From: Prosopocoilus inquinatus
Taxonomy: Eukaryota; Arthropoda; Insecta; Coleoptera; Lucanidae
Length of the DNA: 64,000 nucleotides
Reading direction: 5' to 3'
Assembly (NCBI GenBank): GCA_036172665.1
Contig: CM069870.1
Span: 58,094,212 to 58,158,211 of the forward strand
The notes beneath the pieces were generated by a model. It was not told where the DNA came from and did no database searches. It saw only the letters and a program-made list of their open reading frames with translations. Within the stretch, counting starts at the first letter, position 1; each line of letters opens with the position of its first letter. Both the position numbers and the translations under genes were made by a program. Shown piece after piece: positions 1 through 64,000 of the stretch.

Positions 1-479
1 AAGAAATGAGAAAAGGACGTATTCCTACACCGAAAAGAAATCGTCCTCAAAATTTAGTCCCAGAGATTTACATCCGGATCGCAGAATATGACGTAATCAT
101 TTTATCATCCGACACACAAACACGGCTTTACGGCCGCAGATGAACGCAAACAATGAGGTTGTTATTCATGAAAATGAAATAAACCACGGACGCTAAATCG
201 ATTCCGGGATTAACGGAAATGTCATGATTATTACGAAGTTGGGTTGGACTTTTATGCGGGGAATAACGAGGGCTTTCCAGTATAATGTATTAATTAGCTT
301 TAAATTAATTTAATTGTTAAATCTGTTCGCAGAGGACAGGGATGTTTTGGATATTATTTGTTGGAACTGAAATTGATTCGGAGTGGGATTTAGTAAAAAA
401 AAAGAATTTGTTTTATTTTTATGCATACCAAACCTAAAGGACTTCACTAAATTTAGTAACAATATTTAAATAATGATCA
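1..479. other. no gene seen
   Basis: AT-rich, non-repetitive sequence with no open frame or repeat that I can support. It borders the decayed gypsy pol that begins at about 480. Confidence 0.5.
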
Positions 480-2215
480 AAATAAGCGGATTAATCATAA
501 GACCCCTTGAAACAAAGAAGTTTGCCTCTTTCAGATTTAGGCACAACACCCATTCACTGACTGGATTCGTCACTAAAAGCAGAATAACGATCTTGAACAT
601 GACGAAACAAAACATCATTTTTAAACGGAACGTTGGATACTTCAATGGATTTAATTTTACTGAACCCACAAATCGGGAATACCAAGGACCGTTCGAAGTT
701 TGAACATCAATACTCAAAAGTACAGGCACGGATCTTGATAAAGCATAAGGCGTGTTCTTTACCTTTTCGGTGAGAAATGTCGAAATCATATTGTTGCAAA
801 CGCACACTCCAACGAGACAATCAAGGTACTTGAAGATTGTTTAACCAAACAAGAGAGTGATGGTCAGAAATGATTGTAAAATGTGAGCCTTCAAGATAAG
901 GTCTTAAATGTTCAATGTCCCGGAGGACTGCAAGATACTCCTTCTCAGAGGTCGAAAATTTATGTTCTTGACATATGTGAGAACGACTTAAAAATGCGAT
1001 AAGTTTCTCACCGTCCTCAAACTGCTGAATCAAAACTATTCCAATTCCAAAAGCGTCAGTTTGCACCACAAATTCCTTATCAACATTCGGACAAGAAAGA
1101 ATGGGAGCAGACACAAGATGTTATTCCAAGCTTCATCATATTCCATAGTCCAAACGAAAGACTTATTCTTACGAAGTAAATCGGTAAGAGGTGCGACATT
1201 AGTCGATAAACTTGGTACGAACCATCGATACCACCTAGCCATGCCTACAAAACGACGAAGTTCAGAAGCGGTACTTGGCTTCGGAATAGCGAGTATGGCT
1301 TGCAATTTTCAGGCTCAACATGAAGAACGATTTTATTTACGACATACCCAAGACAGCGCAACTCCTCACGACAAAATTGACACTTGTCCTTGCTCAAGGT
1401 CAAACCTGCAGAAACAATTCGATCCAGAACCTTCTGAGAAATCTCCAGATGCTTTTCAAAAGTTGTCGTAACGATAATAATGTCGTCTAAGTGCACAAAC
1501 TCGTAAGGTGATAAGTCTACTCCTATGACTCTATCTATGATCCGCTGCCACGTAGCCGGTGCATTATGTAAACCGAAAGGCATTCGACGAAATTGGTAAA
1601 GTCCCCGTCTCGGAACAGTAAAGTCTGTAAAGGTCGTGACTTCTCAGCTACGGGAATTTGCCAATAGGCGGATTTAATGTCTAAAGATGTAAGATAGTGA
1701 TAGTGATTTATTTTGTAGAATACAATAGTATTATACAATCGTAAACATACTGGCATCCTTAAGCTTAATCCTTAAGCATACTTAAGCTTGTCTAACGTAC
1801 CGGAAACGTAAGGAAGAAGGTAGGCATCCTTAAGGGTAACTCCATTTAGTTTTCCAAAGTCCACACAAAATCTGTACGACCCATTCTTCTTTGGGACAAA
1901 AAGAATGATTGAAGACCAAGGGCTTTATCAACGACTTTCTGCATAGCAAGCGAGATAGGATAATACCTTTGCTTAATAGATTGGCTGTCCGTAAGAATTC
2001 CATGCTCAATAAGAGTCTAAGACCTAAAGTCTTTCCTTTATTGCTCTGAAAATGAGCATTCAGGTGGTCGTCGAGGCACCAGAAAAAAGATATGCGAGGT
2101 CAGGCTCCAAAGTCTGACTACGTTTTGGTGGAGGCACGTAAGAATTTACAGCAATTTTCTTTGCATCTAAAGTGCGACAAACCTGAACGAGTTGACTGTC
2201 AGAGGTAATCTCAGA
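480..2215 (-). pseudogene. decayed Ty3/gypsy pol (RT, RNase H, start of integrase region)
   Basis: This is a remnant of a gypsy-type Pol polyprotein, read right to left in several frames. At about 1915-1765 is the fingers region of reverse transcriptase, including the RFCVDFGKLN stretch. At 1756-1245 is the palm, with LDIKSAYWQIPV, MPFGLHNAPATWQRI and a catalytic HLDDIII box in place of the usual YxDD. At 1305-1036 is the thumb/connection, with the FVGMARWYRWFVPSL stretch. At 1114-720 is RNase H with an FVVQTDAFG motif and, near its end, QQYDFDISHRKGKEHA. At 720-490 there is weaker similarity to the linker before integrase. At 2215-2045 an open stretch reads as the probable protease-RT spacer. 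Stops and frameshifts separate every block, so it is dead. No LTRs were found next to it. The sequence is clearly different from the intact element at 23768, so it is a separate family. Confidence 0.9.
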
Positions 2216-2219
2216 AAGT

Positions 2220-4529
2220 TCTAAAAAAAGGCAAAATGTTTTTTAATAAAATCTTCAACTGTGTTTCCTCTGAGAACTTTACTGAGAGATGCGAAAAGAG
2301 ATTTGTCATGCAAAAATTAAATTGAACCAGACTATCTGCAAAATAAAACATGTATCTTTAAATCACATCTGCAGCCCAAAATATTTCTGTTTTAAATATT
2401 TATGGTAGAAATTGAACCAAATCTTGTGCAAGAATTGGCATAGTTCAAAATGGTCTTTAGCAGTCAAACAGTGAGCGGGTGAAGTAATCCTTGTGTTTCG
2501 GCTCTAAATTTGATTTCGACTAAATGTGGAAACGGCATTTTATTTTACTTACTTTTTCAGAGTAAAATACGAAGCTATTTCAATCTAATGAACAAAACTT
2601 TAGTTTTAAAGTAACAACAAAACTTTGTTTGTCTTCTCAAATTTCCGTAACCTAAAGTTAAGTGGCACAGTTTAACAGTTGCATTATTAATTTTTATGAG
2701 GATGTTATTTAACCACATGTTGCTCGTTTCCGCGGGGTAAGGCTAACAACAATGACAACACAAACACAATACGAAAAGCGAACCCTAACACCGTCGTTCC
2801 TGCCCGCGCGTGCAATTAATTCATAATTAGGGTGGGTTCGTGGAAAATAGGGAGACCGAATGTTAACCACCAGACAATAAAGACCTGAAGTCTTATGTTT
2901 CTAAAGCTAGTTTAATTGATAAGCGATTCGAAAAGATTAGATTTCTTAATGGAACTCGAGAGAAGGCGACTGCTATCTTTCAATTTATTGATGAATACAG
3001 TGCTGAAGACGTCTGGTGAAAGAAATTTCAAATCACAGAACAGAACTAAACCAAAATCAATAAATATTCTACTGAATATTGAAACCCCATGTCAATATTA
3101 TTTGTTTATTTTCGTTTCTGTCAAAGTATAGGCAATATCCGTGTGTCGCTCTGAGTGAAACTGAGGACGTCAAAATTTTTCACGAATTATAAATGTACTC
3201 CGAACTTAAATTTTATATGAGAGCTGCTTCAGGTTTCCCTTCGTGCCGGATTTTCCTTTCTGAAATACACACATTAAATGAAGAGATGTCAAACTTCACA
3301 TGCTGTAAACATGCGAATCGAAAGGATCAAAGGACGTGGAAAACGGAATTTTATAAAATTATAAACAAGGAATACTAAGAGAGGGACAGGTTCATTTTAA
3401 ATTTTGATATGCTATACAACAATACACGACCTGGCTTTTATATAAATAATTCATATTACTTAATTATGCAGGTTTCATTAGGTAAGCGCACTTGCTAAAA
3501 AGTAGCCGGTGGTGCAAAATCTCGTCAAGTAAACAGGGGTGTAATCAAATATTCAATTAAATTTTGTACGTCTTCTTGGCTCTGGTTAAGATCCATAATG
3601 AGGGGGTATGTAGCCTGTTATTTGAGGTATTTAGTCGGGGATCGTCTTGAAGGGCGTTAATGACGTCGGAAAGAACACTTGAAAGTAACAAAGTGATGGA
3701 AACATCTTCAGTTTCTGGGACGTTGCCTCTTCTTGTTTTATATTCATCAAGGTTTTACACTCCTTCATGTGGAACGTGTGCTCCAATTTATATTTGAGAC
3801 ATTCGCTCAAGTGTTTATTCTTCTTCAGACTAGCGCTTGCCAGACTGAGATTTTATCTTAATTTCAGTTAAGCTCCGACAAACAAAATAATAATAAGAAA
3901 TAACAATCTCCTATAGTAATTTTTTTTTAACTTTTAATTAATATATGTTTCTAACAGATTTTATTTTATTCTGACTCGTGCAAACAAGTCGGAAACCTTA
4001 CATAAATTATTTGTTCGAGATAAAAATGTTTTCAAGTTTGCAATTTTACCTTTCCGGAGATGTAGTAAACTTCCATGTCAACATAAAATGTCCGCAAGGG
4101 TCTCACGTCGGTAATTTGAATAGAAAAGCACGGAGCATCTACGTTTCGTACGACGCGACGATACAGAATCAGATAAAATGCGTGAAGCGTCGTAGTTCGT
4201 GCAAATTACTTTGAAGAAGAAATCGTTCAAGTTCGCCCGCCTTCTCATTAGATATTAAAACCCACTGCTTAATTTACATCTTGTATTCATCTCTGCAAGT
4301 ATCTCCTTTTAAGTTCTGACGCTTTTTATTTTCACACCATAAATTCTACGGTTTACTAGAGAGAATGTTTTAGTTTTGATACCCTTCTATTTAATTTGCA
4401 CTTATTCACAATTCTTTATTCGTGACCAAGAGCAATTTATAACCTTTTCTACAAATTGCACACGCAGACGTTTTAATAAGAGACAAATTAACACAGAAAT
4501 GGGCCAACTTAATCAAGCATTAGAATTTA
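2220..4529. other. no gene seen; AT-rich intergenic or intronic
   Basis: Open frames of 60-80 codons occur at 2916-3131, 3193-3378 and 3978-4214 on the plus strand. Their composition and lack of motifs give no reason to call genes. No clear repeat was seen. Confidence 0.4.
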
Positions 4530-5073
4530 TACAGGGTGTTGCATTTTGAAACGCAACATAGGAAATCCCATGTTAATTTAAAGGTGCTCGAATATTGGCT
4601 TCCCTAATTATTCTACAGCAAAATTCCACGGACGTGTTTTAAAGTAGTCTTCAAGATGAATCTGACTGTGAAGTTTGAGAATTATTCATACGCTGAGTTT
4701 TAAGATATTTTAAAAACTGTAACTATATTCGATTTATACCAAAGCTGACCAAACTATTAACAGCACAGCTTTGATCAATGATAGTGAAAACTGTACAGAT
4801 AATTAATAAATCTAGTTCGCTTTTGAAAAAGATTGATAGAAAAAGTTCTTCCGTGCTGATAATTCGGTATAAATCGAATTACTGATCTTTTTTAAATATT
4901 TTGAAACTGAGCGAATGAGAAATTCTCATACTTCAGAGACAGATTCATTTTGAAGAGCACTTTAAAAAACCTAAATGAAATGTTGCTGTAAAATAATTAG
5001 GGAAGCCAACATTCGAATACCTTTAAATTAACATGGTAATCATACGTTGCGTTTAAAAACGCAGCACCCTGTA
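4530..5073. mobile_element. CAGGGTG-family foldback MITE, copy 1
   Basis: A 544-bp non-coding element whose two halves are near-complementary. The left end TACAGGGTGTTGCATTTTG mirrors the right end, which reads TACAGGGTGCTGCGTTTTTA on the other strand. Complementarity continues through TTAATTTAAAGGT, TTGGCTTCCCTAATTATT and AAGATGAATCTG for roughly 200 bp per arm, and more loosely to the centre. TA dinucleotides flank both ends, as expected for Tc1/mariner/IS630-type transposition. A second copy lies at 20575-21127. It has no coding capacity, so it must be mobilised in trans. Confidence 0.88.
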
Positions 5074-5639
5074 TACTGCAAACTTTTCAAATTTTCCATC
5101 ATCTCACTTTAAAAGAAAGGAAGTGATTATTTGAGTATTTGGAGCGGTCCCGTCTGTAAGCATGGGCTCGGCTTCAGAGCCCCCAATTCTGGAGGGGCTC
5201 CAACTCACAAACTGCGGGTTAAGACTAGAAATAAAGTTTCTTGAAATTATAAGTTATTCTCGTACCAAATAAAAAACATATTCACCAAAAAAACAAGAAA
5301 GTTTACTTTTTCGGAAGCTTATGTCTGCAACTTTTGGAACCACAATAATGATAAATTGCACTCCAAGCCAAATTGATTTGCTATTGAAGGATGAACAGCG
5401 GAATTGTCAAAGAAATTAACCTTGAAGAAGTAATTAATAATTCAAAAATCAATCAAAAGTAAAAATCGTTTATTGCTAAGTCAGGAGGAGCCTCTGACGG
5501 TCATAGAACACAACCATTTTTATTAACTGGGGACATACGCCTTTTATATAGATTAATAACATCTATATAAAAGAAAAATATCTTAAATCCCAGAAGGGGA
5601 GGGAGTAACCTGAAGGGCTGAGTACACAACGCAAAGAAT
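5074..5639. other. no gene seen
   Basis: A short hairpin (AGAGCCCC near 5177 against GGGGCTC near 5195) is the only structure noticed. No coding evidence. Confidence 0.4.
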
Positions 5640-6960
5640 TTAAATAATTAATTAAGTAAACGCGGCAGAATCACAAATAACAGCAAAAGGACAAATAAAA
5701 ACAATCTTCCAAACGCCCGAAGCTGAATAAATCCAATGGGCGGTTTCTTTCGGTGAGTTTCCGTAAAAACAAAGGGGGAGAAAGAATGATAAGATATAAA
5801 GAAAAATAGAGGCAACTTTATCGTAGGTCCAAGGTTCAAACGCGGCGGCGCGGGTAGTTTTCGCAGAAGGGCGGCTTCCAAGGAAGACCCGTCTGATGTA
5901 ATTTTTCAACCACGAGTACCCCAAGCAGCCGGTGAAAGAAAGGTCTGCGCCGTGCGGGGGAGGCCAGTGTTGAACCGTTACTTTTGACCAAGGAGGATTT
6001 GCTAAATTAGGAAAACGGACTTACATCACATAAAACACGAAAGAGAGGCCAAAACACATTCACGTCCCTCGGCGTTCCTCAAAAATACCTTCAATCAAAA
6101 CGAGGAAAATGTGGCATCACAAAATGGTTGCGTCAATCAACGACCACGAGGTGCGGCCAGGAAGATCCATTTGCTTCAAAACGACGGAGTAAAATCTCCC
6201 AAATATCAAACTGGGGAAACCAAATCCCAAGTAGGTCGCCGAAGCAAAATTCAAAATGTGAATTTCAAATCCCACACAAAATCGGCACAGTTTCACCCCA
6301 GGAACCGTCAGGACAGCTCGATTTGAAACTAATTTGAATGAATCCTTCCAGAAGATTTCTTCGCCCCTCAAATGTGTAGGCGAGTGCAAACAAATCAATT
6401 ATGCGGGAAAAGAGAGAGAAGGAAGGCTTAAACGCAACACCGAAAGATCAGAAACGTAACGAGGTACAAACCCAAGAGCCGCAAAGAAAAGAAACAGAAA
6501 GGAAACGAAAAATAAACCAGAGAAAAGTTAACGGAGAAGTTGGCACCACTGTGGCGAAACACTGACTCCAAAACACGTAGGCCGCGCCCCCAGAAATCTA
6601 ACAGGTAAGGCTTTCGGTTGGAACCGTGTCCCTCGGGTTTCTTCTACTGCTGTTCCTACACGTTAACCTAACGTACCATTCACGGAAGAAAATAAACATC
6701 GCTTCTGGAAACTTGTGCGGAGACGAAAGCAAGATCACAAGGGCCACGTCGGTCGATGTAAACATGGCAGGGACTCCGCAAAACGTGCGGGGAGATTACA
6801 GTAAGTGGATAAGCCAACACCAGCGGATAAACAACAGGTACCACGTCAAGGGGAAGAGTGCAAAGGCAGAACTCCGAAGCCAAACAAAGAAACGGAGCGA
6901 AAAGAAGGGCAACACTCTCCGGATGATGTCGACGAACCCTAACAAACGGGACAATTTTTA
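5640..6960. other. GC- and CpG-richer block without a recognisable product
   Basis: Base composition rises sharply above the surroundings, with many CpG dinucleotides. Overlapping open frames occur on both strands (5652-5924 and 6117-6398 on minus, 6626-6961 on plus), which is what GC-rich sequence gives by chance. None of the translations shows a domain I recognise. An AACAG/GTAAGG donor-like site is at about 6600-6608. The block could be a promoter or untranslated first exon of a host gene, or the body of an unknown repeat. The 6615-6650 segment belongs to a repeat found again at 15044-15078. Confidence 0.4.
6615..6650 (+). repeat. fragment of the 15.0-kb foldback repeat
   Basis: GTTGGAACCGTGTCCCTCGG and the following TTTCTTCTACTGC match the left arm of the inverted repeat at 15044-15078 with only a few differences. 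This shows a dispersed family. Confidence 0.6.
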
Positions 6961-9045
6961 ACAACTAACGACGAGGCCAAAACAAAGCCCCAAGAGATTG
7001 AGACGTAACATCAATGAATACTTTTAATTTCTTTCATTTAAAAGTTTAAATCGTGATTCGAATAGTTTGGATTTGGATTACAACAAAACACCTAAGATTT
7101 GTATTGTTGATTGACAGGAAGTAACTGCGGTTCGATTCAAATGAGTCTTAAAAATAGAAGGATTCAAAGGGGAAAGGGGAATGAGGATTAATCCTTTGGC
7201 AAAAGAATATCTGCCTATGAATCTAAATCAGTATGACAGTATGACCTGCAGCATAGCGTGTCACAATATGATTATTATTTAAACTAATCAGCCAATTAAC
7301 CATTTCCAGAAAACGGACGCAAAAATTAATCTTTCCTGGTTGAGCATATTCTGTTTGTATTTTTGTTTCTTACGACTTCAAAAACTGAAGTACATTAAAT
7401 AATGTTCTGCAAAATATGCTATGGCTTATGATTTTAATGATAAATAAGTTTCCTAATGGTTTCGCCAATTGTTATAGTGCTTTTCTACGTTGGGCACCCA
7501 TAAAATTTGACAAGGAAATCTCTTTACGTAAACAATTTGCATGTTCAATAAACACAAAATCATGTTTTCTGTAAACGAAAATAATTGCAAATTTTTTTAC
7601 CGTTTTTTACCGAGTTTTCCCATTAAAAAATAATAATTTTTACAGGATACTGAGTTCAACAAAAAAAGTCATCACGCTTTAATTTACAACTTATAATTAC
7701 TTAATAAGTTACTTGACAATTCGATTTCTCTTTTAATTTGGAATACATTAGTTCAACCTAATTTGGAATACGAATGAATAATGTTTCCGTACTACGTCTT
7801 TATTAAAATCTACCGCTCTGAAGCAAAGTTTTGTGGCACAATGCGCCAAATCGTGAATTTCACGTGCAGTATATTGCGGCATAATTGAGATTCTAAGGAA
7901 TTCATTAAGCTAAACTTACAATGGCTTTTCAGCTCACCCGTTTGCACAATTGAAACGGGAAAAGAAAATTCCGTCGATGATTACAGAAAGAAAGCGTTCA
8001 GGTAAAACAATTTTTGCAAGAACGTCGTACGGATAATTTTGCATATGCTACTGAAGTTACTGCGTTAATAAACTTATTTAATACTCCTATGAATGTATTA
8101 AAGAATTAATAATAATATCAGTTCTTAGCTTTGTCATGTTGTGAGTTTTGAGAAATAGTTTAATAGCAATTTTAGATTACATTCTGTTTGAGGAGTTTTA
8201 AGTTAGACCATAGCGTTTCTAAAGAGCAAAAAAGATCATGTGTATGTATGGGTGAGTGGTTGGAAGATACGCAGACGGGTGTAGTGACATTACAGGTTTG
8301 GAGATTATCTGACCAGACGTTCAGAGGAGATAGAGTGAGATACTGTACTGTACTGCACAATGTAAGTAAGAGTGTAGTCGCATTTAAAATGAATACTCCT
8401 ATTAGTCGCTGTATTCGCATTTGAAACAAAACAATAAGATATATGTATATTGCAGTCCTTTGAATGCTATTCGCACTTCTGCGATCTTTGCTGTGACACA
8501 CAGGTTTTGCCTTATATTCAAGTTCATAAGGGTTTTTATTTTTAACAAGTTGCGAGTCATATACTCCTCGTTACTCTTTATAAAACAACTTTGGACTAAC
8601 TTGAACGTCTTGAATCACTATGTATGTTAACATGTATTTATTACTTAATGGGTTAATAAATTATTTAGATCAACTATTGCTATGAAATTTTTAACGCTGC
8701 ATCGTGAAAAACATTTTTGCACTTTTATGAGTTTTATGCCGTAAAAGTTCGCAAGTTTGTAACGTTTAAAAGTTCAGTCGAATAAAGCGATACTATCAAA
8801 GACCATAAAAATCTGTCAAGCTGAATTGCACATCAAGAATTAATCTAAATAATTTAATAATGCAATGTATGTGAATATGGTATGTGGAAAACTGATAATT
8901 TTAATTTAAAAAACAATATTTAATCTGGTCCCATTTAAGTCTGAATAATACCTATTTAGCTCATTGTCAGTTAAAATCCAATGACTCGGATTTAAAAATT
9001 AAAATAAAACCTATAGTCTAAGGACCTAATTCAGAAGTATTTATG
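6961..9045. other. no gene seen
   Basis: AT-rich sequence. Open frames on both strands around 8172-8630 overlap each other and carry no motif. No confident repeat boundary was seen. Confidence 0.4.
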
Positions 9046-9120
9046 TACTAGGTGTGTGAGAAAAGTAACGAGAATGATTTTTTATCTATTAAAATTTTTA
9101 ATTTTTTCAAACAATATTCA

Positions 9121-9370
9121 GGGCTATTCTGTAATATGGACATGCATATCTATTGATATGGTCTTCAATAATTGAAGAGAACTTGGTACGATTTCATAAC
9201 AATTGTCGACCGCCAATTGAAGAGAGATGCATATTAACTTTAAATCACACTTAATACGGATCGCTAATTGTTATGAAACTGTTTAGAGAATATCGATTTT
9301 GCAAGGTCATTTGAAACAACAATAATTGTTACGTATCAAGTCCATATCAATGCTACAGAATATTGTCCCC
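9121..9370. mobile_element. probable short insertion nested in the mariner
   Basis: GGGCTATTCTGTAATATGGAC at the left is mirrored by GACAATATTCTGTAGCATTG...ATATGGAC on the opposite strand at the right. The enclosed ~250 bp is absent from the expected mariner 3' region. It is non-coding. The exact right edge is blurred by the end of the transposase. Confidence 0.5.
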
Positions 9371-10443
9371 TTTAAAGTAGTTCCATTCGGCGAAGTTGTT
9401 GATCCCAGTTTCGATAGCAGTGCTGAAAGGCTTCAACTGGTTTGACCTTTAACAAGTCTGTCACATTCTTGTGAATGTTCTGCAAAGTCCCAAAATGACA
9501 TCGTTTTAACATATTTTCCAATTTTGAGAAAAGAAAACAGACAAGGACTCAGGTCAGGTGAATAGAGGAGCTGAGAAACAACAAGAATGCCTTTTGATGT
9601 CAAAAATTCCATGATGGATGTGGCCGTGTGACAAGGCGCGTTGTCAAGATGAAGCATCCACCTTTCTGCGATGTCTGATCTCACGCATTACCATTTTCTT
9701 AAGCCTTTCAAGGATATCTTGGTAAAACAGTTGGTTGACAGTTTGTCCTGGAGGAACAAATTCTTTATGCATGGTACCCCTACTATCAAAAAGCAAATCA
9801 GCATTGTTTGGATCTTTGATTTGCTTGTTCGAACTTTTTTCGGTCGAGGAGATGTCTAAGTGTCCCACTCCTCACTTTGTCGTTTTGTCTCAGGATCGTA
9901 TTAAAAAATCCAGGATTTATCACCGAGATCACACGATTGAACAATTCCTGGTCATTGGCAATCCTCTTAAGAAGATCAACGAATTCATGGTCATTAGCAA
10001 TCGTCTCAAGAAGATCAACGCACACGTTTCTTCGATTGTCTTTCTGCTCCGTTGTAAAGTTTTTCGGCACTATTTTGGCATAAACCTTTCGCATGTGCAA
10101 ATCGTCGGTCAAAATTTGACGTACGGTGAAAGTGTTTAAGTTTAACTGGTCACCCATCATCCTTATTGTTTAACGACGGTCCGATCTCACAGGAGCCCCC
10201 ACACGTTCGACGTTTTTGGCGTTTTTTGAAGTTGAAGTTCTTCCTGAGCAAGGTTCACCTTTAACGTTTTCTCGACCTTCCAAAAATGATTTGTGCCAGC
10301 GGAATAACTTGTGTTCTTAATAAGAAATGTTCCCCATAAGCCTGTTTCAACTTTTCAAAAGTGACACTTGCGGATTTCCTAAGTTTAATATAAAACTTGT
10401 TGACATAACTTTGCTCTAAACTCCGCTGTTTCATTTTGGTAAC
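9361..10443 (-). pseudogene. mariner-family transposase, frameshifted
   Basis: Cut-and-paste transposase of the mariner family, read leftward. The N-terminal HTH region is at 10443-10261 (KSASVTFEKLKQAYGEH). It is followed after a frameshift by a piece resembling the usual SGRTSTSK linker at about 10240-10200. The segment at 10160-9798 contains QILTDDLHMRKV and EQKDNRRNVCVDLLE. It should then hold the first catalytic Asp, but reads VISVINPGFF where mariners have a GDESWIF-like motif. Next come FFDSRGTMHKEFVPPGQTVNQ-type sequence (about 9800) and LHLDNAPCHTATS with the second Asp (about 9640). YSPDLSPC, where the third Asp is expected, follows, and a C-terminal piece runs to about 9366. Several frameshifts and the lost first Asp make it inactive. 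A 14-residue tandem duplication sits near residue 170 (see findings). Confidence 0.88.
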
Positions 10444-10778
10444 ACACAACAAAAACACAACTTAACTGATGACGGTCTCAAAAATCACATGATGGTTACA
10501 GGGAGCTAAAACTTAGACTGAGCATCTGGAAGGGATCAACACATCTGTCTAGATAAATAGAACAACACAGCGTTGTCAGATCGCCCGCAGTGTTGTCAGT
10601 CTTATTATTTTTCTCACACACCTCGTACACATGAGTCAAGGTAAATAGATTTACAGACACGTGAATATCTTGAAAAAGTCATCTGTGTGTTAATTTGTAC
10701 TTAAAAAAAAATAAGTTTAAATCAAACCGATTCAGCTCTAATAATAAATATTCGAGGGTAAATGTGTTTCAGACGCCA

Positions 10779-10975
10779 TTAAGGGTCAGTTGTACAAAGG
10801 CGATTTAAACTCAAGTTCAACTGAATCAAGTTCAAAGTAAACAAATTCGCGTAGGATCTTAAGGACATATGGCAATTAATACATTCACAAATAAAATTTG
10901 ATGTGTTCTTGTTAACTTTGAACCTGGTTCAGTTGAATGTTGGTTTAAACGCTATTGATACAACTGGCCCTTATT
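10779..10975. repeat. foldback MITE-like inverted repeat (~197 bp)
   Basis: The left arm AAGGGTCAGTTGTACAAAGG continues through GTTCAACTGAATCAAGTTCAAAGT. It is mirrored by the right arm, which on the other strand reads AAGGGCCAGTTGTATCAATA and continues through ATTCAACTGAACCAGGTTC. The arms are about 75 bp each. No coding sequence. The ends are TTAAGGG and ATAAGGG, so the target duplication is uncertain. Confidence 0.75.
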
Positions 10976-11355
10976 AATTTTAAATAGAAAATTGTTTTGT
11001 AGCTGGTGTTTCATAAAACTTCAGATCTTATGCGGCTGTGAAGTATAATTTTATATCTCAGCTGACTTACAAGTTGTATTCTCTAGTTGATATTTTCAAT
11101 TTAAACAAGAATGCGAAGTGAATCAGTAAGTGAACCGAAATTGAAGCAAACCGATCATTTTCATGAGCCATATTGTAAAACCGTTAACTTGAACCGCACC
11201 AACACTGAACCGGTTCATATCCGTAAGTGCGCCTTCGAAACTTTTATTTCTGTGAGATTTATTTAATCTTAAAAAGTATAAAAATATGAAAAAGTGTAAG
11301 TATACTTTTAATGATAAAACATTTATAATTTCAATATTAATTTAAGAAAAAATTA

Positions 11356-11490
11356 GCTGCAAGTCGGTTTTGATTGCAGTGGATCTCCTGAGCATCCCTA
11401 GTGAAGTTGTTTCGGCTGTAGTTGGGACCTCTTCAGCAAGGGAGGGAGTAGCTCCAGAACTCCAACTGCAATCAAACCGATCTATCCAGG
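11356..11490. repeat. short inverted-repeat element, copy 1
   Basis: AGTCGGTTTTGATTGCAGT at 11362 is mirrored by GATCGGTTTGATTGCAGTTGG on the opposite strand at about 11465-11485. The interior, with GGATCTCCTGAGCATCCC, recurs at 51688-51825, which defines a dispersed family. The surrounding 85-codon open frame is a by-product. Confidence 0.72.
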
Positions 11491-12379
11491 TTATCACAAA
11501 ATCGAGTGAAAATGTTAACAATAAGAATAGTTTAGGCACGTCATCTTGCGGTCAACTTTTAGACCTAGAATTGTGTCAGGATGATAGACAGCAAAGAGTT
11601 TGTCGCCTAAAACGCCAACCCGTATGAAATAGCGTCATTGCGGCGTATCTTGAAATGCAAAAAATTAGTTCAACTCAGCTTCGATTGCATTTTAGTTGAG
11701 AAAAAAAAATATATTAGGTACTGAATACAAATAATGCCAGCTCGTGTTTATACATGCTTCTGAAAAATTCTATTTCTGGATAAGGGAGGTTCTCAATTTA
11801 TTTACATTAAATTTATTTACTGAAATAATAAGGATAGGTACTAATTAGCAAAACTAAAAAATTAGTAATTTTAAATGTGTTTTTGCATAAAAGTGTATTA
11901 TATTAACTTCTAGACTACTGTTTACCTCGATAGACCCCGTTTGTTCTAAGCTGGCTAAGACAGGAGTTCTTTTTTCACTGCCGTCCAAGATCTGAAATTT
12001 TATAAATCATATGTTACATGCTACGGACCAAGTGATGAATTGGCTGTTAGCTATTGTATGGGGTGAATAAAATGTAATAAAATGTAATGGTAAAGTCCTC
12101 ATAATAATTTTATCAAAATACGTTTCAAATAAAAGTTAAACGGCAAATTTTTTGCCACAAAATGGCGTTTTTTATGACCTGACAATCTCGAACTGTGGCG
12201 TTCTCGGTGACTTTTCAATTAGAACTTTTATTTTCCTCTGTTGAAATGGTCTTTTTCACTTCATGCTCGGTTGAACCAAAAATTTAAAAATTTAAAGCAG
12301 TCATGTTTAGAATATGACATTTATGCAAGCTCAGTAAAATATCAGGGGCATTCTGACTGATACTTCATTGACAACAAGG
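11491..12379. other. no gene seen
   Basis: AT-rich sequence without a supported frame or repeat. Confidence 0.4.
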
Positions 12380-12568
12380 CACATATACATAAAAAAAAAA
12401 CTTACGCTATGCGTTCACTTACAATTCGCTATAATTAGGTGTTTCCCGCATTTTAGGCCGATAACTATGAGAGCTTAAGGTTGTTTTATGAATTACTTTC
12501 CTAAAATGCGGAAAATACCTAAATTGTAGTGAACGTATAGCGTTAAGTTTTGTTTATGAACACGGACC
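12380..12568. mobile_element. foldback MITE, family shared with 35305
   Basis: The left arm AACTTACGCTATGCGTTCAC continues through CCCGCATTTTAGG. The right arm on the other strand reads GGTCCGTGTTCATAAACAAA, then ACTTAACGCTATACGTTCAC and CCGCATTTTAGG. The same ends and arm sequence recur at 35305-35565. Non-coding, about 190 bp. Confidence 0.78.
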
Positions 12569-12911
12569 TTAAGCTTCCATTAGAACGTCTTTGACATTTT
12601 GTTGAAAATACATAAAATACCGTATTCACAACACGACTTAAATTTAAGCTCTGCTTAAAATATTAGAACAACCCACCATTAGTAGCTATTTGAAGATTTT
12701 TATATGCGCAGGTATACTAATTAATAATTAATTATTCAAACAATTACGTATAGTGGCGTGTCTCAACCTATAGGACTCCCAAAATAACAAGGATGTGGGT
12801 CAGGAGATGACGCGTCAAAAAAGTTATAGAACTTAAGTGTTGAAACCAAAATTAGAAGAGCATAAAATGTTACCATTAAACTCCGCTAAATACATCTGCA
12901 TGTAAGTTACA

Positions 12912-13156
12912 GGGGCAGTTAAATTTTGTTGCTGTGATAACAACCAACCATAAAACTGGATTTTAACTTTTAAAACATTTCTAAATTTTAACTAATAAGT
13001 TGCAGAATATGAGGTGTATTCTGTAGCTTTTTAACTGGCTGTTAAAATTTAGAGGTCCATTAAAATGTAAAATACAGTTCTAGGATTGGTTGTTACTGAA
13101 GCAACAAAATTTAACAGCCCTTTAAATTTAACGCTTTTGATACAGAATACACCCCT
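12912..13156. repeat. nested inverted repeats
   Basis: Arms of about 55 bp, starting GGGCAGTTAAATTTTGTTGC and continuing AACAACCAACCATAAAACTG, lie at 12912-12967. They are mirrored at 13064-13122. A second, partly overlapping pair (AGGTGTATTCTGTA at 13012 and its mirror at 13141-13156) looks like the terminal repeat of the family. The left terminal copy is missing or decayed. Non-coding. Confidence 0.65.
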
Positions 13157-13368
13157 TAAGATGTTAAATAATAAATTTTAAACTTATAATGCCTTTATCA
13201 CAGATTGCTCCGTACTTTTTATTCACAATATATATCTAATCAAGTTGGCTAAAATAATCAGGCAAAATGATAAATAATAATTAAAATAAAATACTACCCT
13301 CTTGGGCAATTTTTGGTTAATTTATTCTTTTGAACCATTTCAGCGTATTTAAGGGAAGTCCTATTGAC

Positions 13369-13395
13369 ATATATATATATATATATATATATATA
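13369..13395. repeat. (TA)n microsatellite
   Basis: Twenty-seven uninterrupted bases of alternating A and T. Confidence 0.95.
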
Positions 13396-14399
13396 CTTAT
13401 AAACGATATATCTTTATAATTTTAAAGGTATTTTTTCCATATACGTGTGTATACGTCGCGTCGCAGGCAAAATTTTAGAGTTTTAGGAAAATACTATTTG
13501 CCTGAGCAAATTTCATCTGACACTCATTTATATTTAAAGGCTGTTTTCATAGGCATATAGTATTTGACTGGCCCGCTTTGGTAAAATAATATTTTATTCT
13601 GAATGTATTACAATTAAGTGAGTTTATATTTATACAGGTTACTTTTGAATACCCATTATACAGACTTCTGTAAGTTCTCGCCTAGGACGTACAAGTATTC
13701 AGTTTTATTAGTTCTTGTATTAAATTTACTTTTAATAAGAATGCCCATGTCAAGCAAAATAAACATAATGCAAGTAATAAATAATAATAATAAAACAATG
13801 CAATTTTTGTTCTGCTGCTTAGAACTTTGATGTTTCAACATAATCTTGAGCTTAGAGGACCTGAACTGATTATAAGAAAGTGTTTTAGTTATTCTTCTAC
13901 AGTATATACTTCATTGTTAAATAGTTTGAGATGTAAGTGAAGACAAAAAAAAATATCTCAAAAGCCACTACATAATCAACAATTCACAAAAACCTTCTGA
14001 TTTACTTTTCAAAAGGAACATGTAGTACATAAGTTCGTAATTTTATTTCGTGGATAATTAAATGATATTTGCCCAACAACGGTTCAGTCCAAAACTATTT
14101 GGCTAAATAGCTATTTACCCGTGACATACATAAAAACCTATAGAGTGGTCAGTTAATAATTTGAAACTTTGAGAAATAACTATTATGCCCCTACAGTTTT
14201 TCTATGAAAAAATTCAAAATACAAACTACCTCAAAAAATTTCTATTACTCGACTAAATACAGTCAGGCATTGTGGATACGGAACAAATTTGAGTGATCAA
14301 TTTATTATTGTAGCAGTTATAAACACTTGCAGGAAATAACTATAAGTATAAACGTCCGTACCCACAATTTCGTCCCTGGCTATATATCAAAGAAAAGAG
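13396..14399. other. no gene seen
   Basis: AT-rich. The opposing small open frames at 13618-13830 and 13656-13841 are chance overlaps. Confidence 0.4.
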
Positions 14400-14536
14400 A
14401 GTAAGAACATAATAGGAGTATCGTACACTCTCTCTCCCCCTGTCGCAAGCGCGTTTTGTAGACTTTTATTCCTAACAACGCTGACTTGGCGGACGATTGG
14501 AGGGAGAGTGTATGATACTCCTATTATGTTCTTAGT
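14400..14536. repeat. hairpin / foldback repeat (137 bp)
   Basis: TAAGAACATAATAGGAGTAT followed by CGTACACTCTCTCTCC at 14402-14437 is mirrored nearly perfectly at 14499-14534. The loop is about 60 bp. No coding capacity. Confidence 0.8.
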
Positions 14537-15005
14537 ATGAACAGAGTATAGTCATTATTATAAAAACAATATTTATGAGTGATATTTATTTTATGGTTTT
14601 TGTATTAAGTGTCCAACTTTGTTTGTCATGTTCATAATAGCCAAGTATTATGAATAAATCCCGTTTTAATCACTTGGTCCATAACACACACAGATCATAC
14701 TTTTATTATACGCAGATCAGATTAATTTGAGTTAACAATACTCCGACTGTAAGAAACAAACTGCATCACAAAAATTATAAAAGAGGACAGCTATATAAAA
14801 CTTATCAATCGATCGGTCGAAATGTAATAAAAAAATAAACTGTAGGTACATTTATTCACTTATCTTTCTTTTCGAATGAAAGTTAAGTTTAAAGCTTAAT
14901 GCATTTAATTCACTTAATTGTCTCATTCGTTAATTTTCTTTTGCGTCTTATTTTCTTTTATCCTTGTGATTGCGTTAAATTGTTCAAAATCGTTAACTTT
15001 TCAAC

Positions 15006-15318
15006 AGAAGTAGATAGATGGTTGAATGGTTCTTGGTTTCCAGTTGGAACCGCGTGTCTCGGATTTCTTCTACTGCCGACGCTTCGTTCTTCATTGCAGA
15101 ATAACTTTCTCTAGAGTCTTAACGATTAACGTAGCAGCAATACCATCAGCAGCAGCAGCACCACCACCAGTAACAGCCCTGAGAAAAATCTTCTGCAATA
15201 AAGAAAGAAACGTCGGCTGTTGAAGAAATCCGAGACACGCGGTTCCAACCGGAAGCCAAGCATTCAACCATGGACGTCCGCCGCGGAAGCCTTCAAGTTA
15301 AAGTAAGAAGTAGATAGA
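15006..15318. mobile_element. foldback element with 13-bp flanking direct repeats
   Basis: Arms of about 63 bp lie at 15017-15081 and 15211-15273, with the shared core GGAACCGCGTGTCTCGGATT. The 13-bp direct repeat AGAAGTAGATAGA stands at 15006-15018 and again at 15306-15318, like a target-site duplication. The interior holds CAG/CAC triplet runs. A related fragment lies at 6615-6650. There is no convincing gene; the open frames at 14899-15114 and 15026-15223 run through the arms. Confidence 0.72.
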
Positions 15319-17274
15319 AATGAAGTACTACAGTAAAAGATATAACGGGTAAAGATGACACTGTAAGACAAAGATTGAAAATGGAACCAGCCTCAAAAAG
15401 AAAAACTCCAAAAAAATGGTTTGGACACCATACCAAAAAAAAAAATAGTCAAGAAGAGGTGAACAGGGTATTCTAACGGGAAAAAGCATAACTTAAGGCT
15501 GTATATTGTTCACCTTGATACTTTAAGATAACCTAGCATTTAGATTTGACTTTGTTCTATTTATACAGGAAATTTCAAATACACTAACAGTTTTTGGGAC
15601 GGATAACTTTTTCTTAGTTGAACTTAACAAAATCAACACAACCATCTTAACCTACAACTTTGGAAGTGTTTTTACTTGAAAATTTAATGGCACTTCCTTC
15701 TTTGGTCATGCGACCTTTAGACGTCACATAAAACATCAGTTACTTTATTAAATGGTCAGCCCTGTTTCCAAACTTAACAGCGTCGTGTATGCAGTAAGAG
15801 ACTCCACAATCTTCAAACTGTTCAAACAAAACCTTACAATGAAATTGAAGCCATTCCGGGTAGATGTTGAGTAGAGTGAAGAATGATTTTATGCGCCATC
15901 CGGAAGAACGTGAACAAAAAAAAGGAAACAGTCTACGCCATCCAATTTTTAAGTAAAAAAAAACTCCCAGAAATGCAGATTAAGAGGTCGAGTTTGTAAT
16001 TTTTTAAGTTCTGTGTTAAATAGTCTCGAGAACCGTCGGTGCATTTTGGAATTCCCTATATATTGTATCAAAACTAACCCATCTCCTAAAAGGCTTGTCC
16101 AAATAGGCCACTTAGAATACAATATAAAAAGTCATAGTTTAGTATTTATATCTGAACTGAAAGGAATAAGGGTTTCAACAATGGATTTACACAGACTTCA
16201 ACCTGAAGACATTTTATTTAAAAAATACCATACGTGAGGTTATTAACTTTGAACATAAATTACACATGTGACATAAAGAAAGAAATAACCCCGACTAACT
16301 GAATCCAAACTCACTCAATATTTGGTGTGTAAGCGATAACGAACTTCGGTGATAAAAAAACATATACAATGTAGGTATTGATTTTAAATTAAATCCACGA
16401 AGAGCAAAGCAAGGAAAACCGTAGGTACAAAGTCGTGTAGGTCTTTCGCGACAATGCCAGTGCACAAAAGTCACATTGCAACGAGTGCAAACGGTTGTAA
16501 CGGCGCAAACTGCGAGTATACAGAATTAAATGATGTTCCCTGATAGTCTCAACTCGGTCCCTAGTGGCTTCAATTAGAGAAGAACTTAACTGGAAAAGAT
16601 TTATTTAACACTGACAAGTTAAAGGCAACCAGATGAATATAAGCTTTTATATATTAATTAATTTCTTAAATAAGTATATATATGAATTAAAGTCTTTTGA
16701 TTTGTTTAATTACTTTAAATATGATATTCCAAAAAAATTAAATTTTGGCACATATGATTTAAATAATATTGAGAATAGATTGTTATAAATTATTTTTTCG
16801 AAATATGGCGGTATATAATCTATACAAAGCAAAAACCTATGTATAGATACAGTAGCAACCAAAGATAATGTCACAGCAAATAATTATTGTCTTTTTCACT
16901 CAACGGATCGTTGCGCCTTTCCCGTTTTCTTTTAAAACCACAACTTTGAGTTGAATAAGGTGATCTTACGTTCCGATTTTGGCGGTATAGTCCCGATTTT
17001 TAACAATTTGTCACCCTCTCTGTGGTGTTTGGAAATAGTCTACTTTTTGCCCATTTACAGCAAAAATATAAATATATAGGTATAAACATAAACCCACGTC
17101 TTACGCTCAAGGCTCTCATAGACCATGAATATTTTACTGCTGTACTACGACTACGGCACTGACTAGGGAAGCTGCGTTCACTTAATATACGTAAAGCTTG
17201 CGTTGCTCAAGTAATTCGGTTTCTTTCGGCTGATGCTATCTTAACAGATTGGACTTAGTGACCAATTTCATGTC
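15319..17274. other. no gene seen
   Basis: AT-rich. A 74-codon open frame at 16013-16237 has no motif. No repeat boundary recognised. Confidence 0.4.
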
Positions 17275-17700
17275 GACCAGAAGCTTAAATTAGTTAAGAG
17301 AGAGGATGCCTTATCTAACGCACGAGCGACCGCTATTACCAGAAAATACCAAATCAAGGATACTTTGCATTGAACAAACGCGTGAACTTCGGTGTTTTTG
17401 TTATAATAGGGAATGGAGCAGTTATTGATAGTTTATAGAAAGCCGTCCGGGAAAAAAGAGCTTGGCAAACACGTTGCAGCCAAAGTAAATTTCAATGTTT
17501 TTGTTGTAATAGTGAATGAAACAGATACTGGTAGTTTATAGAAACAATGTGTAATGTGTAGCAAAGCCGGTCGGAGAAGAAAGAGCCCAGAATAACATTT
17601 TACGGGCAAAAAGAACTGTCCTTGATTTGGACCTTTTTCGTATCAAATGCGCCTCGCTTGTTCATCATCCTCTCTCTTAACTAATCGAAGACCAGAAGCC
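17275..17700. repeat. long foldback repeat with an internal tandem duplication
   Basis: The left arm at 17275-17363 (GACCAGAAGCTTAAATTAGT, TTAAGAGAGAGGATG) is mirrored at 17615-17700. Between them a segment of 75-100 bp occurs twice in tandem (17389-17462 and 17489-17588). Both copies share TGTTTTTGTT(A/G)TAATAG and GTAGTTTATAGAAA-like sequence, and both end in GGGAAAAAAGAGC or GAGAAGAAAGAGC. Non-coding. Confidence 0.7.
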
Positions 17701-18035
17701 AGAACAGAACACTTGTGAATCTACGGTTAGTTTTTTGGCATTGCATTATTTAAAAGCAAAAGTATTTTGTTGGATCTGTTGGGTTGGGTTGGGTCCAAAA
17801 TTTTAATCTGGTCATATTATCCTTAAAGCCTCTTCATATAATTTGAAAGAAGATTTTGACTGCAAACTCGTGACCATTGAAATCGTTATCCTGCCTGAAT
17901 GCTTAATCTCGCCTTTATTGATCTACAATGGAAACAACACCTATCGTTGCAATTGCAATTGGTTTAGGACTCCCTATTTATATTGTTGCTAAGGGTTACG
18001 TGTCGTTTGAATCACGATGTTCTTGACCACCAATG

Positions 18036-18900
18036 TACGAGGGTCGATCAATAAGTACCCGTGTTTGAAGACAGGTGGCGCTGCTAAGGGAAGTTGGCAT
18101 TACCGTCGTATACTGCCATCTGTCAAACGTTGCCATACTAAATTTCAGACTGATTTATAGGTTAGTTTCCATTTGGCAGCCAGTTTTATCAAACGTGTTT
18201 CGTGTTTCTCGATAAAATGAAAAAAGAGCAATATCGATCCGTTATTCGCTTTTTATTTTTGGATGGAAAAACATGCGAAGAAATAAAAGTGAAGTTGGAT
18301 GCTATCCATGGGGACCCTTCACCATCTATGACAACCGTGAGATATTGGTTTAACGCATTTAAACGTCGTCGTACGTCTGTTTTTGATGAGGAGCGGCCAG
18401 GTCGCCCGGCAGACGTGGTTACCGAGGAAATTGTTGAAAAGGTCCACGATATGATTCTTGCTGATCGCCGAACTAAAGTGCGCGAAGTAGCAGAGGCCGT
18501 AGGGGTGTCGTACGGAACGGCAATCAATATCTTACATGATAAGCTATCTGTGAAAAAGGTGTCGGCCCGATGGGTGCCGCGATTGCTGACGGTGGACAAC
18601 AAGCGGATACGGCTGTCAATGTCGAAGCAGTGTTTGGACCTCTTTAAGCGAAATTCGCAGGAGTTTTTGCGTCGAGTCGTCACCGTTGATGAAACCTGGA
18701 TACATTATTATACGCCAGAGACCAAGCGACAATCAAAACAATGGATTTTTCCTGGTGAATCTGCCCCGAAGAAGGCAAAGTCGGTCCCATCAGCCGGAAA
18801 GGTCATGGCCACGATTTTTTGGGATTCGATGGGAGTAATCCTCATGGACTTTCTGGAGAAAGGAAGAACGATCACGGGGCAGTACTACAGTGAATTATTG
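18036..18900 (+). mobile_element. 3'-truncated mariner
   Basis: A 5' end with terminal repeat CGAGGGTCGATCAATAAGTA follows a TA at 18036. It leads into a clean mariner transposase frame. Similarity ends abruptly near 18898 and the matching 3' terminal repeat was not found. The junction sequence GTTATAGTACTGTCTCGATT is followed by the mirrored ACTATAAC 30 bases on. This suggests a rearrangement or another insertion at the break. Confidence 0.85.
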
Positions 18901-18927
18901 GTTATAGTACTGTCTCGATTAGTATGA
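18217..18927 (+). pseudogene. mariner transposase, C-terminally truncated
   Basis: Cut-and-paste DDD transposase of the mariner family. The ATG at 18217 starts at the usual place, about 180 bp inside the terminal repeat. Two helix-turn-helix units are evident: EQYRSVIRFLFLDGKTCEEI (residues 4-23), and VREVAEAVGVSYGTAINILH near residue 95. A GRP hinge (RPGRPADVV) lies between them. LSVKKVSARWVPRLL follows. The first catalytic Asp is D158 in TVDETWIHYY. AGKVMATIFWDSMGVILMDF then leads to GQYYSELL at about residue 230. The second and third catalytic Asp regions (HDNAPAH-like and SPDLAPSD-like) are absent: the frame runs into foreign sequence and stops at 236 residues, against about 345 for a full protein. 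The frame is otherwise free of stops, so the truncation is fairly recent. It could not be catalytic but might still bind mariner ends. Confidence 0.9.
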
Positions 18928-19813
18928 TTACGACTATAACATCGCGATCAGAAAAACCGACTACACTCAAAATAATTGTTGACCGAAACATGTTTCAAAA
19001 GAAGTTTTGTCATGTCCGTTTTTCATCGTTTTACGCGCGAATGAGATGGATGAGATTTGACATTAACAACTAGGTGACAAGCACTGCCAAAGTTAATGTT
19101 ACACATCAAAAATTTTGGAGAATGAAAGTGTGTTTCACTTCGCTATAATTTTATGATTGCGAAGGTACAGTTGCGGCCTTTGAAAATTGGTACACTTTGA
19201 CAAATACAATATTTCGGCGGTATCAGCTGATCTTAAATCGGAAGTTTTTAAACGTCACCTAAATCGCTCTAAATTCTTCTATAAATTTGTCAAATTTATC
19301 ACTGATTTTAAAATAATAGATGAAGGTTTTATATGCATATTACACAATTACGAATTTTTGACATTGATGTCAATTGTCAGTGTACCAGTTTTCAAGGGCC
19401 GAAACTGTGCGTATGGAGAAAATTTAATGGAAATGAGTATTAATAAAAAAAAGAAAAACAGATAAGCAAAAAGGAAAGAAAGACAGATTTAGAGAAAAAA
19501 AAGAAACCAGATCGAATTATAGCTGAATTATAAGAGAAAGAGCAGAAAGAAGCCAGTGAAAGTAGAAGAAATAAAAGAAAAAACTATGTAAGAATAATTT
19601 CTTTGCCTAAAATGGTTGAGAAGGTATATTCTGAAGAGTAAAACAGTTGCATCAAGAACTCAATTTTGTCACTTGTCACACCTCCTGACAGATTTCAACT
19701 TCAAATAACGATCTAAAAATTGAAATTCTGTAAATTTCTTAAGCAATGAAATGGATGAAACGGAGATATTTTATACTAACTGTTCGATGAGATTAGCACA
19801 TTGTATATGTATG
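18928..19813. other. no gene seen
   Basis: AT-rich. A 92-codon open frame at 19187-19465 ends in a lysine run and precedes a purine-rich stretch (19440-19600). No motif, so not called. Confidence 0.4.
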
Positions 19814-20574
19814 TACAGGGTGAGTTTTTTTTATCTTCAGACAATGTAATATCTTGAAAACTATGCATCGGATCAAAAAACTTTGTGAATATAATTTGTT
19901 CTATCCGAAGCGGCTTATCTAATGATATCAATCGAGACGCCTCGCACCTACTCCTAGTAGGTGGAGCTACTCCTAGTAGGTGGAGCTGGGGGCAACTTTC
20001 AAATCGCAAATAGCAACCACCATTTTTATTACTGTTTCAAACTCTACTCATCAAACTACGTAAGGTTGTCTGAATCTTTTTTTTGGATTCCTGGCTGATG
20101 ATGTTGAATTTTTGAAAACCCCATTTTTATCCTTACCCAGGAACGACGTGGTGCACTTACTGAAATAAAATACAAATAAACACCGCGATGGTGAGAGGCG
20201 AAGGGACTCATTTAAAATAAGTATCCCGATGGGAATAGAAACCTACTATGTCGTTGTTCCTGGGTAATGCTAAAGATAGGTTTTTCAAAAATTCATCGCC
20301 ATCGACCAGGAATCCAAAACAAAGATTCGGATAAACCTTACGTAGTTTCAGGCGTAGAATTCGAATCTGCAATAAAAAATGGTGATTCCTATTTGCGATT
20401 TGAAAGTTTGAAAGCCCCCAGCCCCACCCACTGGGAGTAGGGGTGGGAGGTCGCGGTTGATATAATTAGATAGGCCCCTTCCGGTCGAACTAATTGTATT
20501 CACAACGTCTTTTGATTCGATGCAGTTTTCCCGACATTATTACGTTGTCTCAAGATAAAAAAACACACCTTGTA
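19814..20574. mobile_element. CAGGGTG-ended foldback MITE (second family)
   Basis: Nearly the whole 761-bp element is an inverted repeat with arms of roughly 350 bp. TACAGGGTGAGTTTTTTTTA at the left matches TACAAGGTGTGTTTTTTTAT read from the right. Matching blocks then include GTAATATCTTGAAAAC, the AACTACGTAAGGTT stretch and CCCAGGAAC. The left arm carries a local duplication of CTCCTAGTAGGTGGAGCT (19950-19990) that the right arm lacks. It abuts the next MITE with shared TA bases. No coding content. Confidence 0.87.
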
Positions 20575-21127
20575 TACAGGGTGCTGCGTTTTTAAACACA
20601 ACACAAAATCCCATGTTAATTTAAATGTGCATGAATATTGTCTTCCTTAATTATTTTACCGCAAAATTTCATTTAGATTTTTAAAAGTAGTTTTCAAGAT
20701 GAATCTGTCTCTCAAGTTTGAAAATTTTTCATTCGCTCAGTGTGAAGATATTTGAAAAAGGTCAACAACGAAATTCAATTTGTACCAAATTATCAGCAGA
20801 GCCTTGATCAATAAATGTTAAAATAAATTACTGGAAAAGCTTTTTCAAAAACGAATAGATTTATTGTGTGTCCAGTTTTCACTCTCATTGATCAAGGTTG
20901 TGCTAATAATTTGATATAAATTGAATTTAGTTACAGGAATTTTATTAAATATTTTAAAACTCAGAGTATGAAAAATTCTCAAACTTCAGAGACAGATTCA
21001 TCTTGAAGAGCACTTTAAAAAATCTCAATGGAATTTTGCTATAAAATAATTAGGAAAGCCAATATTCAAGTACATTTAAATTAACATGGGATTTCCTATG
21101 TTCCGTTTTAAAATGCAGCACCTTATA
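20575..21127. mobile_element. CAGGGTG-family foldback MITE, copy 2
   Basis: Same family as 4530-5073: left end TACAGGGTGCTGCGTTTTTA, then CCCATGTTAATTTAAATGTG, and AAGATGAATCTG in both arms. Its right end has decayed to GCAGCACCTTATA. It starts exactly where the neighbouring MITE ends (GTATACAGGG), so one inserted into or next to the terminal TA of the other. Confidence 0.87.
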
Positions 21128-22595
21128 TAAATTTATTTATTAGTTAAACACTTCTTAATTTTGCTTATCTTTGTGAAAAACCGTGCGTAGTTAAACAAAA
21201 ATCATAAATCGTGAATAAAAACTTCAAGTATGCGTGAATGTGAGGTGTTCTCGTAAAACAAAGCTTTCCAACTACATACAGTGCGTGCGTCAACTACCAA
21301 AAAACTGTTGCAACTCAGCACTAATGGGGGAATAATCATTTACAGTGTCGATGACTTATGGGACCGCAACAAGCTGCAAAAATACAGAAGCACCGTGTGC
21401 TGTCATCTTCGACTTTCAGTGAACTGGCCTGCAAATGTACGTGTGTGCAACGGACTTACTGATTAGTCTACGGATTGCTAGGTACCATCAGCACGATGTA
21501 GCAGGGCGAATTGACAGCCACAGTCGCGGGAATCCCGCGTTCGCCTCGGAATATGGAAACACTGATCCCACATACAGCACCCCTGCTATCAACATACAAT
21601 AATTACTTGCATTATATAGTATTTTTTTAGAATCAATAGAAATTATCAAAAATCGCAGCATCAATTAATAATAAACACAACTATGTCTAAAATTGTCATA
21701 TCCGGAATTACTATACATTTACACAAGTAAGAGAAATTACATGCAGATTAAATTTGAAAGAATTTTTTACAACATAGAATCAATTATTATATACAGGGCG
21801 TAAATTCAGAAGCCGATTAACAGAAGATCAAGTAGTAAACTCCTTGCTTTGATAAGTTAAGTTTCCACAAAAAAAGTGTCCTATTATGCCATGTGGCTCC
21901 TGTTGAAAGTTGGCAACCCTAACATATTATAACATTAAAATCAAACTGAACCCCACTGCTTACATCTTCGAGTTTGAACACAATTTTCATCTCAACTTTG
22001 CAAACACTCGGTCCCAGTTTTAAGCTACCGAACTGGAGGAACTAACTTCTCGGTGGCGGCGGCGGCTTTGTTCTCTCCCGCCTTGTTCGAAGCGAATACA
22101 AACTTTGCGAAAAAAATGCTTCCGACGTTAATTTCGACGCGGTGTGAATTCTGTAAAAATTCAAATGTCGGGTCCGGCGGAAGGCGTCGGATTTTTGATG
22201 AAACTCCAGCGAGATGTTAATTATCCGTAAATGGATTACTTAATTTGGACGCCTCGTATGTTAATTTTTGGCGTGTTGCTGAATTCTTTTTTAATTTCAC
22301 AAACAAGCTTTGCGGTCCTGTTTTAAATATGCATACAATGATCAAGAATGACTGTGTAAGTTGGCAATACAATTAAAAGCATTCTGTATTCGATTCTTTC
22401 CATTCCACAACCGGTCATATTCTTTTTGATAAAGTTGCGGAACATTTGACGTTTTATCAACAGCGACGAAGTCATAGGTTATGTGAACATAAAATAAAAA
22501 TTAACGGCACAAAGAAATTAAATTGAAATTTCCCCAATTATTGTGTGCAACGTAAAAACCATTTGACGAGGATCGTTCGGTAACTACATGGTCTG
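21128..22595. other. no gene seen
   Basis: A lone TACAGGGCGTAAATTCAGAA at 21793 resembles a MITE end, but I found no partner. A GC-richer patch at 22040-22170 has GGCGGC repeats and no coding evidence. Confidence 0.4.
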
Positions 22596-23265
22596 ACAAA
22601 GAAAAGTTTTTGGACTAAAAAAAATTTATTTTTGATGAATCCAAGCCCGCAAAATAACTATTTACTGCTGCGATTACCTCGAAATTGGACGAATATCTCT
22701 TACCACCGCGTCATTTTCAGATTTGAAAACAGATGATACAATCGCTGGGTGCTAAATCTGGGAAGTATGGTGAATGAGACACTAATTCGAATCCCAATTC
22801 ATTAACTTTGACCATTGCAACTGCAGACTTGTGGGCAGGTGCATTACTCTGATGGAAAAGCTCTTTCTTCTTTGCCGAATGAGGCCGTTTCTCTTTGATT
22901 CTGTCACTCAATTGTTGCAACAAATTGGCATAATGGTCACCATTTTTTGGTTTTCCCCTTTCTAAATAGTCAACAAGGATGGTACCACGATGATTCCAAA
23001 ACATCGTTGTCATAACTTTTTTTGCTGGTGCTTTGTCAGCAGAAAAGCTTCTTATCTTCTTTAGTGGCGGAGACCCTTTGCATGTTCATTGTTTGGACTG
23101 CGTTTTTGTTTCGGAAGTGTAATGGTAAAAGTTCGCCAGACACACTTAAACGATTCAATTTTTTTACCTCCAGTATGAATAACCAGGGCATCCAACGCGC
23201 CGTGTATTTTTTCATTAATAAAGGATGGTTCTACAGAATGATACCGCGGAATTCGCGGCATCTCT
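22596..23265 (-). pseudogene. mariner transposase remnant, 5'-truncated
   Basis: This holds the middle and C-terminal part of a mariner transposase, read leftward. TARWMPWL lies near 23215. YHYTSETKTQSKQ follows (about 23120) and hits an in-frame stop where mariners have Trp. Then come KGSPPLKKIRSFSAD and the open stretch 23013-22717 with TTMFWNHRGTILVDYLERGK. The second catalytic Asp is replaced by Ser in HQSNAPAHKS; the third is kept in FPDLAPSD. A decayed tail to about 22600 still shows the C-terminal AVNSYFAGL-like region in another frame. The N-terminal third and both terminal repeats were not found. Inactive. Confidence 0.88.
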
Positions 23266-23763
23266 GCGTTAGGCCACCTAGTTATCTAACGATTCTCGTA
23301 CTTATAAATTAACTTGAAACATGAAACGTTTTATTTGAATCTGAACTGTCAAGTGATATTCGGTAGTGACATTGTCATGTGATGGCTGTCAGTGTCAAGT
23401 CGTCGGCAACCGGAAGTTCCAATTAGAAACAAAATGTACTGTTGTCAACTCAAACAAGAATCCTAGATCACCTTGAGCATTATTTACGAAGTTAATGTAT
23501 TTAATGTAAAGTACAGAAGTTGTCTTTTGAGGTGGTCAGACTTTAATATATCAGTGTGAAAGTTGGCTTTACAAAACTAAAATAACAAAAATATCATTTT
23601 CCTTACATCAAAATAATAATCGAAATTAAAAGTGTTAGGTACTATAAAAATAAGTAAATCAATAAACAAATCATAGTTTCTACATTCATATTAGCCTGAC
23701 ATGCAATTTTTTATGGTTATTACAAAATATATTTATTAAATATGTGGTATGTATGTAGAATAT
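23266..23763. other. no gene seen
   Basis: Sequence between the mariner remnant and the gypsy insertion site. Nothing recognised. Confidence 0.4.
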
Positions 23764-23767
23764 CTAT

Positions 23768-24093
23768 TGTGGCGAGCCAACCTGACTCAGCGAAAGGCGT
23801 CAAGAAGTCGGTCCGCTTGATGTGTCATCGGCCGTCACGCGTTCGGGGCCTGTATCGAGCAAACTAGAATCTTCCAGCATCGAGACTTCCAGACGCCTGC
23901 AGTAGATATAAAATCGCCCGGAGTTGACTCACCAGGCAGTCGAATTCGAACAGCGATAGTCGAAGTTAGATTTTAGTGTGAAAATAAATTGTTAGAAATA
24001 AATTAGTTTTTAAGCTTTATTAAATTACGGTTAAGTTTGTATCGAGTGTTTTATTCGTTTAAATAAATAAACTCAAACCCTAGAAACGTAACA
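23768..24093 (+). repeat. 5' LTR with core promoter
   Basis: Begins TGTGGCGAGCC and ends GAAACGTAACA. A TATA box (TATAAAAT, 23907-23914) lies 31 bases upstream of an arthropod initiator-like GCAGTCG with its A at 23938. This marks the likely start of the genomic RNA and the U3/R border. AATAAA polyadenylation signals follow at about 23983 and 23997. Apparently identical to 29918-30243. Confidence 0.96.
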
Positions 24094-24094
24094 G

Positions 24095-24112
24095 TGGTGT
24101 CGGTGTGCGGGT
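24095..24112 (+). other. primer-binding site
   Basis: TGGTGTCGGTGTGCGGG starts one base after the 5' LTR, where a tRNA 3' end should anneal. The first seven bases TGGTGTC fit a tRNA ending in GACACCA, as many tRNA-Leu do. The rest is not a perfect match to any tRNA I can recall, so the primer identity is tentative. Confidence 0.6.
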
Positions 24113-24190
24113 TTGTGCAAATAAATAAACAATTTAAAGTAAATTAAATTTAATCAGATTATTAAATAAGTACAGTATCGAAAAAAAACA

Positions 24191-25675
24191 ATGGCTACGA
24201 GAAAAGTGTTGTTGAAAGACTTAAAAGTGGCCGAATTAAAAACCGAATTGGAAGAACGAGAGTTAGAAACCTGTGGTTTGAAAGGCGCACTTCAACAGCG
24301 TCTCCGATCCGATTTGTTGACAGCTGGTGAAGATCCAGAGACGTTCCTTTTCGAAATTTCGTGTGGTCCCGTCGATTTTAATAAAATCTTGAAGGATGAA
24401 TTTCGAGAACAATCCAGAAATTTGGACGAGAAGTTTCAAGAACAGTCTGGAAATTTAGAGAAGAAACTTCTAGAACAATCTGGAAATTTCAAGGACGAAC
24501 TTCGAGAACAATCCAGAAATTTGGACGAGAAGTTTCTAGAACAATCTGGAAATTTCAAGGACGAACTTCGAGAACAATCCAGAAATTTGGACGAGAAGCT
24601 TCAAGAACAATCCAGAAATTTAGAGGAGAAGCTTCTAGAACAATCTGGAAATTTCGACAAATTACAAAATAAATTGTTGGAACAATCTAGAGACTTAGAC
24701 GAGAAATTTCGAGAGCAATCCAGAAATTTCGACGAGAAATTTCTAGAAGAAACAAGGAACTTGCAAGAAAATGTGGAAGAAATCATATTCCAGCAGGATA
24801 ATAAAATCAAAAATCTGGAACGAATCATGGCGGGGTTGCGAGTGTTCGGGGATCAGCCACCAGTAGAAGTACTAGAAAAGAATGAAACCCGAATTGTGGA
24901 AGGACCAGCAGAAAATTCTAAACTGAAGATAAAACCACCAACGTTCGATGGAAAGTCTTCTTGGCCCAACTACTTCAAACAGTTCGAAGCAGCAGCAAAG
25001 GCGAACAGATGGACGGCCAGCGAAAAAGCCACTTCGTTAATTGTGGCCTTGAGAGGGGACGCTATCGATGTGCTACAGACGATGCCGCCAGAGGAACAAG
25101 AAGACTTCGACAAGCTGGTGAATAGGATGGAAATGCGTTACGGACAGGCCCATCTGACCGAGGTATACCATGCGCAGTTGAGGAATCGCTGTCAGAAATC
25201 CGGAGAAACTCTTCAGGAATTCGAAGCAGACGTTGCGCGTCTGGCCCAGTTGGCATATCCCATAGCTCCTGTTGAATTCCTCAAATGTTTGACGGTGCAG
25301 ACCTTCATAGATGGAATCCGTGACCCAGACAACCAGCAGGCATTGAGAATGACCCATCCGAAGACGTCCAAGAACGCATTGGCTTATGCCTTGGAATTTG
25401 AAGCGGCGAGACGAGTCTCAAGAGGGCATGTCAAGGTGCGAGCGGCTATGGACTTCCAAGAGGAAGAAGAGGAAGAATCCGCTAACGCCAAGGTGGGATC
25501 TGCTATAAAGGAGCGACCCAGGGAGTATACCACCGTCGAGGATGTTCGCCGCATTGTGGAACAGGTCTTCAAACAGAAGAAGCCGCTGGTTTGTTGGAAT
25601 TGCCAGGAGGAAGGACATGTTCGCAGGCGATGTCCGAAGCCCAGACAGGATCCAAGGAAGCCACAGTTAAACTAA
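24191..25675 (+). CDS. gag: Gag with SAP-like domain, coiled-coil repeats and CCHC knuckle
   Basis: Structural protein that assembles the retrotransposon particle and packages its RNA. The 494-residue frame starts at an ATG in good context (AAAACAATGG). Residues 8-42 (LKVAELKTELEERELETCGL onward) form a SAP-like helix-extended-helix, a fold usually binding AT-rich DNA. Residues 73-194 are about eleven 11-residue repeats of the type EQSRNLDEKFL or EQSGNFKDELR, encoded by 33-bp tandem DNA repeats, and should form a long coiled coil. Residues about 245-420 are a retrotransposon capsid region (PPTFDGKSSWPNYFKQFE, LQEFEADVARLAQLAYP). A CCHC zinc knuckle follows at C468, C471, H476 and C481. The frame ends at TAA 25673-25675, directly after a slippery heptamer. 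SAP and repeats together make this Gag longer than simple gypsy Gags. Confidence 0.95.
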   Translation: MATRKVLLKDLKVAELKTELEERELETCGLKGALQQRLRSDLLTAGEDPETFLFEISCGPVDFNKILKDEFREQSRNLDEKFQEQSGNLEKKLLEQSGNFKDELREQSRNLDEKFLEQSGNFKDELREQSRNLDEKLQEQSRNLEEKLLEQSGNFDKLQNKLLEQSRDLDEKFREQSRNFDEKFLEETRNLQENVEEIIFQQDNKIKNLERIMAGLRVFGDQPPVEVLEKNETRIVEGPAENSKLKIKPPTFDGKSSWPNYFKQFEAAAKANRWTASEKATSLIVALRGDAIDVLQTMPPEEQEDFDKLVNRMEMRYGQAHLTEVYHAQLRNRCQKSGETLQEFEADVARLAQLAYPIAPVEFLKCLTVQTFIDGIRDPDNQQALRMTHPKTSKNALAYALEFEAARRVSRGHVKVRAAMDFQEEEEEESANAKVGSAIKERPREYTTVEDVRRIVEQVFKQKKPLVCWNCQEEGHVRRRCPKPRQDPRKPQLN

Positions 25676-25723
25676 GCCGGGTCGGTGCAGAGGGGCAAAC
25701 GTCGACCCGTATTCAAAGGCCCC
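25666..25723 (+). promoter_or_regulatory. candidate -1 ribosomal frameshift signal with pseudoknot
   Basis: The heptamer G TTA AAC (25666-25672), read in the gag frame, sits immediately before the gag stop TAA. Five bases later a 10-bp stem begins. Its arms are 25678-25687 and 25700-25709, with eight Watson-Crick pairs and two G-U pairs. Its loop contains GGGGC (25692-25696), which can pair with GCCCC at 25719-25723. This makes an H-type pseudoknot with loops of 4, 3 and 9 bases. Pol is in the -1 frame relative to gag, and continuing from base 25672 enters it without a stop. G UUA AAC is an established slippery sequence (used by equine arteritis virus). The function here is inferred from the layout. 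Confidence 0.8.
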
Positions 25724-26793
25724 CAAAGACGAAAGCCAACCAAGTAATATCCCTACGGCAGTTAACCAGCAGTATCTTCGTGGATGTTACCATTGATGAC
25801 ATTCCTCACACCATGTTGTTGGATACGGGTGCGACGAAGACCATCCTAAGACCCGACGTCATTAAGTCATCTGGACGCACCGAGCCGACCAAGTGGAGAC
25901 TGAAAACTGCAACTGGAACATCAGCAACTGTCCACGGTGAAGTAGAGGTTATCATCACCATTGGTTCAACTCCAATAAAACACCGTGCACTGGTGGCAGA
26001 TATAGAGGACGAGGCAATTTTGGGCATGGACGTCATGTGTGCCCACGGGTTCCAATTGGACTTAAAGCGTGGCGTAATGGCGGTCAATAATGAGGAGTTG
26101 GTTCTTCATCAACGAGGGGACGTGGCCGCTCGAGTAGTCCTCGCTGAAGACGTTGTATTACCCAGCAGGACTGAGGTTATCGTCGACGCAAAACTGGACG
26201 GTGTTTTTCAAGATGGGCAAGTCATTATGGTTGAACCTAATACTGATGATCAAAGGATTGGAAGAGGAGTCCTCGTTGGGAAAATGTTGTTGACGGCGAA
26301 GAAGGAAGTACCTGTCCGCCTGATGAACGTCAATTGTTTCTCTGTCAATATCAAGAAAGGAACAATCTTGGGAAGCTGCACCATGGTGTCCTCCATCTCC
26401 CGGCAACTTGAAACAAACGTGCCAGAAGCGAAAGTCCCAAAGAAATTATGGGAAATGGTTATGTCAACAGCCCAGGAATTGACTCCAGACCAGAAGACAA
26501 AAGCAAAGAATCTGATCGGCCGCTATCAAGATGTATTTGAGGTAGAAAATGGATCCAAGGGAAGAACTGATGTCGTGAAACACAAAATAGAGACTGGAGA
26601 AGAAAGACCTATCCGTCAAGCCCCAAGGCGATTACCGTTGGCGAAGCGTGAGGAAGCGGAACGCATTATTCGCGAGATGGAAAAGGATAATGTAATAGAA
26701 CCATCAAGCAGCCCGTGGGCGTCACCAGTAGTGCTTGTGAAGAAGAAGGATGGGTCCACCAGGTTTCTGTGTAGACTACCGGTTACTCAATAA
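25672..26793 (+). CDS. pol: Pol N-terminal part: protease and start of reverse transcriptase
   Basis: This is the first part of Pol, expressed as a Gag-Pol fusion by the -1 shift. No own ATG is needed; the open frame extends upstream to at least 25591. The retroviral-type aspartic protease has VDVTIDDIPHTMLLDTGATK, with the catalytic DTGA at about 25822-25833. The AILGMDVM motif lies about 65 residues further on. A linker follows, then the RT N-terminus at about 26540-26760 (KHKIETGEERPIRQAPRRLP, PSSSPWASPVVLVKKKDGS). The frame is lost at 26764-26766, in the conserved fingers block, because one T too many is present. Translation then stops at 26793. RT continues in the frame of the next entry. 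Confidence 0.92.
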   Translation, partial: LSRVGAEGQTSTRIQRPPKTKANQVISLRQLTSSIFVDVTIDDIPHTMLLDTGATKTILRPDVIKSSGRTEPTKWRLKTATGTSATVHGEVEVIITIGSTPIKHRALVADIEDEAILGMDVMCAHGFQLDLKRGVMAVNNEELVLHQRGDVAARVVLAEDVVLPSRTEVIVDAKLDGVFQDGQVIMVEPNTDDQRIGRGVLVGKMLLTAKKEVPVRLMNVNCFSVNIKKGTILGSCTMVSSISRQLETNVPEAKVPKKLWEMVMSTAQELTPDQKTKAKNLIGRYQDVFEVENGSKGRTDVVKHKIETGEERPIRQAPRRLPLAKREEAERIIREMEKDNVIEPSSSPWASPVVLVKKKDGSTRFLCRLPVTQ

Positions 26794-29700
26794 TGTCACC
26801 AAGAAGGACAGCTATCCCTTGCCCCGGATTGATGATACCCTGGACACCCTGGCCGGCTCAAAGATCTTCTCAACTTTGGACTTAAAGAGTGGATATTGGC
26901 AAGTGGAGCTGGCGCCCGAAGATCGAGAAAAGACGGCGTTTTCCATTGGTATGGGTCTGTGGCAGTTCACAGTGATGCCATTCGGGTTATGTAATGCCCC
27001 AGCGACATTCGAGAGGTTAATGGAGACGGTTCTGAAAGGTCTGTCCTGGACAACGTGCATGGTGTACCTTGACGACATAATTGTCGTGGGAAAGACGTTC
27101 GACGACCACCTAAGGAACCTGGAAGGAGTGTTCCAGCGGCTTCGCGGAGCTGGACTAAAGCTTAGCCTCAAGAAGTGTCACCTGTTCCAGAAGGAAGTGA
27201 ATTACCTGGGGCACATTGTTAATGGAAACGGAATCGCCGTGGACCCTGTGAAGATTCAGGTGGTGAAAGACTGGCCAACTCCCACAAATAAACACCAAAT
27301 AAGGAGTTTCCTTGGCCTGTGCACTTACTATCGGCGCTACGTTCCTGGATTTGCAGACATTGCTAAGCCGTTAACAAAACTCACTGAAGAAGGTCGTCCA
27401 TTTGAATGGGACCAACAGTGTCAAATTGGCTTTGAACAACTAAAGCAGTACTTGGTTAGTGCTCCTATTCTGAGTTATCTTCTCCCGGAAGGCAAGTTCG
27501 TCGTGGACACAGATGCTAGCAACGTTGGGATTGGTGGCGTACTCTCCCAGATACAAGAGGGGCAAGAGAAGGTGATCGGCTACTTCAGTAAAGTCCTATC
27601 AAAGCCGGAACGAAACTATTGCGTCACAAGAAGGGAATTGCTAGCCGTCGTAAAAACGATAGAACACTTCTACAAGTACTTGTATGGTAGACGCTTCCTG
27701 CTGAGGACCGACCACGCCGCTCTAAAATGGCTTCTCCGTTTCAAGAACCCAGAAGGGCAAGTTGCACGATGGATCGAACGACTTCAGGAGTACGATTTTG
27801 AAATTCAGCATCGGGCAGGAACTAGCCATCGAAATGCCGATGCTCTGTCGAGAAGACCCTGTGCTGAAGACTGTAAGCACTGTAGTCGTTTGGACGAGAA
27901 AATAGCCACGACTGCGAGGACAGCCATTGTTGATGACAAATGGCAAGGCGAAGAACTGCGAAGAGACCAGGAAAACGACCCGGATTTGAAATTAGTGCTA
28001 GAATGGAAAAGCAGGGACGCGAGGCCTACCTGGGAAGAGGTAGCACCATGTGCACCGTCCGTAAAATCATACTGGGCGCAGTGGGACTCCATAGTGTTGG
28101 ATCGTGGTCTTCTGAGACGAAGCATAGAGAATCAGGAAGGCATGGAACAGAAGACACAGTTACTGATCCCCAAGAATAGGGTGCCAGAAGTTCTGAGGGA
28201 ACTTCACGATGGAACTTCGGGAGGGCATCTGGGAGTTAAGAAGACTATGGAGAAGGTGGGCGAAAGATTTTACTGGGTGAACTGCAAGGAAGACGTGAAG
28301 GATTGGTGCAGAAAGTGTGCAGTCTGCGCAGCCAGTAACGGCCCCCACAGGCGGGGTAAGGCTCCCATGAGACAGTACAACGTTGGAAGTCCTTTTGAGA
28401 GAGTTGCCATCGATGTAGCCGGCCCGTTTCCAGAAACGAATGGTGGAAACAAGTACATCGTCGTGGTAATGGACTACTTTAGCAAGTGGGTTGAAGCTTA
28501 CGCCCTACCTAACCAAGAGGCAGTCACTATTGCGGAAGTCCTTGTCAGGGAATGGATCAGTCGGTATGGTGCACCTATGGAACTGCATTCAGACCAAGGA
28601 AGGAACTTTGAATCGGCCTTGTTCAAGAACGTGTGTACTCTGCTCGGCGTACGAAAAACTAGAACAACTGCACTCCACCCACAGTCGGACGGAATGGTGG
28701 AAAGGTTCAATAGAACCATCAACCGACATTTGTCCAAGGTCGTTTCCAATCATCAGAGGGACTGGGACACGTACATCCCCCTGTTTCTAATGGCATACCG
28801 CTCATCTGTTCATGAGACAACAGGGGAGACTCCCGCGAAAGTGGTATTCGGGCGAGAGCCGAGACTGCCCTGCGACCTGAAGTTTGGTGTGAAGCCTGGC
28901 GAAGTCTCTGCCGACGAAGATTACGTGAGCAAATTACGCAGGAAAATGGATGATATCCACAACCCAGTGCGTCACAATATACAGACGGCCAGCGATCGGA
29001 TGAAGGAGCACTATGACATCAACGCTCAACACGGGGGATACCAACCTGGAGCACTGGTCTGGCTTTATAACCCCCAAAGACGTCGAGGCCTCTCCCCAAA
29101 ATTACAGACCTCTTGGGAAGGTCCTTACAAAGTGATGAAATGGATCAACGACGTCGTTTACCGCATCAGGAAGGTCCCCCATGGCAAACCCAAAGTAATC
29201 CACTTCAACCGGATAGCCCCTTACCATGGAGAAGCAGATGAAGGGACAGTACAAAGGGCGCAAGTTTCCGAAGTAAACTTCGAAACCTTCATGTCTCAAC
29301 ACGCCGAAGGAAGCAAGGCACGGTTTGGAGTGACCACGGAGAAGCAACAAGATCTCTTTAAAGTGCCACTGGAGTACAGTCTGGCCCACTGCGTAGCAGA
29401 AGACCTGAAAATGTCCAAAGGAATCGCTCAGGTGTTTAAGAAGAAATTTGGCCAAATCGAGGAGCTACGAAGACAGCATCCCGTGGTAGGCAAGAGCTTG
29501 CAGATCATTGATTCGACGGCAGATCGGAGGCGCCACGTGCATTATTTAGTCACTAAGAAGACATCAAGCGGTAAACCTGACTATGTGACTATGTGGAGAG
29601 CCCTATATAGCCTGAGGAGACAGCTAATAGAGAACCATCAGATGAAGTTAGCCATCCCCAAATTGGGCTGCGGATTGGACGGACTAGACTGGAGAGTAAT

Positions 29701-29935
29701 TCGAAGCATGCTGGAAGTCATCTTCCACAGAACGGGAATTGAAGTCCTAGTCTGCAGCCACCACCCACAGGCAACAGTCAGCAACAGCAAAACCGTAGAC
29801 TGTTACTTCTTCCAGGCGGGAAGTTGCAAGAATGGGCCAGCATGTAGATTCCGACACCCTCCTTCAAGACTATCACCAGGAACATTTCGAGACGAAACGT
29901 TTCTAAGAAGGGGGCAGTGTGGCGAGCCAACCTGA
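26750..29935 (+). CDS. pol: Pol C-terminal part: RT, RNase H, integrase, macro domain, CCCH finger
   Basis: The 1061-residue frame continues Pol after the indel; residue numbers count from its chance ATG. RT: LDLKSGYWQVEL, MPFGLCNAPATFERL and catalytic YLDD (106-109). RNase H: DTDAS with D253 and D255, RRELLAVV and TDHAAL. Integrase: zinc-binding H486, H493, C523 and C526, then the D,D35E triad D555 (AIDVAGPFP), D615 (HSDQGRNF) and E651 (VERFNR). GPY/F-type module near 785-815 (SWEGPYKVMK). Residues about 862-1003 form a macro domain closest to OARD1/TARG1 (LEYSLAHCVAED, KGIAQVFKKKFG, HYLVTKKTSSGKP, IPKLGCGLDGLDW). Its K936 and D977 match human OARD1 Lys84 and Asp125. A C-x7-C-x5-C-x3-H zinc finger follows (C1018, C1026, C1032, H1036). 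The frame ends 18 bases inside the 3' LTR, so the polypurine tract is coding. Confidence 0.95.
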   Translation: MGPPGFCVDYRLLNNVTKKDSYPLPRIDDTLDTLAGSKIFSTLDLKSGYWQVELAPEDREKTAFSIGMGLWQFTVMPFGLCNAPATFERLMETVLKGLSWTTCMVYLDDIIVVGKTFDDHLRNLEGVFQRLRGAGLKLSLKKCHLFQKEVNYLGHIVNGNGIAVDPVKIQVVKDWPTPTNKHQIRSFLGLCTYYRRYVPGFADIAKPLTKLTEEGRPFEWDQQCQIGFEQLKQYLVSAPILSYLLPEGKFVVDTDASNVGIGGVLSQIQEGQEKVIGYFSKVLSKPERNYCVTRRELLAVVKTIEHFYKYLYGRRFLLRTDHAALKWLLRFKNPEGQVARWIERLQEYDFEIQHRAGTSHRNADALSRRPCAEDCKHCSRLDEKIATTARTAIVDDKWQGEELRRDQENDPDLKLVLEWKSRDARPTWEEVAPCAPSVKSYWAQWDSIVLDRGLLRRSIENQEGMEQKTQLLIPKNRVPEVLRELHDGTSGGHLGVKKTMEKVGERFYWVNCKEDVKDWCRKCAVCAASNGPHRRGKAPMRQYNVGSPFERVAIDVAGPFPETNGGNKYIVVVMDYFSKWVEAYALPNQEAVTIAEVLVREWISRYGAPMELHSDQGRNFESALFKNVCTLLGVRKTRTTALHPQSDGMVERFNRTINRHLSKVVSNHQRDWDTYIPLFLMAYRSSVHETTGETPAKVVFGREPRLPCDLKFGVKPGEVSADEDYVSKLRRKMDDIHNPVRHNIQTASDRMKEHYDINAQHGGYQPGALVWLYNPQRRRGLSPKLQTSWEGPYKVMKWINDVVYRIRKVPHGKPKVIHFNRIAPYHGEADEGTVQRAQVSEVNFETFMSQHAEGSKARFGVTTEKQQDLFKVPLEYSLAHCVAEDLKMSKGIAQVFKKKFGQIEELRRQHPVVGKSLQIIDSTADRRRHVHYLVTKKTSSGKPDYVTMWRALYSLRRQLIENHQMKLAIPKLGCGLDGLDWRVIRSMLEVIFHRTGIEVLVCSHHPQATVSNSKTVDCYFFQAGSCKNGPACRFRHPPSRLSPGTFRDETFLRRGQCGEPT
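29333..29758 (+). other. macro domain of OARD1/TARG1 type within Pol
   Basis: This is the part of the Pol frame that encodes the ADP-ribose-binding macro fold. Blocks diagnostic of the OARD1/ALC1-like subclass appear in order. The DLFKVPLEYSLAHCVAED start is followed by KMSKGIAQVFKKKFG, the substrate loop. RRRHVHYLVTKKTSSGKPDY carries the catalytic Lys (29555-29557). LAIPKLGCGLDGLDW carries the catalytic Asp (29678-29680). EVLVC is the last strand. No stop or frameshift interrupts it. In known family members this Lys/Asp pair cleaves the ester bond between ADP-ribose and Glu/Asp, or thymidine-linked ADP-ribose. Activity here is inferred. Confidence 0.9.
29801..29857 (+). other. CCCH zinc finger within Pol
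   Basis: The sequence CYFFQAGSCKNGPACRFRH has C-x7-C-x5-C-x3-H spacing, typical of single-stranded-RNA-binding CCCH fingers. It follows the macro domain after a linker of about 15 residues. Confidence 0.85.
29903..29917 (+). other. polypurine tract
   Basis: AAGAAGGGGGCAG directly precedes the 3' LTR, as expected for the plus-strand primer. It is simultaneously codons for the last residues of Pol. Confidence 0.8.
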
Positions 29936-30243
29936 CTCAGCGAAAGGCGTCAAGAAGTCGGTCCGCTTGATGTGTCATCGGCCGTCACGCGTTCGGGGCC
30001 TGTATCGAGCAAACTAGAATCTTCCAGCATCGAGACTTCCAGACGCCTGCAGTAGATATAAAATCGCCCGGAGTTGACTCACCAGGCAGTCGAATTCGAA
30101 CAGCGATAGTCGAAGTTAGATTTTAGTGTGAAAATAAATTGTTAGAAATAAATTAGTTTTTAAGCTTTATTAAATTACGGTTAAGTTTGTATCGAGTGTT
30201 TTATTCGTTTAAATAAATAAACTCAAACCCTAGAAACGTAACA
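29918..30243 (+). repeat. 3' LTR
   Basis: Same 326 bases as 23768-24093 as far as I can read. Offset is exactly 6150 at both ends. The Pol stop codon TGA lies inside its first 18 bases. AATAAA signals at 30133-30138 and 30147-30152 would polyadenylate the transcript. Confidence 0.97.
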
Positions 30244-30247
30244 CTAT

Positions 30248-30575
30248 GTATCAGTCGCGTTTATTATAATCTAGATCGCCTTTATTGAAGCTGGCAGTAA
30301 GGGAAATAAAATTACGTCGTTTACGGTTTACTTTACGACTGTACAATATGAAGAATTCTATTAAAACAAGGTTGGAAATAAATATCGAGCTAGAGTAGGA
30401 GTATCGATAGAGTAAATGTTTGAAATTATTTTCTTTGTATATTTGGAAGTTTCCTTTAAAAAATGTGAAGTAATAGTATTTACTTCATTTTGGTAATCTC
30501 ATCCACTATCAACATCTGTAAAATCAAAAAAAAAATTACTACAGTGTGGTTCTGTTCAAATCACGTAATCGAAAA
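30248..30575. other. no gene seen
   Basis: AT-rich target-side sequence after the retrotransposon. No feature recognised. Confidence 0.4.
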
Positions 30576-30670
30576 TTAATAATAATAATAATAATTGTCT
30601 TTATTGGCCCAAACTAAATACAAAGAAATATAGACACAGAAACGTACAAGTTAATGGGCCAGAAGGCGAA
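30576..30670 (-). mobile_element. 3' end of a non-LTR retrotransposon (likely)
   Basis: On the minus strand the sequence reads GGGCCAATAAAGACAATT followed by (ATT)n (30595-30576). This is the way many insect LINE/SINE 3' ends finish: an AATAAA-like signal then a short microsatellite tail. Only about 90 bp can be assigned and no coding part remains. Confidence 0.5.
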
Positions 30671-30674
30671 GTTA

Positions 30675-31719
30675 ATTTTGAAAACTGATCATCTTTAGTT
30701 TTGAACATATCCCGACTGATTCTTAGCTTCTTCAGTATCTTCAATCGTTGATTGGATATTGGGAACAACGATGTCAAATATAACGGAATTCATCTAGCAA
30801 TACTGATTGAACTTTACTGAAAAGCTTCCGGAATTGATATTAGGGGATGGTTTTTTGTAAATATTTTTATGTCATATGAATTGTTTTTAATTTTAGATCG
30901 ATCTTTAATTTATCTGATTTTGACAGACGGATTTAAAACAAACGATAGAACCGGAATTCGAGCGGTCATCAGATTTTTCTACATATTTTGAAAGATAAAG
31001 TCCAACTAGGTTGGGTGCTACTTTTGGCTTCATTTTCATCAACTTCTCGGAATACAAGATGACCGCACACAGGTAAATGATTAACCACATACAGGACATT
31101 CAAAACATTTTTGAGATTTTAAAAGAAAGTTATTTCCAAAGGACAATCCAGAAGCTAGAAAAACGTTGGACAACGAAGTTCTTTTAGGCATCGACGGTTT
31201 ATAATGAAAAAAAAATATATACATTGTGATTCAAAAGTGTCGCACTATCGCTTAAGTGGTGATAGAAAATGTTATTAGGAGAATAAATATGTTTTTAGAA
31301 TCCTTTTGCGATACGTAATTTTCAAGATATAAAGGTTTAAAAGTATCACAAATAGGCAACGTTGTACCTTGCAGATACACTTAAAAATTTGAAATCTCCT
31401 TTTTGACAATTGAACTGATTTGTCAAAACATTCGGTAATCAAATTTGACAAAATAATAATTGTCAGTTCCTAATACTTTATTTTATTTAACTATTCTTAA
31501 GTTTCTTAAGTAAAAATTTGATGAAGGAGTTGGTTGAAGGGTGTTTTCAAAAAAACACGGTAAGCTTGCAAAGAATTTAGAATTATCGTAAACTGAAAGA
31601 AGCAAACGAGTGGACTATAAAACTAAGATAATAACTTACGATATATCTAATACTTTAATGAATTATTTAAATATCGAATGAACTTAAAATCAAAAAAAAT
31701 ACAATCAAAAAACAAATGA
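30675..31719. other. no gene seen
   Basis: A stretch near 31205-31480 has TGACAATT/AATTGTCA-type short palindromes and could be the edge of a decayed DNA transposon. No confident call. Confidence 0.35.
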
Positions 31720-31930
31720 ATAAAGTTAAACCGCTGCAATACATTTTCCTAGCCTTCTGATGCTTCCTTGAACATTTCTTAACATTTATTATTATTATTT
31801 GTGCAGCATCAAGAATTCTTTTACGCAGTTCCTGTTCACTGTTTAGTTGAATGAATCGTTTCAGTAAATTGTATTTACTGTCAGTACTATCACATATCAG
31901 ACCATGGTAACCGTAGCAAAACAGAATCCT
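31720..31930 (-). pseudogene. C-terminal remnant of an IS630/Tc1-like transposase (weak)
   Basis: Reading leftward, NSEQELRKRILDAAQ is followed, after a frame change, by MLRNVQGSIRRLGKCIAAV. This is the pattern seen at the C-terminus of the insect transposase family that ends in a GGHFEHLL-like tail, where ...RI.EA...NV..S..RR...CI... is usual. The tail itself is missing. Short and broken. Confidence 0.45.
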
Positions 31931-32310
31931 GGGTTCACCACCGTTGCCGATTTTATTTCTAAAATAATGTTGAAATTTCCAAAGACTTTTTCTGCTTTAT
32001 TACTTAATATTAATTATGTTCATTACCAAGGAAACTTTTATCTACATTTTTCATTAATGAAACATTAAAGTTATATCATCTATATTAGAAAATCAACATC
32101 AATTTCCCGTCTTTGAAGACTTGTTTAGATTTTTGAGAACAAATAAATGAATGTAAAGACCATTTAAGTGATGGTGCAGTCCTTTTGAATAACAGTGTAT
32201 AACATCTTTTTTATTTATCTTTTTTATTCCAGTCATTTCGGCAACTTTTTGACTGTACCCGTAACCTAATTTCCAATTACCAAATAAATGATACTAGTTT
32301 GGAGAAATCT

Positions 32311-32475
32311 CTAATGAATCAATAGTAAAAAGTAACACAAATTGTAGTCAGAATGAAGACAGAAACAAATCGCACAATTGTGGAACTATTTACTACAATT
32401 ATGCTAATATTTGCTACAATTTGTTTCTGTCTTCATTCTGACTACTGTGTTACTTTTTAATATTGATTTTTCTCT
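32311..32475. repeat. near-perfect long hairpin
   Basis: AATCAATAGTAAAAAGTAAC continuing through AGTCAGAATGAAGACAGAAA at 32318-32370 is mirrored at 32415-32469, with about 45 bp almost perfectly complementary around a loop of roughly 45 bp. It is non-coding. It could be a tiny MITE or, if transcribed, a source of double-stranded RNA. Confidence 0.8.
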
Positions 32476-32810
32476 GTGTGTGTCCAAGACCAACCCCAAG
32501 AAACTTCAGAGAAATTGTTAAATTCTGATTAATAGCTGAGAAAAATTTAAAATTCTGTTTCTGCTTTTATAAAACATTTTAGTCCGAAAACTTTTGGTAA
32601 AATCAAGTTAATGATGTGAGGAAAAAAAGTAGAACTTCTGTGGAGCATCAAAATATCATTTAACCAAGAACTTCACTATGAGGTTACGCATGTGGGTCCT
32701 CTATGTTTTTAAAATCGAATTATCAAGTAATGCCAGTCACATCAGTAAAGTTGACAAGAAAGCTTAAGTAGCGACATCCTGCGATCGCTTTTGCTTCTGC
32801 TGATCATCTG

Positions 32811-33794
32811 TACAGAGGGTGCTCGAAGGATCCACCGCGATTAAAAACGATTTGCAACAAAATTAGTATAGTTAACGTAATTAATTTACGAGTACAATCT
32901 TTTCAGTCATGTTAACTGTAGAGCAGCGAATTTATTCAATTAAATGTTACCACATTGGAAATGTTTTCTATAACCTCTCAATTGGGATTTTTCATGAAAA
33001 ATTTTCGGATATGCCACTGATGGTAAATGCACAGAGAAGATTATTAAAACATTGACGAAACAGGGTCGGTTTTAAACAAAATAAAAACTTATAATGAGAA
33101 TGATGCAGTTACAATATTAGCAATGGCTTTCATTGCTGAAACACTGCACCTGACTACGTAAAAGAGCCGTTGTGTTAAATCTTAGCAAGTCTTTATTGCA
33201 AGCCATTTACTAAAAGGACTAAAAAATTCGGCCATATAAACTAAAATTCAAACATACATTGGAAACTGCAGATCACACTTTTCGATTAGACTTCTCTTTG
33301 TGGATTGGGAAGAAAATTTTAGACACAAAATTTTCTTTTCGGGCAAAGCTTCATTCCCAACAAATGGTGTAGTGTCATCTCGGCGTGTAGCTCATGAAAT
33401 AGCAAATTTTACAATTCATGCGAAAGGTCAGCGGTATAAGAAAATAAATGTGGTGTGGACAGAATTATCGGACCATACTTTATTGATATTAATTTAAATC
33501 ATTGTAATTACGTAGATCTACTAATAATATCTTATTACCTGCTCTTCATGGTCTAAATGTGGAAGAAATTTACTTTCAACAGGACGGTTGTCCGGAATTC
33601 AAAAAATTAGTCAGGAACTGGTTGAACGTGAATTTTCCTGATCTATGGATAGGTCATTTCGAACCAATTTATTGCCCGACTAGGTTTCCTGATCCGACAC
33701 CTATGGTCTTTTTTGGGGTATGTTAAACAAAAGGTTTATAATTTTAATTTCGGACACAATTTAGAAATTTTAAAACAAAGAATTCCTGACGTTA
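32811..33794 (+). pseudogene. decayed IS630/Tc1-like transposon and transposase, 3' part lost
   Basis: The 5' end TACAGAGGGTGCTCGAAGG follows TA-type termini. A transposase can be traced through all three frames from an ATG at about 32909 (MLTVEQRIYSIKCYHIGNVF). LLKTLTKQGRF and FKHTLETADHTFRLDFSLW follow, then KIFFSGKASFPTNGVVS, where the first catalytic Asp is expected (Gly here). Next come QAKGQRYKKINV-like sequence, GLNVEEIYFQQDGCP with the second Asp (about 33573) and a RFPDPTPM-type block (about 33690) near the third catalytic residue. This is the family known in insects for FQQDGAPPHY-like and SPDLTPLDFFLWG-like motifs. It is cut at 33794 by the next element and the remaining 3' end was not found. 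Confidence 0.85.
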
Positions 33795-34140
33795 CGAGGG
33801 CGGTCCCATAAAGAATTAGTTCGAAAGGGATAAATGTACAATAAAACACAAAAGTATGAACTACTTTTCAATATAATATCCTTGCGAAAATACAATTTTG
33901 ACACCTGTGTCGATTTTGACACCTTTGACTTTCTTGGGGGATTCCGAACCCATCTTGCGTTCACTTTTTTGGTGTGAAGATGATCATGGAGACCACGATG
34001 AACAGTGCTTTTGGAAAGATCTAATCTCTCAGCAAGAGTTTGTTTCTGAGTCAACACATCAACAGGGCGTCCTTCATGTGGGATAACTTCAACCGATTCT
34101 CTTGCAAGGCGAAATTTTTAATTCAGTTCTTTACTGTGGC
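33795..34140 (-). mobile_element. internally deleted mariner fragment
   Basis: The terminal repeat CGAGGGCGGTCCCATAAAGA follows a TA at 33793-33794. On the minus strand an N-terminal transposase piece is open: EGRPVDVLTQKQTLAERL, then LSKSTVHRGLHDHLHTKKVN and ARWV (34080-33940). It is the HTH-hinge region of a mariner transposase. It then joins directly to sequence next to the terminal repeat, so the catalytic part is deleted. The other terminal repeat was not found. It interrupts the older transposon to its left. Confidence 0.8.
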
Positions 34141-35304
34141 ATACGAAGGGGAAGAATTATCATACATATTGTACAGACATTTTTTAGCTTAGACCGGTGT
34201 TTGACCTTCTTTAAACAAAAACTTAGGGTACGTACCGTAAATATCAAATAGTAACCAAGAAGTTCGTTGCGATTTTTTTAAGGGTGTTTGTGATTGGTAA
34301 GCGATTCGGGTTAATTGGTATTAACATAATCAAAAAAATTTGCGATCTGATTTTTCAAGAATTATTTTTACAATGAAATAAGATTCGATGACATTGAAAA
34401 TAAATTGTTGCAAACTACTTAAACGTTATATTATTTTCGTGCATTACAACCATTTTCCTAAGGAAAAATATATGAAGTAATTATAAATTATCGTTTTTCC
34501 AGGTGAAAATAAAAAAAAACATATGATGAGACAAAGATATTTCATCCTGTCTTCCACCTAAAAATATTTATTCAATCTTAAAGAGTTTAATGACTACCTA
34601 ACCTCCAAACAGTAACATTACATTCCAAAGATAATTATGCTTTTATATTGATGACTTTGGTAGCTGCTGAAACTACCAAATTTCAATAACCGTGTTCTGT
34701 TATTTTCAGGACGCAAAATCTGCAACCACAAATAACCTGACTACAATTTGGTAATTACGGTGTGCTCCCTTAATATTTTTGGGGGTTTTAGGATAAGAAA
34801 AACTTTTATAAACAATGATTTTCGAAAACCGAAAAATAAAAAAGTTTTTCATAGTGAGAACCCAATCCGTGGACACAGTGTATAACAGATTAAAGTAAAG
34901 GTATGTTTTTTTTATTTTTGTCAATGTGTTGAATTTTCACATTTTAATGGCCTAAAGGAAGAAGACCGCACATTATTGGTTAAATATGAAAATCAATAAT
35001 TTTAATCCTGTCTTATAAAATGTTAATTAATTCTAAAAGTTTTGTAAGCCAGTTGTTGTATTCCTAATATTTTTATTAAATTATTTTCTGTTTTTCATTG
35101 GAATGATTTTGAATGTCTAGTGTCCGGTTTCAGAAACAGAGATAAACGCACCATAACTGCTAAAGACCGTTTCTCAAAACTTCATCTGTAGATAAAGCGT
35201 ATCCATACCAACGTAAAGAGTTTACACTTTTCATAAAGTTATCTCTCAATAAAAATTTATCTCTACATAAAGTTATTTATCGTTCCAAAAACCAGACGAC
35301 ATAA
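34141..35304. other. no gene seen
   Basis: AT-rich, no supported frame or repeat. Confidence 0.4.
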
Positions 35305-35565
35305 GGCCGGTCATAAACAAAACTTACGCTATGAGTTCGCTTACAATTCGCTACGCTTCATAAATTGTACATGTCTACGTTTTTTCCGTATTTTGGGCGC
35401 AAAACCAGAAAGAGTTCGAGAACATTTTATGAATTGCTTTTCCAAAATGGAGGGCACAAGGGCAACGAAACTGTCAAATAGTATTATTTGTGGAGAGTAT
35501 CGTTGTACGTGCATAGCGAATAGTAAGCGAACGCATAGCGCACGTTTTGTTTATGAATACAGGCC
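35305..35565. mobile_element. foldback MITE, second copy of the 12380 family
   Basis: The ends GGCCGGTCATAAACAAAACT and, on the other strand, GGCCTGTATTCATAAACAAA are inverted. Both arms continue with CGCTATG(A/C)GTTCGCTTAC and similar. The family link to 12380-12568 is clear. The 61-codon open frame inside is incidental. Confidence 0.8.
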
Positions 35566-38156
35566 TAAATGTATTTAAACAGACAATTTATTGTCTTCTG
35601 TAGAATTTAGGTGTACATAGAAGCTCGTGGACAAACCGATATTTAGTCTCATTTTGTATTTCAACAGCAACAATAGTTTAGTATGAAAGGAAACAAATTG
35701 CATCTCTGAATTTGCATTTGGTGATATTTGAAGGGCTAACAATTAACTTTATTTTCACGATGCACTTTGTTCTTCAGTGAAAAAATATTTCGAGAAGTCC
35801 CTTTCATATAAATGCTCAGGGGAAAAATATTGCGAGCACTCTTTTACGCAATTAAAACACTTTCAGGTTACTTCAAAGAAAATAGTAATTTAATTTTAAT
35901 CAACTGCCAACATTTTTAAACCGTGACTTGCAACATCATGTCGCATGTCGCAATAAGTGGATAGGTCGGAAGAGTGCACCATTCTGCGGCTTCATCCGAC
36001 CTTTCACAGGAAGTGACATTTTTTTCTTTACAAACTTCCTCACCCGTTTTATTAAAATTGTCTCCAAATGTCGAGCCATCAAGCTCACATGCTTGCAAAA
36101 TGTCAGACCCTAACGACTTGTGCATGTAGTGGCAGATTTCCTGGTTTCCTTTTTATATAAAACGTCGAGGACCCCAAATTACATTTTTTTTACAAATGAT
36201 CTCTCTTGTTTTTTTGTTAATTTAATTTTGTTCTTGCTTCAACTCCCCTTGATGAATTTTCGAAAGTTAGGCGAATCGCTTTAATCTAACATGTCGCCAA
36301 AGCAGAACACTCAACCGTGACTAAATTCTAAACAATCAATAACTGTCGCTCTGAGTTTTGCATTATTAACTCGGCACTTGTTTGCCTGGAAAAATAAGTT
36401 TCTCGAACGGATATTTCATTCAATTTGTACACATCTTAATTGGAAAAGTATGTTTAATTGAAAAAGTTCAAGCATTCAGTTTATTAATGAGAATGAAAAA
36501 AAATGTATTACCGAATTTTCTACTTTGACGACGACATTCTTGAAAAAAAATGATGATCCGACGTTAATTACATAAAAGAAAAATTAAAGTTTATCGCTAT
36601 CATTCCATCCATGCATATTATCCAGTTTCATATTATTCGTTTAGTCTAAATTTTACCTAAGGTTTTCTATGTACTAAGTATGTATGTATATGGAATGATG
36701 AGAGATGAAGTCTATGGTTGCTAAAACAAGCACATGATTTGATGTCGTTGGCAGTCTATGGAACAAACATATTTTCGGAATCTTCGTGCTTCTAATCTAT
36801 CAGTGTTAAATAAATTCTGAAATTAGTACCGTATTGCAATGGGGTGATCCACACCAACATCAGTCCGATTCTACCTCCATGTACGAGAGTTCCAGAGTCT
36901 GACAACGGCATCTGCTCTTCTTTCGTGGCCGGGATAAAAGTCGAAGTCGATCGCCCATTTCGCACTATTAAACAATTTGATTTTCATTCTGTTTGGTTTA
37001 TTTCGAAACTAAGACACTACGAGACATTTAACAAGTAAGTTGCTTAGGAGGAGGGTTTTCACCCATAATAAACGGCAACTCGTTCCACGAGATAACACAA
37101 GAAGTATCATTATTTATGGCCGGCAATAAAAATCTCGCAATTTCTTTTGTTTTATACGCCCCTACCAAACCAACGCAAGTTCTTAACGACGTCTAATAAA
37201 CTATAAACTTGATTTTATGTCACTCGTAATTTATATGATGTTAGTAACACTCGTACGTTTGAGTATCAGTTTGCCTAGGCAGGCGTATTGTTTTTAGGTC
37301 AGTAGAAAAAAGAAAAAAATTATGAAATTTACTTATTTGAACGTTATTTGACGCAAACAAAAAAGAAGAAAATAAGACTCATTATTGATTGATTAGTAAC
37401 CACAAGTTTGCATTAAATAAAATGAATTAAATATTTCTTTTCTAAATCAGTTTATATTCAACAAAACTAATAGGTTTATTATTTGTAAATGCCTTTTATA
37501 CAAGTAATAAAATGAGAAGCGATGTTGTATAATTTTCGAAAACAAAAGGAATTAAGAGAATGGGTTTTCTATGTTGTAATATTTATCTTCGGCAAAAAAA
37601 CAAACGACGATATTAAATCACGAATTATAGAGATAAGCTAAAGAAGAATTGGCAAAAAAACCTGTTAGCGTAACATCAGGTTTAATCGTACAATCTGAAT
37701 TATTGCGATCATGAAATTAAACGAGCTTGTTGGAAATCGTTTCCATGTTTTCTGTTTACAACACACGGATGCCAAATAAATTTTGTTTTTCTGTCGGTAA
37801 ACGATGGAAGACACGGTCGGTAAAGTTGGCTTTTATTTGCGTGAATTTCATATTTCAATCACTTAAACTTGAGTACAGCAGTTTACGGAAATAAACTGAA
37901 GATTAAAGTTAAACTAAGATGGAAAAACTGGGCCTTAGAATTATTATTTTTTTCTAAAGAATAAGAAATAAAGACTAGAGGTAAACCTATAACCCTTGGT
38001 GAGGTAGTTTAAAAAGAGAGACATCACATCAACACTAAGAAGATAAACCTCTAACTAATAATGCCAACATAAACAGCAACAACATAAAATCTGCCTTATT
38101 TTTTTTTTCTAACTCGAAAAAAAAAAATTCCAAAGTCCTTTTTGATAACGCCCCAA
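35566..38156. other. no gene seen
   Basis: Long AT-rich interval. Opposing 60-70-codon frames at 35916-36125 and one at 36844-37038 have no motif. No repeat boundaries recognised. Confidence 0.4.
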
Positions 38157-38222
38157 AGAATTTTATTATATTATATTTATTATATTTATATTTTATTTAT
38201 TATATATTATAAAATTTTTATC
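38157..38222. repeat. AT-rich low-complexity tract
   Basis: Runs of TTATATTTATTATA-type sequence with no G or C over most of 65 bases. Confidence 0.85.
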
Positions 38223-38487
38223 TCGACGTGAACATTTTGCCATTGTTAAAGGGATCTGTATAGACATGGCACTGCTTGGCTTGCATCAATGTTAACACTT
38301 ACGGTTGATAAAATCAATGATAGGCAATGATGAATGGACACATTCCTACAATGTAGTCGACTTCGGTAATCCAAATTTAACGGTTAAAGAGAGAAATCCA
38401 AAGGGAAGGCGTCACTATGAGATCAATTGATACATGATTTTTTGATCGTTAACATAAGTTGTAACAACTTGGCAGGGCTTAAAAAAT

Positions 38488-38582
38488 AATGTCCATCGGG
38501 ACTTCGTCGATTGTTTTCGTGAATGTTCATCGGACGTTGTGAGTGTTTTTCATGAATGTTCATCGGGCATTAGTGAAAAACC
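38488..38582 (+). repeat. short tandem repeat (~33-bp unit, three copies)
   Basis: AATGT(C/T)CATCGG starts at 38488, 38522 and 38555, each followed by related CG...GTG sequence. Confidence 0.7.
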
Positions 38583-40327
38583 ACCCCAGCAAACAGTCCC
38601 GTAATTAAAGTGCTCGTCAACCCCTATTTAAGAGCGAGTGTCTAAAATTTCAATTCCTGGTGTGTCACAGTGATAAGTGAAAAGAAGTTTCCCTCGCATA
38701 CAGTCCTAGTGGGATGATTAGAAAAGACCGGATATGAAAAGCTGTTGAAAGAGTTTTTCTGCAATTGACTCCTCTCCTATACCACAACAGGTATCTGTAA
38801 AAATGTTTTCATTACATTACCTAGTGTTTAAGTTAGAGTTTCAATTATTTTGAATATTGATGCAGCCCCTTTACTATGAAAGATTACCTACGTACTTAGA
38901 CTTTCGAACTTTAAGAATAATTCTAACAAAAAAGTGCAGACGGCAACTAATTTATTCGAAAAAAGAAAACTCTTAGATTTAAGAACATTGCTTTCAAACG
39001 ACATCAGGAAGTTCAATTGGCAACAAAATTCCTCCCTCATTTATGTTTCTAAGACGAAGTCATCTTAGGTTTCGGTTTTATTTGACCTTTTTTCTAAGTC
39101 AAGATGTTCAGCCAATCTAACAGGAAGCTGACTCTTGGAGATAATGTAACGTACAATTATGGCACCGGCAGAAATTCGATTATAATTTGCGGTTTCAAAT
39201 AGCTTCATTACGTAAGGCGTCGTTAACTGCAAGTTGCTCCCAATATGCCTCTTATCTCTGGTATTATAATGCAATCAGATAACACCTTCCGCTAAATTTT
39301 TTGATGTAAATTCCTCTACTTCGTTTGTGTTTTAAGAAAATCGAGGAAAATAAAATAAAATTGAACGTTTTTAGGAAAACGGAAAAAGTGGAACAAATAT
39401 TGTAATACTTCTTAAATTCAAGCAGAAGCCCAACGCATCCAACAATTGGTAGAAAAATAAAATGAGCGAGATTCTAAATTAATACATTTTTAATTGTAAT
39501 AGAAGTGGATGTTTCTTAGGTTACTATACAAAGGACGGAGTTTCGAACGTGTATATATTGGACATGTTTCCACCTTGGGATAAGGTCATCTTCACCAATG
39601 TAAGACTATAAAATTGAAATAAATGAGCGAGCAATTGAAAGTAGACCATTTTTACATACTTTAGGTATAAAGGGGGTGTTTAATTAACACAACAAAGTTG
39701 ATTAGTCGAAGTGTACGTTAAAAAAGAGGTTAAAATCAATGTATACGGGGAAATAAGAAGCCTCCAATGAGGAAAAATCAAAAATTTTACATAATATGAA
39801 CTGTCCAGAAAAAATAAAACTTTTTTCTAATTCAAATCGTGCTCTTTTCCAAAACGTGATTTACCATTAGTATTAATGATTATGATTTAATAGAATTTTT
39901 AATTTTTAAATTAACTTTCTTAAATATAACGCTAAATCAGAGGACACATTTTTGTCAAATGATGGAAAATTTTGATTACATTTCAAAACAGAATTCTGGC
40001 ACCTGGACCAGTTATTCATACAAAATAATTTAGATAGAACGTTAACACAAAATAATGTTTTATATAATTTTTAGTATGGCTAAGCTAAGATCACATTGTA
40101 ACGATTAGATTTTTTATAAAATAATCTAAAAATTACGGAAATAATTAACACACTTAAACATTCTTCATAATCGGTGCATAATCATATTCCAGTTACGAAA
40201 CCACAGAACTCAGCGAAAAGCGACGCGCAGGTGATGAAACTGGAACTGAACATAGCAATATTTCGCATACTGAGGATTACTTCGCGACTTAGTTAAACGA
40301 GCAAATTAATTTTTCTAAAGAAACCCG
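38583..40327. other. no gene seen
   Basis: AT-rich; nothing supported. Confidence 0.4.
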
Positions 40328-40363
40328 TATAAATAGTCAGAGTCGAATTTGGAACTTCAGTCG
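40328..40363 (+). promoter_or_regulatory. candidate TATA plus initiator core promoter
   Basis: TATAAATAG at 40328-40336 lies 31 bases upstream of TTCAGTCG, whose A (40359) would be +1. AGTCG near +31 resembles a downstream promoter element. The spacing is that of insect RNA polymerase II core promoters and also of gypsy LTRs. No downstream gene or matching LTR was recognised. Confidence 0.5.
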
Positions 40364-40719
40364 TCGGTAAAACGATTTACCTTGAAGAAGTCGTGCCGTT
40401 TTCCTACCCCGATGGTTACCGTCGTCATCGCCTTTGCCCCTAGACCTTAGACATTATTATGATCCACTTATCGAGAAGGCGATCTTCCAACCTTGATGGA
40501 CGTCATCATCGTTGCCCTGAATCTTTAAGAGGAAGAAGGTTTCACGGGACAACATTTTCAGTTAGGCTTAAATTTAATCTGACTTAAATCATTTATGCAA
40601 CTCACCTTCAGAGAAACCGAAAAATTATGTAGTATGTATCAGTTCACCTAAATATGTGTTTTGATATTAAAAAATTTATTCCCAGGACATTCTTGTCAAC
40701 TTGTTAAGAGTCAACCCTC

Positions 40720-41317
40720 TATACTACGTGTCTTATAACGTACGGAGGAGATTAAAAGGGTAGCTAGAGGAGCTCAAATTAGAGCGATTTTCTGAAACTT
40801 TGGTAAAAAACCAATAACCAAAGAGTTACAAGAGGTTAGAGCGAAATTAATGAAGAAGCAAATGTTAACACGTGAATAATATTTTAAGTTGTAAACTTAA
40901 ATTTAGAGTGTTTAAGAGTTAGGTAAACATTGCTTTACATTAAACGACTATTTAAAAAAACTCTAGCCACCTAAATGTTAAGGCTATTTAATTTTTTCTT
41001 TTTTACCCAAAAACGATTTTGCATATTGTTGAGAAGCGCTGATTGTTTAAAACAAAACTAGAAAATAGGTCGACGCAGTCATTTTGTGAATGGTGGTTTT
41101 GATAAATTTAGGGTTTATTTAACAATAAAGTTGCGGTTTGTGGAATAAGTTTTCTTAATTAAGAAGATTATGAAGGTGAAGAAGCTGGGAAAGTTAAACT
41201 GCTGTAGCTTTCTTATTGTTCGGCTTCGGTCAAAAACGAATTAAGAAAAAAGCTTTATTTTGATCTGCTAAAGCTGTCCTTTCAATCTCCTCCGTACGTT
41301 ATGAGATACCCAGTATA
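40720..41317. mobile_element. TA-flanked MITE with ~40-bp terminal inverted repeats
   Basis: TACTACGTGTCTTATAACGT then ACGGAGGAGATTAAAAGG at the left is mirrored by TACTGGGTATCTCATAACGT then ACGGAGGAGATTGAAAGG on the other strand at the right. TA flanks both ends. The arms remain loosely similar for another 40 bp. Length is about 598 bp and there is no coding content. Confidence 0.82.
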
Positions 41318-42307
41318 TAGACACAAATAAATTTATTCTATGTTATTGGGCCTGCCCTTTAATTGGGTAACAAATTATTTGCTATTTTATTCAGTTAGCT
41401 CAGTCCCACGTTGGGCGCCAATTTATTGCCCTTGTTCAGGATTAAATCTCTTCATCGGGCACCAGTTTACTCGCTGTATTAGTTTACAGATAGCACAGCT
41501 TGCCACGTTGGGACTCAATTAAACCTGTATTGTTTCCTTGGTTGGTATCGAGTTGAGGCTAACTTTATCTTATTTAACATTTTTATCGAGCGTTGTCTTT
41601 TGTTTTCCATTTTGTCGCTCTGAGGGTTACTGGTTCGCCAGTCAACTCACAGAAAAGGGTTTTCTTTATGATCTACTATTTTTTTTAATGAAAAAAGATC
41701 AGTAAAGTATTAACGGCGTTTCATGAATGCCTTTATTCTGCAGTGGAATATCTTATGAAATTTGCAAAATCATTTTTATTTAATCGGCGAATATTATTAT
41801 TATTTTTAAATAACCCGTTTCGTTAAAGAATTCATGAACGTTCTAATCAAAAACAGTTGCAACTAACTTCACTACTTTTTCACTTTTTTCATCAGCTTCA
41901 TTACTTTTTCACTTTTTTCATCCTGTTTCTCACGGGCAAATTCTTTTCTCGGTGTAAATTACTAGTTTATTTACTAAAAATAGCTTTAAGTAAAAATCGT
42001 TACTCTCTGCTAGACACCAAATGGTTTTCTCTTTAAAAATTTTTAAAAAGTGTTTACAAAAGTTAATGAAACTTGGAGTTATTCAATAGAGAAATGCATT
42101 GTAGAATTCCGTAATAAGTAAAAATATACCGTGTTGTTTTTTAAATATTGAAAAATGTAAGCCAAAGTAGATTTTGTCAAAGCATCCCTTTCCGAACGGT
42201 GAAAAATGAAGACCTACAACTTTTAAAGGTGCGTACTCAACTATATCACGAAAAAGAAAGAGGATTAAATGTTTATGTCACGAGAAAAGTAAGGGTTACG
42301 TGTTATA
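41318..42307. other. no gene; a PBS-like motif and a 29-bp duplication
   Basis: On the minus strand TTGGCGCCCAACGTGGGAC (about 41428-41410) looks like a retrotransposon primer-binding site. I found no LTR or coding remnant beside it. At 41867-41924 a 29-bp unit, CTTCA(C/T)TACTTTTTCACTT, occurs twice in tandem. Confidence 0.4.
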
Positions 42308-42869
42308 TACAGGGTGATCTATGACAAGTGTGCCAAACGGTAACCAGTGATAGGGGAGGTCACCTTGAGCAAAAAAGTCCATATCAACATCTGTTCTACC
42401 CGCTTTTGTTTCTGAGTTGTGGCGTTCTTTTTTCCGTAAACTGCTAGCATGGATTTTATTGGAAGATATGCAACATGGCAAAAGTTTAGGACAAGAAGGT
42501 TCAAATTAAGTACTGTTAAATTAATTACTACCACTTAGAGAAAGTCAAGAAGCAGAAAATAATAAAAACATACATTATTATAACAAATCTTATTTAATTA
42601 AAAAGATTAAACTTATTTAATAAAAAAATAATAAATTATGTTTATAAGAGGTGCTCAAAGTGGCCTCCATTGGTATGAATGCATGCATGTGCAACGACGA
42701 ATAAATAAGTCACTAATTCTAAGCATGTTATTCTTTACGTTAGCCAGAGAATTGTTCATTCTTTGAATTAATTGTTCTCGTTTAGTTATTTCTTCACTAA
42801 AACTTGTCGAAGTTGTTATACCTCACCTATCACCGCTTATCGTTTGGCACACGTGTCATAGTCACTGTA
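42308..42869 (-). mobile_element. CAGGGTG-ended MITE carrying a transposase 3' end
   Basis: TACAGGGTGATCTATGACAA then GTGTGCCAAACGGTAA at the left is mirrored by TACAGTGACTATGACACGTG then TGCCAAACGATAA on the other strand at the right. TA flanks both. Length is 562 bp. On the minus strand at about 42715-42642 the codons read VAHACIHTNGGHFEHLL and stop, the exact type of C-terminus of an insect IS630/Tc1-like transposase. The element is therefore an internal deletion derivative rather than an unrelated MITE. Confidence 0.85.
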
Positions 42870-45739
42870 TAAGCGCGGATAAGAAGAGAATACGAATAAG
42901 TTTGTTTTATTTAAAGACTAACGTACGTTTAAACGAATAAATTAAAATTAAAATTAAAGTCGATATATCAAAACTGTTAGTATCTCATTGAAACATGTTT
43001 TAATGAGCGAGCGAATTAGTTGCTTTGAATGAAATACGAAGTGCTAAGCAGCAATATAAGTAAGATGAAACATCTTTCCTTACCATTTTCAGCATTAAAA
43101 TTTTGAATTTTCAGTACTTTCTCAAGACCGAAGGACTTCGATCTGCAAGCTAAGCAGGCAATTCCTGCCAGACAGTATCCTCAGTCGATAACCGTACTTG
43201 TGGAATGCTGACTAAACAATTTCGTCAATTAAACCTAAAGATACGCGTGTTAAATTTTGTGTAATTCAGAAAGTAAAAATGAATTTAGAATATAATTTTT
43301 CAAACGTGACAATATCCCAAGTCATGGCCAGCTCCAAATATGGCGGTTTTTAAACGCACTTGACCAACATTATCATTAACCTTTTCAACTTTAATTTAGC
43401 GTCTTACTAAGTCCCTTGTTCATTTAATTAATTTTAAATCTCTTTCTAACAGCCTTTGTTAGTTCACTCCATTCTTATAAAAACGTCAACTTTATTCTTA
43501 TCTTTCTGGTTTCCTTCGTACACATGAGCCTTCCTTTGCTTGTTAACATCGCCGTCGTTTGCAGGCCAACCAAGTGGATGTTTTGGTTCTTTTCCATGTC
43601 TTGGCAGAAATTCATCTGGGCCGCTTTTTTCATAGTCTCCTCCACCCACTGGATTTCATTGTCTGCGATGTGTATTTCAATCTCCGCTTCTTGCCTTACA
43701 CAGGTAAGTCTGGCGTTATTTTGTTTTTCTAACATTCTTTCCTTTTAGCACGGATCTTACAACAATGCTTGTTGACGAGACAAATTTTGGAAAGAAACTT
43801 TCCAGCTACAGAGGCGCTTCCAAATAAAAAGCATTTTTACGTAGAAAAATCTAATGCTTTGTTAAGATTTAAGAAATAAATTTTTGTTTTTTTTACATTT
43901 AGCCAGACAAACAGTTCAAGTTCACGGAAGATTGACATCTGTAATCGTAGTCATAAATTATTATTGTTATTATGTAGGCAAACGCTTTAACAAGCTTGCT
44001 TAGCTGATGACACTGACGAAGGTAAATTGGACAAACCGAGGGAATGTTTTGGCAAGCACCTACACGACAGTTCTGTATGTGAATGTTTGAAGCTAGAACT
44101 TCATCTATAAACGACGTCGTTTCAGCCAACATTCACTATTGATGAAAATAACCTGTTAAAGGCACGAGGTGTTCGGGGAAACATCAAAGTTATAAGGGAA
44201 GCTTTGTTGGATTGTAACTTGGCATATTTTTTTAATTACATTAATCTCAACTGGGTTTTACCTCGGTCAACAAAAGAAAGTGAATTATCCGTTTTAATTC
44301 ACTGAAAGTCTAGCGATGAAAATTCCAATTGCCCCAGAGCAAGTCATTAAATGTCCCTTTTCAATTACGAAAGCCATTTCTCAGTTCACGTACCTCCCCC
44401 CCAATCAGATTCTTACTAACGACTCTGTCCACAAACCCTTCCGAGTGAAGGTCGATCGAATTAAACAAATCAACGAGACAAAGAAATTGCTTAATTCGAT
44501 TACTGTCAGAGCTGACAACCAAAATTCACTCCTTCCTCCCATCGTCGTCAGCAAAAGCTGTGAAATCAGCGAAAATAATCTGACGTGCATTTCGCCTGGC
44601 TAATTTTAGCGCAGCTGTGCCCTTTAGATTTAGTTTACGATAAAATCTCACGTACCCGGCGATTTAAGTAATAACGGTAATAAGAAAGGTATTTCAGTAG
44701 CGTTTTAAACAAACGATATTATTAGCGCGTTGTTTATTGAACGTTGTCATGAAACAGACAGGCGGGTCGAATGCTTTATCTGAATTAAATCTGGGTTGAT
44801 GAAAAACAGCCGATTGACGTTGAAAGTAAACAGTTTGTCCACGGGATGATAATGTTTGGGGACTCAATAATAACAACAATTTCAGTATATTTTACGCCTA
44901 CGGCCAACACGAGGAATATACTCAAGGAATTATTTTTTTTCAAAATTAACCTCGGCGTAACCCCGGATGTTTACAGTATAAAATTTTCTGGATATTGTCA
45001 CATTTATTAAAAGTTCATTTTTTCAATTTACTCTGGGATTTTGGAGTTCTATGCGAATCAGATTTATCGTAATCAATTAATTAAAAAAATGTAAAGTCTG
45101 GATATATAACTGCGTACTTCAAAATCAAACATGCTACATAATTATATGATTCACGAGTACATAAATATTCTTTTTCGCATTTCATGCAGTAAATGACAAC
45201 ATTGATATATTCAAAATAATTTAGTAAAGCGGGACTTTATAAATGACAACCATTACAGCATAACGACGTATTAAACTCACATACTCCTAGAGGGTCTATA
45301 TACTCCTACTATTTTTTATTTTCATTAACCATCAAGTGAGCCAATAATTAATATCACTCTTAATAATAACATTGAAATTAATTAAAATTAAATTATTTTA
45401 AATTATTAGAATTCAAATGATCGAAAATTTGCATAAAATCTAAAATCATACAAATCCGAAAATATTTGCATATCTGTATACATCGAACATATTAAAAGCT
45501 TATTCAGTTCAGTCAAAAACAAATAAGATCTCTGACAAACTACATTTCAGTCCCGCTCTTATTTCAAGAATAACATCTGTTGTATGAGGATTATATTTTA
45601 TGGCCTGCAATAATTTTTTTTTTATTTCTGTAGAATTTAAACAATGTGAATAATAATTGGCGCCCTTCTTCTAAAAATTGTGAATGTGATTTTAGAGTCA
45701 GACAGTGTTCTCCATCGTGGCGATTTATGGCCGAATTAA
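42870..45739. other. no confident gene
   Basis: A stretch at 43454-43701 is open on the plus strand between a good acceptor (TCTTTCTAACAG) and a perfect donor (CAG/GTAAGT). The minus strand is also open across it, in more than one frame, so it is at best a candidate exon. A 95-codon open frame at 44316-44603 shows no motif. Confidence 0.3.
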
Positions 45740-46400
45740 TTTTTATTTTGTTGAGAGTGACAATTTTAATGTTTTTTTAGCTTTTTTATTTCTATTTTAT
45801 TTTTTGCTTGAGCTTAAAAAAGCTAGGTTGAGTTATGTATGATGTTGATATTGGCTGAGCTGATTATAATTGATTTTTAATTTTTAACGATTTTTATACT
45901 TTTCATTATTCTTTCAATTTAAAATTTTTATTTGTGTTAAATGGAGTTAGGTTGAGAGAAGTTGGGTTGGGTTGACCTTGACGTTCATTAAACTTCATTT
46001 TAATTGATTTTAATTTTTTAAATCTTTACTCTTAGTTTTTCTAGTAATTTTTGAAATTTTACTTACGTTAGATAAAGTTTTGTCAGTTGGACTGGACTGA
46101 CTTTGACATTTGTTTAACTTAACTTTAATCCATGTATAAATTTTAACATTTTTTAAGTATTTTTTTTTAGTTTTTTTTTTTACTTGTGTAGATTGGAGTG
46201 CAATATGATAAGTTGGGAGAAATCAGTTGACTTTGAGATTCATTTTAATTTGTATTAAATTTTTTACTTGGCTTGGAGCTAGATTAGGTTAACGTCGACA
46301 TTTTTTTTTTTCATTTTATTGTTAACATCAATTTTTTTTATTGTTTTTTGATTCAGTTGTTGGATCGAGTTTGGTTGACCTTGACAATGGACGTATCTCG
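45740..46400. repeat. diverged tandem repeat (~110-150-bp unit)
   Basis: About five decayed copies alternate between a TTGGGTTGGGTTGACCTTGA-like core followed by TTCATTTTAATT, and a T-rich spacer. Cores lie near 45830, 45965, 46090, 46220 and 46370. Non-coding. Confidence 0.65.
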
Positions 46401-46536
46401 CTTTAATCACTTTTTTAAATTGTTTACTTTTAATTTTAATTAAAGTTAATAGCGTTCCCAATCTCGTTAGAAAAGTGTTTTCTAAACTCGTATGGCTTTT
46501 TAAGTTACTCGCTCGCTACGCTCGCTCGGACTCAAA

Positions 46537-47935
46537 CAAGAGATCAAGTTAAAGCCCTTGATAAGACTTTGAATTGTTAAATCGAAGGCCGATAGCTCTT
46601 GAAGCGCGATGTGTAATCACATATCACGAAGAGTTGAACCGATTATTATGAAATCCGATGTTTAACGGCCGATTTGCAATGAAATACGAAAATACTCATG
46701 CAGGGATCAAAATGAAAACTGTTGAAAGGACGTTCAAATGCTAAACCGAAGGCAAAAAGCACTTAGAGCGCGGTGCCGAATTTCAGATCTTGAAGAGGTG
46801 TACCAATTGATACGAAATCCGCTATTTAAGGGCCGCTCCACGTTTTACATGTGAAAGTAAAAGGCAGAGATTACAGCTCTCGAAGTAGTGAGCCATTTCT
46901 TTCAGAATCCGGCATCTTGAAAATCCTAAGGCCGATTCTCAACAGAATACGGAAATACGTCACACTTAAAGGTTTCGCAGCGGAGCACTCCATTTTTTTC
47001 CGTCTTTTTTTCGTAATTTTGGAAATACTTGTCCGATACTGGCTGATACCCAATTAAAAACGAAACTACTCAGGAGGAGATCAAATTAAAGCCCTCGATA
47101 GGACTTTAAATTGTTAAACCGTCTTGGAGCGAAACGAAAATTCGACGTTTAACGGCCGATTTGAAATCAAATACGAAAATACTAATACAGGGATCAAACT
47201 TAAAACCGTTGATAGGACGTTCAAATGCTAAATCGAAAACAAAAATCGCTTGGAGCGCAATGCCGGATTTTAGATCTCGAAGAGGTGTACTGATTGTAAC
47301 GAAATTCGCTATTTATGGACCGATTCATGTTTTCAATGTGATAGTAGGACGCGAGGGGTCAAATTAAAGTCTCGCTGAGAAGTAAAGCCACAGGCAGAGA
47401 TTACAGATCTCGAAGAAATGAGCTGATTTTTTCAGAATCCGGCATCTTGGAAATCCTACGACCGATTCACAACAGAATACGGAAATACGTCACACTTAAA
47501 GGTTTCACAGCGGAGCACTCCATTTTTCCGTTTTTTTCCCGTAATTTTGGAAATACTTGTCCGATACTCGCCGATACCCAATTAAAAACGAAACTACTCA
47601 AGAGGAGATCAAATTAAAGCCCTCGATAGGACCTTAAATTGTTAAACCGAAGACCGAAAGCTCTTGAAGCTTGGAGAGGAAGAGTTGAACTGATTGTTAC
47701 GAAATCCGGCGTTTAACGGCTGATTTGTAATCAAATACGAAAATACTCACGCAGGAATCAAAATTAAAACCGTTGGTAGTACGTTCAGATGCTAAACCGA
47801 AGGTAAAAAGCACTTGGAGTGCGGTCCGGAATTTCAGATCTCGAAGAGGTGTACCGATTGTCACGAAATCCGCTATTTAACGGCCGATTGGCAATTAAAT
47901 ACGGAAGTACTCATATAGGGATCAAATTAAATTCA
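46537..47935. repeat. higher-order tandem repeat (~530-bp unit, ~2.6 copies)
   Basis: AGATCAA(A/G)TTAAAGCCC begins units at 46541, 47079 and 47606. The third is truncated near 47935. Within each unit, related subunits of about 180 bp share AAATACGAAAATACTCA, GGGATCAAA, AGGACGTTCAAATGCTAAAC and the AACGGCCGATTTG-like stretch. The units therefore look like diverged trimers of an older monomer. The left edge is marked by ACTCGCTCGCTACGCTCGCT. Small open frames inside are by-products. Confidence 0.85.
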
Positions 47936-49419
47936 TTTTTTTAATTGGTGAAGTTACTGATGTTTTATACTAAATAATAAGTGACTTACTACAAAATAAA
48001 TAAATTTTGACAACTACTACGTCTTGTTAATCCATCAGTGTTCGTTAGATGAAATTGTTTCATTAAAATGGGATTAAGTTTATTCAAGTTTAATATAATT
48101 GATCCTTGCTTTCCTGACTTATTAAATTATGAAAACTAGTGAGTGTTAAACAGAATATCAGTTTATATTCCTGCATCCCAAATACATGAATTCACTATGA
48201 TATTTAACCACTGAGGATTGCACAAGAGCATTGTTAAACGAGGGACGAAGTATGCGATAGGAGTTGATCATTCATCGCTCAATCGGATGATTAAAAGATA
48301 CAGATAAACTTGGGCCTAGACGTGGACAGGGTAGAAAGAAGTCTATAAGTTTAAGGGATGAGTAACTATTGCTTTGCGACAAATTTTCTTTAGCGCGTGT
48401 TATGTTATAAATTTGCATCTCCATCAAGGAATGTGATGACTCACATTAAACTTGTAATTAGCGTCTAAAGGATGTATAGGGTACCTATCCTACGCTAGAT
48501 TTGGCAATAAGCAACTGATGCTGACAATTAACAAATTGGTAGATTGAACTTAAGACATTAATCCTTCTGCTAAAGCCGATTGTGATGCCAGGAGCCGACA
48601 ACACGTTAATAGTGTCATTAGAAGTTTAAGATCTAAATTAGTAATTAGCAGCAGTAATTTAGTCAAAGATAACATTAATATGGAGTAGTCAGTGTGGTGG
48701 TAACGGGAGTCGAGGAATGTGCAAAACTTGTAAGAAGGGGTAGTTATTGAAAAGTGTTTAGAGTTAGAAGTCAAATAAAATTAAAACCGTTTTTCTTCAA
48801 CGCGACAATAACCTCCATAAACACAAAAATGTATTAATAACAATTATAAATACAACGATTTTTAATATAATTTTAAAACCCAGCACCTCCACCTTTTTTA
48901 AGAGCCCAAATATTTTCTTTTCTTTTTCATTTTCAATTGGTAAGTCAAATTGAACAAAAGAACATCGCGTAAAGCAAGCAAAGTAATAGAAATTGAGAGG
49001 AGTTTAGTGAAGAACTTGAAAGGAATACAAGTGCATTTGAAATCAGATGAGATCGGCGGAATGAAGTAGTAGAAAAGAAGAGGAATAAAAGATAAAAATA
49101 ATCATATAATCCAATCAGCCCATGAAAATTAAATAGAGAGAAGAGATCACATGGTAAGAACTGAAGCTACAGAAAAGAAAGAGGAATTAAAAAGATGTAA
49201 AAAAGCACATAGGGAAAACAATATGGATCCAATAAAAAAAAAAGAAAAGGAACATTTAAAATTGGAAATCAATTGATTTTGATTAATTAAGGTTTTTTTC
49301 CTATAACACTTGTCAGTATAAAAATTCTAGGGTTTCTGTTGGAAGCCTGCTTTACCCCTAAACATGCTAGTTCATGTTATCCGGGCGCAATAAATGTTTT
49401 TTTTTTATCCAAAGTGGTT
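47936..49419. other. no gene seen
   Basis: AT-rich, with a purine-rich patch at 48950-49260. Nothing supported. Confidence 0.4.
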
Positions 49420-50090
49420 CTAAAAACATTCTTCTTTAACGTTCTGAAATTTGTTTTCAGCTGCTTTGAAACTGTGGAAATTGGAAGATATGAAATTAAT
49501 TGCGGCTACAGATTAACAGATGGCGCTACTTATATATGTTTGAAATTTCTTTGAAACTGCTTTTAAACCGTTTGTGTCCGATTATATTTATTTCAAATTG
49601 TTTTTTTTGTGACGCAATTTTCCGTTTTTTTAACGTTTTTCAGTTGCATTGAAATTTTTTTCCCACAAATAAAGAGAAGAAACTTACGATTCATGGTAAC
49701 AGATGGCGCCAAATTTATTTTTTCAAACTCTTTTCTAGTACATTGTTCTTCAAGTTTCAATCTTTAAGTTTTTCAATTGTTTTCCGGTAATTAAAGACTA
49801 TAATGTTATGGCTTAAAGGTAATAGATGGTGTCACATGTGAATGTAGTTTCTTTTACTTTAATTATTTAAGCATAAAATTTTATTTATTAGAAGTTCTTT
49901 TCAGGACGTTGTTCTGTATGTTTTTCAATTTTGGAATCTCCTCTTGGCAAATTAGAAACTTGAGGCTCATATTAATAGAGTGCACTACAAACGTTGCTGC
50001 TCATTCGAAATTGATGCTTAAAATTTAGTTTTTTAGCGGTTTCCAATTGTTTTGAAATTGTTTTCCGGCAATAACGTCTCCAAACATAAA
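49420..50090. repeat. weak tandem repeat with TAACAGATGGCGC motif
   Basis: TAACAGATGGCGC(T/C) at 49516 and 49698, TAATAGATGGTGTC at about 49829 and a more decayed form near 49973 each precede T-rich sequence. That sequence contains TTGAAA(T/C)TGTTTTCCGGCAAT-like text. Spacing varies from 130 to 185 bp. Confidence 0.45.
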
Positions 50091-51687
50091 TCCTCTTAGT
50101 TTTTCCTCTTTCTTTTCTTTCTTTTCTTTTATTTATTTCAGACGATTCTATATTTGAGTATTTGATATTTTGAAAAAGCTTTTTTGCGTTTTTGAACCTT
50201 TAGAGATCCAGGCAAAAATTTTTACTTTAGCCTCCGAACAGACTCTCGAGCAGGCGCCCATGTCGTCTTATCGCTACCCGGGTTGCTATACAATCCGTTC
50301 AACCCCTATAGCCACGCAACTGTGTTTTTCTAACAAATTTGAGGGTTAAAAATATTTTACATGTAATACCAGTTCAGTGCAGTTCGAAGCTTGTTTCATT
50401 TTCTAATCCAAATGATTTATTTTCTTCTGATTTCAATCGGTGCTTTAATTTTGAATTTGGCAAATGATGATGGATATGTTAGATGATAAATTTTGAAATT
50501 TCCTATCATTAACCACCCCCGTGAAACTTGGATACGTAAATTTGCAACAAAGAGTATGTTAACCTGATGGAATCAGGGAGATAAGGAAAATATCGACATC
50601 CAATCAGTTAGCTGCTGGAGTTGTTTCTGTAGTGATTTCAATTATAATTATGGTTTCCTCTCTGTTAGAAATTAAAGTTATCCTGCTTATATTATATAAA
50701 ATTTTTAACAAGAATTATTTAATAATAAATTATCATTTTTAGAGTGACAGTTCTCTCGACTTGTAACTAGATCAACAAGCTGTAATTTTCTTCAGTTTTA
50801 ATCTGATAAACGTCTTCAAATTGATAACAAACATTTGAAGCCATACAGACAAAACAATAATGCACTTTTACATTTTTATTGATAAATTCATCCGCTAATG
50901 CAAATCCAGCCCTGTCCACATTTAGCCCGCCGTAACTAATCATTAAAATTGTGTCTAATATAGGTAACTAAAGTCACTTCGGTGACCAAAATTTTTAAAC
51001 GCTTAAAGAGATACTAGCAGCAGCAGCTCTCGAGTATATTTGAGACGAGTTTTGAATGTGAAGAGAAGACCTCGCAATTTCAGAAGGCTTGAAATAAATT
51101 AATGTTCAACGGCCGTTGATCGAAAAATGTTCACCGAATTATTTCGTGAGTTCGAAAGTTTAATGAGTACTCACTACTTCATCTAAAACCCGCAGAAAAA
51201 AAAAAAAGCTCTCGACTTCTACCCTATCAAGTAGAGTATAATTCTTGTTTTGCAATTTACTTATTGTTAGATGGCCTAAAATTAAAATTAAAGTTCGGTA
51301 ATTTCCAGAAAGATGATTGGTGGAATAGATTTTTATGCTTCACTAACATATCGTGAATTAGCCAACCTGATCCTTTTGCATCATTTAAAAATCCATTGTC
51401 AAAAAAAAAACATCTAACAACTTGATATAATGTCGTGGCGGATAATACTAATGGAAAGAAAAAAATAATTCGGAGAACTTCTTAGAAGCCTTTTACTGGA
51501 ATGAGACGCAGAGACTGGAAGTGAATTGAAACAAATGATGGTCAACTCAGACACTTACTACAAATTATTTATTTTTTTATTGAACCAAGAACTGAACTTC
51601 TTCACCAAATAATATTATTTAAAACGTCTCTAATTTTTCTTTCACCTGCACGCTTATTTTACTTTAATTTTTCTTGCAAAAAATTTG
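50091..51687. other. no gene seen
   Basis: No frame or repeat I can support. Confidence 0.4.
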
Positions 51688-51825
51688 TTGCAAGTCAGTT
51701 TCGATTGCAGTGGACCTCCTGAGCATCCCCTGTACCTTGAAGGCTGTTTCGGCCCTATTTGGGGCATCTGCAGCAAGGAAGTAGCTCAAGAACATCAACT
51801 ACAATCAAATTGACCTGTCCAAGTT
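51688..51825. repeat. short inverted-repeat element, copy 2
   Basis: AAGTCAGTTTCGATTGCAGT followed by GGACCTCCTGAGCATCCC matches the element at 11356-11490. The right end ACTACAATCAAATTGACC is the decayed mirror. Confidence 0.7.
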
Positions 51826-52458
51826 GCCTAAACTGTAATTTATTTTTTTTGTTCAGGAATGACGTAATAAAAACTAATTTTATTTAATAAGAGTATTATA
51901 TTCAGACTTAAGCGAACTTTAGGCGGAAGGTCTCGTTAAATATACGAGTAATTACTATTATGTTGAAGCGGTAGTAACTGTAAAGCGTTCGAATCTTTAA
52001 CGCATTTCTCCTGTAAAAACAAAGCAATAAACCAGTCGAAGCCCGGAAAAATCTATACGGCACGCAATAACCACTGCAGTTCTGGCCGACTGGATATAAA
52101 AAAATGTATGTGTAACCAACAACACGCTTCCATTTTGCAGTGACGGCAATATAATTGATACGAATTAAATCTATTATGCGAGTCTTTTTAAAAGTTACAT
52201 TAAAGAATTACAACGTTTTCATAATTATTAATTTGAAACAAATAATAAAGGCAATTATGTTACATGCATAGTTTAAGTCACATGCTTGTTTCTAGAGTGT
52301 GTCGTGGCTATAGACCATACAGCGGAGGATACGCTCCCGCCGCTGCTTTATTTATCTTTATACTGTTTTCTTTTTATCAGATATCCTATAAAAGGTCAGG
52401 TTTTAATTATATTACATGATTTTCTTAAGCCTCTGTGAGGTTAAATTCTATTAAAACT
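51826..52458. other. no gene seen
   Basis: Near 52318 a GC-rich hairpin pairs CAGCGG with CCGCTG around AGGATACGCTCCCG. Nothing else recognised. Confidence 0.4.
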
Positions 52459-52689
52459 CTTGTACACAGTGGCGGCTCGTTGGGGTGGGCAAGGTGGGCA
52501 CTGCCCTATCCTGTTGAGGTTGTATTGAACTCTGTGACGGAACTGTTCCGATATTTAAATCTGCATGTTCCGGTTCCATGTCGAGACTGCCCCGCAAAAC
52601 AAATTTATTTAGAAAATGCACACATCTTTCCCTTTTTGCAGTTCCTGCCTAACCGCAGTGAATCATCACGACCCGCCACTGCTTATTCA
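52459..52689. mobile_element. hAT-type MITE
   Basis: CAGTGGCGGCTCGT at 52467 and its mirror ACGACCCGCCACTG ending at 52681 are typical hAT-like terminal repeats. The flanking octamers CTTGTACA and CTTATTCA agree at six of eight positions, as a decayed 8-bp target duplication. Length is 215 bp between the duplications. The 88-codon open frame through it is incidental. Confidence 0.82.
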
Positions 52690-52832
52690 GAGCGTTTATA
52701 AGTGATTTAAGGGCGTTTAAACTTACTGCTCAGCAGCTTATTGTTAATGACTAATGTACATTATTTTTAATAAATAGGGGTTTGGAGACAAAAAACTCGC
52801 ACAAACTTTAATTTGCGAAAATATTAAATGAA

Positions 52833-53275
52833 AACCAAAGTCGATTGCCAAATTTTATAAGAAACAAGGCCACTCCTCCTACATTGAAAACCATTCTTTC
52901 GCAATGGGTATTCCTAAAAGAACGACGTATGATATTTGCCGATGGATTGACTCAGGAATTACGGCTACAAGAAGGCCTGGTTCTGGAAGACCAGCGAAGA
53001 AGATGCCCAAGAAGGAAAGAGGATCTGTAATTAATGCAGCGCATAGTAAGCTTGGCGTTATCCTCGGGAAGTTGGGTCGTAAATTCTAAATTGATTAGAA
53101 ATATGTCAGCACTATTCTTAAAAAAGGCAAAAAAGGCAATTTTCGTCGTAAATCCAGAAAAACTGCACTAAAATATACAGAGAAACAAATAAGTCGGTGA
53201 AGACAAAAATTCGCCAAGCCAGCCGAGCCGATGTGGTGCAGACTGTGTTGTCTAAAATCTAAAAATTAATCTTGG
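52833..53275 (+). pseudogene. N-terminal remnant of a Tc1/mariner-superfamily transposase
   Basis: From about 52839 the frame reads PKSIAKFYKKQGHSSYIENH and then, from the Met at 52904, GIPKRTTYDICRWIDSG, RRPGSGRPAKKMPKKERGSV and SKLGVILGKLGRKF to 53089. This is the paired HTH with GRP hinge of a Tc1/mariner-superfamily transposase. After frame changes, weaker similarity continues (KKGKKGNFRRKSRKT, YTEKQ) to about 53275, just before where a first catalytic Asp would be expected. The catalytic domain is missing and no terminal repeats were found. It differs from the mariners elsewhere in the window. Confidence 0.75.
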
Positions 53276-53639
53276 GTAGTTACGTTGTTTAAATTAAATT
53301 TATTTAAACAAAATGTGTGAAACCTTTATGTGTCTTTCAGGGCATACTTAAGCAACTTAAAATAATGAATTAAATTTATCTGAAATTCAGACCATCACGC
53401 TTCATGTTTGGCAGAAGTACCAACTTTGATACGTCTCTGCATAAAATAATAACACAAGAAAAAAAATCTTCAACAAGTGAATTTGGAAGCTGTTGGCCGT
53501 GAGGTTTACAACGTTTTTGAGCAACAATAGAAAGAAAAAATCGAGGAAATAAATCTGGAACGCGATTTTTTGTTGCATATCGAAATGGTGACAAAAAAGA
53601 AAATACGCGTCTGCATAATAAGTCCAGATTCTTAAAATC
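53276..53639. other. no gene seen
   Basis: An aromatic-rich minus-strand open frame (53402-53704) reflects A-rich sequence on the plus strand. Not called. Confidence 0.4.
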
Positions 53640-54050
53640 TTCTTGAGTCTGTCAATCCAGTCTAGAGCGTAGTTTGGATGAAAGATTCCAATTTGCTTAA
53701 ACAAATTCGTACAGAAGATGGCTATACGTATCTACAATTAACCGACAGACGCACGGGACGGCCTCTCTTGTCCAAGTTTGAAAACAAACTCAAATTACTT
53801 AACATATCTAAAAGGTGATCTAATTCCAGTGTATAGGACCTATTATTGAGTCCTTTCGACTAGTGTGGAGCCTAGATTGGATGAAGAATTCCAATTAAAT
53901 TAAATTTATAGAGGACGGCCACCTGTATCCCCGACGGTCTCTCTCGTCCAAGTTATGAAAACGAATTCAAATCATTTAGCATATCTACTTTCAAGGATAG
54001 AAGAGTACGCGGTAACCTAACTCCAATTTACAAGACGTTAGAATAGATTT
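53640..54050. repeat. tandem duplication (~210-bp unit, two diverged copies)
   Basis: GGATGAA(A)GATTCCAATT, GACGG(C/T)CTCTCT(T/C)GTCCAAGTT, the AAACTCAAATTACTTA/AAATTCAAATCATTTA stretch, AGCATATCTA-like and CTAA(T/C)TCCA blocks occur in the same order at about 53675-53840 and 53875-54040. Confidence 0.75.
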
Positions 54051-55715
54051 TGGTGTGGATTTCAGCCAACTTTTTTCTCTTTCGAGGTCAGGCTTAGAAT
54101 ATTTGCTACGGTTACGATGGCCAGTGGTTAGGTAGTACGAGGATCAATTAATAGCGTGCATTTTATACGCAACCATTGCAAGGCCCGCAAAATCTCTGAG
54201 GATTACAGACTCCAAAGGCATATTCTGTAACTAAGAAAATAAGAAAGGTAGTCTCAGCTAAAAATCTTCCTTTCTAAGTGGGTATTCGACAATTGCAACT
54301 TACTTCCTGAAAATATCGTTAGTACATCTAAACCTTCTCAGTTCTCTCAAATTTATTATTTAATTGGTAGTTCTAAAATTTCTAAAATGCATTGCATGTA
54401 GATGGAGCCAAAATAGGTTTAGGATCTCTGGATCCTCTCTTTCAATAATAGTGATTGTTATCTTTGAAAGTTTCCCAAAATTCTGAAGATCGCCAGTATT
54501 TTCGGGGAAATCCCTAGTTCCTTTAGAAAAAGACGAAAAAGAAACTTCTGCTTTAAAAATAATCAAAGCAACATTTAGAGACGAATTATACAAGAAGGTT
54601 CGTAAAGCCAAACCAGCCGTTAAAATAAAACGTTGCCGTGGTTACACATATTGAAAGTTTAGCGATACTTATTTTATGGGATGATTGAAAAAAAAATCTG
54701 ATGTTTGCAAATTTAAAATTGCTTCCAAAAAATTTGACCAACTAGTTACGCGTCCATTTGAAAGAGAGATTTAGGATCAAAACACTCGGGCCACTTTCAG
54801 CAATCAAAATTTACTGACCATTATTTATTTTGTTTTAAGAAAATCGCGTGTCCTCTCCCTCTTTGAATGATCAAAGAGTTTCACAGGGTTCTGTATTGGG
54901 TTCTTTGTTGTCTTCTTCATGGACATCTCAACTTATTATTATTTAATATTTATTAATAATACAAGTTTGCACTTGGTCCCAAGGAGTACCAAAAATGTTT
55001 TTGCTTAAACATATAATATACATAAGTAGCTTCCCTCCAAATCAAAAAACTGTTATTGTTGGATATTTAAAGACAATTTTTAATTTATTATTAAATGCGT
55101 TTCTATTTAATGGAAATTATTCCTTGATTCAGTTGATTAATCTATAAAACTCATTTATTTACAATTACTAAACCCAAAACGATAAAAAAATTACTCTATA
55201 CTCTAGAACTTAATTTAACGATTTAAAGTCAGTGAAACGAAATACCATTTGAAACTCCATTCGTGAAATTATAATGGACGTGAGCATTTGGGTTACTTGT
55301 ATGCCTTCCAAAATAATAAAATGCACGGAAAGCACTGTGATAATTAATTAAATCTTGGGCGTGGAAATTTGGCCCGGTCAAAGTCGCCGTCAGACGAGCA
55401 GAAAAAGATAAAACAAACAATGATGTACAGCAAAAATATGAAATTGCAGGAAGCATCAAATAAATTATTCTTTCATTTATCTCAGAGTTACAAAGGCTAA
55501 AGCTAATAATATTTTAGGAAACATCAAAGAATGAATAATTCGCGGTGCGCCAAAATAAAAGTCGGAAAAAATAGAAAGTGGATTAATATTGATTTTGCTA
55601 TCCAAAAAGTCCGGCCATCCGCCAACTAACTAACCTGATTTAAATTTGAAATGCTAGTTGTGTATGTGGCAGATCGCCAGACTGTGATATAAAAAAACAT
55701 GCTTATTGCATTTAC
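54051..55715. other. no confident gene; likely intron
   Basis: Lies downstream of exon 55716-55937 on the minus strand. A minus-strand 76-codon frame at 55229-55459 begins with a hydrophobic, signal-peptide-like stretch (MMLPAISYFCCTSLFVLSF). It has no other support. Confidence 0.35.
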
Positions 55716-55937
55716 CTGTGAGCAAACGTGTTCCCCGGAGTGATGTGTGCACGTGTTTCCGGAAGCGACGGCGGCTGCGCAGGCTGCCGTTCCGGGGACC
55801 TTAAGCTGCTCCTGTTTATAATCGGGTTGATAAGGAAGCAGCATTCGAATTTTTCCCCAGCGATTGAAAAATAATGCTATGGCTGCCACCCAGACTACCA
55901 GGACCAAGAGGACTATTCCTATTTCTACACCTCGTAC
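55716..55937 (-). CDS. exon of a single-pass membrane protein (unidentified host gene)
   Basis: A 222-base exon, phase 0 at both ends (74 codons). It lies between an acceptor (TTCTTTTTAG before 55937) and a donor (CACAG/GTAAAT at 55716). It encodes VRGVEIG, then a strongly hydrophobic helix (IVLLVLVVWVAAIALFF), then a basic cytoplasmic-type flank (NRWGKIRML) and a Cys/His-containing tail (NTCTHHSGEHVCSQ). This is a typical transmembrane anchor with positive residues on one side. The intron between it and exon 55996-56114 is only 58 bases, a common insect size, and the reading frame is kept across it. I do not recognise the family. The gene runs on the minus strand; its 5' exons should lie above 56114 and its 3' exons below 55716. 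Confidence 0.68.
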
Positions 55938-55995
55938 CTAAAAAGAACGCTTTTTTCAGTTTGTTTTGAAAATTACAGGACGAAATTTCAATTAC

Positions 55996-56114
55996 CGTCG
56001 AACTAGTGTGCGGGTAATCTGCAAGTTCCGGAGGATCGGATTCTTCTTCTTGGTTTGGAGGGTCGGTTGCAAGGCTGCCTAGAAGATCTTGCTGGGGAGA
56101 TGTCCTCGGGGGTT
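55996..56114 (-). CDS. preceding exon of the same gene
   Basis: A 119-base exon between an acceptor (TAAATTCTTATAG) and a donor (GACG/GTAATT). It begins with two bases of a split codon, then reads 39 codons (PPRTSPQQDLLGSLATDPPN, QEEESDPPELADYPHTSST) into the transmembrane exon without a stop. The content is acidic and proline-rich, as in an extracellular or juxtamembrane linker. No domain recognised. Support rests on splice-site quality, phase agreement and composition. Confidence 0.62.
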
Positions 56115-58670
56115 CTATAAGAATTTATTAACTTACATATTTAGTGCAATCACGAGAAATACTTTAATCACCTAATGTACTCGTACTTTGTAATCAATTT
56201 AATTAATTGATTTTATTGTTTCAAAATTCCCAAATTCCTCAAGGCAAAACGCTGATTAAATAAAGTTATTAAAGATTTGAGTGAAATCGATTTAAACACT
56301 GAGCTTGTTGCACTAATTGAACGTTCCAATAACTAAATTAGAATAAATTCTCGTAATTACCCGGAGTTCGGCATAGTTTCCCAGTTTTAATAGATACAAG
56401 ACGACCTTAATTTAACTATCATAAGCTCGACCTATATAGATATAATTACATTAGCTATATTTAGAAACTCACACGTTTTCATTTTGCTATTCAATCGTTT
56501 CTACAAGTATTAGGTTAAATGAAATCTGATAACCGAATTGTTTTGCTTCTTGCAGGCATCGTTCATCAAATACTTGATTGTCTTTCGTGCAAAAAATTAT
56601 GTTAAGGAACAACGTATTATATAACTAAACATGATGTAAATTAATGAACTAACTTCGTCTTGTAAAACTAGAACTTGTTTTAATTAGCGTCGGAAACTTT
56701 GTTAAAATGATGTGCTGGCATACGAGTAGGTGCATAAAAATAAATGTAAGGTAACTTTTACGTTAAAAATTAAAATCTGCGTTTTTGCATCGGCGTTCCT
56801 TTGCATCGACACTATCCCGAGGGCATAAATAATGAAAACAGTTCTACACCGTAATCGTTGTTAAAGAAACCAGCTCACATTTCAAACGTTTATTAAAGGG
56901 GATGCTACATGCTACATCATAGTTGATCTCATATAGCACACCGACGTCTAGTGTTTGCTTTTAATCCGACCATTTGTTTACAATTATTCTCCTGGGGGCT
57001 CTACTCACATCAGTCTGTCCGAGGAGATTACAGAAAATCCGGTTCAACTTTGCGCTTTGTTAAATGCACGAGGCCAGTTTCATTTCATGGCGGTTTTGTG
57101 TTATTTTTGTGGCACTGAAATGGTAACTGCTATTAGACGAGGAAAGTTTTGAAATATATCTATGTCGAGGAGTTTATAGAAATGTAAATTCCGCTAAAAG
57201 TTTCAAATGGAAAATGACTGGTTTAACGCGTGAAATAGAAGGAAAAACCATGCAATTTATTTTCTATTTTATTTTGGTAAATTCCCTTCTTAAGATTAAA
57301 AACAATTTACGTATTTCAGACTGAAAAATGTGTCGTCGTGCAATTAAACAACCGCTCATTGTTGTATATGTACAAAGGGCAGATTTATTTACGGCCAAGA
57401 TAAAAATCGGTCGGTCTCTGTTCTTTGTCTATGGTTTGTTTGCGGAGCGAGAAAGTGAATTCGCAAGCAGAATTTATAGTGCGGTCGCGACCATCTACGT
57501 TACCAGGTCAAATGGAGCTCCAATTTCCGATAACCGACGACACAATTTTATGAAAAAAGAAAAACCTGAAAGCTCGACGAAACCACATAACTTAGAGTGA
57601 CAGGGGGTAGACACAGCACTTAAACTTCTTTTATAGCAAAACTTGTTTCCCTCATGCTAAATTTTAAATTGCTAAACACAGCAATGAATATTTATCTGCA
57701 ATATTTAGCCAAGTTGAAAGCAGTGTAAACCTAAAATCGCTTTTAAGCAGACCGAATAAGCTTGCGCTTGTGTATAATTAAATTAAATTGCATCCCATCT
57801 ACAGAATTGCAATAACGATGAAATGCATGTGTTATAAAAGTTATACGTATCGATTCATGCACATATTGAAGTAATTGAGCAAAATATTTAATTCATAACT
57901 TAATTTCGAGACAGAAACTTTTGTAACGGATGTGTCTTCTTTCAGTTTTCCTGTTTTGCTTAATAAATAATAATTTCCTAGTAAATCGAAGAACTTACAA
58001 CCACTTAAATATGCCATGCATATTCCAGTCGATAAAATTTTTGTTCATTTTGATAGGACTGGTCAAAATTGAACCAGCATTTTACTATTAATGAACACAA
58101 ATTAGAATACAGTATAATCTCAATTATTACCAAAAATGTAATATCTGTCCTAACTTTTCCTGATTCATATTTGCCTTTTGGCAGTAACCATTCAGGCAGT
58201 TATTTTAATTAACGTAGTAGTAGCTAATGAGATTCAAATCCACGCCATCAAGTAATATGTCCTTCAAAGTTGGCTAAGCTAACGGCTGCGTCCTCTCTTA
58301 ACAACGGGTTAAATTCCCAGTTGCTTTCGACAATCATGTGTGGTATGTGTTTGATTTAATAAGGTGGTAACCGCTTAAAAGCTTTCATTGATCTTAGGTG
58401 GTCACGCTATTTACGTTTTGTGTTCTGATTGGCTGCCATTTCGACTAGTCGATAATTGCTTTCGGCATCCTCACGTCCTGGCGTCGTTTCGACACATCAA
58501 GTTGTATTCACGTGTGTGAATTTGCGCATTATTGTGGTGCGAAATTCTAAAAATATAGCCTATCTGGAATTATTTGAACTTTATGTGTCGGCTGAATTGT
58601 TTTATGCAAATTCTTCCGAGCGGGTAAACAGTTTCTGCTTTGAAAAACAGAGGTACTTAATTAGATTGCG
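56115..58670. other. no confident gene
   Basis: Probably intron of the minus-strand gene. A 90-codon plus-strand frame at 57328-57600 and one at 58456-58677 have no motif. GATTGGCTGCCAT at about 58427 contains an inverted CCAAT box. Confidence 0.35.
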
Positions 58671-58799
58671 ATGGTAGCGAGAGCCATGTTTATGTTTTAC
58701 TTTTCTCCACTTTCTTTTGCATCTGCTTTTCCTATCGAGGCCGAATACGATTTGAGTACGCGGTTTGATTTCCATTTCCTCATGATCGACACTAAGTGA
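58671..58799 (+). CDS. possible small secreted peptide (weak)
   Basis: A 42-codon frame begins MVARAMFMFYFSPLSFASAF, a hydrophobic N-terminus with a plausible signal-peptide cleavage after a small residue. It ends DTK. The opposite strand is also open here (58602-58943), and no homology or splice evidence backs it. Listed only as a candidate. Confidence 0.15.
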   Translation: MVARAMFMFYFSPLSFASAFPIEAEYDLSTRFDFHFLMIDTK

Positions 58800-61412
58800 G
58801 AGACGTATCTTCCCGAAGATCATTGGTGTGCGACAGTTGGCATGAGTGCCTTGATTGAAGTCCGACATTTCCACGTGTGGCGGTGCTGCCTTGTATGCGA
58901 CTGACAGACTGATTAGCTGGGACTCCGAAATCGTAACGTACACTCTTGTTTCTTAATTGACACGTATATTAAAATTTGACGTAAATATTCCAACACATGT
59001 GTGTGTATCAGATTAACGTTCTTTCAAGTAAATTAAACCTAGTTTAATTTAAGTAAGGTGGATTACCGCTTGATATTTTGTGAAGGCCAGTACTGGAGCT
59101 GATTGAATCTCGCGCGTTGTTTAAGTTGAATACAATAATATTTTCATTCGGAAGTGATAAGTTATGTTGTTTTAGGCCTTTTAGGCATTTTGGTTGATGT
59201 AACTTAACCTTAAACTTAACTTAAATATATGCATTTTAAGTACGTTTTGTTGTTAAAGCTATTTTGAATACTATTATTTGTTAAGCTTAGCTGAAAGTTT
59301 TCGAATATTAGCGTATGCTGTGAACCCTTGGGAGTCGGTTTCAGATGGATTGGGGTTCTCCTGGCACCTTTACTATTTGTAAACCCACCCTTCTCCATCA
59401 GAGTACTAGTTTGGGGTAGCTAATTGAGTCTCAGTGCAACTTGCCATCATATTTCGGTAAGTAATCAGGAGGTAACGTAATTGGGTTAACGTAGTAATAG
59501 TGCTTTAGTCATTTATTATGCAATTTCACTCTCCTCCTATAAATTACGAAGGTTTTCAACCTATGTATCTTATATATTTTTTGATTACGAGAAAGTGTTC
59601 TACTTTTCGAAATAAGTGTAAATCGTACGGAACAGAGAGACACAGATGGGGGATATGCCCAAGAGCATGGTCTTGCATAGTAAACAGAACAACATTAATG
59701 GCTTATTCGTTGGAAGCAAGCTCAAGAATTAAGCATATGCCAAGCTGAAGCTATTAGTGCACCTTGACGTAGTTAAATAAAATCTATCTTCATCACAAGA
59801 AACTGAAACTGAGTAAACTTGGAAGCTCTTACTTTTTCTTAGTTTTGCGCGGTTTTGCTTGAGGCTAAGTGTGTTGGTGCATTGGTACTTACAGCGGAAG
59901 CAAATTCCTGAACCGCGATTGGTGCAATACCTCTTGGTTAAAATCAATCGGTTCTTCGCAACATAGAAGGTTTGTAAGATTGGTTGGTTCCCTTGTTGAT
60001 ACTTTTCAAACCAACGTTAAAACATCAATATACTCAAACCATCTTCCTCTATCTTAGCTACATTTTAGGCGAGTCCTTTTGCAATATTTATGAACTCATA
60101 ACCTAGTACGTAACTGAAGAATGTGATTTCTTACCGCCTAATTACAATTACGTTAACTCCTGGTCACTTATCGACACCTAGTGATAAGTTGCGCTTAGAA
60201 GTCAATTAACTGTTTCGAAACTTGTCGAGAAGGAATAGGCTAAAACAGGGAGTAACTCCAGCTGATGTGCTCAGTCAAATGTTAGCAGTGGGAATGCGTC
60301 AAAATCCGATCAATGCGATCGTACCAACATAGTACGTCTATGATCTTCGAGCAAGTGCGTCGCAGTGGCGTATACTGTCATACAATTCCTGCTGGTAGGG
60401 AAAAGAACAGAAGAAAATGTAGAAGCAAAAATAGGAGCGGATTCCTGTCAGCTTTTACTCGCAGATCTAAATAATCCACTCGGAAAAATTTTCTTAAAAG
60501 CAAATTAGATGACATGTAGGGCTTGTATCTATAATACCAGATACACTGTTCTACAGAATTTTGAAACCTAATTTTGCACAAATTCACGCAACAAAATAAC
60601 GTGTCGAACGGTAAAGTGTGGTAAGGATGGAAGTCGACGAGTGCCGAAATCGAATCTTTCTACAAGCCAAAAGGGCGAGCCAATCCTAGTACAGGACGCG
60701 AAGTGCGTGATCCCCTAAGACCAATGAAAACCCTTGATTTCAAAAGGCACGATCATGTCTCTTCCGGGATGTTGCCACCTTACTAAATCTGGCACATACA
60801 ACACGTAGTTGCCGAAATGTAACCAGAAATTAGTCAGTAACAGATTCTTCTTCAATTTACTGACGTAGGAATGAGAACAACCATAAAGCTCTTTTAAATT
60901 GTTAAATTATTTTGAAAAAGCCATGATTTCACAGATTTCATTACTTTACTAAACGGTGAGAACTCTTAGCTTTGAATTTACAAGTTTTTATAAACTTTGG
61001 ACGTCTCATTTAAAGATTGATTATTTATTTAAAGACCTCAAATCAATCTTCTTCTGTTTATTATCTACTAGAGATTGGGTGGAGCGTCTTCTTTTTGGAA
61101 ACAAAACAAAAACCATTATGACAGCAATGCAAAATAAAAGACGCAGTATCACGCCAGAAGGCAATACCTTCGGACAATTTGAAACGACAATGAAAGCAAA
61201 CGGCATACAGTCAGACAGTAAAGTTGATAGAATGGGCAAAGTAGGGGGAAATACAATTTCCTGGAGGAAAAAAAAGTGAAAACGCAAATGCTTAAAAAAG
61301 TACCAACGCCAACTCTGGTATATAAAAATTAAACATAGATACTTTCAAAGAGAAATAGAAGCCGAATAAAGGCGGTGGAAGTCAGGGTTCTTAAGAAGGA
61401 TAAGGGAAAATA
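58800..61412. other. no gene seen
   Basis: Several 60-107-codon frames on both strands overlap one another, for example 60956-61279 against 61021-61287. None has a motif. No repeat boundary recognised. Confidence 0.35.
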
Positions 61413-61697
61413 AGAACAAAATAACGTGTTATGAGAAATGCCTTCACAGAATAGGGATCATTATAGTTTACAAGAGTGATAACTGGACTGGGTGGGTCAT
61501 ATAAAGATAATGCCAGAAGAGAAGAATTTCAAAGAGTGAAGACAAGGAAAGAACAAAATAACGTGTTACGAGAAATGATGCACGATGCCTTCAAAGAATA
61601 GGGATGATAATAATTTACAAGAGTGATAACTGGACTGGTTGGGTCATACAAAGATAATGCCAGAAGAGGAGAATTTCAAAGCGTGAAGACAAGAAAA
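61413..61697. repeat. recent tandem duplication (138- and 147-bp copies)
   Basis: GAACAAAATAACGTGTTA begins copies at 61413 and 61551. The copies differ by a few substitutions and a small insertion (ATGCACG near 61585). GGACTGG(G/T)TGGGTCATA(T/C)AAAG and CCAGAAGAG(A/G)AGAATTTC recur in both. A third partial start follows at 61698. Confidence 0.9.
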
Positions 61698-62873
61698 GAA
61701 CAGAAGATGGAGACTAAAGATAACTGGTAAAAAGAGGTGCGGCATCCTGCGGGGGAGAGGGCTGGTCCAGGAAAGGAAAAATTGGAATTTAGCTATACAT
61801 TCTTACACCTAACAACTTAGGAATAAGTAAATATGAATCTTCTTATTTTATTACCTAAGAGCCTCAAGGAAAAAGCTGTTTACGTCAAATTTAAACATTT
61901 GAGACAATACAGGTGCAAAGAGATAACTGTTCGATGAATTTTTCTAAGAGCAACGGACGCTTGCCTTTTGTAAGGATTCGTTTCGAGTTTCTTGTCTACA
62001 CTGAAATTGATTTTATTGACTATTTCGGTCTGAATTAAAGCTTTAGTTCAGACTTGCGACACCAGCTTATGTAAACAATATCTCATGTTATTATAATAAC
62101 CCCTTTGTTAAATATCATGCACCAAATGTAATTATTTGATCTTTAGAATTTCCTGCTGTATTTGATAAGACAAAGCTTTATTTGGTTGAGCGTTGCGTTT
62201 CACTAGGGAAACCAAACTTTTTCTTTCGTGTCAGTAAAAGCAACAGCATTCCTTTGATGTATATGATGTGTTTAGCAGCTCACAAAATAATGGAAATCTG
62301 AATGGCAACAGCCCTCTCTAGCATTAAAAAGACACATCTTTATGTATGGGAATTGACGTCTCACTATAATTCTTACAAGGAATTGACAGATGAATGGAAG
62401 CCAGTAGTGGTTCATCGCTTTTAGCCGGTATTGAAAAGCTCGTCTGAGATACCAAGTTCCCCAAGTTTGATATTCGCAATGAAAAGGAAATTTTCTTGAC
62501 GGTAAAGTTTGATATTTAAAAAATAGTTGAAAACTTAATCAATTCAGGTGTCATTTATTTGAAATAAGAACCGCCCTCTTTTTCCATTTGTGTCTGTAAT
62601 CGCTATCATTTTTCCTTGTGTTAAAGATATTGCAATTGTTGAGTCAAAATTTGCAAAATATCATCTAGAATCAATTATTTAATTTGTCTACTTTCTTTTT
62701 ATCTTTCGTCATTGCTACAATTGTTATTTATTTGTTAATTGTTATTTGTTAAAAATTTCTTGTTAATTGATTTATTTTTGATCAATATATTTGTTAAAGT
62801 TTTATTTATTAATCGAAATACTGTCAACCTCTTGAGTAAGATAAGCTTATTCAGAATCAAGGATATATCCATC
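61698..62873. other. no gene seen
   Basis: AT-rich; nothing supported. Confidence 0.4.
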
Positions 62874-62909
62874 AGAAAGAGAGAGAGAGAGAGAAAGAAA
62901 GAGAGAGCA
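62874..62909 (+). repeat. (GA)n microsatellite
   Basis: AGAAAGAGAGAGAGAGAGAG and following GA-rich bases. Confidence 0.9.
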
Positions 62910-64000
62910 GAAGAAAAGAGCTTAACAGTCTTTAGGCCACGATGACTCGATTTCGGCTCACGTGTCGAAAACTTCTGGGATACGCATTTTTGGCTCTATC
63001 CTCAAACCAGACCTCAAACAAGAAAATCGTCTTCTAGGGGTGGCTCGGAGAGTAAATTGGGTTGTAAACAGGGCTGATTTCGTTACTAGTCAAAGTAAAG
63101 AGAATGAAGGGTGCGTGTGTAGGCTTGTCTACATAACCATAATCTCTTCAATTTTGCGGTTGAACTAAATCCAGTGTTGGATTAAATATTAAAAAATTAA
63201 CAGTTAGTTTAATAAATAAATTTCAAATTAAATTTGTTTGTTATTACAGTGTCATTATTAGATTTGAACCACCAGATTTACCACATAAGATTTTTCACCA
63301 TTGTTAGATCCAGCGTCTCAGAAGGCATTCGTATTTCATATTACCTAGCGCCGATTGTTTGCGTTTCCGCTTGTTTTGCATGCAAACCGAGGATTTGATT
63401 CCATTACCGGTGAGAAGATAACCTCGCATGTGTATACAAATAAAGGAAAGGCGACGCTCGACAACAAAGCCGAAGAGATGCATGCCACGGAACAAATACT
63501 TATTATTCGAAGTCGGCAACTATTTTTAGGTCTCTAAAGTGATAGTAATTATATATTTTTAGGCATTTGCAATAAATGACGAAACGAAGTTGAGAGAAAA
63601 TTGTCTTTGTAAAAGGTTGCATTAAGTATAACATTTGTAATTTACTTGGGACATGACAGAAAACTATAGAATTTAATTCCTGAAATTCAATTGCGGTAAG
63701 TATATATAAAATGATATTTGTAAGTATATTACAACTGTAACAATTCCAGCGTATCACAATTGTCTCTCATGTCTTTAAAAATATAGTTAACATCTGCAGG
63801 TTCAATGAAACAAGGACAGCAATTATCGCCGGCAGTAATATGATAGCTAAAATGGACATGGCCGATTATATTTCGATATGACGGGTTCAAATTTAGGAGA
63901 AAGAGACTTTGGGAGTGTCCTTGGCAAGAAGTCGGAATTTTGTAGGGAGAGAAATTTATTAATTTGTTATAGAACTGCTACAATTATAAGTGTAATTAAT
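62910..64000. other. no gene seen
   Basis: Short overlapping frames on both strands (63304-63537) without motifs. Confidence 0.4.

Follow-up and report, generated by a model that had tools for sequence, protein, structure and literature searches.

Chromoviruses are Ty3/gypsy elements that carry, after the integrase, a chromodomain that could bind marked chromatin. A retroelement can also hold a macro domain: a frame encoding one is credited to fish epsilon-like endogenous retroviruses (Basta 2009, cited in PMC4977317). The human macro protein TARG1 is described as using Lys84 and Asp125 and as freeing ADP-ribose from glutamate and aspartate (PMC5725667, PMC8501950). Its reported activity extends to nucleic acids: it de-modifies phosphorylated DNA ends, with D125A being dead (PMC5725667), and thymidine, with K84A being dead (PMC8501950), and it is reported to control the telomeric DNA ADP-ribose made by PARP1 (PMC11102865). 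ADP-ribosylation is known to meet retroelements, since Drosophila PARP-1 is reported to bind and silence gypsy and copia (PMC3964218) and SIRT6 to silence L1 through mono-ADP-ribosylation of KAP1 (PMC4695847).

Here, we describe a Ty3/gypsy-type element from the stag beetle Prosopocoilus inquinatus, found in a stretch of 64,000 nucleotides (the window), whose Pol ends in a TARG1-type macro domain. As in chromoviruses, an extra domain is located at the C terminus of the integrase; in this case it is a macro domain with catalytic residues, and none of the 17 Pfam hits, taken up to E 1, is a chromodomain family. Whereas human TARG1/OARD1 (C6orf130) is a free, single-domain protein, the element version is the C-terminal part of a Pol and is followed by a CCCH finger. 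The nearest precedent for a macro-bearing retroelement is provided by the fish endogenous retroviruses, but there the domain is described as an additional ORF of vertebrate retroviruses (PMC4977317). The sequence-only reading of this DNA knew of no described gypsy clade with such a tail. Our literature search, which covered few subscription journals and had Repbase outside its scope, agrees, as it found no paper on a macro domain carried by the Pol of an LTR retrotransposon. The putative enzyme domain linked to the integrase would be new for a Ty3/gypsy-type element.

Structure of the element

The LTR retrotransposon is 6476 bp long and spans window positions 23768-30243. Its 5' LTR (23768-24093, + strand; 326 bp, TG...CA) is 100% identical to the 3' LTR (29918-30243, +), and the element is flanked by the target-site duplication CTAT (left 23764-23767, right 30244-30247). 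Together with a polypurine tract just 5' of the 3' LTR (29905-29917, +), the TG...CA LTRs and the short target duplication are hallmarks of Ty3/gypsy-type LTR elements. A presumed primer-binding site, recognized by its position and sequence, starts with TGG one base past the LTR (24095-24110, +); tRNA and Rfam scans over the window gave no match. Gag (24191-25675, +) combines an N-terminal SAP (Pfam, 27.4 bits for a cut-off of 23.9), 33-nt tandem repeats encoding a charged 11-residue repeat, and a CCHC knuckle (zf-CCHC, 25.7 for 20.8). SAP is a DNA-binding motif that is unusual in Gag; it is also present (PF02037) in many Aromia relatives among the matches listed.

Pol is distributed over two ORFs in which Pfam recovers the Ty3/gypsy order of protease, reverse transcriptase (RT), RNase H and integrase. 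The protease and the start of RT are located at 25591-26793 (+; Asp_protease_2, gag-asp_proteas), while the remaining RT, RNase H, integrase and p58_C/GPY-F module are located at 26750-29221 (+; RVT_1, RT_RNaseH, Integrase_H2C2, rve, Integrase_p58_C). The second ORF (26750-29935, +; 1061 residues) runs without a break from inside RT to a stop codon in the 3' LTR, in the order RT part, RNase H, integrase, p58_C/GPY-F (residues 791-824), macro domain and CCCH finger. Its C-terminal LRRGQC (29905-29932), which is common to most relatives, is the translation of the in-frame polypurine tract and the LTR start. The frame after integrase and GPY-F is therefore open as previously claimed, but the tail measures about 237 residues after p58_C rather than about 245.

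The identical LTRs and the CTAT on both sides indicate a recent insertion. Despite those LTRs, this copy is not intact because the two ORFs overlap (26750-26793) in different frames, which breaks the Pol frame within the N-terminal part of RT. The insertion is thus young yet damaged. In the relatives P0010, P0049, P0109 and P0110, a single frame encodes this type of tail together with protease, RT and integrase. No second copy of the tail or of the LTR was found elsewhere in the 64-kb window.

A TARG1-type macro domain and a CCCH finger

The macro domain occupies Pol residues 862-1003 (29333-29758, +) and is recognized by phmmer, alignment, tree and AlphaFold. Human OARD1/C6orf130 accounts for the five best phmmer matches among solved structures (2eee_A, E 4.2e-29, Pol 861-1001), and the AlphaFold model, with means of 85-98 pLDDT over 10-residue blocks, matches TARG1 as its closest macro fold. 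Pfam by itself would miss the domain, since its general Macro model stays under the 22-bit cut-off (18.5 bits for the tail alone, 15.1 for the whole ORF). The initial claim that a gypsy Pol ends in an OARD1/TARG1-type domain is consequently upheld by phmmer and the predicted fold, but not by the Pfam model. Alignment also confirms the proposed catalytic pair: Lys936 (codon 29555-29557, +) corresponds to human OARD1 Lys84, and Asp977 (29678-29680, +) to Asp125. A fold search in viral proteins also matches macro domains of arthropod viruses, namely thrips virga-like and negev-like viruses and an isopod iridescent virus.

The C-x7-C-x5-C-x3-H finger noticed after the macro domain is equally recovered (residues 1018-1036; 29801-29857, +), with zf-CCCH scoring 27.1 bits for a cut-off of 20.5. 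Its ligands are C1018, C1026, C1032 and H1036, and phmmer matches it to CPSF30 chains (1.7e-8). AlphaFold confidence is low at the finger, with blocks at 57-69 pLDDT.

Relatives and origin of the macro domain

Residues 862-1061, used as the query, matched 208 proteins. The 120 of them that were listed display 52-58% identity across 89-100% of the tail and are dominated by two longhorn beetles, Aromia moschata (97) and Molorchus minor (16); the remaining ones are five 'lgn' contigs, one 'ena' contig and one record labelled Klebsiella pneumoniae. This last record (P0118) holds a Pol with the same tail on a 6264-bp contig and most likely derives from insect DNA that contaminated the assembly of a bacterium. 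Macro-domain searches, with 120 of 4577 matches listed, added element-type fragments in Brassicogethes aeneus, Pyrocoelia pectoralis, Aquatica leii and Gonioctena quinquepunctata among those matches. Taxonomic records of four among these six species give Cerambycidae, Nitidulidae, Lampyridae and Chrysomelidae, which belong to two infraorders of Polyphaga, and all relatives named so far are beetles. An integrase followed by a macro domain, which the sequence-only reading proposed to look for in other insects, is found in many divergent element families and in several beetle genera. A Pol alignment against viral contigs, in which DNA of relatives was sought for a selection test, yielded none.

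The origin of the domain was addressed with a tree of 57 macro domains, which has no DarG and no identified insect OARD1 among its rows and excludes P0136 (an odd Mytilus model) and the loci L083 and L113 (stops). The 18 element rows form a single clade (99/95) that joins the protein P0128 (95/93); the wider set including the vertebrate OARD1 rows reaches 77/88 and is not starred. The comparison with animal OARD1 suggested beforehand supports the unity of the element domains, and their attachment to vertebrate OARD1 would be tentative. Bacterial and viral rows were drawn from 160 viral-contig relatives (80 kept) and 48 bacterial loci (29-42% identity), with at most 12 viral and at most 11 bacterial loci used, giving 20 rows in the tree. 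Eighteen of these (10 viral, 8 bacterial) group with P0130, P0134 and P0135, away from the elements; the exceptions are b_L106, a long row at the root, and v_L005, which neighbours the row P0127 on the side of OARD1, a weakly supported position (75/86). A bacterial or phage source was rejected on the basis of these 18 rows. The macro domain of DarG, the antitoxin of DarT, is 21-23% identical and has a bacterial toxin partner, and the bacterial rows of the tree are apart from the element clade. A single capture from an animal-type OARD1 would be the simplest account of these relationships.

Conservation and co-inheritance

Conservation was examined in 131 tails (130 script-filtered proteins plus the window), among which many Aromia copies are near-identical; P0123 and P0131 failed the filter and are outside these counts, P0123 being restored for the tree. 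A set of 17 representatives, from which P0129, P0132 and P0133 (fewer than 150 residues aligned) were excluded, displays pairwise identities of 40-75%, with one pair at 85%. Lys936 is a lysine in 129/129 lettered tails and Asp977 an aspartate in 129/130, and both are kept in 17/17 representatives, where they are among the 35 invariant columns out of 140 in the macro domain. The finger ligands are retained in 127/129, 129/129, 127/129 and 129/129 of the redundant tails and in 16, 17, 17 and 17 of the 17 representatives, respectively; the firefly fragment P0123 is without finger. The catalytic loop is more variable: G973 is replaced by alanine or serine in 117/129 lettered rows and C974 by serine in 98/129, both counted in the redundant set, and they are altered in 6/17 and 1/17 representatives, respectively. 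In most rows, ASG or the like stands in place of GCG at this loop with the lysine and aspartate kept, the inspected ASG rows (P0002, P0122) being from Aromia. This change perhaps reflects an altered substrate. Random columns were as conserved as 15 pocket positions in 0/20,000 draws, a figure that is no test since the positions were picked after viewing the alignment.

Among eight pols, mean identity is 75% for the integrase, 58% for the macro domain and 54% for the finger, compared with 43% for the linker that precedes the macro domain and was delimited roughly. Over six pols, RT/RNase H reaches 80%. Macro distances are correlated with those of the integrase (r 0.61, 332/20,000 permutations as high), mainly from one close pair, and the agreement is not robust because r falls to 0.09 (1851/5040) once this pair is removed. 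RT and macro distances give r 0.25 (158/720), compared with 0.79 (2/720) for the RT-integrase control. As the correlations with the macro domain are weak, it is physical linkage and the monophyly of this domain that speak for a long co-inheritance.

Proposed function and alternative explanations

The domain is present, with its predicted fold and its catalytic residues, in a single clade that is spread over many divergent families. We propose that a Ty3/gypsy-type lineage captured an animal-type OARD1/TARG1 once, as a C-terminal extension of the integrase, and may have retained it as a working ADP-ribosyl hydrolase together with a nucleic-acid-binding CCCH finger. Attached to the integrase, the hydrolase would enter particle and pre-integration complex alike, and the finger would tether it to RNA or single-stranded DNA. 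There, it could strip the ADP-ribose added by host transferases from the element nucleoprotein, whether at cDNA ends or bases, on RNA or on acidic protein residues, and would so keep cDNA synthesis or integration unblocked. Linear cDNA ends are similar to DNA breaks of the kind modified by PARPs, and this is where an integrase-borne eraser would sit. Taken as a whole, this explanation is in our view somewhat more probable than not, and the idea of the sequence-only reading that the element erases ADP-ribosylation is compatible with it. The locus suggests that the element removes a host-applied chemical mark in order to copy itself. A bolder extension, in which the insect host ADP-ribosylates retrotransposon cDNA or RNA as a genome defence and the integrase-borne eraser is the eukaryotic mobile-element counterpart of DarG reversing DarT, is speculative and rather unlikely.

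Other explanations start from the same domain. It may counter host PARP-type antiviral proteins, taking ADP-ribose off Gag or host proteins, and not off nucleic acid, as viral macro domains do. TARG1 is indeed reported to work on glutamate and aspartate (PMC8501950, PMC5725667), and the fold search finds macro domains in arthropod viruses, including thrips virga-like viruses and, at 42% identity, VP8 of Kadipiro virus. These domains and their negev-like counterparts share the fold but belong to other viruses and proteins, the likeness coming from structure search alone, and they are possibly independent captures; such a parallel would fit counter-defence. Yet, the element domain is fused to the integrase and to a finger of nucleic-acid-binding type rather than to Gag, which would place it with the cDNA, and the searches made brought up no transferase from insects that targets particles of this kind. 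We regard this role as a minority possibility. A passive reader, already raised as an alternative, would bind ADP-ribose on chromatin, at PARP-marked breaks or heterochromatin, and steer integration as chromodomains do in chromoviruses, whose place at the integrase C terminus it occupies. PARP-1 is reported to accumulate at Drosophila retroelement chromatin (PMC3964218), but TARG1 is described as a hydrolase (PMC8501950, PMC5725667) and a pure reader could dispense with the catalytic lysine that all lettered rows and representatives keep. This reading is consequently less supported and appears distinctly improbable.

A purely structural passenger, whose fold would be kept as a spacer or stabilizer of the integrase without catalysis, could accommodate the variable residues 973 and 974. 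It is very improbable given that Lys936 and Asp977 are invariant while the whole domain differs by ~42% among the eight pols. Finally, an accidental joining of a host OARD1 to this single copy, to which the presence of only one copy within the window could point, is refuted by the tail-bearing relatives in several more beetle genera, the 208 proteins matching the tail (120 listed) and the single clade of 18, and its probability is close to nil.

To our knowledge, the natural targets of ADP-ribose marking in animals are poorly known. If a de-ADP-ribosylating enzyme is truly kept on the integrase across many divergent families, ADP-ribosylation would limit retrotransposition in these insects, and it would become testable whether animals use ADP-ribose to tag nucleic acid that is foreign or has been reverse-transcribed. 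The retained hydrolase that we favour would offer a simple entry point, with one isolated domain and two removable catalytic residues.

Neighbouring elements

The window also contains traces of other mobile elements. Two fragments of mariner-type transposases are located at 18166-18927 (+; Transposase_1, 74.1 bits, and HTH_48) and 22717-23085 (-; Transposase_1, 50.5 bits), and a reverse transcriptase remnant is located at 1245-1643 (-; RVT_1, 65.3 bits).
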